A stretch of 45,122 nucleotides of DNA, from IMG/VR virus record IMGVR_UViG_3300025083_000071, positions 1-45,122 of that record; one strand, 5' to 3'. The stretch comes from a virus. Numbering within the stretch: the first letter of the stretch is position 1; each line of letters opens with the position of its first letter. Below the pieces are notes generated by a model. That model had not been told where the DNA came from, did not search any database, and saw only the letters and a list, made by a program, of their open reading frames with translations. Both the position numbers and the translations under genes were made by a program. Shown here piece by piece: positions 1-45,122 of the stretch.

Positions 1-705
1 AATGGATTACTTTATAGGTACACTACAGTAAAAGACCCAGATGCTGACATGAAGGTACATGTAGGTAATCATAACGCAAGTGGAGATGGCTATACATTTA
101 GAGAGACTGATGATTGGTCTGGCGTACCCGGAAATACTATTGTTAAGTCTTTCCCTCTTTCAAATATACCAGCATCTAAATGGGGTACTGGGTTTGTTGA
201 AGTTGAGGGCGAAGGAACTGTTAAAGATGCTGTTGTAATATACAACTACAGGTTAGACAAATGTTATGATCCACAGTCTGACCCTACTTGTGCAGGTTAC
301 ATTAAGCCTATGCCTGAGATACCAGAGGTTGTAGTTTATAATGCACTAGAAGATGATGCAGTTGTAGAGGTACTAGAGACTGAAGAGTTTAAGTATGATG
401 AAGATGGTGAACTTATATTAGATGAAGAAGAGGAAGAAGAAGAGACACGTATAGAGATGGGATTAACAGCCTCTGCTAATGCTCTTACACTATTCAAGGC
501 ACAGAATCAAAGCGATATAATACTAGCCTTAAACAAACAAACTAATATCAATATGTATTATAATGCAAAGATAAACGGCGGTACACTAAACGATGCAGCT
601 GGATTAAAAGATGGAACTATACCCGACAACAAGAAAGCTTTACGAAACAATTTAGCACAACAAGTACTACATGAAAAAATGGTAGACATGCAGTATAACA
701 AATGA
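1..705 (+). CDS. Putative virion appendage (tail-fibre-like) protein, 5' truncated
   Basis: The reading frame is open from base 1 (Asn-Gly-Leu-Leu-Tyr...), so this is the C-terminal part of a longer gene cut by the window edge; the Met at base 49 is probably internal. The first ~100 residues are glycine- and aromatic-rich, like beta-structured adhesin modules. They are followed by a very acidic stretch (bases ~350-450, a run of Glu) and an Ala/Asn-rich helical C-terminus. It lies upstream of internal virion protein genes, where tail or fibre genes are expected. I recognise no named domain; the appendage role is inferred from position and composition. Confidence 0.5.
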   Translation, partial: NGLLYRYTTVKDPDADMKVHVGNHNASGDGYTFRETDDWSGVPGNTIVKSFPLSNIPASKWGTGFVEVEGEGTVKDAVVIYNYRLDKCYDPQSDPTCAGYIKPMPEIPEVVVYNALEDDAVVEVLETEEFKYDEDGELILDEEEEEEETRIEMGLTASANALTLFKAQNQSDIILALNKQTNINMYYNAKINGGTLNDAAGLKDGTIPDNKKALRNNLAQQVLHEKMVDMQYNK

Positions 706-713
706 GGAATACA

Positions 714-1202
714 ATGAAATATTTAACAGCACTACTATCACTTTGTGCATTACCTGCATTTGCTAATGTAGATATTACAGGTAATGTGTCAGCTAAGTGT
801 GTCATACAGACAGATAAAGCAGGTGTATACGGCAACCCTTCAGCTAGTGTACTAAGTACTGCACCTTCTGATGGTGGTGTGTTACCTGTAATTAGATTTG
901 ATGTAGCTATTGCAGATTACTACACAGCTAACATTACTCATCCTACTTCATTTACATCATCACCTGCATTGACAGACAATGTAACATGGACAGGTTCTAC
1001 ATCTGTAACTAAAACATCAGATGCAGGTATGTCAGGTTATGATTCTGCAAAGGTAGTATATGACAACACAACCGTGTTTGATCTGACTGTTGCTGGTAGC
1101 ACATGGTTTTCTACAAGTTCGACTGCAACCTATGCCGCCTCAAAGCCTTTCACTGGTGGTACTTATGTTGCTGTAGTACAAGCGAGTTGTATTGCTAAGT
1201 AA
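714..1202 (+). CDS. Secreted pilin-like beta-sandwich protein
   Basis: The product has a clear signal peptide (MKYLTALLSLCALPAFA, then NVDI), so it should be exported, which is unusual in a phage structural region. The mature part (~145 residues) is Thr/Ser/Val/Gly-rich. It has only two cysteines, one near each end (AKC and ASC), as in fimbrial subunits where a disulfide ties the first and last strands, and it ends in a strand-like GTYVAVVQASC. I chose the ATG at 714 because GAGG lies 6 nt upstream; the earlier ATG at 702 overlaps the preceding stop. The pilin likeness is by pattern only. It heads a run of three secreted proteins. Confidence 0.6.
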   Translation: MKYLTALLSLCALPAFANVDITGNVSAKCVIQTDKAGVYGNPSASVLSTAPSDGGVLPVIRFDVAIADYYTANITHPTSFTSSPALTDNVTWTGSTSVTKTSDAGMSGYDSAKVVYDNTTVFDLTVAGSTWFSTSSTATYAASKPFTGGTYVAVVQASCIAK

Positions 1203-1578
1203 ACTGATCATATTACTTATGGGTTGGGCTACTGTTGTTTCTGCACATGAAATGACACCAGCCTACCCAGTACTAAAGCCTACGTATGTTACAGGTGTAG
1301 TTAAAGCAGAGATGTCTTTATTTAACTCACGAGAAGATGTAGAATATTATCAGATAGATTTATTTGATTTAAACTGGACAAACATACCATTCTCATCTAA
1401 GTATAGGATCATCAAAGTAGGTTATAAAGAACGTAAAGATTTTATTGTGTATATACGTGAGTTAGATTTAGATGAAGCTACATATATTTGTACTACATCA
1501 AAGGTAAAGAAGAACACACAGTCAAGAACTTTGATTGTATCTAGGATATGCTCTCGTATTGATGGTGAACCTGCATGA
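1192..1578 (+). CDS. Secreted protein, possibly fimbrial-chaperone-like Ig fold
   Basis: It begins with a hydrophobic signal peptide (MLSKLIILLMGWATVVSA) if the TTG at 1192 is the start; the next ATG (1219) would cut the signal short. The mature ~110 residues alternate hydrophobic and polar positions as in Ig-like strands. A conserved-looking Trp and a block of Lys/Arg followed by short strands loosely recall the N-terminal domain of PapD-type pilus chaperones. Two cysteines lie near the C-terminus (ICTTSK and RICSR). It overlaps the pilin-like gene by 11 nt and the next gene by 4 nt, so the three are translationally coupled. The chaperone idea is weak. Confidence 0.55.
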   Translation: MLSKLIILLMGWATVVSAHEMTPAYPVLKPTYVTGVVKAEMSLFNSREDVEYYQIDLFDLNWTNIPFSSKYRIIKVGYKERKDFIVYIRELDLDEATYICTTSKVKKNTQSRTLIVSRICSRIDGEPA

Positions 1579-1991
1579 GATTAGCATTGGCATTATGTGT
1601 CGTAGCTAGTTCAGCAGTAGCTGAGAGTAACAACCTAGCTCTAACACTACCTAACCCACCAATGAACTATCAGTCAGATAGATTTAGGGCAGGTAACTTA
1701 GACTGTAGTAATGCTGTAGGTGGTGGTGTAAACTTAGAGTTTGGTGTTACAGGTGTAGTCAACAATGTAGGTGGTACATTTAGTCCATCAAGTTTTGCAC
1801 ATCAAAGTAAAGATGTAGGATTGTATGCCCGTGTTGTTATACCTCTTGATAAACCTAAGTCTCGTATTAATTGTGACGACTTGTATCAGGTAGAGTTAGC
1901 TCAACGTAGACTAGAGATACAGCAACTACGTAATGAGCTAGAAGCATTGAAGAACCTGCAACAGTCAGGTGGTATGGACTTTGAGAACTAA
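1575..1991 (+). CDS. Secreted protein with C-terminal coiled coil
   Basis: It has a signal peptide (MRLALALCVVASSAVA, then ESNN). The LALC tetrapeptide is not a good lipobox because Leu precedes Cys. The central part is Gly/Val-rich and beta-like with one Cys (LDCS). After a second Cys (INCDD) the last ~35 residues form a coiled coil (LAQRRLEIQQLRNELEALK). Its ATG overlaps the upstream TGA by 4 nt, and its stop overlaps the next ATG by 1 nt. With the next gene (one TM helix plus a long coiled coil) it could form an envelope-spanning pair. Not recognised as a known family. Confidence 0.6.
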   Translation: MRLALALCVVASSAVAESNNLALTLPNPPMNYQSDRFRAGNLDCSNAVGGGVNLEFGVTGVVNNVGGTFSPSSFAHQSKDVGLYARVVIPLDKPKSRINCDDLYQVELAQRRLEIQQLRNELEALKNLQQSGGMDFEN

Positions 1992-2491
1992 TGGTAGATT
2001 TAACAAACGTTGAAAGCCTAGCAGATAAAGAAGTAAAAGCTGGTGGTGTAAAACTAACAGCAAGTTCAGTACTAGCTATAATAGCTTTCTTGTCTACAGT
2101 AGTTGGTGGTCTGTATGGTGGCTTTACTCTATATCAAAAGATAGAAGAAGTTGCAGGGTTAGACTTAGGTGCATATCAACAACAGATGGATGTAATGGAT
2201 GCTAAAGTGTCTGGTATATCTGAGAAGGTTGAAGAGAGTGTAGAGTACACTAGAGATATTAAGAATGGTCTGAAAGATGATCTGTTAAGAATAGAACAAC
2301 AGACAGATCGAGTAGAAGATATGGTACGTGATAATGAAGACAAGGTACGTTCTATGATAGATGATGCTGAGGTAAGGTTCGAGAATCAACGAGAACGTGT
2401 AAGAGTATCACAGTCTTCAGCAATGAAAGAACTAGAAGATAGACTTAATGCCAAGCTACAAAGAGCCTTAGATAATCCTTTAGCCGACTGA
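1991..2491 (+). CDS. Membrane-anchored coiled-coil protein (spanin-like topology)
   Basis: The 166-residue product has one transmembrane segment at about residues 26-48 (LTASSVLAIIAFLSTVVGGL), then about 110 charged residues with continuous helical periodicity and no prolines until the very end. This N-in, coiled-coil-out layout is that of inner-membrane spanin subunits, and the partner upstream is secreted with its own coiled coil. The lysis genes, however, are 30 kb away at 31.7-32.9 kb. A role in anchoring a surface structure or in exclusion is equally possible. The start overlaps the previous stop by one base (TAATG). Confidence 0.6.
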   Translation: MVDLTNVESLADKEVKAGGVKLTASSVLAIIAFLSTVVGGLYGGFTLYQKIEEVAGLDLGAYQQQMDVMDAKVSGISEKVEESVEYTRDIKNGLKDDLLRIEQQTDRVEDMVRDNEDKVRSMIDDAEVRFENQRERVRVSQSSAMKELEDRLNAKLQRALDNPLAD

Positions 2492-2532
2492 ATTAGCTTG
2501 ACTTTTTAGTTGTTTTGAGTTTAACTATAGTA

Positions 2533-2949
2533 ATGGAAATAGATAATAATAAGGCTCTAGCTGATGGGCTTGAGTTATTTAAACAGAGTAAGTGGCATAA
2601 GGTATATAACGTAGATGATATCTACAGATACTTAATAGCTCCAATTAAATACAACCGTATTCGTATATACTATCAAGCTGACAAGCCTATAGGTTTAATA
2701 ACATGGTGTTGGTTAGATAAAGAAGCAGGTAAAGACTTCTTGAATAACGAGTACTACATTACAGAACAAGATTACGTAGCAGATAATAAAGAAGAGCTTT
2801 GGGGTATAGAGTTTATAGCACCTTATGGTCATACAAGACAGGTAATGTCTATGTTACGTAAAGAATATCACAATACTTATACAAGAAAAGAAAAGATCAA
2901 CTGGCGTAGACTGCACGATTCAGCCACCAGACATACTAAGAAAGTTTAA
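2533..2949 (+). CDS. HlyC/RTX_C-type lysine acyltransferase homologue
   Basis: The product resembles toxin-activating lysine acyltransferases of the HlyC family, which move a fatty acyl group from acyl-ACP to internal lysines of a target protein. The family's catalytic-His region is visible as SKWHKVYNVDDIYRYLIAPI (His at about residue 22). The second hallmark is the Trp-x-x-(D/E)-x-IAP(F/Y)G block, here ELWGIEFIAPYGHTRQV. About 138 aa compares with ~170 for HlyC. I prefer the ATG at 2533, although the frame is open back to a TTG at 2515. No RTX toxin gene is visible, so the target would be a phage or host protein. It directly precedes the 692-residue virion protein. Confidence 0.7.
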   Translation: MEIDNNKALADGLELFKQSKWHKVYNVDDIYRYLIAPIKYNRIRIYYQADKPIGLITWCWLDKEAGKDFLNNEYYITEQDYVADNKEELWGIEFIAPYGHTRQVMSMLRKEYHNTYTRKEKINWRRLHDSATRHTKKV

Positions 2950-2952
2950 ATT

Positions 2953-5031
2953 ATGAGCAGACATCTTTATAACCCTCTTATGCCAAGTATTCACTTCCGA
3001 GATCAGGCTGTTTTTGGTGGCGGTGGAGGCGGTGGTAATGGTACTGCACAACCTGCACCTCCTGTATTTAAGTCATCTAAGCCGGAACTGGCAGGGCAAG
3101 AATATGCATCACAGGAGTTATTAAATCAAGCTGAGGCAGTAGTAGACAAAGACAATGCGGCAATATCTGAATATAAGAAGGCTATAGCTCAATCTGTTTC
3201 TGCTACAAGTAACGAAGGTACAGACGAGATAGGATCTCTACAACTTAAGCTTCAGGCTGTACAAGCTGTACCTAAACCTGCAGTTACCTATAACTCTGGT
3301 ATGATTACATCTGCATTTAATGATCAGGTTAGAGCACTCAACACTAAGTTACAAAGTGCTCAACAAGTAGGTCAAACAGAGGTGGACTCTGCTACTCGTG
3401 GCCTAGTAAAGAAGGCTGTAGTAGATCCTGCATCTCTTACTACTGAGGCAGAGGTAGCTGAACTAGACCCTAACACGCTAGGTGCTACTTTATCTCAACA
3501 AACAGGACAATTATCTACAGACGTAACAGCTACACCAACTGCAGATGTAGCACCTACAGCAACAGCGGCAGGTGTAGACCCTATTACTACAGCTACAACT
3601 ACAACAGGAGCTACTCAGCCGGCTATTACAGCGGCTACAGAGGCCACAACTGCGGCTCAAGGTCAATTAACACCACAGGCTATACTAGAGGGTGCTACAA
3701 AAGATCCTACGACTACTGACGTTAAGGACTTAACTGCGGCACAAGGTACAGCTACAGTAATGAATAATCCTGTACAACGGGAGATTCAAGCAGGAGAGAT
3801 TATCTCTGGTGCGGCTGATGCGGCTAAAGCGGCTACGTTTACTGAACAGATACAGGCGGCTACAGCTACACCTTCTGATCAGGCTACAGTTAAAGGTCAA
3901 CTAGATACTCTCATGCAAGACTTTGAGGGCGGAGCTACACCTACATGGGCGGCTGGAGCTATGCGTAATGCTAATGCACAGATGGCGGCTCGTGGCTTAG
4001 GTGCATCTTCTATGGCAGGTCAAGCTATTATACAAGCGGCAATGGAATCAGCTATACCTATAGCCGCACAAGATGCTCAGATTGTAGCAGGGTTTGAGAT
4101 GGCTAATCTATCTAACCGTCAGGCTAGAGCTATGCTTGCCGCTGAACAAAGAGCACAGTTCATGGGTATGGAGTTCACACAAGACTTCCAAGCAAGGGTA
4201 CAAAACTCTGCTCGTATTGGTGAGATAGCTAATATGAACTTTACTGCTGAGCAACAAGTGGCATTAGAGAACTCACGTAGTGCTAACTCTATGAACTTAG
4301 CTAATCTAACTAATGCACAAGCTATGGTGATGGGGCAAGCGGCGGCTATCTCTGCACTAGAACAACAGAACTTATCTAACCAACAACAAGCGGCTGTACA
4401 GAATGCACAGTCTTTCTTACAAATGGATATGGCTAACTTAGGCAACCGTCAACAAACAGAACTGTTCAAGGCTCAGTCCGTAATACAATCTATCTTTACT
4501 GATCAGGCGGCAGAGAATGCGGCTAAACAGTTTAATGCTTCGTCAGAGAACCAGACAAAACAATTCATGGCTAACATGCAAGCACAAGTACAACAGTTTA
4601 ATGCATCTCAGATGAACGCTATGGAACAGTTCGCTGTGACTGAAGAGAATGCTATGTCTAAGTTTAATGTAGATATGATGAATCAGAGAGACAAGTTTAA
4701 CGCTACGAATCAACTTGTAATATCTCAAGCTAACGCTCAGTGGAGACAGAACGTAGCTACACTAAATACAAACAATCAGAACCTAGCTAATCAAGAAGCG
4801 GCTAAGATAGCAAATGCTTTTACTGCATCTACTATGGATCAGATCTGGCAAAGAGAACGAGATTTAATGTCTATGGCATGGAAGTCGTCAGAGAGTTCAG
4901 CAGATAGGGCTAACAACATCTTACTTACACAGATGACAGTTGATGCACAGAAAGAGGCCCTAGCTCTACAGGCTCAGGCTGAGAAGAGCAGTGCTTTTGG
5001 TAGCTTCCTTGGTTCTTTAATATTCGGTTAA
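2953..5031 (+). CDS. Large Ala/Gln-rich helical virion protein
   Basis: The 692-residue protein has a Gly-rich N-terminus (seven consecutive Gly near residue 25), a low-complexity Thr/Ala region (~190-270), and then ~350 residues of Ala/Gln/Asn-rich helix. That helix carries recurring units such as QFNAS, NMNF and ANLxNxQ with Phe or Met at regular spacing. It ends in the hydrophobic tail SAFGSFLGSLIFG. Long amphipathic helical proteins next to a transglycosylase-bearing protein and a ~1200-residue protein suggest the internal (ejection) core of podoviruses. No catalytic motif is seen. Ala-Ala pairs are nearly always written GCG-GCN. The ATG lies 3 nt after the acyltransferase stop. Confidence 0.65.
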   Translation: MSRHLYNPLMPSIHFRDQAVFGGGGGGGNGTAQPAPPVFKSSKPELAGQEYASQELLNQAEAVVDKDNAAISEYKKAIAQSVSATSNEGTDEIGSLQLKLQAVQAVPKPAVTYNSGMITSAFNDQVRALNTKLQSAQQVGQTEVDSATRGLVKKAVVDPASLTTEAEVAELDPNTLGATLSQQTGQLSTDVTATPTADVAPTATAAGVDPITTATTTTGATQPAITAATEATTAAQGQLTPQAILEGATKDPTTTDVKDLTAAQGTATVMNNPVQREIQAGEIISGAADAAKAATFTEQIQAATATPSDQATVKGQLDTLMQDFEGGATPTWAAGAMRNANAQMAARGLGASSMAGQAIIQAAMESAIPIAAQDAQIVAGFEMANLSNRQARAMLAAEQRAQFMGMEFTQDFQARVQNSARIGEIANMNFTAEQQVALENSRSANSMNLANLTNAQAMVMGQAAAISALEQQNLSNQQQAAVQNAQSFLQMDMANLGNRQQTELFKAQSVIQSIFTDQAAENAAKQFNASSENQTKQFMANMQAQVQQFNASQMNAMEQFAVTEENAMSKFNVDMMNQRDKFNATNQLVISQANAQWRQNVATLNTNNQNLANQEAAKIANAFTASTMDQIWQRERDLMSMAWKSSESSADRANNILLTQMTVDAQKEALALQAQAEKSSAFGSFLGSLIFG

Positions 5032-5049
5032 TCTAAAGGTAAATAAATA

Positions 5050-5988
5050 ATGGCATATGGCGGTAAGAATACTCGTAGCTCAATAGCAGATGAGATAGCG
5101 TCTGAGATACAGTCAGACATGACTTCTTCTGTATCAGCAACTAAAGGTAGAGGTTTCTCTTTAGGACAAAGAATTACTTCTGACACACAATCTGAAGTAG
5201 ATAAGCTTAAGTCAGACGTAGACAAAGGATCTAGAACTGGTGTTATACGTAGTAGAAAAGATAAAGACAAAGACTCTTCTAGTCTAGCATCTGATCTATT
5301 TGGTTTTGCTAAGAGTTGGATATCTGAGTTAGGTAGTGACGCTAAAGATAATACAGTATCTACTGTAGGTAAAGCTTCTGGTATTATTCCTGATGAGACT
5401 AAGGTAGCATACACTAAAGAGACAGACGTAAACCCTAAAGTTGTAAGTGGCGAACTTGAAGAACAATCATCTGCTAATTCTTTCTTTATTAGACCTGCAT
5501 CCACAAAAGACTTTAGTAAACAAGTAGCAGGTTTAGTTAAAGCATCAGGCGATGACGAGTTTCCTGAAGCTGTAGAGATGTTTGCTGAGAAGTTCGATAT
5601 AACGCCTAACGAAGTGTATGCAGTTATCAATGGCGAGAACAAAGATTGGGCTTACAACAAGACAAACAAAGGTGGCTACAAAGGCCTATTCCAAATAGGT
5701 AAAACAGCCGCAGAAGAAGCAGGTATAGACTATGGATCTATAGCTAATAAATCTCCTACAGAACAACTGGCTTTGTATGATACGTACTTGACTAGATGGA
5801 ACTACGATAGTAGTATTCCTTTAGGTTTGTATCAAGCCGCACCCGGTCTAGCATCTAACTTAAAAGATCAGAGTGATGATACAATAATCTATGCTAAAGG
5901 ATCTCCTGCATGGAAGAAGAACAAAGGGTGGCGTAGCGCAGGTAACGGAGCTATCACCAAAGGTAGCATAATTAGCTACTATCAATAA
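5050..5988 (+). CDS. Internal virion protein with transglycosylase-like domain
   Basis: The first ~170 of 312 residues are charged and low in structure. The rest resembles a lysozyme/SLT-type peptidoglycan-cleaving domain. The blocks are NEVYAVINGENKDW (candidate catalytic Glu), YNKTNKGGYKGLFQIGKTAA (the G-x-x-G-L-F-Q-I signature of soluble lytic transglycosylases) and a late LYQAAPG. Such domains in podovirus virions open the cell wall during DNA ejection, as in T7 gp16. Here the domain sits in a separate small protein rather than on the largest core protein. AAGG lies ~10 nt before the ATG. Confidence 0.75.
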   Translation: MAYGGKNTRSSIADEIASEIQSDMTSSVSATKGRGFSLGQRITSDTQSEVDKLKSDVDKGSRTGVIRSRKDKDKDSSSLASDLFGFAKSWISELGSDAKDNTVSTVGKASGIIPDETKVAYTKETDVNPKVVSGELEEQSSANSFFIRPASTKDFSKQVAGLVKASGDDEFPEAVEMFAEKFDITPNEVYAVINGENKDWAYNKTNKGGYKGLFQIGKTAAEEAGIDYGSIANKSPTEQLALYDTYLTRWNYDSSIPLGLYQAAPGLASNLKDQSDDTIIYAKGSPAWKKNKGWRSAGNGAITKGSIISYYQ

Positions 5989-6009
5989 TCCAAAAAGGTA
6001 TATAATATA

Positions 6010-6588
6010 ATGGCACTATTAGCACCAATCCCCGGTCAATCTTTAACTGATGAACCTAACAACTTTGCGTGGGAGAGGCCTCCTGAGATTACAGATCCAG
6101 ATGAGGCTGTAGTGTTTCACTTAGATAGACTATCCGAGAAACCTATAGTAGATTCAGTTCTGCACTTATTACAGATGGGCTTCCCTGTAGACGTACTAAC
6201 TCGTAGCATTCTTACTGGTGCTGTAGGTAGCGGTATGCATAGCATTGACGTAAGCTTACTTATATCTCCTGTGATAGAGGAAGAGATAGCTTACATGGGT
6301 ACTACTGCAGGTGTTAAGTTTAAGAATACCTTTGGTAATGATGAGACAGACGATGAGATACAAGAGAAGAAACTCAAAGATGTAGTTATGGCTAGATTAG
6401 AAGAAGAGCTAGGCAAAGGTGATGAAAGCTTTATTCGTGAAACTACAGAGGCCTTAGGTTCATCTCAAGAGTCAGCCTTAGAGACTATGCAAGATGAAGC
6501 TACTCCTGAACAAGAAGAACAACAACAAGAGATAATGGATGATAATCCTATTGATAGAGGCCAAGGCCTAATGAGCAGAGGTGTATGA
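6010..6588 (+). CDS. Conserved phage structural-region protein, unknown
   Basis: The 192-residue protein begins MALLAPIPGQSLTDEPNNFAW, an N-terminus I associate with a family widespread in marine podoviruses but without a named function. A central hydrophobic helical part (LLQMGFPVDVLTRSILTGAV, and DVSLLISPVIEEEIAY) is followed by an acidic Gln/Glu-rich tail. Its length is close to that of T7 gp14 (196 aa) and it lies between the transglycosylase protein and two larger virion proteins. It may therefore be the small member of the ejection core; that is inference from position. Confidence 0.6.
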   Translation: MALLAPIPGQSLTDEPNNFAWERPPEITDPDEAVVFHLDRLSEKPIVDSVLHLLQMGFPVDVLTRSILTGAVGSGMHSIDVSLLISPVIEEEIAYMGTTAGVKFKNTFGNDETDDEIQEKKLKDVVMARLEEELGKGDESFIRETTEALGSSQESALETMQDEATPEQEEQQQEIMDDNPIDRGQGLMSRGV

Positions 6589-6589
6589 T

Positions 6590-8089
6590 ATGAGTTTTGC
6601 AACAGGGTTTTTTAGTACAGCGGCTGATAGAATAACGGCACGTAAAGAATACATAAGAGATAAGAGAGCTAAAGATCGTGACTACCTCATGACCTACGGT
6701 ACTCAGGCTGTTAAGAAGACAGAAGAAGAAGCCAATAAAGCTATTACTATAGGTAAGCTTTTAGAAGGCAGAGGTATGACTAAAGACAATATAAACTTTG
6801 TAGTAGATACATCAGGGCCTCAAGGTTTAGCTATCCTGTACAACGAGATAAAAGACTTCAAGCCTAATGAGTTAAGTACGAAACAACTTAACGAGTACGT
6901 AACTATGGCAGAAGATTATAGACCTAGTGGTACTACATACGATGATATGATTAGGAAGTCCTTCGGTCTGTATAAGAATGGTGTGACAGACAACCCAGAG
7001 AAGAACGAGGAGAGAGGCATATGGTCTTTCTTAGGATTAGATGCGAATGCGGCAGACTCCTCTATGACAGACTCATACATAGGCGGTTACTCAGGATACG
7101 ACTTGAAGCGTATCATGTCAACGTCTGCGCCTTCTTTGAAAGGCCCTCTACCTGTAGATAGAAGCTTGTTGCCTAAGGTATATAGCCCTACGGAAAACAA
7201 AGAGATGTTTAATTATATGGAAGATCAAATATTAAACATAGGACGTAAGGCTTCTAGTGTTACTTCTGATGAGTTAGCAGAAATGTCGGATGAAGAAAAG
7301 CTATTTAGAGATAAGATAGAGTCAGCAGTAGAGGCTAAGGATACTAAAGAGCTACTTAGGTTATTACCTGACACAGCTCAGGCAGTATTGGATTATGAAA
7401 AAATGTTCCCCGGTGGGTTAACTAATAACTCATTCTGGACTACAAAGTATATGGACTTTAGTTTTGGTGATGATGCAAAGCCTATGGTTACAGACGATGA
7501 TGTAGATCTTGTAGTTGCTGAGCCTGTAGTTTCAAAGGTGCAACAACAATACTATAATTTAGCTGTAGCTAAAGATCCCGAAATGCCAGAAATAAATGAT
7601 ATACCTGTATATACAACAGTAGGAGAAATGGATGCAGACGAAGATTTCATAGGAGGTTATGTATTTATTGGTGATAAACTAGAAAAAAAGAAACCAATAG
7701 TAAAGACTTTAACATTACCATCTATGTCTGAATCTGAAATATCACAAGCTTTAGAATCTACTATGAAGAAGTGGGATAAAGAGAATCCTGAACCATCAGG
7801 CAGAGTAAAGGTAGGACATAAACGAAAGAGAGAGCAGTATTACATAGATCAAAGAAAGCTATTACTAGAAGGTCAAGCTCAAGCGGCTGATGTATCAGAT
7901 GCAACAGGTTCTATAGTCGATACAGTTCAAGTAGAGTTTGATAAAGAGATAAAAAGACTAATAGATAAACAACTTGAGAAGTATCCTGAAGCAGATGTAG
8001 ATTATCTGGTAGGTGTATATGCACGAGAGCTACAACAAAAAAATGATAAGTATAAAGATCTAACTCCTACTAAAATAGAGAAAGATTAA
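6590..8089 (+). CDS. Putative internal virion protein, ~500 aa
   Basis: This is a charged, largely helical product (MSFATGFFSTAADRITARKEY...) with no recognisable enzymatic motif. I chose the ATG at 6590 because AGAGG lies 8 nt upstream, rather than the GTG at 6581 that overlaps the preceding stop. It sits between the 192-residue and 1181-residue genes in the order small, medium, large seen for the T7 ejection proteins gp14-gp15-gp16. The last ~220 codons (from ~7380) look more A+T-rich than the first half. Confidence 0.65.
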   Translation: MSFATGFFSTAADRITARKEYIRDKRAKDRDYLMTYGTQAVKKTEEEANKAITIGKLLEGRGMTKDNINFVVDTSGPQGLAILYNEIKDFKPNELSTKQLNEYVTMAEDYRPSGTTYDDMIRKSFGLYKNGVTDNPEKNEERGIWSFLGLDANAADSSMTDSYIGGYSGYDLKRIMSTSAPSLKGPLPVDRSLLPKVYSPTENKEMFNYMEDQILNIGRKASSVTSDELAEMSDEEKLFRDKIESAVEAKDTKELLRLLPDTAQAVLDYEKMFPGGLTNNSFWTTKYMDFSFGDDAKPMVTDDDVDLVVAEPVVSKVQQQYYNLAVAKDPEMPEINDIPVYTTVGEMDADEDFIGGYVFIGDKLEKKKPIVKTLTLPSMSESEISQALESTMKKWDKENPEPSGRVKVGHKRKREQYYIDQRKLLLEGQAQAADVSDATGSIVDTVQVEFDKEIKRLIDKQLEKYPEADVDYLVGVYARELQQKNDKYKDLTPTKIEKD

Positions 8090-8092
8090 TAG

Positions 8093-11000
8093 ATGAACGA
8101 GTTTACATCTTCTAGGTTTACTGACGTAGACTTGGGTTTAGAACTTCCTGTTATGGAAGAAGATAAGAAGCAAACTTCTTCTAGGTTTATTGACGTAGAC
8201 TTGGGTTTAGAACTTGAAGTAGAACCTGTATCTCAAACCATACAAGCCTTACAACCTACGTCTAGCGCAGAAACTATCAACGATCTGATGCAAGACAATA
8301 ACTATGCTGTTGTAGGTAACTACATGAAGCAACGCTTTGGCATGACAGAAGACACACATGGTAGGCAAGAAGTTATAGATAGCTTTGTAAACCACATGAG
8401 AAAGTTTAACTTTGGTCAGTCAGTAACGACAGGCACAGAGTTAGCCTACTTAAACAAAGCAGAAGAGGCTAATAAGTTAGCCGCAGGTCAAGCTTATCAA
8501 CTGTTTGACAACATGAAGGGTGCATTCTCTGAAGAGTATTCCTTTGCACAAAAGGCTGACGCAGTAGGTGACTATGCTCGTGCTCTAATAGTAGATCCTG
8601 TTAACGTTTTATCTCTAGGTTTCGGTAAGTTAATCACTGGCGGTGCTACTAAAGTTGCGGCTAACTTAGCTAAAGATGCTGTTATAAAGCAGGTTAAGAA
8701 GGAACTAACTAAGAAAGGTATAAAGAATGTCTCATCTAAAACTGCTCAGGCTCAAGCCCAACAAATAGAACGCCGTATCATAGGTAAGATAATTAAAGGT
8801 GAGAAGGTTAGAGGTGTAGCTAAAGGTGCATTTGCAGAAGGCGTTAAAAAGTCTACCAAGAAAGAGATACTTGCTACTACTGCTTTTGATTCTGCTTCTG
8901 CTGTTACTATAGATGCAGTCTATCAGAAAGCATTACAACAGGGTGGAGTACAAACTGACTACAATGTTGTACAAGGTGCTGTTACAGGCATAGGTGGTGT
9001 ATTCGGTGGGTCATTAGCTTATGGTCTAAGCTTACTTAATAAAGCTCCACACACAGAGGAATCTTTACCTTTAGCTATGAGCTTCTTTGATGGTGCAGCT
9101 GTAGCTGAAGCTAATGCTAAGAAGTTAGCCAGTACTACTACTCTTAAATCCAACAAAGCTACACTTAAGAATATAAATGCTAAGGCTTTACAGAAGAGTC
9201 TTAACAAGAGTGCTACTGCCTCTGAACGTTGGGCTAAGAAAGTACTTAAAGGGGATGCTTTACGTAGACAAAATGGTATAAATGTAGAGCCTAGAACAGA
9301 TGAATGGCTTGCTGCCTTTCTTCACGGTAGTAAAGACGGAAAATTTAAAGGTATAAAAACTATACTAGAAGATTTTAATATTGAATTAGTTAATGAAGGA
9401 GATAAGTTTGCTAATTTTACAGACTTCTTAACTGAGAATATAAAGATACTACCTAAAGATGCAAAGACAGAAGTAGCTAAGTTATATAAAAATACTATGG
9501 CTAATGTGCCTGAATTTAATACGACTTTAAATAAAGGTTTAAATGTTTTGTCTAGTAAGGCTAGTGAATGGGGTCGTGAAGGGCAGACTTTATCTAAGTT
9601 AAGTCAGGATTTAAAGCTTGCTAATAGGTTTGCTCCAGACAAGACTGCATCACAGAAATTAAACACTGTAGTAAATACTACTCTTGACCCTACACCAAAA
9701 ACAATTAGAGATAAAATAGTAGATGGTACTAGTAGTATGCAACAGAACCTTATACGTATGTTAATTACACATCCGGGTACAACTGCATTGAACGTAGTTG
9801 GTTGGGCTAATGCTACAAGTATGCAATCTGTAACTGATATACTAAGAGGTGCTCTTTATGGAGGACGTTCTGTAGCTGAGATGGCTATTGGTAGGAATAC
9901 AAATGCTACTGAGTTTGCTAACAAATCTAAGCTTATGTTCACACTACAAAAACAAAAAGCTATGAACTTAGTAAATCCTTTTGCTACACAACAGTCAGCA
10001 TTAGACTTCTTAGCGGCTAATCCTAAAGCACAAAAAGAATTGTTTAGGTATATGTCAGGTGGTATAGAATTAGATGACGTTTATAAACAAATAGGTATTC
10101 AAATAGGTGACATAGGTAAACCTTCAACAGCAGAGAAGGTGATGGACTTTGCTCAGACTATGTACGGTGTTAAAGCTCAAGACATGTACACTAAGACACA
10201 AGAGTTTATGTATGCCTTAGACAAACAAGTACGTATTAAATACGGTAAAACTTACTCTGAGTTCTTAGAAGACCCTGACTTATACAAGGTAATGAAGGGT
10301 GACACCTATGCAGAGATACAAACTATAGCTGTACAAGATGCACTACGTAATGTATATGCTAAACCCTTTGGTAAGAACCCTAAAGGATTGCTTAGCTTCG
10401 GTGCTAAAGTTATAGAAGATATGCGTAAGTATCCTATCGTAGGTGCAATGATTCCGTTTGGACAATTCTTTAATAACACACTAGGTCATATGTTTGATCA
10501 TACAGGCATCAGTCTTGTACATAAGTATGCGGCAGGTACTACTCGTGACCCATTAGATCTTCTCACTAAGTCAGCTATAGGTTTGTCTCTTATAGGTGTA
10601 ACAACGGCTCGTGAATATGATAATATGGAAGAAGGTTTAGCTTGGTTTGAAGAACGTAGGGATGATGGTTCTATACGTAACCGTATGTATGACTTCCCTT
10701 TTAGTTTCTACAAAGCAATGGGTCGTATGGGCGCACACTTTTACAGAGATGGAGAAGTACCTGAGGATTTAGTAAAAGAGTTAGTAACACTATTCGGGCC
10801 GGGACAACTTACAAGACAACTAGGTGATTCAGCTAAGATATCTTTTGACTTATTAGTAGATGCATCGTCAGGAGAAGACCGTGCAGTTAGAGATGCACTA
10901 GGTAAGTTAGTACAAGACACAGCTTCTATGTATCTTAGTGGTTACAGTCGTCCGTTTGACCCTGTGAACACAGCCATAGCTTTAGGTAGAGGTGAAAACT

Positions 11001-11638
11001 TTGTAGCAGTAGATCGTAACCAAGGTTCTAAATGGTTGAATAACTCTACGAGATACGTTGATCAGATATATACTGCCCTTAGTGGTGCAGAGTTAGCACC
11101 TGAAAAGTTTAATGCACTGACTGATGCTAGAGGTACAGCACCTATAGGACGTATCTTTGGTTATCGTGAGAACCCCGGACAGACTCATATACAAAAGATG
11201 TTTAACCAAATAGGTAAACCTCAATGGCGTACTGAGATTAAGTCGTTCATACCTGAGACACAGAATCATATTAACAAGATAGTGTTTCATTTCTTAGAAC
11301 AACAAGCTGAATATGCCTTAGCTACCCCTGCTTGGAAGAATGGTAATAACAAACAACGTAAACAACTCTTAGGTGAGGTGCTTAGGAAGGCTAAGAAAAG
11401 AACAACAGATTTACTTGAGGGTAGCCTAGCACCTGAAGATAGCCGTACTAATAAGTTGTACAAGATAAGTAAGAAGGGTAGTGGTGTAACTAAAGAAGAC
11501 GTAGATAAAGCGTTAACAAAGTTAGACATAGACGTAGACATAACAGAGCTAGACGAGAATCAACTAGACTTCTTAATGACTTACTTAGAGTTACAAAAAG
11601 ACGAAGTTAAAAAGCTTAAGATGTTAGGCACTAGATAA
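8093..11638 (+). CDS. Large internal virion (ejection) protein, 1181 aa
   Basis: This is the largest gene in the window, close in size to T7 gp16 (1318 aa). It is mostly helical with hydrophobic segments around residues 170-200 and 290-320, and Ala/Lys-rich regions in the first third. The N-terminus holds a tandem copy of the peptide SSRF(T/I)DVDLGLEL. Unlike T7 gp16 it has no lysozyme domain; that activity is on the 312-residue protein upstream. As last gene of the rightward block it ends 34 bp before the convergent leftward block, at a shared terminator. The role is inferred from size and context. Confidence 0.65.
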   Translation: MNEFTSSRFTDVDLGLELPVMEEDKKQTSSRFIDVDLGLELEVEPVSQTIQALQPTSSAETINDLMQDNNYAVVGNYMKQRFGMTEDTHGRQEVIDSFVNHMRKFNFGQSVTTGTELAYLNKAEEANKLAAGQAYQLFDNMKGAFSEEYSFAQKADAVGDYARALIVDPVNVLSLGFGKLITGGATKVAANLAKDAVIKQVKKELTKKGIKNVSSKTAQAQAQQIERRIIGKIIKGEKVRGVAKGAFAEGVKKSTKKEILATTAFDSASAVTIDAVYQKALQQGGVQTDYNVVQGAVTGIGGVFGGSLAYGLSLLNKAPHTEESLPLAMSFFDGAAVAEANAKKLASTTTLKSNKATLKNINAKALQKSLNKSATASERWAKKVLKGDALRRQNGINVEPRTDEWLAAFLHGSKDGKFKGIKTILEDFNIELVNEGDKFANFTDFLTENIKILPKDAKTEVAKLYKNTMANVPEFNTTLNKGLNVLSSKASEWGREGQTLSKLSQDLKLANRFAPDKTASQKLNTVVNTTLDPTPKTIRDKIVDGTSSMQQNLIRMLITHPGTTALNVVGWANATSMQSVTDILRGALYGGRSVAEMAIGRNTNATEFANKSKLMFTLQKQKAMNLVNPFATQQSALDFLAANPKAQKELFRYMSGGIELDDVYKQIGIQIGDIGKPSTAEKVMDFAQTMYGVKAQDMYTKTQEFMYALDKQVRIKYGKTYSEFLEDPDLYKVMKGDTYAEIQTIAVQDALRNVYAKPFGKNPKGLLSFGAKVIEDMRKYPIVGAMIPFGQFFNNTLGHMFDHTGISLVHKYAAGTTRDPLDLLTKSAIGLSLIGVTTAREYDNMEEGLAWFEERRDDGSIRNRMYDFPFSFYKAMGRMGAHFYRDGEVPEDLVKELVTLFGPGQLTRQLGDSAKISFDLLVDASSGEDRAVRDALGKLVQDTASMYLSGYSRPFDPVNTAIALGRGENFVAVDRNQGSKWLNNSTRYVDQIYTALSGAELAPEKFNALTDARGTAPIGRIFGYRENPGQTHIQKMFNQIGKPQWRTEIKSFIPETQNHINKIVFHFLEQQAEYALATPAWKNGNNKQRKQLLGEVLRKAKKRTTDLLEGSLAPEDSRTNKLYKISKKGSGVTKEDVDKALTKLDIDVDITELDENQLDFLMTYLELQKDEVKKLKMLGTR
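8108..8215 (+). repeat. Tandem 39-bp direct repeat in coding sequence
   Basis: Copies at 8108-8146 and 8177-8215 differ by one base (CTGAC versus TTGAC) and encode SSRFTDVDLGLEL and SSRFIDVDLGLEL. They are in frame, 69 bp apart, at the extreme N-terminus of the 1181-residue virion protein. This may be a duplicated short docking or sorting motif. Confidence 0.85.
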
Positions 11639-11645
11639 AAGAAAA

Positions 11646-11669
11646 GGGCGACACAAGCCGCCCCTTCTA
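11646..11669. terminator. Bidirectional terminator between convergent blocks
   Basis: GGGCG (11646-11650) pairs with CGCCC (11659-11663) across an 8-nt loop. A-rich sequence precedes the stem and T-rich sequence (TTCTATTCTTATTT) follows it, so it can act from both sides. It is the only gap between the rightward virion block and the leftward replication block, as expected for a shared intrinsic terminator. Confidence 0.65.
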
Positions 11670-11672
11670 TTC

Positions 11673-11876
11673 TTATTTAACTCCGTGCCTCTCAGCACAT
11701 TGCCTAGCCCACAGATACATACTCGTGTATGCCTTTAGACAGTGATCTCTTTCAGTGCTCTCCCATAGATTGTCACGTAGTAACACCTCCATACTCTCCA
11801 TATGATCAGTCATCACGTTCAGGAATGCTGTTCGTCTTGACTTGATGTGTTCTTGTGCTTCTTGTTCTAGTTTCAC
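11673..11876 (-). CDS. Small helical protein, weakly like Acb2/Tad1 hairpin
   Basis: The 67-residue product (GTG start) is two helices. The second half, STERDHCLKAYTSMYLWARQ followed by CAERHG, has the Ser-x-Glu-Arg ... Leu ... (M/L)-W-A pattern I associate with the short helical hairpin of Acb2/Tad1-type cyclic-nucleotide sponges, anti-defence proteins of phages. The match rests on a few residues. It is the last gene of the leftward operon, ending at the shared terminator. It is otherwise an unrecognised small phage protein. Confidence 0.55.
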   Translation of the reverse strand: MKLEQEAQEHIKSRRTAFLNVMTDHMESMEVLLRDNLWESTERDHCLKAYTSMYLWARQCAERHGVK

Positions 11877-11887
11877 AGGCTTTCTCT

Positions 11888-12367
11888 CTAGGTTACTGCA
11901 TCTTCTAATGCACTTATTGGTAGGTTATAACAGTTAGACTTTACAGTAAAGTTGTTGCTAGGATCTACATCACCCTTTTTCAAGTAAGTAGCATCCTTAT
12001 AGTATGCACTCTTAGGATACACACCTAAGAACCACGCAGTATGTAAGTCTTTATGTACACGTACAAATGCATAATAGTCACACTTCTGTTTCGTATTAAG
12101 TTCAGCTACTGAACACTCATAGTAACGCTTGGGTGGTACAGTAGTTCGTTTAGTCTTTACATCAACGGTGTAACCATTGTCTAACTTAAGGTCGTAGTCG
12201 TATGTATTCTCTTCACTACCACCCATTATAAGACGAGCAACTTCTTCACCTAAGAAGCCAGCGATACTACCCTGACCTCCTGTGATACTATTGTTTAGTC
12301 TGCCCATCTCAGTAGCCTTAGCACGAGCTTTATTAACCATTTCTTTGGATACGGTTATCTCTTTCAT
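11888..12367 (-). CDS. PD-(D/E)XK nuclease-like protein
   Basis: The 159-residue protein has the layout of a restriction-endonuclease fold. GFLGEEVARLIMGG is a candidate first helix with Glu, then YDYDLKLDNGYTVDVKTKRT supplies an Asp followed by a D-x-K core (DVK) at about residues 68-76. This is followed by strands and a helix. Such small nucleases in T7-like phages help degrade host DNA or process recombination intermediates. Its start overlaps the upstream stop by 4 nt. The substrate is unknown. Confidence 0.65.
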   Translation of the reverse strand: MKEITVSKEMVNKARAKATEMGRLNNSITGGQGSIAGFLGEEVARLIMGGSEENTYDYDLKLDNGYTVDVKTKRTTVPPKRYYECSVAELNTKQKCDYYAFVRVHKDLHTAWFLGVYPKSAYYKDATYLKKGDVDPSNNFTVKSNCYNLPISALEDAVT

Positions 12368-12810
12368 GCTATAACTAACTCCGCAGATGTATAAGGAATG
12401 TGAAAGAACAACTCACCCTTCTGTATGTATCTGCCCTTAGCCTCAGCTAAACTTTCCTTAGTGAGTAGTGTATCCTTTATGCGCCATACTTGCTTCATGT
12501 CCTCACGAAAGACATAGAAGTTTAGTACACCATTAACACCTTCATACTTATCTAGTAAGCGTTGCTTACGTTCAGGAATACGGATATCAGTCCAATGTGT
12601 AGGCCACTCTTCTTTCCAAGCTACTTTGACTTCAGCCTCGTTGAAGTATGTATATCCATCTTTCTGAGAGACGACATCAACAAAATAGTTTTCTTCGGTA
12701 TTAACTATAGTATGACCTTTTGATATTAGTATCTCTACTAGTGTATCTTTAGCTTTCTTATCGTATGCCTCATACAGTGCACGGTTAAATTGCTTTCTTA
12801 CTGCTGTCAC
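12364..12810 (-). CDS. Possible second PD-(D/E)XK-like protein
   Basis: The 148-residue product contains TEENYFVDVVSQKDGYTYF then NEAEVKVAW, which could be the Asp and E-x-K core of another nuclease fold, followed by WPTHW and a mostly beta region. The order (helix, strand with Asp, strand with E-V-K) fits, but the evidence is thin. It uses a GTG start with AAGGAATACCTAA upstream, overlaps the glutaredoxin gene by 26 nt at its start, and overlaps the next nuclease-like gene by 4 nt. Confidence 0.5.
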   Translation of the reverse strand: MTAVRKQFNRALYEAYDKKAKDTLVEILISKGHTIVNTEENYFVDVVSQKDGYTYFNEAEVKVAWKEEWPTHWTDIRIPERKQRLLDKYEGVNGVLNFYVFREDMKQVWRIKDTLLTKESLAEAKGRYIQKGELFFHIPYTSAELVIA

Positions 12811-13033
12811 TTAGGTATTCCTTTAGTTCTGTATAGCCCCCAAGATGAGTGCCATCTGGTTTAAATATTTGTGGTACTGTAGTATAACCTGCTTTCTTCA
12901 TTAACGCCAGTAACCATTTGCTACTAGGCGATTGTACGTTGTATGTTGTTACCTGACTTCCTGCAACACCTCGTAGTAATTGTAACGAGGCATCACAGAA
13001 GTTACATTCGTTTCTAGTTATTACTATCCACAT
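12785..13033 (-). CDS. Glutaredoxin
   Basis: The 82-residue thioredoxin-fold protein has the redox motif C-N-F-C at residues 10-13 (ITRNECNFCDASLQ), a TVPQIF cis-proline block and a GG motif (HLGGYTEL), all typical of glutaredoxins. It is directly downstream of and touching the ribonucleotide reductase gene (shared base 13033), so it most likely re-reduces the reductase's C-terminal cysteine pair. It starts at ATG. Confidence 0.85.
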   Translation of the reverse strand: MWIVITRNECNFCDASLQLLRGVAGSQVTTYNVQSPSSKWLLALMKKAGYTTVPQIFKPDGTHLGGYTELKEYLSDSSKKAI

Positions 13034-14940
13034 TAAACGAGATCTACAATCTCGCAGCTGTCACCACTACATGCTAGTGTCTGACTTCCTGCTGTGTTGT
13101 CTTCTTGTTCATACTCAGATAGTTTATCCCAATCAATAGATGAAGGCATAGAACCTAGTAACTCTAGGTATGTTTTCTCGTTGACATCTTGGTAAGGTGC
13201 TTGTTGGTATGTGTGTTCGTTGAATGGTAAGAATGATACACCTGACATCTCATCGAAATGTTTATACACAAATGCACCTACCTCAAACCACTCGTTATTC
13301 TTTACGTTAATAGTAACAGATGGTTTATGTTCACACCATGATCGTTGATAAGCTAACCACATCTCTAGTTGTTCTATAGCAGTCATGTCAGCAGTAACTG
13401 TTGCACCTTGTGGAGCTTTCATAGGGAAGCTAAACACAGTAGTCTGGTCAGGCTTCATTACGTCTGGCTCATTAGGTATACCTTGATCCATCATGAACTG
13501 TGTCAACGGGTCTTTGTTGTCTCCACGTACAGTGCGAATATAATAGGCTGAGTGACGAGCGTGTATGCCACTGCTAGAGTCAACCAGTTGGCTGACAGTA
13601 CCGCTTGGTTTAACACAGCTGATAGCAGTACTGACAGGGATATCAAGGCGTTCAGCCCACTTAGCATTAGTAGCAACGGCGATTTGTTTGAGGTGTTCAA
13701 GAGTTTTCTCCAGTCCTTTGTTAGCTTTTGTGGTTAATGGGTTGTCCATGATACCTGTCATAGATACACCAAGTAATCTTTCTTCTTCAGTATTGTTCTG
13801 CCATGACTTACGTAAGTATGGGAACTTAGTGAATGATGATTGTATTGTACCTAAGATAGTAGCTATACGTACCTTACGTTCTAAGTCTTCTGTACTATCA
13901 GTAGCTCTTACAACTACCTCTGTTAGATTGCAGAACTGGTTCGGGCGTAGGATTATCTCACTGCAAGGATTCGTCCCGAACTCATAGTTAGGGTCACGTC
14001 TTCCATTCTTAGATGCTTGTTTCTTAGATGCTTGTCTGTTGAAGATACCACGTTCACCTGAGCCTGACTCAACTAACGCCATCCACTCACGCATGAAAGA
14101 TAAACTGTCAGGCTTCTCAGTGTATGACACAGAGTTATTAGCTAAGGCACGTTGAGGATCATTGTCCCACCATGAGCCTGACTTAGCGTGACGCATTCTA
14201 TCGTCTGATAAATTACTCAATGAAATCATAGCACTACGGCGTACTCCACCTACGACTACTACCTCACCTATCTTACACATGATGTCATGACATTCTAGTG
14301 ATGATAGCTTACGTCCTTTAGCATCTTTAAATGTCTTGATAACAAAGTTGAATAGATCAATCAGAGGCATTGGGCCTGATGCTCTACCACCAAATGTCTT
14401 TAGCTTTGCACCTGCAGGTCGTACCTTAGACACATCCCATCTTGGTATCTCACCACTATAAAGCAATGCAATCATTTGACGTAGTGACTTAGCCCAACCT
14501 TCTTTACTATCTTTAACTACGATAGTTGTTTCACTTTCATACAAAAGCTCAGGTACTTCTGGTAGCTTAGTAACTGACTGACGTTCAACAGAGAAGCCAA
14601 CACCAGTACCACACAGTAGAATAAACATAGCTTCATCAAATGCTTTAACATCATCTACGGCTAAGTATGAACAGTTATAACCTGCTGTATTGTCACGAGC
14701 TAAAGCAGGGCCGGCAGTCATCAAGGCTCTCATAGAAGGCATAACTTCTAGTCCTAATATAGCCTGTTCAATCTCAGCTATCTGTTTAGGGTTATCACCT
14801 AATGCTGGTCGTACTAAGTTCTTCATGTAGCGATCTACTGTTTCACTCCATGTCTCCCTACGGCCTTCATCATCAAGCCAACGAGCGTAACGTGACTTGT
14901 GTATGAATGATTGATAGTCTGTTGGTAGTGTGTTGCTCAT
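13033..14940 (-). CDS. nrdJ: Class II (adenosylcobalamin-dependent) ribonucleotide reductase
   Basis: It converts ribonucleotides to deoxyribonucleotides with a B12-derived radical, so phage DNA synthesis would depend on host cobalamin but not on oxygen. At 635 residues it has the single-chain class II size. Visible are an early redox Cys (YNCSYL, about residue 90), the glycyl-rich LLCGTGVGFSV block, and the thiyl-radical site NPCSEI (Cys ~326 with Asn ~324 and Glu ~328) followed by a second Cys in FCNLTE (~337). A C-terminal shuttle pair, CSGDSC, ends the protein. No NrdB-type subunit gene is present. It is flanked by MazG-like and glutaredoxin genes with 4-nt and 1-nt overlaps. GGAGACAACAG precedes the ATG. 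Confidence 0.9.
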   Translation of the reverse strand: MSNTLPTDYQSFIHKSRYARWLDDEGRRETWSETVDRYMKNLVRPALGDNPKQIAEIEQAILGLEVMPSMRALMTAGPALARDNTAGYNCSYLAVDDVKAFDEAMFILLCGTGVGFSVERQSVTKLPEVPELLYESETTIVVKDSKEGWAKSLRQMIALLYSGEIPRWDVSKVRPAGAKLKTFGGRASGPMPLIDLFNFVIKTFKDAKGRKLSSLECHDIMCKIGEVVVVGGVRRSAMISLSNLSDDRMRHAKSGSWWDNDPQRALANNSVSYTEKPDSLSFMREWMALVESGSGERGIFNRQASKKQASKNGRRDPNYEFGTNPCSEIILRPNQFCNLTEVVVRATDSTEDLERKVRIATILGTIQSSFTKFPYLRKSWQNNTEEERLLGVSMTGIMDNPLTTKANKGLEKTLEHLKQIAVATNAKWAERLDIPVSTAISCVKPSGTVSQLVDSSSGIHARHSAYYIRTVRGDNKDPLTQFMMDQGIPNEPDVMKPDQTTVFSFPMKAPQGATVTADMTAIEQLEMWLAYQRSWCEHKPSVTINVKNNEWFEVGAFVYKHFDEMSGVSFLPFNEHTYQQAPYQDVNEKTYLELLGSMPSSIDWDKLSEYEQEDNTAGSQTLACSGDSCEIVDLV

Positions 14941-15254
14941 CTGTTGTCTCCTGACCCTTTTATTTTGTTTCTGTCTTGTCTGCTTGTAAGTTTTTCTATA
15001 TTTATATCTGCTATTTCATCTAAGTTATAACCTATATCGTTAGCGAGAACAGCTACGTACCACATTACATCCCCTAGTTCTTTAGCTACTTCATGTCTAT
15101 TAAAAACATTATCACGTACTTGCTTCTTAACTTTGTCAGCTACTTCTCCTGATTCACCACAAAGACCTAGCGCAGGGTATAATACCTTGTGTGTTGCAGG
15201 ATAGATTGCAAAACTTACCGCTTTCTTTTGGTACTCCCTAAATCCTATAGTCAT
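14937..15254 (-). CDS. MazG-like nucleotide pyrophosphohydrolase
   Basis: The 105-residue all-alpha protein carries the MazG E-x-x-E and E-x-x-D pattern: LCGESGEVADKVKKQV followed by AKELGDVMWYVAVLAN. These enzymes hydrolyse NTPs or dNTPs to monophosphates with Mg2+. In marine phages they are thought to rebalance nucleotide pools during infection. It sits immediately upstream of nrdJ, overlapping it by 4 nt, and its ATG overlaps the stop of the 57-residue gene before it. Confidence 0.85.
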   Translation of the reverse strand: MTIGFREYQKKAVSFAIYPATHKVLYPALGLCGESGEVADKVKKQVRDNVFNRHEVAKELGDVMWYVAVLANDIGYNLDEIADINIEKLTSRQDRNKIKGSGDNR

Positions 15255-15424
15255 AACTTTTCCTTCACTATTAAATTATTAATCATTACATCGTCTATAT
15301 CATAGAAAGTATTTACAATCAAATCATAAACGTCTTCCGTATGCGAATCATCGTGTGATCCTAATATGTTATTATCCTCATCTATCTTTAATGAGAACGT
15401 GATACTAAATGTTCTATGAGTCAT
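15251..15424 (-). CDS. Small acidic protein, unknown (57 aa)
   Basis: A short frame fills the gap between the zinc-ribbon gene and the MazG-like gene. It begins MTHRTFSITF, is rich in Asp (DDVM, DEDN) and stops in a TGA that overlaps the MazG-like ATG by 4 nt. GAGG lies 9 nt upstream of its ATG. Tight coupling at both ends and a good ribosome site support it as real. No family recognised. Confidence 0.65.
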   Translation of the reverse strand: MTHRTFSITFSLKIDEDNNILGSHDDSHTEDVYDLIVNTFYDIDDVMINNLIVKEKL

Positions 15425-15572
15425 CGTCTCTATCCTCGCAAGGTAAATATACTAGGACATCTGAGTGACATCTAGGACAGGTGAGGTTTGTAACCATAGA
15501 CCACTCTTCTTTGTCTATAAGATCTTCATCACCACCCCATATCAACTCAGATTCACAGTGATAGCATCTCAT
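15414..15572 (-). CDS. Small zinc-ribbon protein (52 aa)
   Basis: The product starts MRCYHCESELIWGG and later has LTCPRCHSDVLVYLPC, giving two CxxC pairs 26 residues apart (Cys 3/6 and 32/35), a classic zinc ribbon. Such small ribbons are common in marine phages and may bind nucleic acid or protein. Its ATG overlaps the DUF3310 stop by 4 nt and its end overlaps the next small gene by 11 nt. Confidence 0.7.
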   Translation of the reverse strand: MRCYHCESELIWGGDEDLIDKEEWSMVTNLTCPRCHSDVLVYLPCEDRDDDS

Positions 15573-15838
15573 TTATGCTTCTCCTTCATAGCCTCAACCA
15601 TACGATTCATATACCACTGAGCCTTATGTGTATCCTCAACAGGGTTGCCTTTGTATGAGGCTCTATGATTATACTTAGTAACGTTACCCTTACAGTAAGC
15701 AATGAATCCTTCTAAGCCTAACACCTGTCTGATATAATCAATACACTCTATACCGCCTTGATTGTAGTGAGCAGGACGTTCTACTGGATCAAATACTTCT
15801 TGATCTTTTGTTACAGGGAAGTCTTTCCATTTAGCCAT
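15569..15838 (-). CDS. DUF3310 family protein
   Basis: The 89-residue protein has the DUF3310 signature: PVERPAHYNQGGIECIDYI, then GFIAYCKGNVTKY and KAQWYMNRM. This family is widespread in phages, often near nucleotide metabolism or replication genes, and its function is not established. It sits in the replication operon between a hypothetical gene and the zinc ribbon, with 1- and 4-nt overlaps. Confidence 0.85.
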   Translation of the reverse strand: MAKWKDFPVTKDQEVFDPVERPAHYNQGGIECIDYIRQVLGLEGFIAYCKGNVTKYNHRASYKGNPVEDTHKAQWYMNRMVEAMKEKHK

Positions 15839-16173
15839 TATGCATTGCCTTTTGTCTTAGTGAACTCATTGAAGTTTATTACTTCGCCTGTGTTCTTGTC
15901 TTTTATTTCTTGATTCTCAATCTCATTCATCAGAACGTTTTGTCTGTGATCCATAACTGTATCATAAACATAGTCATCATAATTCATAACATCTATTGCT
16001 GAAGTAAACATACTGGCTACATGGACGAGATCTCTTAGTATATGTTGAGGTAATGCAAAATCATCTCCTACTACTATACCTGTAGTCACGTTACCATTCC
16101 AGTCTTCTATATCTTTAGAGGAAGCAGGTCTTATTATTACGGCAATCTCGTCATCGTCTAATGTGTAGGGCAT
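15838..16173 (-). CDS. Hypothetical protein (111 aa)
   Basis: The acidic product (MPYTLDDDEIAVIIRPAS...) has one hydrophobic helical part (ILRDLVHVASMFTSAIDV) and a charged C-terminus. I see no motif. It follows the endonuclease I gene by 1 nt and shares one base with the DUF3310 gene, so it belongs to the replication operon. Its role is unknown. Confidence 0.7.
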   Translation of the reverse strand: MPYTLDDDEIAVIIRPASSKDIEDWNGNVTTGIVVGDDFALPQHILRDLVHVASMFTSAIDVMNYDDYVYDTVMDHRQNVLMNEIENQEIKDKNTGEVINFNEFTKTKGNA

Positions 16174-16174
16174 A

Positions 16175-16630
16175 TTACTTTCTTCTTTCTGTCTTGAGGA
16201 CTATACGATCTAACTTAGTACATTGTCCTTTCTCTTGCAACCATTCTTCTGGAATAATTCTATGCGCCCATTTGAATCCATTCTTCTCACACCACTCAAA
16301 GTTTCTTTGCTTAGCACCTTTATTTATCTTAGCTTTAGCGTTACTAAATACAAAGCGTATGTCTAGCTCAGGGTGTTGTCTTTTTATTTCAAGATGTTTG
16401 CGTCTGTCATCAGGATCGAACTTTCCTTTGGTTTCTATTATGATACCATTGTCTAGCTCAAAGTCTGGTGTGTATGTACGATATCGTAGGTCTTCCCACT
16501 CTATCTTTAGTTTCTCGTAACGTACTTTCTTTTGTCTGCTCTTGAGAAAAAGAACGGCCTCTTCCTCAAGGCCGGACTTATATTTACTAGCATTGTGCCT
16601 ACGTCTGTAGCCCTTTGCAAACTTAGTCAT
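16175..16630 (-). CDS. T7-type endonuclease I (Holliday junction resolvase)
   Basis: The protein matches T7 gp3 over most of its length. SGLE supplies the first catalytic Glu, YTPDF the Asp, and IIIETKG the E-x-K pair. RRKHLEIKRQHPELDIRFVF and a C-terminal KWAHRIIPEEWL also agree. Such enzymes cut branched DNA, resolving replication junctions and degrading host DNA. I start it at ATG 16630; a GTG at 16648 is in frame, and GAGG lies 12 nt before the ATG. It overlaps the small gene upstream by 8 nt. Confidence 0.9.
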   Translation of the reverse strand: MTKFAKGYRRRHNASKYKSGLEEEAVLFLKSRQKKVRYEKLKIEWEDLRYRTYTPDFELDNGIIIETKGKFDPDDRRKHLEIKRQHPELDIRFVFSNAKAKINKGAKQRNFEWCEKNGFKWAHRIIPEEWLQEKGQCTKLDRIVLKTERRK

Positions 16631-16829
16631 CAGACGGTGCTTCCTCACCTGTCAATAACTGTTTAAGTTCTGCTATCTTAACTTTAAGCATGGCATCTGT
16701 ACACTGTGCATTTAATTGGTGTCCTTCTGTGACCCTTTGTAAATGTTGTACAAGATTAAGGACATTCTTTGCCTCATCCGTAAAGTCTTCGATAGTATAT
16801 TCTACGTCATCTAAAGTAACAGTTGTCAT
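16623..16829 (-). CDS. Small protein resembling DUF6447 (68 aa)
   Basis: It begins MTTVTLDDVEYTIEDFTDEA, the 'short beta-hairpin then V-E-Y-x-(V/I)-E/D' start of the DUF6447-like proteins found in many marine phages. A long helix follows (NVLNLVQHLQRV ... MLKVKIAELKQLL). The function is unknown. It shares one base with the exonuclease gene upstream and overlaps endonuclease I downstream. Confidence 0.65.
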   Translation of the reverse strand: MTTVTLDDVEYTIEDFTDEAKNVLNLVQHLQRVTEGHQLNAQCTDAMLKVKIAELKQLLTGEEAPSDD

Positions 16830-17683
16830 TATGTTTCTTCCTTTATATATGTATAGTTAACGACAGGTTTTATGGCGGCTTGACTTACCAGAGATTCTCT
16901 TTCTTGTAGATCTGGCCAACATTTCTTTTTATGATCACACCAATTACAGGTTTTGTTTAGCTTAAAATTACCACTAGGTTTCCTACGATATGTTTCTTCC
17001 TCTGGTTCAAAGCATCTCTCAAAAGGCTCATCATTGTTTATATAGTTTACAGTATCTTTTATAGTTTCCAATACTGTTTCACTATCTGCTTCTTCTGCAG
17101 GTACGTACTTGAACTGACCATTGACTTTGTTGATAACCCACCAACCACCTACCTCTTTACCTGCGGCTTTTGCATAGCCTACAAGCTGAGCTACGTAACC
17201 GAAGTCATCAGCATTCTTTAGTGTGTTATAGTCAGTAAACTTATTATCATACCCCCAAGGTGTAGTAGATTTAACGTCATCTACCTTGTCATCTAGGATC
17301 ATGTCGTATTCACCTTTAATAGATACATCACCTAGATCTAAGACTACGTTATCATTGTCTTTGAAGTCTACCTTAGAAGCACGTAGTATCCCCTTAAAGA
17401 TAGCCTCTGACCAATCGCCCATCAACATGTTAAGCATGAAGGATGTTGGTTTGTTTTCTTCAGTCTCTGGATTATTCTTAGCAAACCATAGCTGACATCT
17501 AGGCTTACCTATGTTAGACATACGTAAACGAAACTCATCACGAGGCCCACCATTGAACTGTTTATGTAAAGAGGTAACCACATCAGCGGCTACCTGCTCT
17601 ATTATTTCATCACTCATAGATGCCTTACCTTCTATAGCAGAACGTAAGAAAGAGTGTACTGATAACTCAGCAGGGTGGATCAT
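16829..17683 (-). CDS. Cas4/RecB-like exonuclease with Fe-S cysteines
   Basis: The 284-residue protein has the PD-(D/E)XK core of RecB-type nucleases: GEYD (Asp ~127), then VDDVKST (Asp ~136, Lys ~138), and a downstream QLVGYAKA matching the family's Q-x-x-x-Y motif. Four cysteines, one early (GKPRC, ~63) and three late (CNWCDHKKKC, ~246/249/255), match the iron-sulfur arrangement of Cas4/AddB-like exonucleases. It probably degrades DNA 5'-3', filling the role of T7 gp6. No CRISPR array is present, so this is not a Cas module. Confidence 0.8.
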   Translation of the reverse strand: MIHPAELSVHSFLRSAIEGKASMSDEIIEQVAADVVTSLHKQFNGGPRDEFRLRMSNIGKPRCQLWFAKNNPETEENKPTSFMLNMLMGDWSEAIFKGILRASKVDFKDNDNVVLDLGDVSIKGEYDMILDDKVDDVKSTTPWGYDNKFTDYNTLKNADDFGYVAQLVGYAKAAGKEVGGWWVINKVNGQFKYVPAEEADSETVLETIKDTVNYINNDEPFERCFEPEEETYRRKPSGNFKLNKTCNWCDHKKKCWPDLQERESLVSQAAIKPVVNYTYIKEET

Positions 17684-18543
17684 CCCTCGAACTCTTTAAC
17701 TTCTACGATAGATCCTACTAACTCTGCATCTTCAGAAGACATAGATGAATTAACTATTTCATCATGCTTACTTTCTACCCATGTGTTAGTATTAGTAATC
17801 CAATCAAGGAAAGACTTTAGTGTGTGACTATCCTCTGGTTGATAAGGAACTTTTATACCTAACGAAGGAACAATAACAGCATACTTGCCACCACTATTCA
17901 TGTCACGCTTAGCACTACCTAGATTAAGTGTGTGCTCTACAGGTGTAAGTTTCTTAGCCATGATCTGAGATAAGGCGGAGTCAATAGCTTTGTTTGACTC
18001 AGTATTCCTTGAGTCCATTACGAATGGAATCTCTTCATCGTGACCCTTCACTACATTACCTAATTCATCTATAGGTTTGTCTAGCTTTACCATACCTAGC
18101 ATAACTTTTGTACGCTTCACATCACGTATTACTGACTTCGTTTCTTCTGGTAAAGCTTTAAAGTCTTTGATGTAACCTGATGGTCTACCACAATTATGTC
18201 TACCTGATGTGTCCTTCAAGTCTACATTCAGGTTTCCCGAAAGTAATGTCTTGTGCATAGTGTTTGCACCTGCATCCCATCGTTGCCATTGCATACGTTG
18301 AGAGAATAATCTCATTGTAAGTGTCTTGCTATAAACAACCTCACCATCCGGCATTGTTACTTGATATGCTCCGATAGGTACAACAATCTTCTCGTCACCT
18401 TCCGAATCTTCTACTGTAATTGCTGAGTGTATCTGCTTAATCCGTGCCAGTGTGGATTGTGATCCGCCTGTTGAGGGAGACATGCCCATAGCTTCCGATA
18501 ATGACATGCCTTCTATGTTTAGTGTTTGTAACTCTGTGCTCAT
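17680..18543 (-). CDS. Putative replication accessory (ssDNA-binding-like) protein
   Basis: The 287-residue product has a Ser/Met-rich N-terminus, a beta-rich middle (VVPIGAYQVTMPDGEVVYSK, TLTMRLFSQRMQWQRWD) and a very acidic C-terminal end (SSEDAELVGSIVEVKEFEG). An acidic tail and aromatic-basic strands suit a single-stranded DNA-binding protein. The position between polymerase and exonuclease is where T7-like phages carry gp2.5. I do not recognise an OB-fold motif, so this is inference. It overlaps the exonuclease gene by 4 nt. Confidence 0.5.
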   Translation of the reverse strand: MSTELQTLNIEGMSLSEAMGMSPSTGGSQSTLARIKQIHSAITVEDSEGDEKIVVPIGAYQVTMPDGEVVYSKTLTMRLFSQRMQWQRWDAGANTMHKTLLSGNLNVDLKDTSGRHNCGRPSGYIKDFKALPEETKSVIRDVKRTKVMLGMVKLDKPIDELGNVVKGHDEEIPFVMDSRNTESNKAIDSALSQIMAKKLTPVEHTLNLGSAKRDMNSGGKYAVIVPSLGIKVPYQPEDSHTLKSFLDWITNTNTWVESKHDEIVNSSMSSEDAELVGSIVEVKEFEG

Positions 18544-18590
18544 ATCTTTTCCTTTATGTATGAGGGTTTCTGGGATGCTAAGTTATAGCG

Positions 18591-20669
18591 TCAAACGTCC
18601 TTTGTGTCAAGCCAATTCGGGCCTATCTTAGCTTCTAATAATAAGGGTACATTCATCTTAACCTTATAGTACTTATAGATGATCTCATTCAGATCCATAT
18701 TCAAGGTGTTAATGATCTCTATCACCTGATCCTTCTCGTATGGATGTATGTCTATCACCATTGAATCATGTACACTGTTGACTACCTTAGATCGCATAGA
18801 CATAAGCCTATCCTCTAACTCTAGTAGTACTACAGGTACACAATCGCCAGTGGCAAACCCTTGCACCGGATAGTTCTTTATCATGGTGAAGTTAGTTGGC
18901 ATACCATTGGGTCTTCTCTCTGTGTTAGGGAAAGCATACTGCCTACCACCAACGTTAGTAATCTTTTGAAAGCGTATGGCCTCATCGCCTAGCTTCTTGT
19001 GCCATGTAGCTATACCTTTGTACTTCTTAATGAAGTGTGTGTAGTACTCAGCCTCAGCAGGGCTTCTACCATACCCTGTAGCCCCGAAGAGAGGGGCGAA
19101 GGTATGTGCCTTAGCATCTTGTCTAGACGTAGGCTGACCGGCTTCTGTGATAACCTTAGCGGTGTAGCTATGTACATCAAAGCCTGTGTCTATCTCTTTC
19201 ATGGCTGTAGTATCTTGAGATAAGAATGCGGCGACACGAAACTCTAGCTGAGCGAAGTCAGCCTCCATCACGTAGCCTCCCTCCCATCGAGACACGAACA
19301 CCTTCTTAACAGGGAACGTACCACCACGAGGCATGTTCTGCATGTTAGGGTTACGCCCTGAGAACCTGCCTGTACTGGTGATGTGTTGCGTTAGACCTAC
19401 GTGTAGAAACCCATCCTCTTTTGTGAATACAGATATACCTTCAACAAAGCTAGACAGGTAACTACTGATAGCGGATAGACGTTTAAGATCTCCTAAGAAG
19501 TCAACCGCACTGTCCATACCATTAGCCCTAGCTGTAGACATCAACGTATCCAAGTTGTCCTTGCCTGTACTAAAGCCATTAGCACTTACCCATTTCTTTG
19601 AGGGAGGCATGAACCCTAGCCCTGCCATCTGATTAGTCTTCTTAAGTTGGTAGCCTCTAGCCTCGCAAGGCTTACACTTGTTAGGCCTAGCAAACTTAGT
19701 ACCATCTTTCTTTATACGGTACACACTACCCTCGCCCTTACACTCAGGGCAAGTAAACGCTGTCGTCTTACGTATCATTGTAGTGTTAGCTTTGACTGCA
19801 CTCTTATACTCTTTGTCTGTCTTAGTGTGATCGAATAGGTCTACCCATTCTTTCTTATTGTTAGGTCGCATACTATACACAACCTCCGACATCTGAGCAG
19901 GACTATTAAGATTGATAGGTGTGTCACCCATAAGGTTACGTACCTTGATGCCTAGCCTACCTTCAATGTCTGCCTTCTCTTCTTCGAACTGCTTACGAAC
20001 TTCATCCAATGCCTTCAAGTCTACCTTGATGCCTGATGAATACATACGAGACAATGCCAAGCATACCTTAAATGTTATATCTCTTATGTTACGTAATGAT
20101 TCACTATCAGGTTGAGCATAGTCTGACTCAATGTCTAAGTACAAAGCACGAGTAGTAGATAGATCACACTGTAAGTAATACGTAAGTTCCTTGAGTGGTA
20201 TCTCGTTGGTGTTGTAACCATCCTTAAAGTATTTCTTTAGTGTGTCATCCTTCTGAAAGTCTAGCTTACGTCTTATCGCACACTCACCTAACGCCAGTGA
20301 CTTCTTCTTGAAAGCTCCAGTGTATGTCATCTCAATATGATTGCCTCTCATCAGCACATACTCAGCTAACATGGTGTCATATATAAGACCATCATACTTG
20401 AACCCACTCTCCCATAGCCAAGGCATATCGTGTTGCCCATTGTGTAGGATTAGTAGGGTTGTTCTATCTAAATAATCTTGTAGTGCTTTAGCTTGGCTAC
20501 CATCATAGTCGTTAGCTTCAGTATGATCAAAGTTATATATAGCTTGGTTGCCTGATACAACTTCTTGTACACCTACCTGCACTAACTTATTGCTTGCCTC
20601 GAAAGGATCGAGGTGCATCTTGCCACCCCTGTGTGTGACTGTGTTCTCTACATCAAGAACTAATTCCAT
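18591..20669 (-). CDS. Family A DNA polymerase with DnaJ-type zinc finger insert
   Basis: The replicative polymerase (692 aa) has a 3'-5' exonuclease domain: LDVENT with Asp 6/Glu 8, HNGQHD with Asp 81, and YLQCD with Asp 169. The polymerase domain shows TSTGRFSGRNPNMQNMP, motif A VMEADFAQLEFR (Asp ~471), motif B RQDAKAHTFAPLFGATGYG (Arg 516, Lys 520) and motif C VHDS (Asp ~635). Between the two domains sit CPECKGEG and CKPCEARG (Cys 307/310/332/335), a DnaJ-like zinc finger absent from T7 or E. coli Pol I. This insert is a known oddity of HMO-2011. The residue equivalent to E. coli Phe762 is Phe 524. Confidence 0.95.
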   Translation of the reverse strand: MELVLDVENTVTHRGGKMHLDPFEASNKLVQVGVQEVVSGNQAIYNFDHTEANDYDGSQAKALQDYLDRTTLLILHNGQHDMPWLWESGFKYDGLIYDTMLAEYVLMRGNHIEMTYTGAFKKKSLALGECAIRRKLDFQKDDTLKKYFKDGYNTNEIPLKELTYYLQCDLSTTRALYLDIESDYAQPDSESLRNIRDITFKVCLALSRMYSSGIKVDLKALDEVRKQFEEEKADIEGRLGIKVRNLMGDTPINLNSPAQMSEVVYSMRPNNKKEWVDLFDHTKTDKEYKSAVKANTTMIRKTTAFTCPECKGEGSVYRIKKDGTKFARPNKCKPCEARGYQLKKTNQMAGLGFMPPSKKWVSANGFSTGKDNLDTLMSTARANGMDSAVDFLGDLKRLSAISSYLSSFVEGISVFTKEDGFLHVGLTQHITSTGRFSGRNPNMQNMPRGGTFPVKKVFVSRWEGGYVMEADFAQLEFRVAAFLSQDTTAMKEIDTGFDVHSYTAKVITEAGQPTSRQDAKAHTFAPLFGATGYGRSPAEAEYYTHFIKKYKGIATWHKKLGDEAIRFQKITNVGGRQYAFPNTERRPNGMPTNFTMIKNYPVQGFATGDCVPVVLLELEDRLMSMRSKVVNSVHDSMVIDIHPYEKDQVIEIINTLNMDLNEIIYKYYKVKMNVPLLLEAKIGPNWLDTKDV

Positions 20670-20682
20670 AGTCTGCTCCTTT

Positions 20683-21915
20683 CTATGCTAAGTACTGTGA
20701 CCTAGCTCCATCTAATGTACATGTAATCTTACCATGCCATCCTCCTTGTAGCTTATTCTTAGCTATAACTAAATACCTTTGCGAATCATCAGCATCCTCT
20801 GCTGTGTCAGCTAGTACAGGGTTCTTAGATATTAGCACCATCAGGTCAGCTTCAGCCGCCTTGCCTGTCTTAGATCCCTCAAGCATAGACTGATCAGGAT
20901 TGACCATACCTTCTGCGGCGGCAGACAACTGTGACATCCATATGATAGCACAACTGTATTGCTTCGCTATGTTACGTGCATGGATAGCCGCATTCTTAAG
21001 ATACACATCTGACTTGTCGCTACTCTTAACCGCAAACTTATCTCCCATGTCTAACACTACAATGTCAGGACGATAGGCTTTGATGATAGCTTCTACCCAC
21101 GCCATATCCTTACCGGTACTGTCATACAGATTGATCTGCTCTCGTACTGGCTCGTAACGTGTGGCGGCTAAGGCATAGTTACCCTTGACCTCCTCCATAG
21201 ATAAGCTTGATGCGGCACTGAGGTAACGTGCACCTACACGTTCATACGATTCCTCATTACACAATATCAAACACTTAGCACCTTGAGATGCAAAGCCATT
21301 AGGTGCACCCAACAGAGATGCATGAAAGCTTGTCTTACCTGTATTAGGTCTAGCACCTACGATAACTAAGTGACCGCCACTAATACCTTCTACCTGTCGT
21401 GATAGGCTAGGTATATTAAACTTCCATTGAGACTGTATAGCATTAGCCTTGAGTAGATGATCAATAGTTATATCACCAAACTCTATGTTAAGGTTAGGTG
21501 TGAAGTCATCCTGATATTTCTTTACTAAGTTACGTAAAGGCTCAAGGCTATCAAGAGATCCATTGACGTAATCAAATCCTATGTTAGCTACCTGATTACC
21601 TAACACCTGTTGAAATAGTTTAGATAATACCTCATCAGCTATGTCTTGGTTCATAGGTTGCTCACGAGCTACACGTTTAAACAAATCACTATACACTTGC
21701 TTGGTAGCAGTAGTCATAGTGCTATTGTTAGCAAAGAACAAAGCCTCTAGCTCTGATGCAGTCAGGCTACGGTCATACGTAGTCATAGCATAGTCTAGTG
21801 TCTGCTTCATCTTACGAACATCTTTACTGAACAACTCATCAGGACATCGTATACCCTTGTTGTTATCGTAGAACTCTTTGTTCATCAAAGTCCTAATGAG
21901 TGCGAGTTCCATCAT
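20683..21915 (-). CDS. DnaB-type replicative helicase
   Basis: The 410-residue RecA-fold ATPase has Walker A GARPNTGKTS at residues 187-196, Walker B DIVVLDMGD, and an IIWMSQLSAAAEG sensor block with downstream IAKNKLQGG. All are typical of DnaB/gp4-C hexameric helicases that unwind DNA 5'-3' at the fork. The N-terminal ~150 residues are helical and carry no primase domain, so the T7 gp4 fusion is split here. It overlaps the primase gene by 23 nt, with GGAGATGATAA before the ATG, and ends 13 bp before the polymerase gene. Confidence 0.9.
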   Translation of the reverse strand: MMELALIRTLMNKEFYDNNKGIRCPDELFSKDVRKMKQTLDYAMTTYDRSLTASELEALFFANNSTMTTATKQVYSDLFKRVAREQPMNQDIADEVLSKLFQQVLGNQVANIGFDYVNGSLDSLEPLRNLVKKYQDDFTPNLNIEFGDITIDHLLKANAIQSQWKFNIPSLSRQVEGISGGHLVIVGARPNTGKTSFHASLLGAPNGFASQGAKCLILCNEESYERVGARYLSAASSLSMEEVKGNYALAATRYEPVREQINLYDSTGKDMAWVEAIIKAYRPDIVVLDMGDKFAVKSSDKSDVYLKNAAIHARNIAKQYSCAIIWMSQLSAAAEGMVNPDQSMLEGSKTGKAAEADLMVLISKNPVLADTAEDADDSQRYLVIAKNKLQGGWHGKITCTLDGARSQYLA

Positions 21916-22699
21916 TTATCATCTCCTTTAATCTATCTTGATCTGTGTCTAACTTATATTTTATATCGTCGTCAAGCCTCAATGCCTTAACTGTTTTACC
22001 TGTCCACGCCTCTACTTCTCTCTTGTATGATAGCGTCTTCGACATAGCATCGGGGTCTAACCCTATGATAACCTTATAGAAATCTGCTATGTGTTCCATT
22101 TGAGCTAGGCCTAATGACGTACCTAAGATAGCTACGCCTGTAGTGTTAGGTGAAATCTGAGCCACAGCTATTGCACTGATCACATCTTCTACTACCACAC
22201 ATACACCATTGGGTGTACCTAATACACGTTTGTATACTGATGCGTTACCTGTGTATCTGTACCACTTAGGTATAGCACCATCTAAGGCACGGCCTACTGC
22301 ATCTACTACTACACCTTTGTCAACTATAGGAAAGACTGCACGTCTGTCTTTAACGTCATACAACATGTCCTCATTGGTAAGATCCCAACGCTTAGAAAAT
22401 TTATGTAGTAGTGTGTGCTCCGCTGTAGGATTAACGATATACTCAGGGTACACCATAGGCTCTAACTCTTTACGTATAGGCATGTCTCTGTTCTGCATAT
22501 GGTTACGTACCTCCAGAGCAGTCATGCCTGTAGTAACTGCACCACGCACACCACACCCTAGCTTATAGCAGTTGTACACCACCATGCCTCCTTCCTTAGA
22601 TGCAGTGAAGGTGTTGTTACCATGACAGTTAGGGCAAGACAAACGTGTAGTCTCACCCTCACCTAGACATAGCCCGTCTACAAAGTCTTTTAAATTCAT
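21893..22699 (-). CDS. DNA primase (zinc ribbon plus TOPRIM-like)
   Basis: The 268-residue protein starts with a zinc ribbon (CPNC at 22-25, then CYKLGC at 44-49), followed by a TOPRIM-like region. That region has VCVVVEDVISAIAVA for the conserved Glu and VIIGLDPDAM for the D-x-D. It should make RNA primers for the adjacent helicase and polymerase. In T7 this is the N-terminal half of gp4; here it is a separate gene upstream of, and overlapping, the helicase. It overlaps the integrase stop by 4 nt. Confidence 0.85.
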   Translation of the reverse strand: MNLKDFVDGLCLGEGETTRLSCPNCHGNNTFTASKEGGMVVYNCYKLGCGVRGAVTTGMTALEVRNHMQNRDMPIRKELEPMVYPEYIVNPTAEHTLLHKFSKRWDLTNEDMLYDVKDRRAVFPIVDKGVVVDAVGRALDGAIPKWYRYTGNASVYKRVLGTPNGVCVVVEDVISAIAVAQISPNTTGVAILGTSLGLAQMEHIADFYKVIIGLDPDAMSKTLSYKREVEAWTGKTVKALRLDDDIKYKLDTDQDRLKEMINDGTRTH

Positions 22700-23604
22700 T
22701 TGTCTCCATTCCTTTTACTTAGTGCATTGCTTGCGCCCTTGAGTGTGTTGACTAGATAAGGCTTAACACTCTGCGGATTACTGTGTCCACTGACTTGCAT
22801 GATACCTAGTGTATCTACACCTGCCTCAACCATCTCGGTTATACCTGTCCTACGTAAGTCTAATGCAGTTAATTCTTTAGATAGTTTAGCTTCCTCTTTA
22901 ACTTCATTTACTAACCTGTGTATATCCGTTGAATGATACGCTGTATAGACACCATTATAAGGCTCAGGGCGAGGTGCTACGTAAGGTTGGAAGCCGAAGT
23001 CAGTCTCTTGTTGTATTAGCATACTACATAGTGTGTCACTGATAGGTAGATGCACATCAGCCCTACGTTTACTTTGCTCTAAGTCTAAGCGTTTCTCTTT
23101 TAAGTCAAGGTTGTTCCATGTAAGTAGGCGCATGTCACCTACACGTTGCGCCCACTCGTATGCCATGTGTACGATCAGACCAATGCTACGCCATTCCCAG
23201 TTACTGTAAGCTGTATTTAAGAAAGATGTCACTTCATCTTGAGTCCATTTAACTTTACGTCTCTTCTCCTTAGTACGTTGAAGTAAGGATACAGGATTAC
23301 TAAGCAAAGCCTCGTGTCGTATCGCTGTATTGAATACGATACCTAGACACGTAGCTATGTAGTTAGCCTGACGTACACCCTTACTCTCCAACCAAGTATC
23401 ATAACCTAATGTTATATGTTTAAACTTTAGATCTTTTAGTTTGATATTACCTATAGCTTTATTGTTTTGCACCTTGGTAGCGCAAGCATGACGCAGATTT
23501 AAATCATAGTCATACTTGCTACGCTGACTTAAAGCAGAATACTTAGGTGTTCGCATGTAGTATTCACACGCATACTCAATAGTATTACTGGGTTTAAGTT
23601 CCAT
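22696..23604 (-). CDS. Tyrosine recombinase (integrase), unusual box II
   Basis: The 302-residue protein has an N-terminal SAM-like arm-binding region (YDYDLNLRHACATKV) and a catalytic domain. That domain has Arg 154 (AQRVGDMRLLTW), Lys 179 (QSKRRADVHLPI), Arg 251 (ALDLRRTG), His 274 (VSGHSNPQSV) and the nucleophile Tyr 283. The box II His of the usual H-x-x-R is Leu 248. It suggests temperate ability or co-option for another recombination step. No excisionase or obvious repressor is next to it and I could not place an attP site. AAAGGAG precedes the ATG. Confidence 0.85.
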   Translation of the reverse strand: MELKPSNTIEYACEYYMRTPKYSALSQRSKYDYDLNLRHACATKVQNNKAIGNIKLKDLKFKHITLGYDTWLESKGVRQANYIATCLGIVFNTAIRHEALLSNPVSLLQRTKEKRRKVKWTQDEVTSFLNTAYSNWEWRSIGLIVHMAYEWAQRVGDMRLLTWNNLDLKEKRLDLEQSKRRADVHLPISDTLCSMLIQQETDFGFQPYVAPRPEPYNGVYTAYHSTDIHRLVNEVKEEAKLSKELTALDLRRTGITEMVEAGVDTLGIMQVSGHSNPQSVKPYLVNTLKGASNALSKRNGDK

Positions 23605-23616
23605 TCGTTCTCCTTT

Positions 23617-23706
23617 CTAAAGTATACCACTACCTACTCCGAAGAGTACATATATTACTATTAGTATTACTAACCATTTTACTAACGTCTCAAACCATAC
23701 AAGCAC
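23617..23706 (-). CDS. Tiny one-TM protein candidate (29 aa)
   Basis: In an otherwise fully packed operon the 100-bp gap upstream of the integrase holds a GTG-started frame. It encodes MLVWFETLVKWLVILIVIYV plus LFGVGSGIL, essentially a single hydrophobic helix. The frame ends 3 nt before the integrase's AAAGGAG. There is no strong ribosome site and the start overlaps the region of the previous stop, so it would rely on coupling. Plausible but unproven. Confidence 0.35.
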   Translation of the reverse strand: MLVWFETLVKWLVILIVIYVLFGVGSGIL

Positions 23707-23708
23707 TA

Positions 23709-24008
23709 CTAGTCTGTCTCACGGTAGTAATACGCCTTGTCGTCATCTGGTAGTACACTATCAGCCCAAGCCCATACATCACCGTTATCTTGAACCTTAG
23801 CTCTAAAGTTAAATAGGTGGTCTATGTCATTGTTCTTGTGCCTAATATCTTTTAGCGCACTAAGATCTACATCTAGTGTCTCACCTACATCATTCAACAT
23901 GTTATTGATTGCGTTGTACAAATCTAAAACCTTTACTGTATCATCTTTTGTTAAGGTTATGTATCTCTTCTGACTAAACTTCTTTGTTGGTCGTGTATGA
24001 TTCTTCAT
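23709..24008 (-). CDS. Hypothetical protein (99 aa)
   Basis: The product has a basic N-terminus (MKNHTRPTKKFSQKRY) followed by a helical segment (VKVLDLYNAINNMLNDVGE) and an acidic, tryptophan-containing end (VWAWADSVLPDDD). No family is recognised. Its ATG overlaps the stop of the 46-residue gene upstream by 4 nt and AAAGGAG lies ahead of it. It is one of the small genes between the divergent control region and the integrase. Confidence 0.65.
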   Translation of the reverse strand: MKNHTRPTKKFSQKRYITLTKDDTVKVLDLYNAINNMLNDVGETLDVDLSALKDIRHKNNDIDHLFNFRAKVQDNGDVWAWADSVLPDDDKAYYYRETD

Positions 24009-24145
24009 TTGTTATTCTCCTTTAAGTTTTTATTAATGTCTTTGAGTAATTGTTTCAGTTCTGCATTATCTTTCATGATTGTGCGAGGGAGTATTTGTTG
24101 TATCATATTAAGTACTTTGAGTTCTAGTGCTGTACTGATAGACAT
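24005..24145 (-). CDS. Small helical protein (46 aa)
   Basis: It fills the gap between its neighbours. It starts at ATG 24145 (MSISTALELK), preceded by GGAGGTGTATG; an ATG one codon earlier is also possible but lies only 3 nt from GGAGG. It is helical and ends in a TGA that overlaps the next ATG by 4 nt. The strong ribosome site and coupling at both ends make it likely real. Function unknown. Confidence 0.65.
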   Translation of the reverse strand: MSISTALELKVLNMIQQILPRTIMKDNAELKQLLKDINKNLKENNK

Positions 24146-24411
24146 CATACACCTCCATCTATCACAACGAAACGAGACTCAGTGCCTCGGTATTCGTATG
24201 GGTTAAGTAGTACGTGTCGTAAGTCTTGTTGTAGTTCTGAATCTCTATCAGATAGATCTGTACTTACTGCCTTCTCTGATACCTCGAAGTCATACTTAGG
24301 ATACACTCGTTGGAGTATCTGTAACATTAGGTTAGCACCTTGAGGTGTCTTGCATGTAGTAATCCTACATAGCTTGTCGTTGTGCGTTACGCATAGATTA
24401 TATTTAGTCAT
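24145..24411 (-). CDS. Hypothetical protein (88 aa)
   Basis: The product begins MTKYNLCVTHNDKLCRITTC, with three cysteines in the first 20 residues and no CxxC pair. An amphipathic helix (GANLMLQILQRVYPKYDFEV) and an acidic middle follow. Its last codons GGAGGT double as the ribosome site of the next gene. No family recognised. Confidence 0.65.
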   Translation of the reverse strand: MTKYNLCVTHNDKLCRITTCKTPQGANLMLQILQRVYPKYDFEVSEKAVSTDLSDRDSELQQDLRHVLLNPYEYRGTESRFVVIDGGV

Positions 24412-24425
24412 GTGTTTGTCTCCTC

Positions 24426-24596
24426 TTAAAACAATTTGGATAGTGAAAATATAGCAAGGGAAAAGATATATCCCATGCCGATGAAAGCAAAGCCTACAAA
24501 TATTATTGTAGCTATCTTAGCTATGATGTCATCACGTCTGTCTTTACGTGCTTGTACTGTTACTGGTTTGCTTTTGTAATAAGGTTTGTTCTTCAT
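24426..24596 (-). CDS. Small membrane protein (56 aa)
   Basis: It starts at ATG 24596 with AGAGGAG 7 nt upstream. The first ~30 residues are basic and polar (MKNKPYYKSKPVTVQARKDR). The rest is one long hydrophobic segment (IIFVGFAFIGMGYIFSLAIF) ending SLSKLF. That gives a one-TM inner-membrane protein with the basic end inside by the positive-inside rule. Early phage membrane proteins of this size often affect superinfection or host physiology, but nothing specific can be assigned. Confidence 0.6.
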   Translation of the reverse strand: MKNKPYYKSKPVTVQARKDRRDDIIAKIATIIFVGFAFIGMGYIFSLAIFSLSKLF

Positions 24597-24597
24597 A

Positions 24598-24840
24598 TTA
24601 ATACTCCTCTTGTACTAAGTCGTCTAGTTCTACGTCATTCTCACAGCTACCAAAGTCTAGCTTGGGTGCAGTGTAAAACATTATGCCTCCGTCAGGCCTC
24701 TCAACTGGGTTGCCATTGTCATCATGTACTGTGAACAGTACGTCCCACAATCTTATATCAGTAAAACCTTCTGGTATGCTAGGCTCATACCATACAAACT
24801 TACCGTTCTCATCTAGGTCGGGTACTCTATCTCCACTCAT
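24598..24840 (-). CDS. Hypothetical acidic protein (80 aa)
   Basis: It begins MSGDRVPDLDENGKFVWYEP and is rich in Asp/Glu and Pro with short strands; a DDNGNPVERPDGG turn region stands out. The acidic C-terminus (ENDVELDDLVQEEY) and low pI recall nucleic-acid mimics, but there is no direct support. Its start overlaps the Mom-like gene by 4 nt (ATGA), so the two are co-translated. Confidence 0.65.
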   Translation of the reverse strand: MSGDRVPDLDENGKFVWYEPSIPEGFTDIRLWDVLFTVHDDNGNPVERPDGGIMFYTAPKLDFGSCENDVELDDLVQEEY

Positions 24841-25469
24841 TGTATAATCTCCTTCTTTGGATATGATTCAGTGCCATAACGTAGGCACTTAGTTAGTAAT
24901 CTTTTGTCTTTCTTGTTGCCATGCATGTACACATAGCGATGCTTAGCTGATCTGTAAACACGCTTAGTCCTGTCACCTGCATGATGCCTAGGGTGCTTGC
25001 CGTTCACAGTAGCTATGTCAGTGCGAGGCTTGGTTGCACCAGTGTATAACCAATTAGTTGCTTGGTATACGTAGCCTACATGATCGTGTGCTGTATCAGC
25101 ATAGCTTACCAATACCTTAGGCTTAGGTAGTAATGCAATAGATCTAGCTACAAGTAAGCTTGCCTCGTTAGGTCTGTTGTTTACTAGCACTACTCTGTTG
25201 AGTTCAAGTACCTTAGACTTGTGTTCTTCACCACACACACCCTTGCACAACCAAGGCGAAGCAGGTGAACCGAATGTACATATACCTTGTAGACCATCTG
25301 TACCTCGATACAAACCGAAGGCATACGATACGGAAGGCATACGTCTGGCGTAGTGTACGTTGAGTATGAGATCCTTTGTGTCTTCGTATGCTATAGGTAT
25401 CACGAAATAATTGTGACTGTAGTGCATGTTATCTGGGCCAACTCCATGTAGCTTAATCAAGTTGCTCAC
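24837..25469 (-). CDS. Mom-like DNA adenine modification protein
   Basis: The 210-residue protein shows the block pattern I associate with phage Mu Mom and its relatives. These are GNAT-like enzymes that convert adenine in DNA to a methylcarbamoyl form and protect phage DNA from restriction. Seen here are FGLYRGTDGLQGICTFGSP, LELNRVVLVNNRPNEASLLV, a PKVLVSYADTAHDHVGYVYQ block and ATNWLYTGAT. The C-terminal ~50 residues are very basic (HRYVYMHGNKKDKRLLTK), fitting a DNA-binding tail. It overlaps its upstream neighbour by 17 nt. No companion Com-like regulator was identified. Confidence 0.65.
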   Translation of the reverse strand: MSNLIKLHGVGPDNMHYSHNYFVIPIAYEDTKDLILNVHYARRMPSVSYAFGLYRGTDGLQGICTFGSPASPWLCKGVCGEEHKSKVLELNRVVLVNNRPNEASLLVARSIALLPKPKVLVSYADTAHDHVGYVYQATNWLYTGATKPRTDIATVNGKHPRHHAGDRTKRVYRSAKHRYVYMHGNKKDKRLLTKCLRYGTESYPKKEIIQ

Positions 25470-25668
25470 TAATCATACGATTAACCTCCTCCACAGATTC
25501 TTCTACGTGCCAACCTCCATTGTTGTGTAGTCCATCCATGATCACAGTAGTAAGATCATTTTCTCTGTACTCATGTTCGTCTAACCTCTCATACACAGTA
25601 AAGTTTCCTTTGAGATACATGTGTAGAGGTGAACCTCCATGCTTATTCGTTAAGTGTAGCTTAATCAT
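25453..25668 (-). CDS. Hypothetical protein (71 aa)
   Basis: The product (MIKLHLTNKHGGSPLHMYLK...) starts beta-rich and ends in an acidic helix (EESVEEVNRMISEQLD). I see no motif. It overlaps the Mom-like gene by 17 nt and the gene before it by 4 nt, so it sits within the same translational unit. It may be a small partner of the modification gene by position only. Confidence 0.65.
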   Translation of the reverse strand: MIKLHLTNKHGGSPLHMYLKGNFTVYERLDEHEYRENDLTTVIMDGLHNNGGWHVEESVEEVNRMISEQLD

Positions 25669-25880
25669 CTTGTTGTCCTCTCTTTAACCCACAGCCTCTT
25701 AAGTTTATTTTGTTTACCTCCCTTAGCTCCAGTTATTTGTCTGTTCTTTTGTTGTGTCCACTGATCACCTTCCTTGTAGGTTCTCATGTTGAATACTTCA
25801 CGCATTCTTTTGTTCTCCTCTTGGCATACAGATGCATGAGCTAGTCTTAGTCTATCTTGTACATCTAAGTTAAGCTTCAT
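25665..25880 (-). CDS. Small basic protein (71 aa)
   Basis: The ATG at 25880 (MKLNLDVQDRLRLAHASVCQ) is preferred to an in-frame GTG three codons earlier, because GAGG lies just upstream of the ATG. The C-terminal half is strongly basic (ITGAKGGKQNKLKRLWVKER), consistent with nucleic-acid binding. Its start overlaps the end of the 58-residue gene upstream and its stop overlaps the next start by 4 nt. No family recognised. Confidence 0.6.
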   Translation of the reverse strand: MKLNLDVQDRLRLAHASVCQEENKRMREVFNMRTYKEGDQWTQQKNRQITGAKGGKQNKLKRLWVKERTTR

Positions 25881-26046
25881 CGTCCTCACCCTTCTTACCT
25901 ACTATGGCTATAGTATCTTTGTCAATCCGGTGGATAGCTACAGCCTCACAGAATAGTAGTTCTCCCTTGGTTTCTGTGTGTACTAGCACTCGATTGTCTA
26001 GCTGATAGTGTCTAAGCATGTGTATTATTAGTTCATTAACTGTCAT
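25870..26046 (-). CDS. Small protein, SH3-like or LSm-like beta pattern (58 aa)
   Basis: It starts at ATG 26046 with GGAGG 8 nt upstream. It begins with a helix (MTVNELIIHMLRHYQLDNRV), followed by alternating strands (VLVHTETKGELLFCEAVAIH, IDKDTIAIVG) and an acidic tail. The helix plus short strands with central K-G-E-L suggest a small beta-barrel, but I cannot name a family. It overlaps the next gene by 11 nt. Confidence 0.6.
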   Translation of the reverse strand: MTVNELIIHMLRHYQLDNRVLVHTETKGELLFCEAVAIHRIDKDTIAIVGKKGEDDEA

Positions 26047-26049
26047 CTG

Positions 26050-26298
26050 TTAGTCCTCCATTCCACTTACTACTATATAGATAGCATCTTTGTATGCCTT
26101 GGGTGACAGATCTAACTGCCGTAAACTATACAACGTATACAATAACTTATCAGTCAATGTTATGATCTTATGATACATAACTATGATAGCTTTACCAAAG
26201 TCTCTGTTGTACGTGTCTTCTAAGTAGAAGATCTTCTCATCTAACGCTTCGTTTAGATAGTTTACCATTACTTCATTTGTTGGTGTTATCATTTCCAT
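26050..26298 (-). CDS. Hypothetical helical protein (82 aa)
   Basis: The product (MEMITPTNEVMVNYLNEALDEK...) is predicted helical with many aromatic and hydrophobic residues (AIIVMYHKIITLTDKLLYTLY) but no clear membrane span. It shares one base with the preceding gene and is followed by a 3-nt gap. A run of similar small acidic or helical genes surrounds it. Function unknown. Confidence 0.6.
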   Translation of the reverse strand: MEMITPTNEVMVNYLNEALDEKIFYLEDTYNRDFGKAIIVMYHKIITLTDKLLYTLYSLRQLDLSPKAYKDAIYIVVSGMED

Positions 26299-26516
26299 TA
26301 GTCATTCTCCTCTTCATATTTAGCTAATGCACGTTCACAATCTTTGTGATCTACATACATTTCTATTTCTCTTTGATGACAGTAAGCCATAGCTGACAGT
26401 TCTCCGTCAACCATTTCTATATCTTCTATATCTATCTCCATCTCACCATAACCTAAGTCTAAGTAAACCCTAGTGTCTACGTGCTTACCATATTTTTGTC
26501 TAACTATTTCCAACAT
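26298..26516 (-). CDS. Hypothetical acidic protein (72 aa)
   Basis: A short mixed alpha/beta product. The middle (YLDLGYGEMEIDIEDIEMVD) is strongly acidic and the end (HKDCERALAKYEEEND) is helical. One-base overlaps with both neighbours put it in the packed early operon. No motif recognised. Confidence 0.6.
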   Translation of the reverse strand: MLEIVRQKYGKHVDTRVYLDLGYGEMEIDIEDIEMVDGELSAMAYCHQREIEMYVDHKDCERALAKYEEEND

Positions 26517-26737
26517 TATACCTCCTTTGCTTCCTTCAGTATGTACAGATGATTCTGTGCCTCTACTATATCTTCCTTAGTCCATAGCCTGTCATCAGCC
26601 CACTCCCTGTCATCTGCTGATGATCTGAGAGGATGGGTTACGTATACTTCATAGCCCTCTCTCAAACCTTGGGTTGCTACGTACATGTCATACGTTTGTA
26701 TCTCTTGTGTACCGTCGTCTTTGTCTACGATCTTCAT
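26516..26737 (-). CDS. Hypothetical protein (73 aa)
   Basis: The product starts MKIVDKDDGTQEIQTYDMYV, with short strands followed by a charged loop (SSADDREWADDRLWTKEDIV) containing two tryptophans, and ends in a helix. It lies one base after the HhH glycosylase-like gene and shares one base with the next. No family recognised. Confidence 0.6.
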   Translation of the reverse strand: MKIVDKDDGTQEIQTYDMYVATQGLREGYEVYVTHPLRSSADDREWADDRLWTKEDIVEAQNHLYILKEAKEV

Positions 26738-26738
26738 C

Positions 26739-27353
26739 TTATATCTCCATGATTGCTGTTACGTGATAGGCTGACACCGCATCACCTGTGGGTAGGGAAG
26801 CATTCATGCCACCCTTCTCTGCTACAAAGTTACACCACGTATCCCACCAATGCTTAGCACCTGACACCTGACACAACTCTATGTACTTGCGGATCTTCTT
26901 GAGCCTAAGCTCTGGCTTGATCGTCTTGCTTACTCGTAGTGCAGTCTCAGACATACCAAGCATACGCACGTTGTGCCTGTCGAGACACGCCACGTTGAAG
27001 CCACACATCTGAGCTATGAACCCTGCCTTGACCATGCCTATTGATGGTATCCGCATGAACAGATCCACTACGGCCTGACCTGCATCTACACTGTCCACAC
27101 CCATAGTCTCACGGATGTTTAGCATAAGGGCATGTAGTTCCTGCTTGTGTTGTTGAGCATACAGTATGCCCTTGGCCTTAGTGTCTGACACCCACTTAGA
27201 ATGGATGCCCTCCTTCTTGATAGACACACGTTGAGTGTGCACCCTAGATAAGGGCATGTTGATAGTGCATAGAGTAAACTCTATTGTGTCATACAAACCA
27301 TCGGGTGATGATATGCTATGTTTAGATATGATTGTGCAGTCACGCTGATACAT
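26739..27353 (-). CDS. HhH-GPD-like DNA glycosylase/AP lyase homologue
   Basis: The second half of this 204-residue protein resembles endonuclease III/Ogg1-type base excision enzymes. FMRIPSIGMVKAGFIAQMCG is a helix-hairpin-helix with Lys at the catalytic-lysine position (compare GVGRKTA). It is followed at the right distance by VACLDRHNVRML in place of the catalytic-Asp motif VDTHVxR. No iron-sulfur cysteine cluster is seen. The ATG at 27353 is chosen because GGAGA lies 8 nt upstream, as in four other operator-linked genes; an in-frame ATG at 27368 lies before that site. It has its own upstream palindrome (27375-27396). Confidence 0.6.
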   Translation of the reverse strand: MYQRDCTIISKHSISSPDGLYDTIEFTLCTINMPLSRVHTQRVSIKKEGIHSKWVSDTKAKGILYAQQHKQELHALMLNIRETMGVDSVDAGQAVVDLFMRIPSIGMVKAGFIAQMCGFNVACLDRHNVRMLGMSETALRVSKTIKPELRLKKIRKYIELCQVSGAKHWWDTWCNFVAEKGGMNASLPTGDAVSAYHVTAIMEI

Positions 27354-27374
27354 TGTGATAGTCTCCATTGTTGT

Positions 27375-27396
27375 GTCGTCGGACGATCCGACAACG
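27375..27396 (-). promoter_or_regulatory. Palindromic operator, copy 1
   Basis: On the minus strand CGTTGTCGGA-TC-GTCCGACGAC forms a near-perfect inverted repeat (core GTCGGA/TCCGAC). It lies 21 nt upstream of the ATG at 27353 and just before the shared leader AACAATGGAGA. Identical to copies 2, 3 and 4 over 22 nt. Confidence 0.85.
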
Positions 27397-27397
27397 A

Positions 27398-27574
27398 TTA
27401 CTTATATGTTAATATAAATTCTTTGAGGGTAGCATCATCGGCGTTGCGATAATATTCCCACATGTCATCCGCTACCAAGCGTCTGAGTACAGAATGATCT
27501 TGCTTGTTTACCCAGTCCATGATGACTTGCTCTACAAGATCTTCTTTCTCTTTTGTAATACCTATAGTACTCAT
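27398..27574 (-). CDS. Small acidic helical protein (58 aa)
   Basis: It starts at ATG 27574, with GGAGGGATTGACAA in front. The product begins MSTIGITKEKEDLVEQVIMD, is helical and acidic, and contains WVNKQDHSVL and WEYYRNADDATL. It ends 2 nt before the operator copy upstream of the HhH gene. The strong ribosome site and exact fit between neighbours support it. Function unknown. Confidence 0.65.
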   Translation of the reverse strand: MSTIGITKEKEDLVEQVIMDWVNKQDHSVLRRLVADDMWEYYRNADDATLKEFILTYK

Positions 27575-27587
27575 TTGTCAATCCCTC

Positions 27588-27791
27588 CTACTGCCAATGG
27601 TGTGTCCAGTGGTAGTCGAGTATAGCTTCCATAGCTTTATCCCAACCTGTTACGTCATGCATAGTGAAGCAGTCACAGTTGTACTTCTCTCTAAACCTAT
27701 GGTCATTCTCGAATACATTGAAGGTAGCTTTGCCATTCCATGTGTATGCGTGATCGCCTATTAATATCTCTACGTCTAATGGTTTAATCAT
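27588..27791 (-). CDS. Hypothetical protein (67 aa)
   Basis: The product MIKPLDVEILIGDHAYTWNG is followed by a Phe/His/Asp-rich middle with two cysteines (CDCF) and a His/Trp-rich end (DYHWTHHWQ). The His-rich tail could bind metal, but no family is recognised. AGGAG precedes the ATG. Confidence 0.6.
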   Translation of the reverse strand: MIKPLDVEILIGDHAYTWNGKATFNVFENDHRFREKYNCDCFTMHDVTGWDKAMEAILDYHWTHHWQ

Positions 27792-27793
27792 TT

Positions 27794-27928
27794 CTATTCT
27801 CCTTTAGGTAAATATTCACTGATTGCATAGTGAGGTAGATATTTCAGCAACTCATAGAGTGCTGTGTAATCATCAAACTTTATATCTTCTTTGATTTGAT
27901 CCAACACTTTAATTCTTTGTGTGTGCAT
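27794..27928 (-). CDS. Small helical protein (44 aa) with duplicated leader
   Basis: I start it at ATG 27928 (MHTQRIKVLDQIKEDIKFDD); a longer frame reads back through the zinc-ribbon gene and is unlikely. Its ribosome-binding leader is a 29-bp copy of its own codons ~7-16: the same sequence occurs once upstream of the ATG and once inside the gene. It is helical with a Tyr/Leu-rich second half. Function unknown. Confidence 0.55.
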   Translation of the reverse strand: MHTQRIKVLDQIKEDIKFDDYTALYELLKYLPHYAISEYLPKGE

Positions 27929-27956
27929 TATATCTTCTTTGATTTGATCCAACACT
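27880..27956. repeat. Perfect 29-bp direct repeat spanning a leader and its gene
   Basis: Copies at 27880-27908 (coding) and 27928-27956 (leader) are identical and offset by 48 bp. The leader copy begins at the start codon, covers the whole gap to the upstream gene and ends inside its stop codon. Confidence 0.9.
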
Positions 27957-28152
27957 ATTCTTCTCCTATTTCTTTTAAGTAATGGTACAGGTAGTACTCC
28001 GGTATCTCTACCGTTGTACTCCTGTAGTCGCACTCCAAACATCTGCGGCTTCGTCGCCTCGTTAGAATGCTATTCCTAGTTAAGTGTTCTCGTGTCTCGT
28101 ACACCTTCATCTTCTTGATGCACGTAGGACACACTTCTACTACGTGTTCCAT
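27955..28152 (-). CDS. NrdR-like zinc ribbon without ATP-cone
   Basis: The ~65-residue protein (MEHVVEVCPTCIKKMKVYET) has CPTC and CLEC cysteine pairs with VYETRE between them and LTRRRSRRCLECDYRSTTVE around the second pair. This closely follows the N-terminal DNA-binding ribbon of NrdR, where V-x-(D/E)-(S/T)-R and R-R-R-R-x-C-x-x-C-x-x-R-(F)-T-T-x-E are diagnostic. NrdR represses ribonucleotide reductase genes through an ATP-cone that is missing here. The phage carries its own nrdJ. ATG 28152 is 1 nt after the upstream stop; an upstream TTG is less likely. Confidence 0.6.
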   Translation of the reverse strand: MEHVVEVCPTCIKKMKVYETREHLTRNSILTRRRSRRCLECDYRSTTVEIPEYYLYHYLKEIGEE

Positions 28153-28153
28153 A

Positions 28154-28498
28154 CTAGAAGTTACCAAACTCTATGTTTCTAGCTACAACCCTACCATCAT
28201 TCTTAATGTGACCGTTGCTTATGTCTATGATGTAGTGTCCGTTGTCCCACTCTTCTTTGTACTTCTCCATAGCAGGACGTACACCTACAGACAGACCACC
28301 TTCCACCTTGCTACAGATGTGAGCTATCAGTCTGGCTGTAGCATAGCTAACATCAGACTTACGCATTTTAGATGATGCACCTCTTACGAGTTGTGTCACA
28401 GTGTTGGGGCTACCATTCCAGTGTAGGTATATGTAGCACTCTGACTCCTTGCCTGTGTAGTTGTCGCTTATTACTTCAAGTGTTGCTCTGTTTCCCAT
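28154..28498 (-). CDS. Hypothetical protein (114 aa)
   Basis: It begins MGNRATLEVISDNYTGKESE, a beta-rich start, then YIYLHWNGSP, a helix containing the only cysteine of the C-terminal half (ARLIAHICSKVEGG), and strands at the end (HYIIDISNGHIKNDGRVVAR). The pattern suggests a compact alpha/beta enzyme or binding domain, but I cannot name it. It shares one base with the operator-linked gene upstream. Confidence 0.65.
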   Translation of the reverse strand: MGNRATLEVISDNYTGKESECYIYLHWNGSPNTVTQLVRGASSKMRKSDVSYATARLIAHICSKVEGGLSVGVRPAMEKYKEEWDNGHYIIDISNGHIKNDGRVVARNIEFGNF

Positions 28499-28761
28499 TA
28501 GTTATCTCCTCTATATCCTGCAGGTAAAGTTGGATCTAAGTGATCCTTGATGATAGTCTCCATGTCCTCGATAGCTTTGTCTATCTCGGTACGCTTGTAC
28601 TTCACGCCACTAATCTGTGAAGCTTTAGACATTAGTTTAGTCTTAGTCAGATGACGTGCCGGCTTGAGGCCAATACGTATCATCTTAAGTGCCGCTTTGA
28701 GGAACACGGCTTGCACCTCATCACGTCCCGGATCTTCTATTGTAAAGTGTGTGTCTTTCAT
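28498..28761 (-). CDS. Hypothetical basic helical protein (87 aa), operator-linked
   Basis: The product has an acidic N-terminus (MKDTHFTIEDPGRDEVQAVF) and a basic helical middle (GLKPARHLTKTKLMSKASQI). Its leader contains the palindrome at 28787-28808 and the shared AACAATAGGAGATTAA element immediately before the ATG. It may bind nucleic acid. No family recognised. Confidence 0.65.
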   Translation of the reverse strand: MKDTHFTIEDPGRDEVQAVFLKAALKMIRIGLKPARHLTKTKLMSKASQISGVKYKRTEIDKAIEDMETIIKDHLDPTLPAGYRGDN

Positions 28762-28786
28762 TGCTTAATCTCCTATTGTTTGTGTC

Positions 28787-28808
28787 GTCGTCGGACGATC
28801 CGACAACG
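28787..28808 (-). promoter_or_regulatory. Palindromic operator, copy 2
   Basis: The same 22-nt palindrome as copy 1, 25 nt upstream of the ATG at 28761. Upstream on the minus strand is TAGTATAACTAAT, a possible -10 region. Confidence 0.85.
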
Positions 28809-28818
28809 ATTAGTTATA

Positions 28819-29133
28819 CTAAACCCATTCAGTTAGTTCTACCCCATCAGGTACAGTAATGCCGTACTGTTCTTCGAACAGAGGGTCAGCTTGCTTGAGT
28901 GTCATACCTTCTAACAAATCACGTATGTAACTGTCACCCATGTCAAAAGATCCATACGTATGGTCAGACCTAACAGCCACAAACCATTTAGCATATGGGT
29001 TCTTCTGTTCTCTGTCAGGTTTTTGGTACGTCTTGAGCAATCGTACCTCAGTGTCACCGAATGCACCGAAGCCCTGCCATACAGCGTAAGGGTTCTCTTT
29101 AGTGCGTGATCTTCCTAGTAAATTCTTAGTCAT
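28819..29133 (-). CDS. Hypothetical protein (104 aa)
   Basis: The product (MTKNLLGRSRTKENPYAVWQ) is rich in Tyr, Trp and Gly (GFGAFGDTEVRLLKTYQK, AKWFVAVRSDHTYGS), suggesting a beta-rich single domain. It ends 10 bp before operator copy 2 and overlaps the next upstream gene by 8 nt. No family recognised. Confidence 0.65.
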   Translation of the reverse strand: MTKNLLGRSRTKENPYAVWQGFGAFGDTEVRLLKTYQKPDREQKNPYAKWFVAVRSDHTYGSFDMGDSYIRDLLEGMTLKQADPLFEEQYGITVPDGVELTEWV

Positions 29134-29311
29134 TCTTCATCTCCTTCAAGTGTTTCATAGTTATTTTACAAGCCAAGTTCCAAGCCATCATAGAATAGGT
29201 GTAAGCTACAATTCTTTGTTCCGTACTCAGCCTATCTATGATAGCTATAAAATCCTCCATGCTATCTGGTGTATGTACCAATCCAGTTGGTTCAATAGGG
29301 TTATTCATCAT
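29126..29311 (-). CDS. Hypothetical helical protein (61 aa), operator-linked
   Basis: Tandem ATGs (29311, 29308) follow CGGAGACTA; the second has the better ribosome spacing. The product is helical (SMEDFIAIIDRLSTEQRIVA then YTYSMMAWNLACKITMKHLK). Operator copy 3 lies 17 nt upstream within the shared leader ACTAACAACGGAGA. Function unknown. Confidence 0.65.
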   Translation of the reverse strand: MMNNPIEPTGLVHTPDSMEDFIAIIDRLSTEQRIVAYTYSMMAWNLACKITMKHLKEMKND

Positions 29312-29504
29312 TAGTCTCCGTTGTTAGTGTCGTCGGACGATCCGACAACGATTTAATATTTGTCCTACTATCAAGGCCGATCCCATCTCGTTTGTCAATG
29401 GATCTGGTTCTATTCATCGACAACATCTGCCTATGCCATGTGCTACGCCATCGCTTGTCGCCACGTCTGGCTAGTCGGTCACGTTTTGACACCCCATACG
29501 TCAT
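29301..29504 (-). CDS. Small basic protein (67 aa) spanning operator copy 3
   Basis: It starts at ATG 29504, overlapping the upstream TGA by 4 nt, with AAGGA ahead of it. The product is very Arg-rich (KRDRLARRGDKRWRSTWHRQ), as in nucleic-acid-binding peptides. Its 3' end runs through the palindrome at 29329-29350 and overlaps the start of the next gene. The operator would therefore lie inside coding sequence, unlike the other four copies, which makes the gene less certain. Confidence 0.45.
   Translation of the reverse strand: MTYGVSKRDRLARRGDKRWRSTWHRQMLSMNRTRSIDKRDGIGLDSRTNIKSLSDRPTTLTTETNDE
29329..29350 (-). promoter_or_regulatory. Palindromic operator, copy 3
   Basis: The same 22-nt palindrome as copies 1 and 2, 17 nt upstream of ATG 29311 and followed by ACTAACAACGGAGA. 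Confidence 0.85.
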
Positions 29505-29803
29505 GATAGATCCTTATATTTAATGAAGCGAGGGAAGGCCGCTTTGTAAACACCTTGCATTCTGTAATACTTTTCATTGTCTTTCCAATGCTTGTAAGCA
29601 CCTGCCTCTATGTCAAATGTCATCACATCACGTAGGCCATACTTCACACCTAAGAAGAAAGCATTAAAGCATTTGTAATTGTAGTGATACTTGTACTTTT
29701 CAAAGCTTTCATCTGTCTCCCCATCAATCTTATAAAATCCTGCTTGGATGTGATTAAAGATAGACCCCATGTCTTGAACAAATTGTTCATCTCCTATTCG
29801 CAT
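29501..29803 (-). CDS. Hypothetical aromatic-rich protein (100 aa), operator-linked
   Basis: The product (MRIGDEQFVQDMGSIFNHIQ) is dense in Phe, Tyr and Lys (YKYHYNYKCFNAFFLGVKYG, DNEKYYRMQGVYKAAFPRF). Its leader has palindrome copy 4 and the shared AATAGGAGATTAAA before the ATG. No motif recognised; the aromatic density suggests a small globular binding protein. Confidence 0.65.
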   Translation of the reverse strand: MRIGDEQFVQDMGSIFNHIQAGFYKIDGETDESFEKYKYHYNYKCFNAFFLGVKYGLRDVMTFDIEAGAYKHWKDNEKYYRMQGVYKAAFPRFIKYKDLS

Positions 29804-29832
29804 TTTAATCTCCTATTTAACTACGTTAAGTC

Positions 29833-29854
29833 GTCGTCGGACGATCCGACAACG
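29833..29854 (-). promoter_or_regulatory. Palindromic operator, copy 4
   Basis: The same 22-nt palindrome, 29 nt upstream of ATG 29803. It lies just after the terminator of the first leftward gene, so transcripts of the following genes could start here. Confidence 0.85.
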
Positions 29855-29860
29855 TTCTAC

Positions 29861-29899
29861 TGTTTGTATTACAAACAAAAACAAGCCCCGTAGGGCTTG
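29861..29899 (-). terminator. Rho-independent terminator after first leftward gene
   Basis: On the minus strand CAAGCCC-TACG-GGGCTTG (29882-29899) is followed directly by TTTTTGTTTGT, a classic stem and U-tract. An additional small inverted repeat, TGTTTGT/ACAAACA, lies at 29861-29877. Confidence 0.75.
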
Positions 29900-29915
29900 C
29901 AATAAGATTGTGAAG

Positions 29916-29933
29916 TAAGCCCCGAAGGGCTTA
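29916..29933 (-). terminator. Second stem-loop with UUCG tetraloop
   Basis: On the minus strand TAAGCCC-TTCG-GGGCTTA forms a perfect 7-bp stem with a UUCG loop 2 nt after the stop of the 197-residue gene. It lacks its own U-tract. The stem is nearly the same as the terminator 17 nt further on, forming a tandem pair that may also protect the mRNA 3' end. Confidence 0.65.
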
Positions 29934-29935
29934 AG

Positions 29936-30529
29936 TTATGATTTCTTGTAGAGCTTTGTAAGCTCTTTAGTGAATGTAGCTTTGCTAAACCCTGCCTCGG
30001 TCATGATCTGATGTACTAGCTTTGCTAGGTCAAGTTCAGTCTTAGGTTTTGGTATAGCTTTGCTATTGTCTTGCTTCGGTTCAGCTTTAGCTGTTGAAGC
30101 TTTCTTTCCTTTGGAAACATTACCTGCTGAACCAACCTTAGTCTTGGGTTGGTCAGAAGCTTTGACCCTCTTTCTGATAGCTGATACTCCTAGAGTATCG
30201 AAGAGGCCGTTCTTGTTTAACTTCTGGATCTTGATCCAGTTAGCGGCGATGAAGATCGTATCCGATCTGTCTTGCTTTGATATTCCAGCTAAAGCTGAAG
30301 CGGCTATAGCCTTACCGAAAGATATATTATCTTTATGCAAACTACGAACTTGTAACAGTATGTTACCCAATTCTCTGTAGTAGTCCAGTTGTTGCTCTTG
30401 CAACAAGTATAACTTGTCATAGATCTTTGCGCCATGATCAAGAGCTTCAGTTATACTGAAGGTACTTTTACCCAGTTTCACTGTACCTGAAACTTCGATT
30501 TGTGCTTTTAACTTCGTTACATTAGTCAT
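29936..30529 (-). CDS. Putative DNA-binding regulator, first leftward gene (197 aa)
   Basis: The N-terminal ~130 residues are helical (AKIYDKLYLLQEQQLDYYRE, LGNILLQVRS, FGKAIAASALAGISKQDRSD) and end in LGVSAIRKRVKA. The layout weakly resembles DUF3102/KfrA-like DNA-binding proteins. A Lys/Ala/Pro-rich linker (~130-165) then leads to a short helical C-terminal domain. It is the first gene of the leftward block, followed by a strong double terminator, and has the shared leader ACTAACAATCGGAGATTGAT; a variant palindrome lies 115 nt upstream. These facts make it the best candidate for the protein that binds the palindromes, but that is inference. Confidence 0.5.
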   Translation of the reverse strand: MTNVTKLKAQIEVSGTVKLGKSTFSITEALDHGAKIYDKLYLLQEQQLDYYRELGNILLQVRSLHKDNISFGKAIAASALAGISKQDRSDTIFIAANWIKIQKLNKNGLFDTLGVSAIRKRVKASDQPKTKVGSAGNVSKGKKASTAKAEPKQDNSKAIPKPKTELDLAKLVHQIMTEAGFSKATFTKELTKLYKKS

Positions 30530-30599
30530 ATCAATCTCCGATTGTTAGTTGGCTTGATTGCCGATTTGATGAGACCAATAGGACAGATGCCAAACAAAT

Positions 30600-30605
30600 T
30601 GTCAA
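30600..30605 (-). promoter_or_regulatory. Possible leftward -35 element
   Basis: A perfect TTGACA on the minus strand, 71 nt upstream of the 197-residue gene's ATG. The expected -10 position holds only CCTATTGG, a poor match, so it may need an activator. The variant palindrome lies about 40 bp further upstream. Confidence 0.35.
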
Positions 30606-30644
30606 CAACTTTTGGTGTGCATTATGCGCAAGGAAAAGCGGAGA

Positions 30645-30666
30645 GTGGTCGGATCGTCCGACAACG
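30645..30666 (-). promoter_or_regulatory. Palindromic operator, copy 5 (variant, inverted centre)
   Basis: CGTTGTCGGA and TCCGAC arms are kept, but the centre reads CGA where the other four read TCG on the same strand, and the right flank is CAC rather than GAC. It is the only copy not directly attached to a ribosome-binding leader. Confidence 0.75.
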
Positions 30667-31014
30667 GCCTAATTTTTGGGACTATGGGGTAGGCTATTTT
30701 GTCCCTCTAAAGAGGGGATATGGTTCTAGTGCATGAAGCTTTGCTTTTTATGCCCTCCTGCCTAATGTCATGCATAATCTGGGCATTATAGGCATATCCG
30801 GATAGATAATCCGTATAAAAGTGTAACGTTTTCAGTAGCTTAGGCCTAGCAAGCGTGCCTTATAGCGCATATCATGCCTCATAATGCCTACCCCGGCGAG
30901 GGCCACCCCCCATCTACCCGTATACGTATATGTACTCCTACACAGAAGTGGATTTTAGAATGGCCTAAAGCTGTACACAAAGTGTTACAAACTGTAATAT
31001 TTCGTGAAGAGGGG

Positions 31015-31042
31015 TTGACATAGGCACAAAAATGGTTATAAC
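31015..31042 (+). promoter_or_regulatory. Rightward sigma70-type promoter P1
   Basis: TTGACA at 31015-31020, 16-nt spacer, TATAAC at 31037-31042, preceded by GGGG. This directs transcription toward the lysis and packaging genes through the AGTTAAACT repeats. Confidence 0.65.
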
Positions 31043-31057
31043 TGACCGCAGGGAAGC

Positions 31058-31124
31058 TTAGTTAAACTATAAGTTACAATATAAAGTTACAATAAAAAAA
31101 TATCTTACTATAAAGTTTAACTAA
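31058..31124. repeat. Inverted repeat TTAGTTAAACT / AGTTTAACTAA
   Basis: Perfect 11-bp arms at 31058-31068 and 31114-31124 flank an A+T-rich stretch with two copies of AAAGTTAC/AAGTTACAATA. A third half-site, TAGTTAAACTTA, is at 31169-31180, abutting promoter P2. The geometry suggests operator half-sites or origin iterons. Confidence 0.7.
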
Positions 31125-31184
31125 CACTGTTGCATATTAGTTCTTGGACTTAGGAAAAGTGTCACGTATAGTTAAACTTAGGTG

Positions 31185-31213
31185 TTGACACCATATTTAG
31201 AGTAGTATATAAT
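31185..31213 (+). promoter_or_regulatory. Rightward consensus sigma70 promoter P2
   Basis: TTGACA (31185-31190), exactly 17 nt, TATAAT (31208-31213): a perfect consensus in both hexamers. Transcription would start near 31220, giving a leader of ~190 nt before the first rightward ATG at 31410. A strong host-RNA-polymerase promoter for the rightward block. Confidence 0.8.
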
Positions 31214-31266
31214 AATTTGTACAAGGTTAAGACATTAAACGACTTAACTGTTAAAGAAGTTATAAC

Positions 31267-31329
31267 TCATAGTGTAACTAAAGTACCGTAGACTACTTGA
31301 TAGACTGTATTATTGTTAAGTCTCCTCAT
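31267..31329 (-). CDS. Possible 20-residue leader peptide
   Basis: On the minus strand GGGAGGAGACAA immediately precedes an ATG opening a 20-codon frame (MRRLNNNTVYQVVYGTLVTL). It ends in an ATGAG overlap with an 8-codon frame. It lies at the start of a possible leftward transcript (TATACT at 31357-31352). The ribosome site is as strong as any in the window, so it may be a translated leader or remnant. Confidence 0.35.
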   Translation of the reverse strand: MRRLNNNTVYQVVYGTLVTL

Positions 31330-31351
31330 TTGTCTCCTCCCTCTTGATAGT

Positions 31352-31382
31352 AGTATAAACTTTCATTTAGTTTGCGGTACAA
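31352..31382 (-). promoter_or_regulatory. Possible leftward promoter
   Basis: On the minus strand TTGTAC (31382-31377), 19-nt spacer, TATACT (31357-31352). The -10 is good; the -35 and spacing are weak. It would start a leftward transcript antisense to P1 and P2 and lead into the early block. Confidence 0.35.
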
Positions 31383-31409
31383 TTTTATCTTAAATATGTA
31401 TTGACAATA

Positions 31410-31667
31410 ATGACAAAACGAATAAAACTATACGCAAGTGAAAATGTACTTGAAGAGTTCTACGATGCGTTAGCTAACAAGGACTCTCGTGCATTAACAC
31501 GAGTTCATATCCCCAAGAGTGACGTATTTTATGTCCGTACCGCTATAGAAAGCGACACCGGAGTAAGGTATACTTTAGACAGAGTAGAACGAGCTATGTA
31601 TCTAGAGGGGATGTTAGACAAAAGAGACGTACTTGATCCAAACAGGAAGAGAGACTGGGAAGAATGA
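31410..31667 (+). CDS. Hypothetical protein, first rightward gene (85 aa)
   Basis: I start it at ATG 31410 (MTKRIKLYASENVLEEFYDA) rather than the in-frame TTG at 31401. The product is charged and helical (RVHIPKSDVFYVRTAIESDT, LDRVERAMYLEGML) and might be a small DNA-binding protein, but there is no clear helix-turn-helix. It is the first gene downstream of P1/P2 and overlaps the EF-hand gene by 4 nt. No strong ribosome site is visible. Confidence 0.6.
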   Translation: MTKRIKLYASENVLEEFYDALANKDSRALTRVHIPKSDVFYVRTAIESDTGVRYTLDRVERAMYLEGMLDKRDVLDPNRKRDWEE

Positions 31668-31993
31668 CTAGTTTTGAAGAAGTTGACGTAGACAAAAGCG
31701 GCACTATAGACAAATCTGAGTGGGAAGCCTTAGAACTAGAAGACAGACGTAGACGATTAGACGATGAAGACAGTCAGAGAGACGCACAACGGCGTATGGC
31801 GTGGTTCTGTTTAGTTGGAATGTTAGCTTACCCTTTCTTAGTGTTACTATGTAGCATCGTAGGGGCAGACCAAGCCGCAGATATTATAGGATCTATGGCT
31901 TCAATCTACTTTTTATCTGTAGCTGGTATAGTTGGTGTGTTCTTTGGAGTCACTAACATGAGCAAGAAAGAAGTGAAAGGTAACAACGGATGA
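31664..31993 (+). CDS. EF-hand membrane protein in lysis region
   Basis: The 109-residue protein has one perfect 12-residue EF-hand loop near its start, DVDKSGTIDKSE, with Asp 1, Asp 3, Ser 5, Gly 6, Ile 8 and Glu 12 of the loop in place. An Arg/Asp-rich helix follows, and then two membrane helices (WFCLVGMLAYPFLVLLCSIV and SIYFLSVAGIVGVFFGV). It precedes the holin-like and endolysin genes with 4-nt overlaps, so it is probably a holin, antiholin or lysis timer. Calcium binding is predicted only from the loop. Confidence 0.7.
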   Translation: MTSFEEVDVDKSGTIDKSEWEALELEDRRRRLDDEDSQRDAQRRMAWFCLVGMLAYPFLVLLCSIVGADQAADIIGSMASIYFLSVAGIVGVFFGVTNMSKKEVKGNNG

Positions 31994-32346
31994 TGGGCTT
32001 AAACCTAATCGGTCAAGTAGCTAATCTAGCTGGTACAATGATCGAAGGCAAGACTGCAGTCAAGAAAGCAGAAGCTGAAACTAAGATGAAGATAGCCACC
32101 GGTGAGATTGACTGGGATATAGAGGCTATGAAAGCTACACAGAATAGCTGGAAAGACGAATGGATAACTTTACTGTTCTCGATTCCGTTAATCCTAGCGT
32201 TTTGTGGTCAGTGGGGTAACGATATAGTACATGCAGGGTTCGAAGCCTTAGAGATTATGCCTGACTGGTATCAATACTCTTTGGGTGGAATCGTTAGTGC
32301 CAGTATTGGTATGCGTGGTGTAAGTAAATACTTCGGGAAGAAATAA
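31990..32346 (+). CDS. Holin-like membrane protein
   Basis: The 118-residue product has a helical, charged N-terminal half (GTMIEGKTAVKKAEAETKMK). Two membrane segments follow, WITLLFSIPLILAFCGQW and YQYSLGGIVSASIGMRGVS, ending in KYFGKK. This layout matches putative holins of marine podoviruses placed just before the endolysin. It would form the inner-membrane lesion that releases the muramidase. Overlaps of 4 nt upstream and 1 nt downstream bind it to the lysis cassette. Confidence 0.7.
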   Translation: MMGLNLIGQVANLAGTMIEGKTAVKKAEAETKMKIATGEIDWDIEAMKATQNSWKDEWITLLFSIPLILAFCGQWGNDIVHAGFEALEIMPDWYQYSLGGIVSASIGMRGVSKYFGKK

Positions 32347-32855
32347 TGAAACAAAACTTTGATGAATGTCTACATATGTTACTGGAACACGAGGGAGGAT
32401 TCGTAAATCACCCCAAAGATCCCGGTGGTATGACTAACCTTGGTGTAACTAAAAGAGTATACGACGAATGGATAGGCAGAGAGTCTACCGAAGAAGAGAT
32501 GCGTGACTTAACGCCAGAAGATGTAGGGCCAATCTACAAGAAGAACTACTGGGACAGAGTAAAGGGTGACCATTTACCGTCAGGTGTAGATTGGTGTGCG
32601 TTTGACTGGGCGGTTAACTCAGGTTCAGGTAGGCCAGCTAAAGCTATACAACGTGCAGTAGGAGCTACAGCTGATGGAGCTATAGGGCCACAGACATTAG
32701 GTCTTATATTAGAGAAAGACCCTAAGTACATTATTGATTACGTATATCACGTAAGGCAAGGCTTCTATGAAGGCCTAGATACGTTCAAGACATTTGGTCG
32801 TGGCTGGACTAGAAGAAACAAAGAAACACTAGAGCAAGCATTGAAGATGATATAA
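32346..32855 (+). CDS. Endolysin, GH108-type N-acetylmuramidase
   Basis: The 169-residue protein carries the glycosyl hydrolase 108 signature LEHEGGFVNHPKDPGGMTNL (catalytic Glu ~16 in E-G-G) and GVTKRVYDEW. A peptidoglycan-binding part follows: AVNSGSGRPAKAIQRAVG and TADGAIGPQTLGLI. It cleaves the glycan backbone of the cell wall at the end of infection. There is no signal peptide, so it relies on the holin-like protein just upstream. Confidence 0.9.
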   Translation: MKQNFDECLHMLLEHEGGFVNHPKDPGGMTNLGVTKRVYDEWIGRESTEEEMRDLTPEDVGPIYKKNYWDRVKGDHLPSGVDWCAFDWAVNSGSGRPAKAIQRAVGATADGAIGPQTLGLILEKDPKYIIDYVYHVRQGFYEGLDTFKTFGRGWTRRNKETLEQALKMI

Positions 32856-33130
32856 TGGTAGATTATAGAGGCGAAAAGTTTTCAGGTTACAATAAACCTA
32901 AACGTACTCCGGGACACCCTAAGAAGTCTCACGCAGTATTAGCTAAAGAAGGCACTAAGATAAAACTGATTAGGTTTGGTGAACAAGGTGCTAAGACTGC
33001 AGGTAAACCTAAAGCAGGTGAGTCAGACAAGATGAAAAAGAAGAGAGCCTCTTTTAAAGCTAGACATGCCAAGAATATTAAGAGAGGCAAGATGTCAGCG
33101 GCTTACTGGGCAAATAAGGCTAAGTGGTAA
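32855..33130 (+). CDS. Lysine-rich DUF6321-like protein (91 aa)
   Basis: The product is strongly basic (SGYNKPKRTPGHPKKSHAVL, ESDKMKKKRASFKARHAKNI) and ends KRGKMSAAYWANKAKW. This C-terminal pattern is shared by the small basic DUF6321-like family of marine phages, of unknown function. It shares one base with the endolysin stop and is followed by two more Lys/Gly-rich genes, suggesting DNA-binding proteins made late, perhaps packaged. Confidence 0.65.
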   Translation: MVDYRGEKFSGYNKPKRTPGHPKKSHAVLAKEGTKIKLIRFGEQGAKTAGKPKAGESDKMKKKRASFKARHAKNIKRGKMSAAYWANKAKW

Positions 33131-33309
33131 TGACTAAACCTAAATCAAAAGTAAACCAAGCAGGTAACTACACTAAGCCTACAATGCGTAAGAACTTGTT
33201 TAACAAAATCAAAGCAGGTACTAAAGGCGGTAAAGCAGGTCAATGGTCTGCACGTAAAGCTCAAATGTTAGCTAAACAATACAAAGCTAAAGGAGGAGGC
33301 TACAAATGA
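33130..33309 (+). CDS. Lysine-rich DUF5872-like protein (59 aa)
   Basis: The ATG at 33130 overlaps the upstream stop. The product MTKPKSKVNQAGNYTKPTMR has the repeated N-Y-T-K-P / K-x-x-L-F-x-x-I-K pattern of small DUF5872-like phage proteins. It ends in GGKAGQWSARKAQMLAKQYK. Roughly a third of residues are Lys or Arg. AGGAGG near its end serves as the ribosome site of the next gene. Confidence 0.65.
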   Translation: MTKPKSKVNQAGNYTKPTMRKNLFNKIKAGTKGGKAGQWSARKAQMLAKQYKAKGGGYK

Positions 33310-33770
33310 AAGCCTCACAGAAATCACTCAAGAAGTGGACTAAAGAGAAGTGGGGAACGAAGAGTGGCAAGCCCAGTGGCAAGACCGGAGAACGTTACCT
33401 TCCTAAGAAAGCAAGAGAAGCTTTGACTGCATCAGAGTATGCGGCTACTACTGCGGCTAAACGTAAAGGCACAGCCGCAGGTAAACAATTCGTAAAACAA
33501 CCAAAGAAAATTGCAGAGAAGACTGCAAAATATAGAGCATCAAAGGGTGGACTCACAATGAAAAAAGGTTATCATAGAATGCCAGACGGTACAATGATGA
33601 AGGATTCGGACATGAAGAAGAAGTCAGGCTATAAGCACGGCGGTATGACTAAAGGTATGAAAGCCTTAAAGAAAGCCGCACCTGCTGTAGCTAAGAAGAT
33701 GGGTTACAATAAAGGCGGTTCAGTAAACTGTGGTGCATCTATGAAGCCTAACAGGATGTCGAGGAAGTAA
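33306..33770 (+). CDS. Lysine-rich DUF5872-like protein, long (154 aa)
   Basis: The N-terminal part (SLKKWTKEKWGTKSGKPSGK, TGERYLPKKAREAL) matches the DUF5872-like pattern. It is followed by Ala/Lys helices and a Met/Gly/His-rich segment (MKKGYHRMPDGTMMKDSDMK, KHGGMTKGM) and a single C-terminal Cys (NCGAS). It is histone-like in composition. It is the third of three basic proteins between the endolysin and the virion or packaging genes; a condensing or virion DNA-binding role is inferred. Confidence 0.65.
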   Translation: MKASQKSLKKWTKEKWGTKSGKPSGKTGERYLPKKAREALTASEYAATTAAKRKGTAAGKQFVKQPKKIAEKTAKYRASKGGLTMKKGYHRMPDGTMMKDSDMKKKSGYKHGGMTKGMKALKKAAPAVAKKMGYNKGGSVNCGASMKPNRMSRK

Positions 33771-34039
33771 TGAACTTTAAAGACTATAAAGATCAATTAG
33801 AAAAGTGCGGTTACTTAGTAACTTCTGAAAACGTTACTACTAAGATGGGTGATGTACTAGCTGCTTTAGATCCTTATGGTTCTTATTGGTGTACTGATTC
33901 CAGAGTGCAAGAGATATTATCTTCTGTCGTAACTAAAAAAGTACGTGCTCGAACTAAGTCTGGGCATTTCGTAAAGGATGATCCAACAACTCCTGAGAAT
34001 GAAGCTTGGACAACAAAGACTGTAGGAAATAAAGATTAG
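33770..34039 (+). CDS. Hypothetical protein (89 aa)
   Basis: The product MNFKDYKDQLEKCGYLVTSE contains two cysteines (KCGY, YWCTD) and a basic segment (VVTKKVRARTKSGHFVKDDP). No family recognised. It shares a base with the previous gene, is immediately followed by the next, and belongs to the late operon. Confidence 0.6.
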   Translation: MNFKDYKDQLEKCGYLVTSENVTTKMGDVLAALDPYGSYWCTDSRVQEILSSVVTKKVRARTKSGHFVKDDPTTPENEAWTTKTVGNKD

Positions 34040-34402
34040 ATGGTTGAGACAGCTTACTCTACAGCTACAGAAGCAGTAACGATAGCATCTACTACTACGG
34101 GTGCTAACGCTACTGTTATATATACTTGTCCTCCTTTACATGATGCTACTGTAGACCTATTGCATTTAGCTAACAATAACAACTCATCAAAGAAAGTGTA
34201 TCTACAGTTTTACCACCAAGACGATACTACCTATCATTATGTACTTAAAAACCACACTATCTCAGGGAACTCAGCAGAAAATGTATTCGGCAATGGTGTA
34301 TTGCACCTACATGCTGGAGATAAGATTCTTGCCTATGGCGAGACTACTAATACTATAGAAGCTTTAATATCTTGTAGAGAGTTCTATAGCCCTAACCGGT
34401 AA
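34040..34402 (+). CDS. Putative small beta-rich virion protein (120 aa)
   Basis: The product is Thr/Ala-rich at the start (VETAYSTATEAVTIASTTTG) and then alternates strands: ATVIYTCPPLHDATVDLL, KKVYLQFYHQDD, GVLHLHAGDKILAYG. That is like the small capsid-decoration or neck proteins often found near terminase genes in marine phages. Function is inferred. A non-coding leader with promoter-like signals follows its stop. Confidence 0.55.
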   Translation: MVETAYSTATEAVTIASTTTGANATVIYTCPPLHDATVDLLHLANNNNSSKKVYLQFYHQDDTTYHYVLKNHTISGNSAENVFGNGVLHLHAGDKILAYGETTNTIEALISCREFYSPNR

Positions 34403-34414
34403 TACATAACGGGG

Positions 34415-34443
34415 TTGCAATATCAGCAATAGTGTGATATAAC
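34415..34443 (+). promoter_or_regulatory. Promoter-like element ahead of DUF1127/terminase genes
   Basis: TTGCAA (34415-34420), 17 nt, TATAAC (34438-34443), preceded by GGGG as in P1. Immediately downstream (34442-34460) is ACTATATATGTATAACTAT, which matches the capsid promoter region 43717-43734 except for one extra base. Either could set the start. Confidence 0.6.
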
Positions 34444-34461
34444 TATATATGTATAACTATG

Positions 34462-34501
34462 CTCCAGAAAGCTACAAATAGTTTGTAGTATCATACTGGA
34501 G
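34462..34501 (+). promoter_or_regulatory. Two-tier hairpin covering a ribosome-binding site
   Basis: CTCCAG (34462-34467) pairs with CTGGAG (34496-34501), and inside it CTACAAA (34472-34478) pairs with TTTGTAG (34482-34488). The outer right arm contains the GGAG of the DUF1127-like gene (ATG 34509). The fold would hide the ribosome site, suggesting translational control. Confidence 0.7.
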
Positions 34502-34508
34502 AATATAC

Positions 34509-34673
34509 ATGTTTAAGACATTTTCAAAGAGACTCAAATCAATACATAAGTCAATACAAAGATCACAACAAGCTAGGGCTGATTTGTGGTTACTTACACA
34601 TCTAACAGATAGAGAACTAAAAGATATAGGTATCGCAAGATATGATATCAGACGGAGAATGAATGGCTCGTAA
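34509..34673 (+). CDS. DUF1127-like small protein (54 aa)
   Basis: A short frame between the beta-rich virion protein and terminase genes encodes MFKTFSKRLKSIHKSIQRSQ. It continues QARADLWLLTHLTDRELKDI then GIARYDIRRRM. The W-L-x-x-L-(S/T)-D-R-E-L-x-D-I-G-(I/L)-x-R-x-(D)-I block is the DUF1127 signature. DUF1127 proteins are abundant in Alphaproteobacteria, where some bind RNA or regulate phosphate and carbon metabolism. The GGAG at 34498-34501 lies 7 nt from the ATG but inside a hairpin. Its 3' end overlaps the terminase small subunit start by 11 nt. Confidence 0.75.
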   Translation: MFKTFSKRLKSIHKSIQRSQQARADLWLLTHLTDRELKDIGIARYDIRRRMNGS

Positions 34674-35040
34674 TCTTACAGAGAACCAAAAAAAGTTTCT
34701 GGAAGTCTTGTTTGAAGAGGCTTCCGGAGATGCGGCTATGGCTAAGCGATTAGCAGGTTATAGTGATACAACGCCTACTAGATCTATTACGTCAGCACTA
34801 AAGGATGAAATCTTTGATGCTACTAAAGAATATATGTCTAGGCTAGGCCCGAAAGCGGCTATAGCTTATGGCTCAGCTTTAGATGACCCTACACAGTTAG
34901 GTGTTAAGGAAAGGATGATAGCTGCAGGTCAGGTTCTTGACCGTTCTGGCTTAGTGAAGACTGAGAAAGTTGCAGTAGAGTCTAGCGGAGGTTTATTTAT
35001 ATTACCACCAAAGGATTCCTCACAAGGCGATGAAACATAA
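34663..35040 (+). CDS. terS: Terminase small subunit-like protein
   Basis: The 125-residue product begins LTENQKKFLEVLFEEASGDA, then AMAKRLAGYSDTTPTRSITS, a helix-turn-helix arrangement like terminase small subunits. It continues with AAIAYGSALDDPTQLGVKER and AAGQVLDRSGLVKTEKV, the family's usual C-terminal helices. It recognises phage DNA and guides the large subunit. One gene lies between it and terL. The start overlaps the DUF1127-like gene. Confidence 0.75.
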   Translation: MARNLTENQKKFLEVLFEEASGDAAMAKRLAGYSDTTPTRSITSALKDEIFDATKEYMSRLGPKAAIAYGSALDDPTQLGVKERMIAAGQVLDRSGLVKTEKVAVESSGGLFILPPKDSSQGDET

Positions 35041-35455
35041 GACTGACTTTCAGAAAACTGAATTGGGCTATTGGATGCTACCAAAGCCCTCTCACATTAA
35101 AAGATGGGAGCGAATCCCACGACTATCTAAACGAACTGTACCCTTCGGATATCGTATAGATCCAGAGGATGACAGGTGGTTAGAACCTATTGCTACAGAG
35201 TTAGAGTTATTAGAACTTGCAAAGAAACACTTGAAGCAATATAGTTACCGAGAAGTATCTGCTTGGTTAACCACACAGTCGGGTAGAAAAATAACTCATG
35301 ATGGACTTAAGAAGCGTATAGATGTCGAAAGAAAACGTAAGTCACTTGCTAAAATTAAACGCAAGCTTGCCCTCTGGCTCGAAGAAACGAAAGCGCAGTA
35401 CGAAGCCCTCGAAAAAGAAAGACTCGGTTACTACACCTACGACGAAGATAGTTGA
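35030..35455 (+). CDS. Recombinase-domain-like DNA-binding protein
   Basis: The 141-residue protein contains VPFGYRIDPEDDRWLEPIAT, ELELLELAKKHLKQYSYREV, then SAWLTTQSGRKITHDGLKKR. This resembles the 'Recombinase' DNA-binding region of large serine recombinases (P-x-G-Y ... Y-S-x-R-E-(I/V)-x-x-W-L-x-x-x-x-G). The catalytic resolvase domain is absent. The C-terminus is a charged helix overlapping the terminase gene by 134 nt. Between the two terminase genes, it may help recognise the packaging site. Confidence 0.65.
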   Translation: MKHKTDFQKTELGYWMLPKPSHIKRWERIPRLSKRTVPFGYRIDPEDDRWLEPIATELELLELAKKHLKQYSYREVSAWLTTQSGRKITHDGLKKRIDVERKRKSLAKIKRKLALWLEETKAQYEALEKERLGYYTYDEDS

Positions 35456-36911
35456 GCAAGAGCCTGTACAAACTGTACCAGCGCAAGTAGCACCAGCCCC
35501 ATTCGATGTAGAGTATGCTCAAGACGTAGTATTTCAACCCAATCCCGGCCCACAGACACAATATCTAGCGGCTAGTGAGAGAGAGGTACTATATGGAGGG
35601 GCAGCCGGAGGTGGGAAGAGCTATGCCACACTCGCAGACCCTCTTCGTAACCTAAACCATAAAGACTTTAGCGGTCTACTTGTACGTCACACAACAGAAG
35701 AGTTACGTGAACTTATACAGAAGAGCCAAGAGTTATACCCTAAAGCTATTCCGGGTATCAAATGGTCAGAAAGAAAGTCTCAATGGACTACACCTCAAGG
35801 TGGTAGACTATGGATGTCTTACTTGGATAAAGACACAGACGTTATGCGTTACCAAGGACAGGCGTTTAACTATGTAGCTTTCGATGAGTTGACTCAATGG
35901 AACAGTCCCTATGCGTGGAATTATATGCGTTCACGTTTGCGTAGTGCATCACCTGAATTAGGTTTGTACATGAGAGCTACAACAAACCCCGGAGGGCCGG
36001 GACATGCTTGGGTCAAGAAGATGTTTATTGATCCTTCTACACCTAACAAGTCGTTCTGGGCTACGGATATAGAAACAGGAGAGACTCTTTCTTATCCTAG
36101 AGGTCATAGTAAAGAAGGTGAGCCGTTATTCAAACGTAAGTTTATACCTGCTAGTTTGTTTGACAATCCTTACTTAGCTGATGGTGGCGACTACGAAGCG
36201 ATGCTTCTATCACTACCAGAACATCAGCGTAAGCAGTTACTGGAGGGTGACTGGGATATTAATGAGGGTGCGGCTTTTCCTGAGTTTAATCGTAAGATAC
36301 ATGTAGTAGCCCCTTATGATATACCTAATAGCTGGGCTAAGTTCAGAGCTTGTGATTATGGTTACGGTAGTTATACAGGAGTTGTCTGGTTCGCTGTAGC
36401 ACCAGATGAACAGTTGGTTGTTTATAGAGAGATGTATTGCTCTAAAGTTACAGCTACTGATTTAGCTGATATGATATTGAATGCTGAGTCAGATGATGGT
36501 ACTATAAGGTATGGAGTATTAGACTCATCCTTGTGGCACAAACGAGGTGATACAGGGCCTAGCCTTGCAGAACAAATGATAATGAAAGGCTGTAGATGGA
36601 GGCCTTCAGATAGATCTAAAGGTTCACGTATAGCAGGTAAGAACGAAATACACAGACGTTTACAGATAGACGAGTTTACTGAACAACCTAGACTAGTTAT
36701 CTTTAATAATTGTACTAACCTTGTAGCTCAGCTACCTAGCATACCACTAGATAAACGCAACCCAGAAGACGTTGATACACACGCTGAAGATCACCTGTAT
36801 GACGCTCTAAGATATGGTATAATGACCAGACCTCGTAGTTCTTTATTTGACTATGACCCTGCAACATCAAGATCAGGCTTTCAATCGTCTGATCCTACAT
36901 TTGGATATTAA
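35322..36911 (+). CDS. terL: Terminase large subunit
   Basis: The 529-residue packaging motor has Walker A GGAAGGGKS at ~92-100 and Walker B FNYVAFDE at ~182-189. A nuclease domain with three acidic positions follows (FRACDYGYGSYTG, YGVLDSSLW, HAEDHLYDALRYG). The first ~60 residues are Lys/Pro-rich and lie wholly or partly within the overlap with the upstream gene (134 nt). No later Met is available before the ATPase core, so the long overlap appears real. The nuclease cuts concatemers and the ATPase pumps DNA through the portal encoded next. Confidence 0.9.
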   Translation: MSKENVSHLLKLNASLPSGSKKRKRSTKPSKKKDSVTTPTTKIVEQEPVQTVPAQVAPAPFDVEYAQDVVFQPNPGPQTQYLAASEREVLYGGAAGGGKSYATLADPLRNLNHKDFSGLLVRHTTEELRELIQKSQELYPKAIPGIKWSERKSQWTTPQGGRLWMSYLDKDTDVMRYQGQAFNYVAFDELTQWNSPYAWNYMRSRLRSASPELGLYMRATTNPGGPGHAWVKKMFIDPSTPNKSFWATDIETGETLSYPRGHSKEGEPLFKRKFIPASLFDNPYLADGGDYEAMLLSLPEHQRKQLLEGDWDINEGAAFPEFNRKIHVVAPYDIPNSWAKFRACDYGYGSYTGVVWFAVAPDEQLVVYREMYCSKVTATDLADMILNAESDDGTIRYGVLDSSLWHKRGDTGPSLAEQMIMKGCRWRPSDRSKGSRIAGKNEIHRRLQIDEFTEQPRLVIFNNCTNLVAQLPSIPLDKRNPEDVDTHAEDHLYDALRYGIMTRPRSSLFDYDPATSRSGFQSSDPTFGY

Positions 36912-36913
36912 GT

Positions 36914-39034
36914 ATGAACCCTAATGATTTTGAAGACGACTATGAAGAGAATATTGAATCTGCGGATTCTTCATACATTGAAGATGTAAAAGAGAAGGAC
37001 TTAGAATCTGATCCTTCTGTAGGTAATATTATAGGCTTTATTAATGAACGCTTCTCCAAAGCTGAAGATGCAAGACGTGTAGACGAAGACAGATGGATGA
37101 AGTCTTACAGAAACTACAGAGGATTATATAGTCCTGATGTACAGTTTACTGAAGCTGAGAGATCTCGTGTATTCGTTAAAGTAACTAAGACAAAAACTTT
37201 AGCCGCTTACGGGCAGATAGTAGATGTACTATTCGGTAACAATAAGTTTCCTATTAATGTAGATCCTACTACTTTACCTGAAGGTGTAGCTGATTCTGTA
37301 CACTTTAACTTAGACCCTGCCGCTGATGAAGCTGTAGATGAACTAAAACAAACGTTCTCTCCCTTCTCTACAGAAGAAGCTAAATTACAGCCGGGCGAGA
37401 CAATGCAACAATTGTCGGAACGACTAGGTGGTATGGCTAACAAACTAGAGCCTGTAATGGATAAACTAGTTGAAGGGCCGGGAACTACACCTTCTACTGT
37501 AACAGTGCGCCCTGCACAAGTTGCCGCTAAGAAGATGCAGAAAAAGATACATGATCAGTTAGAAGAAAGCGGAGCTAACAAACAGCTTCGCTTAGCCGCA
37601 TTTGAATGTGCTCTATTCGGTACAGGTATAATGAAAGGCCCATTTGCTACTAACAAAGAGTATCCACGTTGGGATGATGAAGGTAACTATGACCCTGTAA
37701 TAAAGACTGTACCATCTACGAGTAATGTTTCTATATGGGACTTCTATCCTGATCCTGATGCGGCTAACATGGATGAGGCTGAGTACATCATAGAGAGACA
37801 CAAGATGTCACGCTCACAATTAAGAGCACTCAAAGGTCGTCCTTTCTTCCGTGACAACTCTATAGACACAGCTATTAAGTTGGGTGAGTCCTACGAGAAG
37901 AAGTGGTGGGAGCAAGTCATGGAGGATGATGAGCAAGGCTCTAAAGCAGAACGCTATGAAGTAAAAGAGTTCTGGGGTTTTGTTGATCGTGAAGTGCTAG
38001 AAGACCATGACCTTAAGATTCCTAGTGAGTTAAAAGATTCAGAGCAAGTAAACGTAAACCTATGGTCGTGTAACGGTCAAGTTATTCGTATGGTTATGAA
38101 TCCATTCAAACCTGCTCTTATACCTTACTATGCTGTACCTTATGAGATTAACCCTTACAGCTTCTTCGGTGTAGGTATAGCAGAGAACATGGATGACACT
38201 CAAACGCTAATGAATGGCTTCATGCGTATGGCTGTTGATAATGCTGTGTTGTCTGGTAACTTACTGATTGAAGTAGATGAGACTAACTTAGTTCCGGGAC
38301 AAGATCTATCTGTGTATCCCGGCAAGGTGTTTCGTAGACAAGGAGGTGCACCCGGACAGGCTATCTTCGGCACAAAGTTCCCTAACGTAGCTGGAGAGAA
38401 CATGCAGTTGTTCGATAAGGCAAGAGTATTGTCAGACGAATCGACTGGCTTCCCTAGCTTTGCTCACGGTCAAACCGGTGTGTCAGGTGTAGGTCGTACA
38501 GCTTCAGGTATCTCTATGCTTATGTCTGCGGCTAACGGTTCTATTCGTACAGTTATTAAGAACGTAGATGACTACTTATTGAATCCCTTAGGCAAAGCTT
38601 TCTTTAGCTTCAACATGCAGTTCGACTATGATCCTAGCATTAAGGGTGACTTAGACGTAAAGGCTCAAGGTACTGCTTCTCTCATGGCTAACGAAGTCAG
38701 ATCACAAAGACTAATGCAATTCTTACAAGTTGCACAGAATCCTACCTTAGCTCCGTTTGCTAAGATGGACTATATCATCCGTGAGATTGCTATAAGCATG
38801 GACTTAGATCCTGACAAGGTGACTAACTCTATGGACGATGCGGCAATACAGGCAGAGATACTAAAAGGATTCCAAGCTCCTCCTGAGCCTACTGATCCAA
38901 ATGCACCACCTACAACACCTCAAGGACAAGCTCCTACAGGCCCACAAGATATGACTGGTGGCGGAGGTGGTAACATCGGTGTAGGTGCGGCGGCTACGCC
39001 CGGAGAGCCGGGATTTAGTGGAAACGTACAGTAA
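36914..39034 (+). CDS. Portal (head-tail connector) protein
   Basis: The 706-residue acidic protein follows terL by 2 nt, as portals usually do. N-terminal VDEDRWMKSYRNYRGLYSPD and RSRVFVKVTKTKTLAAYGQI, a central NVSIWDFYPDPDAANMDEAE and YIIERHKMSRSQL, and the GVGIAENMDDTQTLMNGFMR block fit large podovirus portals. The C-terminal end is Pro/Gly/Gln-rich and disordered. It would form the dodecameric ring at the capsid vertex. Confidence 0.85.
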   Translation: MNPNDFEDDYEENIESADSSYIEDVKEKDLESDPSVGNIIGFINERFSKAEDARRVDEDRWMKSYRNYRGLYSPDVQFTEAERSRVFVKVTKTKTLAAYGQIVDVLFGNNKFPINVDPTTLPEGVADSVHFNLDPAADEAVDELKQTFSPFSTEEAKLQPGETMQQLSERLGGMANKLEPVMDKLVEGPGTTPSTVTVRPAQVAAKKMQKKIHDQLEESGANKQLRLAAFECALFGTGIMKGPFATNKEYPRWDDEGNYDPVIKTVPSTSNVSIWDFYPDPDAANMDEAEYIIERHKMSRSQLRALKGRPFFRDNSIDTAIKLGESYEKKWWEQVMEDDEQGSKAERYEVKEFWGFVDREVLEDHDLKIPSELKDSEQVNVNLWSCNGQVIRMVMNPFKPALIPYYAVPYEINPYSFFGVGIAENMDDTQTLMNGFMRMAVDNAVLSGNLLIEVDETNLVPGQDLSVYPGKVFRRQGGAPGQAIFGTKFPNVAGENMQLFDKARVLSDESTGFPSFAHGQTGVSGVGRTASGISMLMSAANGSIRTVIKNVDDYLLNPLGKAFFSFNMQFDYDPSIKGDLDVKAQGTASLMANEVRSQRLMQFLQVAQNPTLAPFAKMDYIIREIAISMDLDPDKVTNSMDDAAIQAEILKGFQAPPEPTDPNAPPTTPQGQAPTGPQDMTGGGGGNIGVGAAATPGEPGFSGNVQ

Positions 39035-40707
39035 TGGGTGCACTCAGTAAACTCATAGCTAAAGAACTGACAGAGGCGTTTGAGGGTGTTACCTCTAAAG
39101 GTCGTACTCCTGATTTAACTATACCTAAGTCTAAAATGAATCCTTTAGTTCAGACAAGAGAACCGGGAACTGAAAGTGTAGACGAAAAAGGTTTTTATCA
39201 ATCAACTTTCTATAGTCCCGTTGTCAACACTTTAGAACAGATGTCTATAGGTAAGAAGGGTACTAAAGGGGAAAACATATCAGCCTTCCTAAATAAACGT
39301 GCACCTAATGTAGCAAAGGCTGAATTAGATTCTTTTGATCTTGACTTAGATCCTAAACGTTTATACTCTAGAGAAGAAGCATTAAATATAGCTAGAGAAA
39401 AAGGTACGGACAGATATACAGTTGATACTTTGTATCCTCCCTCTACTGATGTATATAGAAGCATTCAACGACAACAGATTTTAGATAGAGAAGTAAATTA
39501 TGTTGTACATCAACTACAAGCAAACAAAGATTTAGTATCCCCTAAAGATGCGAAATTTATGCATTATGGAGGGGCTAAAAACTTAGGACATAGTAGGTCT
39601 TCTGTTAGACAAAACTATTTTGATCCTGAAGATATGTACTTACTTATAGAAGAAGCACAATCAGATTTATCTACATTTATTAGTAAGGTAGCTAAACGAG
39701 GAGTACGTACAAATCCTAAGTTAGCTAAAGAGAAAAAAGAAGCTTTTATTAAAGATAGTATATTAGATTTAGAAGAGCAATTAGAGAATATTGAAGACAT
39801 TACTCTGGATAAAGATATTTTAGAAACTGTAATTAAATATTACGGTAAGTATCACGATGATAAACATTATTTAAATGTAAAAGAAGGTACTAGTAATTAT
39901 GCAGGTTTTATATTTAGAGATAAAGTAGGTTCTGCTACAGAAAGGCTAAAATCTAAATCTAAGTTTCTTAAAGAATTTAAAAACGAGTTAGAAGAAGAAT
40001 ATAGTCTAACTATACCAGAATCTAGATCTAACACAATGTTAGAGATTGTTATAGACGCTTTAATAACTATGAAAAAAGTTGCCCCTACAGTACCTTGGCA
40101 AGACGCAGATAATATAATAATAAATGAAATGGCTAGAGTTCATAATGCTATTGATAAAAATACAGTTTCTTATTATAGAGATAAATTTAGAGAGTTTGAA
40201 ACTAAGTCGCCTGTAGTAAGTAGAAGTGATTACTTAAAAAGATTACTACTTGCTAATATATCTTTTGCTAAGTCTCAAGGCATAGACAAAATAGTTATTC
40301 CTAATTACAAAGAGATAGCTAGAATAAGAGCTAGTAGTATAAGTGAAGCTATGGAAACAGAAGCAGGATCAGAGATAGCTAAGAAGTACGAAAAAGCTAA
40401 ACAAAAAGGTTCTGAAGAAGAAAGAAAGTTTGCTATAGATTACTACGAGAGAGTTTTTAAGAAGACCTATGAAGACTCACTTCGTAAAGTTATAAATGAA
40501 TTAAATAAAGAATCTAAGGGTACAATTAAAGTAGGCACTAGAGACTTGATGTATACAGGAGAAGGTGCTGGTGGTGGTGGTGAACGTACTACGGCTGGCA
40601 CACAACTAGACATATCTAACTTTAAGTTTAACCCACAAAAAGAAGAACTAAGATTTAACGAAGGTGGCTTAGTTAAGAAGCCCGGCTTAATGCAAAGACC
40701 CTCATAA
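39034..40707 (+). CDS. Polyvalent-type accessory protein next to portal
   Basis: The 557-residue product has a block order I associate with large polyvalent-protein domains of phages. MSIGKKGTKGENISAFLNKR and APNVAKAELDSFDLDL come first, then MHYGGAKNLGHSRSSVRQNY, and LLIEEAQSDLSTF resembles the HIEEIQSDW motif. It ends FAKSQGIDKIVIPNYKEIAR and a Gly-rich tail. The coding sequence looks more A+T-rich than its neighbours, suggesting separate acquisition. Such domains may be injected with DNA; here the role is unknown. It overlaps the portal stop by one base. Confidence 0.55.
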   Translation: MGALSKLIAKELTEAFEGVTSKGRTPDLTIPKSKMNPLVQTREPGTESVDEKGFYQSTFYSPVVNTLEQMSIGKKGTKGENISAFLNKRAPNVAKAELDSFDLDLDPKRLYSREEALNIAREKGTDRYTVDTLYPPSTDVYRSIQRQQILDREVNYVVHQLQANKDLVSPKDAKFMHYGGAKNLGHSRSSVRQNYFDPEDMYLLIEEAQSDLSTFISKVAKRGVRTNPKLAKEKKEAFIKDSILDLEEQLENIEDITLDKDILETVIKYYGKYHDDKHYLNVKEGTSNYAGFIFRDKVGSATERLKSKSKFLKEFKNELEEEYSLTIPESRSNTMLEIVIDALITMKKVAPTVPWQDADNIIINEMARVHNAIDKNTVSYYRDKFREFETKSPVVSRSDYLKRLLLANISFAKSQGIDKIVIPNYKEIARIRASSISEAMETEAGSEIAKKYEKAKQKGSEEERKFAIDYYERVFKKTYEDSLRKVINELNKESKGTIKVGTRDLMYTGEGAGGGGERTTAGTQLDISNFKFNPQKEELRFNEGGLVKKPGLMQRPS

Positions 40708-40901
40708 TGCAAATAAAGAAACTAGTAAACGACAAACCCTTATGGGATTCTTTCTGTGAAACTCTTGATGCTAAGATAGCACAGTCACACAAGAAGATGG
40801 AACAAGTTAAGACTACAGATGAAATGTTTCGTTGCCAAGGCGAGATAGCAGGACTACGAAAACTTAAATACTTAAGGGATGAAGTAAATGGCAGTACATA
40901 G
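40707..40901 (+). CDS. Small conserved structural-region protein (64 aa)
   Basis: The product MQIKKLVNDKPLWDSFCETL, with DEMFRCQGEIAGLRKLKYLR later, is a short helical protein of a type seen next to scaffold or portal genes in many marine phages. No catalytic motif is present. It shares one base with the preceding gene. Function unknown. Confidence 0.65.
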   Translation: MQIKKLVNDKPLWDSFCETLDAKIAQSHKKMEQVKTTDEMFRCQGEIAGLRKLKYLRDEVNGST

Positions 40902-40922
40902 AAATACCCAAGGAGCAACTCA

Positions 40923-42710
40923 ATGAGCAGACAAATGGAAATGGCATTAACTGGTGGATCTAATGACGTAGACCCAGTAAGCGGAAACGAAGTTCCTCCG
41001 GGATCTTTACCTGAAGAGGTGCGTGATGATATAGACGCTAGACTCAGTGAAGGTGAATACGTTGTACCTGCAGATGTTGTTCGTTACTTTGGTGTGAAAG
41101 TCTTTGAAGACATGCGTAATGAAGCTAAGATGGGTTTATCTCAGATGGATGCAGATGGTCGTATAGGTGGAGAGCCTGTACCAGCCACGCCAACAGAAGG
41201 CGGTATGGAGGGTATGCAGGACATAACGGAAGAAGACTTAGCCGCACTAGAACAAGCTATGGCTACAGGGGTAGCTGATGGTGGCTTGATGGATAAGTTA
41301 GCTACTGCCGCTAAGAGTGATAAGTTAATCAATGCTCGTATGAACGCTAAAGGTATGTCTGTAGGTTATGCAGATGGTGGTGCAGTTCAAGCTCCTCTTA
41401 ACACTGACCCTACAAGAGTAGATGCTCTTATTGATAAGTTTATGATAGCCGCACAGAATAGTCCAGCGTTAATGCAAGAGCTTGCTAGTAGAGGTGTTAC
41501 ATTAAATACTACTGGTGCTAACATGAATCCTCAAGAGATGCAGTCCGCTAATAGACAGACTGAAAGAGCTTTTAATACAGGTGGTGCATTAGGTTTCACT
41601 CCTAGTAATTATGGGTTAGGTTTCTCTGTCTTTGGAGGAGGGTCAGGCGCAGGATCTTCTCCTGTACAAGAAATAGAAACTATTATGGTTGAGTATTACA
41701 ATCCTACTACAGGTGATACTATGATGATAGCTCACGACAAAGCTACTAATCAACCTACACAAGTTGTACCTGCAGGTTACATAATAAGACCGGCAGGAAC
41801 AGGTACTCCTGTTACTCCTGTAGAAACTGTAGCACCTAGAGAAAATAGAGATGAAGATACTCGTAGTGCCTCTCAGAAGCTACTAGAAGAATCCATGAAA
41901 GATACAGATTGGATGAAGAGATATGATTACACTAGTTCTGAAGGTCTTTATCAAACTACTAAGCAAGCTATGGAAGCTGAACTAGAAGCTCAACATGGTA
42001 TAATACAGTTTATCAGTAAGTTTGATAAGACTGGTATTATGGCTAAAAGACCACAACTTATGATATTAGGTCAAACTAATGCACACATACGTATGCTAGA
42101 GAAACAAGGACAAACATCTGCCGAAGAGATAGCAGAACTTAAAGAACTAGCCGCACAATATAAAGAGCAACACGGATTAGGAGGCCCTCTTATGGGTCTA
42201 GTTTCTAATGGTTGGGGTCTGACAGATGTAATTAAAGATACTCTAGGCGATGACTTATTTGCTAATACTACATCGTCAAGAACTAGCATAGGTACTTCTT
42301 TTGATACTATAGATTCAACTCCAGCCGAAAGAAATTTAAGCTCTGATAGAGACAGAACAGTCAGTAAAGCAGAGTCTGCCAGAATATCTGACACTGTAGC
42401 CGCTATGAGAAATAAAAGTGGTAAGGCTACAGTAGATGCATCTAGAAGTCGTACAGATGCTAGTGGCAAAAGGGCTGGCGATGTAGGTTACGAGAGTGCC
42501 TTAGCTAAAAGAGCTAGACTAGCTAGAGAAAGTAGTTCTAGCCCTACCCGTAATACAAGCTCAAGAAATACTTCTAGTAATAACAACAACTCTAGTAACA
42601 ATAACTCTAGTAAATATAGTGCAGGTAGAGGACGAACAGGTAACAGTAAAACAGATTGGAGCAAGCCCGGAAGATATAATAAGGGCGGCTTGATGAAGAA
42701 GAAAAAGTAA
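40923..42710 (+). CDS. Putative structural-region protein, 595 aa
   Basis: It begins with a segment conserved in marine podoviruses, LPEEVRDDIDARLSEGEYVV then PADVVRYFG. Repeated G-G motifs follow (VADGGLMDKL, YADGGAVQAP, FNTGGALGF). The middle is Thr/Pro-rich; a helical part (residues ~330-420) precedes a Ser/Asn/Arg-rich low-complexity tail ending in YNKGGLMKKKK. Short GG motifs before coil regions also occur at the ends of other proteins in this operon (KGGSVNCG, NEGGLVKKPG). The role in virion assembly is inferred from position before the scaffold. CAAGGAG precedes the ATG. Confidence 0.6.
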   Translation: MSRQMEMALTGGSNDVDPVSGNEVPPGSLPEEVRDDIDARLSEGEYVVPADVVRYFGVKVFEDMRNEAKMGLSQMDADGRIGGEPVPATPTEGGMEGMQDITEEDLAALEQAMATGVADGGLMDKLATAAKSDKLINARMNAKGMSVGYADGGAVQAPLNTDPTRVDALIDKFMIAAQNSPALMQELASRGVTLNTTGANMNPQEMQSANRQTERAFNTGGALGFTPSNYGLGFSVFGGGSGAGSSPVQEIETIMVEYYNPTTGDTMMIAHDKATNQPTQVVPAGYIIRPAGTGTPVTPVETVAPRENRDEDTRSASQKLLEESMKDTDWMKRYDYTSSEGLYQTTKQAMEAELEAQHGIIQFISKFDKTGIMAKRPQLMILGQTNAHIRMLEKQGQTSAEEIAELKELAAQYKEQHGLGGPLMGLVSNGWGLTDVIKDTLGDDLFANTTSSRTSIGTSFDTIDSTPAERNLSSDRDRTVSKAESARISDTVAAMRNKSGKATVDASRSRTDASGKRAGDVGYESALAKRARLARESSSSPTRNTSSRNTSSNNNNSSNNNSSKYSAGRGRTGNSKTDWSKPGRYNKGGLMKKKK

Positions 42711-42720
42711 TAACTAAAAG

Positions 42721-42764
42721 ACTATCCTATAAAAACTATAAGGCTACCCGGCTCAAAAAGCTGG
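42721..42764 (+). promoter_or_regulatory. Late promoter-like element with stem-loop before scaffold
   Basis: ACTATCCTATAAAAACTATA resembles the elements at 34442 and 43717 (ACTATA...TATAACTATA) and is followed by a stem CCGGCT/AGCTGG (42748-42764, loop CAAAA). No -35 hexamer is visible and no U-tract follows, so a leader structure is more likely than a terminator. Confidence 0.4.
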
Positions 42765-42786
42765 CCCCAACATAAAGGAAAACAAT

Positions 42787-43689
42787 ATGCCTGAATTAGA
42801 AACAGTAGAATCTCCTAAAGTATCAGGGTTCGTTGACCCTAACTATACCAATAAAGCTAACAGGAGACGTATAGAACAAGAAGAAGAAGAGCTAGACAAG
42901 CTCATGAAAGGGGAACAGAATGAGGAAGATACTTCAGAAGATCAAGAACCTGATGATGAGACTCAAGAACTTAGTGATGAATCTGATAAGAAAGATGAAA
43001 CGTTAAGTAGTGAAGAACGCACATACAAAAAACGTTATAGTGATTTACGTGATCATTTAAACAAACAGTCTGCAGAAATAAAACAATTACAGTCTAAACT
43101 AGAGAATGCTGAAACAAGTGGTACTCTTAGGCCACCCAAGTCAGACGAAGATATTGAGGCGTGGGCTAATGAGTTTCCTGACATTGCGGCTATAGTAGAA
43201 ACTATTGCATCTAAGAAAGCAGATGAACGATTTTCTGGTGCTGAGGCAAGACTAAAAGAGATTGATCGCATTAGTGAAGAAGCTACTCGTAGTAAGCTAG
43301 AGCAAGAAATCAGAGCCATACACCCTGACTTTGATGAACTACGTGATAGTGATGCTTTTCACGATTGGGCTAAGAAAGAACCTAAGTGGGTCAAAGATGC
43401 TCTATACGACAACTCTGAAGACCCTGCATCAGTTGCTCGTGTAATAGATCTATACAAGATGCACAATGGTTTAGATACTAAGTCTAAAAAGAAAGCTACT
43501 AAAGCGGCGGCTTCTGCAGTAGTAACTAAACGTTCTACTAAGCCTGACTCTAACGATGTGGCTGGACACTTCAGCGAGTCTCAAGTACACAAGATGACAG
43601 CTAGTGAGTACGAGAAAAACTCTGATGCTATCATGGAAGCAATACGTGCAGGTAAGTTTACCTATGATATGACAGGTGGCGCACGTTAA
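42787..43689 (+). CDS. Capsid scaffolding (assembly) protein
   Basis: The 300-residue, very acidic protein has Glu/Asp-rich repeats (RRIEQEEEELDKLMKGEQNE), a coiled coil (HLNKQSAEIKQLQSKLENAE) and a more structured C-terminus (MTASEYEKNSDAIMEAIRAG). It immediately precedes the major capsid gene, the usual place of podovirus scaffolds such as T7 gp9. It should template procapsid assembly and be released. AAAGGAAAACAAT precedes the ATG. Confidence 0.8.
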   Translation: MPELETVESPKVSGFVDPNYTNKANRRRIEQEEEELDKLMKGEQNEEDTSEDQEPDDETQELSDESDKKDETLSSEERTYKKRYSDLRDHLNKQSAEIKQLQSKLENAETSGTLRPPKSDEDIEAWANEFPDIAAIVETIASKKADERFSGAEARLKEIDRISEEATRSKLEQEIRAIHPDFDELRDSDAFHDWAKKEPKWVKDALYDNSEDPASVARVIDLYKMHNGLDTKSKKKATKAAASAVVTKRSTKPDSNDVAGHFSESQVHKMTASEYEKNSDAIMEAIRAGKFTYDMTGGAR

Positions 43690-43703
43690 TTGCAAATAAA
43701 GTA

Positions 43704-43731
43704 TTGACATCTATAGACTATAATGTATAAC
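43704..43731 (+). promoter_or_regulatory. Capsid gene promoter
   Basis: TTGACA (43704-43709), 16-nt spacer, TATAAC (43726-43731), with expected start near 43738. The hexamer CTATAG occurs on both sides of the -10 region (43711-43716 and 43731-43736). The segment ACTATAATGTATAACTATAGG also has the ACTATAGG end of T7-type promoters. Confidence 0.7.
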
Positions 43732-43736
43732 TATAG

Positions 43737-43790
43737 GTGTCTTTAACCTGTAGTAAGCCTCACACTGTGACCACCTTACTATTAAGACAC
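43737..43790 (+). promoter_or_regulatory. 5'-end stem-loop of capsid mRNA
   Basis: GTGTCTT (43737-43743) pairs with AAGACAC (43784-43790); then TAGTAAG (43751-43757) pairs with CTTACTA (43775-43781). The stem begins at the predicted transcript start, a placement known to stabilise mRNAs against 5'-end-dependent decay. The full leader to the ATG is ~230 nt. Confidence 0.7.
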
Positions 43791-43924
43791 TATCTCAATA
43801 AGTCTAAACATACCAATAATAAGACCTACCTGAATAAGTATAGGCCCGTGTAGTTTAATATTGTGACTGATCCTTACAACTTAAATATACATGCACCCTA
43901 GAAAGTACAGCCTCTTATCGGTTC

Positions 43925-43952
43925 GTTTAGCTTACTTAAAACTAAGCCAAAC
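43925..43952 (+). promoter_or_regulatory. Stem-loop just before capsid ribosome site
   Basis: GTTTAGCTTA (43925-43934) pairs with TAAGCCAAAC (43943-43952) with one mismatch and an 8-nt loop. It ends 6 nt before GGAGG, leaving the ribosome site exposed. It probably keeps the site single-stranded for heavy translation. Confidence 0.6.
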
Positions 43953-43970
43953 ACCTAATGGAGGATTATA

Positions 43971-45044
43971 ATGGCATTTGCATCCGCAAGCGGATATACA
44001 AACTTACCGAATGGTAACTTTAGTTCCGTAATTTATTCAAAAAAAGTACAACTTGCATTCCGCAAGTCCACAGTATGTGGAGACATCACTAACTCTGATT
44101 ATTTCGGTGAGATCGCTGCACAAGGCGATACAGTGAAAATTATAAAAGAGCCTGAAGTAAGCGTATCAGCATACAAGCGTGGCACGACCATAGCTGCACA
44201 AGATTTAGCTGATGCTGATTTTTCACTTGTTGTAGATAAAGCAAACTACTTTGCATTTAAAATCGACGACATCGAAGAAGCACACTCTCATGTTAATTTC
44301 ATGGACATGGCTACCAACCGTGCGGCTTTCCGCTTGGCTGATCAGCATGACCAAGAAGTATTGGGTTACTTAAGTGGTTATAAACAGTCTGCTCTACATG
44401 CTAATGCAGCCGCAGTCAACGATGCAGTAAATGGAACTAAAGCTAATACAGCTGCTGGTTCAGACGAATTACTTGCAGCTAACAAGCTGAAAAAAGGTGA
44501 CTTCGGAAACATTACTACAACTTCAGCAGGTGATCACTCGATCCCAGTTGCAGCACGTTTACCAGGAGCAACTGCTCTACCAACAGCATACGTATCACCA
44601 GCAATGTTGATTTCACGTATGGGTCGTTTGTTAGATCAGAACCAAGTAGACACTGCAGGTAGATGGTTAGTACTTGATCCTATCATGATGGAAATCCTTC
44701 GTGATGAAGATTCACGTTTGTTTAACGCAGACTTCGGTGAGTCAGGTGGATTACGTAATGGTCTAGTCTTGAACAACTTCCACGGTTTCCGTGTATATAC
44801 TTCAAGTAACTTACCATCAGTAGGTACTGGTGCAGGAACTACAAACACAGCTAACCAAAATGCTAACTACGGTGTTATCGTAGCTGGTCATGACTCGGCT
44901 GTAGCAACTGCAGAGCAAATCAACAAAACAGAAACATACCGTGATCCAGATTCATTCGCTGACATCTGCCGTGGTATGCATCTTTACGGACGCAAGATCT
45001 TACGTCCAGAAGCGTTGGTAACAGCTAAATATAACTTAGCATAA
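43971..45044 (+). CDS. Major capsid protein
   Basis: The 357-residue protein follows the scaffold and has its own promoter, long leader and strong ribosome site (GGAGGATTATA). It begins MAFASASGYTNLPNGNFSSV and has blocks typical of HK97-fold capsids of marine podoviruses: GEIAAQGDTVKIIKEPEVSV, FKIDDIEEAHSHVNFMDMAT and a long RLADQHDQEVLGYLSGY helix. GRWLVLDPIMMEILRDEDSR, a classic capsid block, follows. Codon use differs from neighbouring genes (more GCA/GCT-GC pairs and C-ending codons), consistent with high expression. Confidence 0.9.
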   Translation: MAFASASGYTNLPNGNFSSVIYSKKVQLAFRKSTVCGDITNSDYFGEIAAQGDTVKIIKEPEVSVSAYKRGTTIAAQDLADADFSLVVDKANYFAFKIDDIEEAHSHVNFMDMATNRAAFRLADQHDQEVLGYLSGYKQSALHANAAAVNDAVNGTKANTAAGSDELLAANKLKKGDFGNITTTSAGDHSIPVAARLPGATALPTAYVSPAMLISRMGRLLDQNQVDTAGRWLVLDPIMMEILRDEDSRLFNADFGESGGLRNGLVLNNFHGFRVYTSSNLPSVGTGAGTTNTANQNANYGVIVAGHDSAVATAEQINKTETYRDPDSFADICRGMHLYGRKILRPEALVTAKYNLA

Positions 45045-45052
45045 AATAACTT

Positions 45053-45081
45053 AAGGGGGCTGGCTTAGTGTTAGCCCCTTT
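45053..45081 (+). terminator. Terminator after capsid gene
   Basis: AAGGGGGCTGGC (45053-45064) pairs with GTTAGCCCCTTT (45070-45081) through Watson-Crick and G-U pairs around a 5-nt loop, 8 nt after the capsid stop. The following tract is only moderately T-rich, so termination may be partial, leaving downstream tail genes expressed at lower levels. Confidence 0.65.
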
Positions 45082-45111
45082 ATACACATTTAAAATCTCG
45101 TAGGAAATGAC

Positions 45112-45122
45112 ATGGCGACTTA
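45112..45122 (+). CDS. Start of next gene, 3' truncated
   Basis: ATG-GCG-ACT at the window edge follows TAGGAAATGAC, with AGGA 6 nt before the ATG. After a capsid gene a connector or tail-tube gene is expected. Only three codons are present, so the identity cannot be read. Confidence 0.4.

Follow-up and report, generated by a model that had tools for sequence, protein, structure and literature searches.

Bacteria couple dNTP levels to the expression of ribonucleotide reductase (RNR) through NrdR, a widespread switch that senses dATP as its ligand. What, then, might a phage do with a protein that has the DNA-binding ribbon of this switch and no part with which to sense the nucleotide? The question is raised by the virus record of a marine phage, 45,122 bases long (the window, by which we mean the whole stretch of DNA analysed), whose minus strand encodes, at 27955..28152 including the stop codon, a 65-aa stand-alone NrdR-type zinc-ribbon protein recognized by PF22811, TIGR00244 and PDB profile matches.

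The layout of the window resembles that of HMO-2011-type podoviruses (PMC9038755), with a PolA that contains an internal CxxCxGxG-like zinc segment, a helicase, MazG, RNR and glutaredoxin. The polymerase DNA of the window is closest to that of Roseobacter phage CRP-207 (75.6% over 936 bases), and we infer the host of the phage from related phages only. Since a tyrosine integrase gene is present (22696-23604, minus strand; PF00589), the phage may be temperate. A Mom-family DNA adenine modification gene lies at 24837-25469 on the minus strand (PF25680, 116 bits).

The ribbon gene and its family

The ORF that the initial annotation had placed at 27955-28152 is present on the minus strand, where it starts at an ATG at 28152, one base past the stop of the upstream gene, and its own stop codon ends at 27955; the plus strand over the same positions is interrupted by stops. 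The upstream gene (114 aa; 28154..28498, minus strand), which has a weak phrog_31860 match, is itself preceded by an 87-aa gene (28498..28761, minus strand), the first of an apparent ribbon-containing unit. The protein, MEHVVEVCPTCIKKMKVYETREHLTRNSILTRRRSRRCLECDYRSTTVEIPEYYLYHYLKEIGEE, contains exactly the stretch T-R-R-R-S-R-R-C-L-E-C-D-Y-R-S-T-T-V-E to which attention had been drawn. The ribbon ORF is kept in the six closest contigs at protein identities of 97-100%, and dN/dS is 0.03-0.07 in the window clade (two informative pairs, with only 8-9 differences each) and mostly ~0.1-0.4 among CRP-type ribbon sequences. Judged by these ratios, the ribbon gene is under purifying selection. Two further observations concern its 3′ end: a 29-base tandem-like duplication (window 27880-27956) spans this end and the next ORF, and relatives such as L013 have a ribbon protein with an extra terminal K and a different downstream sequence.

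Taken singly, the window protein matches PF22811 (Zn_ribbon_NrdR) with an E-value of 2.9e-5 and 24.3 bits, below the curated Pfam cut-off of 27.2 bits, and the NCBIfam NrdR model TIGR00244 with an E-value of 5.7e-5. Because one short sequence alone is weak evidence, relatives were gathered; four phage relatives score 33-43 bits against PF22811, above the cut-off, and the top PDB matches of a 4-member phage profile are E. coli NrdR chains (E 2e-4). The AlphaFold2 model (mean pLDDT 81.7) consists of a three-strand ribbon and a C-terminal helix. Its best nine Foldseek matches in the PDB are all NrdR chains, with TM scores of 0.50-0.53 by query length and E-values of 6e-3 to 5e-2, which are in themselves weak for a 47-residue domain. 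Cellular NrdR aligns in hhalign with an E-value of 2e-13, and among cellular sequences the relatives examined are NrdRs of full length; in PHROGs there are weak matches to families without assigned function. The proposed assignment to the NrdR family is supported by profiles, model and relatives. The profile scores of the relatives, the PDB and Foldseek matches, the cellular relatives and dN/dS together indicate that the gene is genuine and that its ribbon is of the NrdR type, and by profile and model the protein belongs with the NrdR zinc-ribbon domain.

In Streptomyces coelicolor NrdR, the DNA backbone is touched by arginines 12, 26-29 and 37 and the bases are read by D15 and R17; the R17A mutant loses binding, and D15A binds strongly but loosely (PMC9110341). 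The zinc-ribbon core of the window protein (residues 8-49; 28006..28131, minus strand), delimited by the PF22811 match and alignments, carries its zinc-ligand cysteines as two CxxC knuckles, C8-C11 and C38-C41, which are invariant in 16 phage sequences. E19 and R21 stand at the positions of D15 and R17, and the phosphate-contact positions are occupied by K16, by R33 R34 S35 R36 R37 and by R44. The DNA-binding hallmarks claimed for the protein are therefore kept in part: the cysteines, the R17 equivalent and most contact residues are retained, but D15 is replaced by E19, and a serine interrupts the RRRR stretch to give RRRSRR. An E-T-R at the base-reading site also occurs in a full-length Burkholderiaceae NrdR (L076) and in L071. 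NrdR molecules also pair through their zinc ribbons, which hold together the dimer that is the smallest NrdR unit (PMC9110341, PMC12051234).

The nucleotide-sensing ATP-cone is missing, as had been supposed. Only 16 residues follow the ribbon in the ORF, the TIGR00244 match is confined to profile positions 3-54 of 147, and a scan of the whole 45,122-nt window found no encoded ATP-cone. Where NrdR has the cone, the AlphaFold2 model places a helix (residues 52-62; 27967..27999, minus strand). Set beside NrdR (TIGR00244; 7P37, 7P3F, 9FVR, 9GEX), the protein thus shares the zinc-ribbon fold by model, the two knuckles, the [DE][ST]R base-reading motif, the arginine run and a TT-x-E motif. On the other hand, it differs in its lack of the cone, in its length (65 aa against 140-220), in a longer loop, in the serine within the arginine run and in its short C-terminal helix. 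Because the ATP-cone was sought and is absent, we do not file the protein as NrdR.

Stand-alone ribbons in other phages

Searches with diverged members found stand-alone ribbons in well over ten phage groups, and the set of relatives comprises ~40 further contigs besides the six near-identical ones and CRP-901/902. These groups are the window clade, the CRP-901/902-like phages, RcZahn, cyanophages S-CRES1/2, ctuI7215, ctLwi270 and a PurZ-cluster podovirus group, together with the groups of L064, L065, L145/L147, L146/L149, L150, L151, L152/L157, L153 and L154. One candidate, L128, was dropped from the set as a different zinc protein. Across phages the proteins measure ~60-140 aa, with tails of ~10 to ~95 residues past the ribbon, none of which appears ATP-cone-like by inspection. 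In comparisons between groups, which rest on ~42 residues, [DE][ST]R and the arginine run are kept in most stand-alone phage ribbons; [DE][ST]R is missing in the PurZ group, L145, L153 and L016, and the R17 equivalent is Y in the PurZ group, F in L145 and K in L016. With this residue lost in some lineages, the classical box would therefore not be readable by all stand-alone ribbons. A search of plasmids for stand-alone ribbons returned none, and where phage records contain a full-length NrdR, it is mostly on fragments that lack annotation or look bacterial and is probably host DNA. Our literature search for phage NrdR ribbons found no paper describing such proteins; in a DJR-virus paper one gene is labelled NrdR in a legend, and the passages found in that paper do not describe it.

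Cultured carriers include CRP-901/902, RcZahn and S-CRES2. The ribbons of Roseobacter phages CRP-901 (OQ401623.1 678-872; L009) and CRP-902 (OQ401624.1 607-801; L008), both unannotated, resemble that of the window in layout, length, absence of the ATP-cone and sequence (39-41% identity), but they keep D-S-R and KRRRKC, their phages lack RNR, and in CRP-902 the ribbon is followed by a TrmB-like-annotated gene. Gp96 of Rhodobacter phage RcZahn, annotated as Ogr/Delta-like, is likewise a stand-alone ribbon, with E-S-R and RRRKC; it differs in that its gene overlaps ThyX, in a genome without RNR. The ctuI7215 ribbon (L106) has an NrdR-like sequence and a C-x4-C second knuckle as in Ogr, and by this mixture of features it is a possible bridge between the NrdR-ribbon and Ogr families.

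The initial annotation presented the ribbon as part of a phage that carries RNR. The window does encode a class II (B12-type) RNR (13033..14940, minus strand; PF02867, 47.8 bits; PF21995, 41.1 bits), and RNR is also present in the close relative G004 and in S-CRES2. The implied link, however, is not general. Many ribbon-bearing records are fragments; among complete or large ones, no RNR was matched in the complete phages CRP-901, CRP-902, RcZahn and ctuI7215, in ctLwi270 or in any PurZ-group record tested, and CRP-207, conversely, has RNR and no ribbon. Since ribbon phages without RNR exist and CRP-207 has RNR only, co-occurrence of the two is not a rule, and a general link of the ribbon to the phage's own RNR was rejected on this pattern of presence and absence.

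In some other lineages, genes of nucleotide metabolism adjoin the ribbon. The PurZ family is present in 9/9 PurZ-group records tested, and in the members examined the gene order is PolA, PurZ, a MazZ-like gene, HD-domain DatZ and ribbon, the ribbon ATG overlapping the stop of DatZ (dATP triphosphohydrolase). These clusters would be expected to make 2-aminoadenine DNA. A ribbon gene also overlaps ThyX in two lineages, in opposite orders: the overlap is at the 3′ end of ThyX in RcZahn (L104, 4100-5207) and at the 3′ end of the ribbon in L065 (83-1077). Because the ribbon overlaps dNTP-enzyme genes in three separate lineages, gene order points to a possible role in dNTP supply. In other lineages the ribbon stands beside a DNA polymerase or 5′-3′ exonuclease gene, and in still others its neighbours are unrelated (terL/portal, NusG-like, helicase). 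The PurZ-cluster records are L056, L057, L132 and related contigs (G023, G024, G030-G036), and a histone-deacetylase-like gene was observed after their ribbon.

Candidate DNA targets

A scan for NrdR boxes found no excess over shuffles in the window, CRP-902, CRP-207, most of RcZahn, the S-CRES2 region, the PurZ contigs and others; the scan used a literature consensus and simple scoring with no positive control, so weak boxes may be missed, and its cellular loci contain nrdR without verified RNR promoters. Upstream of the phage RNR there is no NrdR-box pair above chance. The one placed hit is a weak NrdR-box-like site, ACACCATATTTAGAGT, at 31188-31203 (p = 0.028 against intergenic shuffles, uncorrected). 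It falls within the −35/spacer segment of a sigma-70 promoter of perfect consensus (TTGACA-17-TATAAT; 31185..31213, plus strand) in a divergent intergenic region. The 120 bases around this promoter are identical at 120/120 positions in two relatives that average ~95-96% there. ACACCATATTTAGAGT is a possible phage target of the ribbon.

The window also contains a palindrome, GTCGGA-N3-TCCGAC, in five perfect copies between 27.3 and 30.7 kb (27378-27392, 28790-28804, 29332-29346, 29836-29850 and 30648-30662; expected number in shuffles 0.00). The copy GTCGGACGATCCGAC (28790..28804, no strand assigned) lies immediately upstream of the ribbon-containing unit. Four of the five stand immediately upstream of leftward genes (27368, 28761, 29311 and 29803), where they would form leader hairpins of 9-11 bp, and the palindrome is also found in close relatives. 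It is absent from CRP-207 and from the other ribbon phages tested, CRP-901/902 among them; it is G+C-rich, unlike NrdR boxes, and is tied to the ribbon by position only. The five copies may serve as operators or form hairpins in mRNA leaders.

Possible roles in infected cells

The reading that we tentatively prefer, at somewhat less than even confidence, is that the ribbon protein binds DNA without sensing nucleotides and interferes with the NrdR control of the host, so that it may be a small tool with which the phage overrides or imitates that control. Judging from sequence and model, the ribbon would fold as a zinc ribbon and would probably pair through NrdR's ribbon-ribbon face, and such a pair would bind NrdR-box-like palindromes whatever the dATP/ATP state; with no cones, a pair of boxes would not be needed. 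If made early in infection, the ribbon would occupy host NrdR boxes or form mixed pairs with host NrdR, and the host's dATP-controlled repression of its nrd genes would be disturbed while the phage raises dNTP demand. Mixed ribbon-NrdR pairs might block not only the repressing tetramer but also the ATP-loaded dodecamer. Because the phages tested lack clear NrdR boxes of their own, we favour a target in the host. Both routes, box occupation and poisoning of host NrdR, fit the kept DNA-reading residues, ribbon pairing and the dNTP-gene overlaps elsewhere. Of the two outcomes for host nrd genes, derepression would be more likely than repression, on the sole ground that phages need dNTPs. Several findings count against interference with host NrdR: in the window the ribbon and RNR are ~13 kb apart and no neighbour of the ribbon has a known function, the single sequence falls below the PF22811 cut-off, and a serine within the arginine run accompanies the changed D15. 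Furthermore, the phage already owns an RNR and would therefore have less need for host nrd genes.

The same ribbon could instead have been reused, with its own or a shifted specificity, to regulate transcription of the phage itself, acting for example at the sigma-70 promoter site or at another early-region operator. We regard this as doubtful but a serious possibility, since the ribbon gene is one of the small leftward genes near a divergent control region that contains the five palindromes and the perfect promoter with its box-like site and its fully conserved surroundings. The genes that follow the ribbon, one with a weak MarR match in L038 and the TrmB-like-annotated one in CRP-902, point the same way, and the lineages without R17 require another target in any case. 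Against such a regulator stand the composition of the palindrome and its restriction to close relatives, the failure of box-like sites to exceed shuffles in most phage sequences, and the DatZ and ThyX overlaps, which suggest nucleotide metabolism. These overlaps, together with the altered specificity residues of several lineages, would also suit a ribbon that no longer binds DNA and acts instead as an adaptor to protein or RNA, attached perhaps to host NrdR or a nucleotide enzyme; we consider this unlikely, as the arginines and base-reading residues conserved in most lineages would be needless for a pure adaptor. It is more improbable still that the protein acts like P2 Ogr/P4 Delta, as a late transcription activator, or like Mu Com, as a translational activator of mom. 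The annotation of the RcZahn homologue, a weak Ogr_Delta similarity in relatives and the ctuI7215 knuckle lean towards the former. P2 Ogr and P4 Delta are indeed small phage zinc proteins with alignable CPxC, TSR and T-x-E positions, but they have a C-x4-C second knuckle, no arginine run and a much weaker profile match. With hhalign, P2 Ogr reaches an E-value of 2.7e-4 at a probability of 42%, so that the similarity to NrdR is stronger by nine orders of magnitude; the window protein has no Pfam Ogr_Delta match (PF04606) and its second knuckle is CxxC, and membership of that family was rejected. Com is a 62-aa zinc-type protein of a phage with a Mom gene, and Mom genes occur in the window and in CRP-902 (11533-12129, annotated only as hypothetical). 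Only 18 residues align with Com, however, at a probability of 12%, and Mom is not a constant companion of the ribbon, the complete CRP-901 having a ribbon and no Mom; membership with Com was rejected likewise.

Returning to interference with host NrdR, a broader form of it can be put forward, in which a nucleotide-blind mini-NrdR serves many unrelated phages to seize or bypass host RNR and dNTP control, and in which the version of the PurZ clusters, with their expected 2-aminoadenine, has been adapted and is co-translated with a dATP-destroying enzyme. We hold this wider proposal to be conceivable rather than probable. The coupling of DatZ and ribbon in PurZ phages raises the question of how NrdR is handled in infected cells once dATP has been removed, and the ribbon family is small, cloneable and suited to existing NrdR binding assays. 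If the reading is true, a phage protein with only the DNA-binding half of NrdR, of which we found no report, would give viruses a direct grip on the RNR switch.
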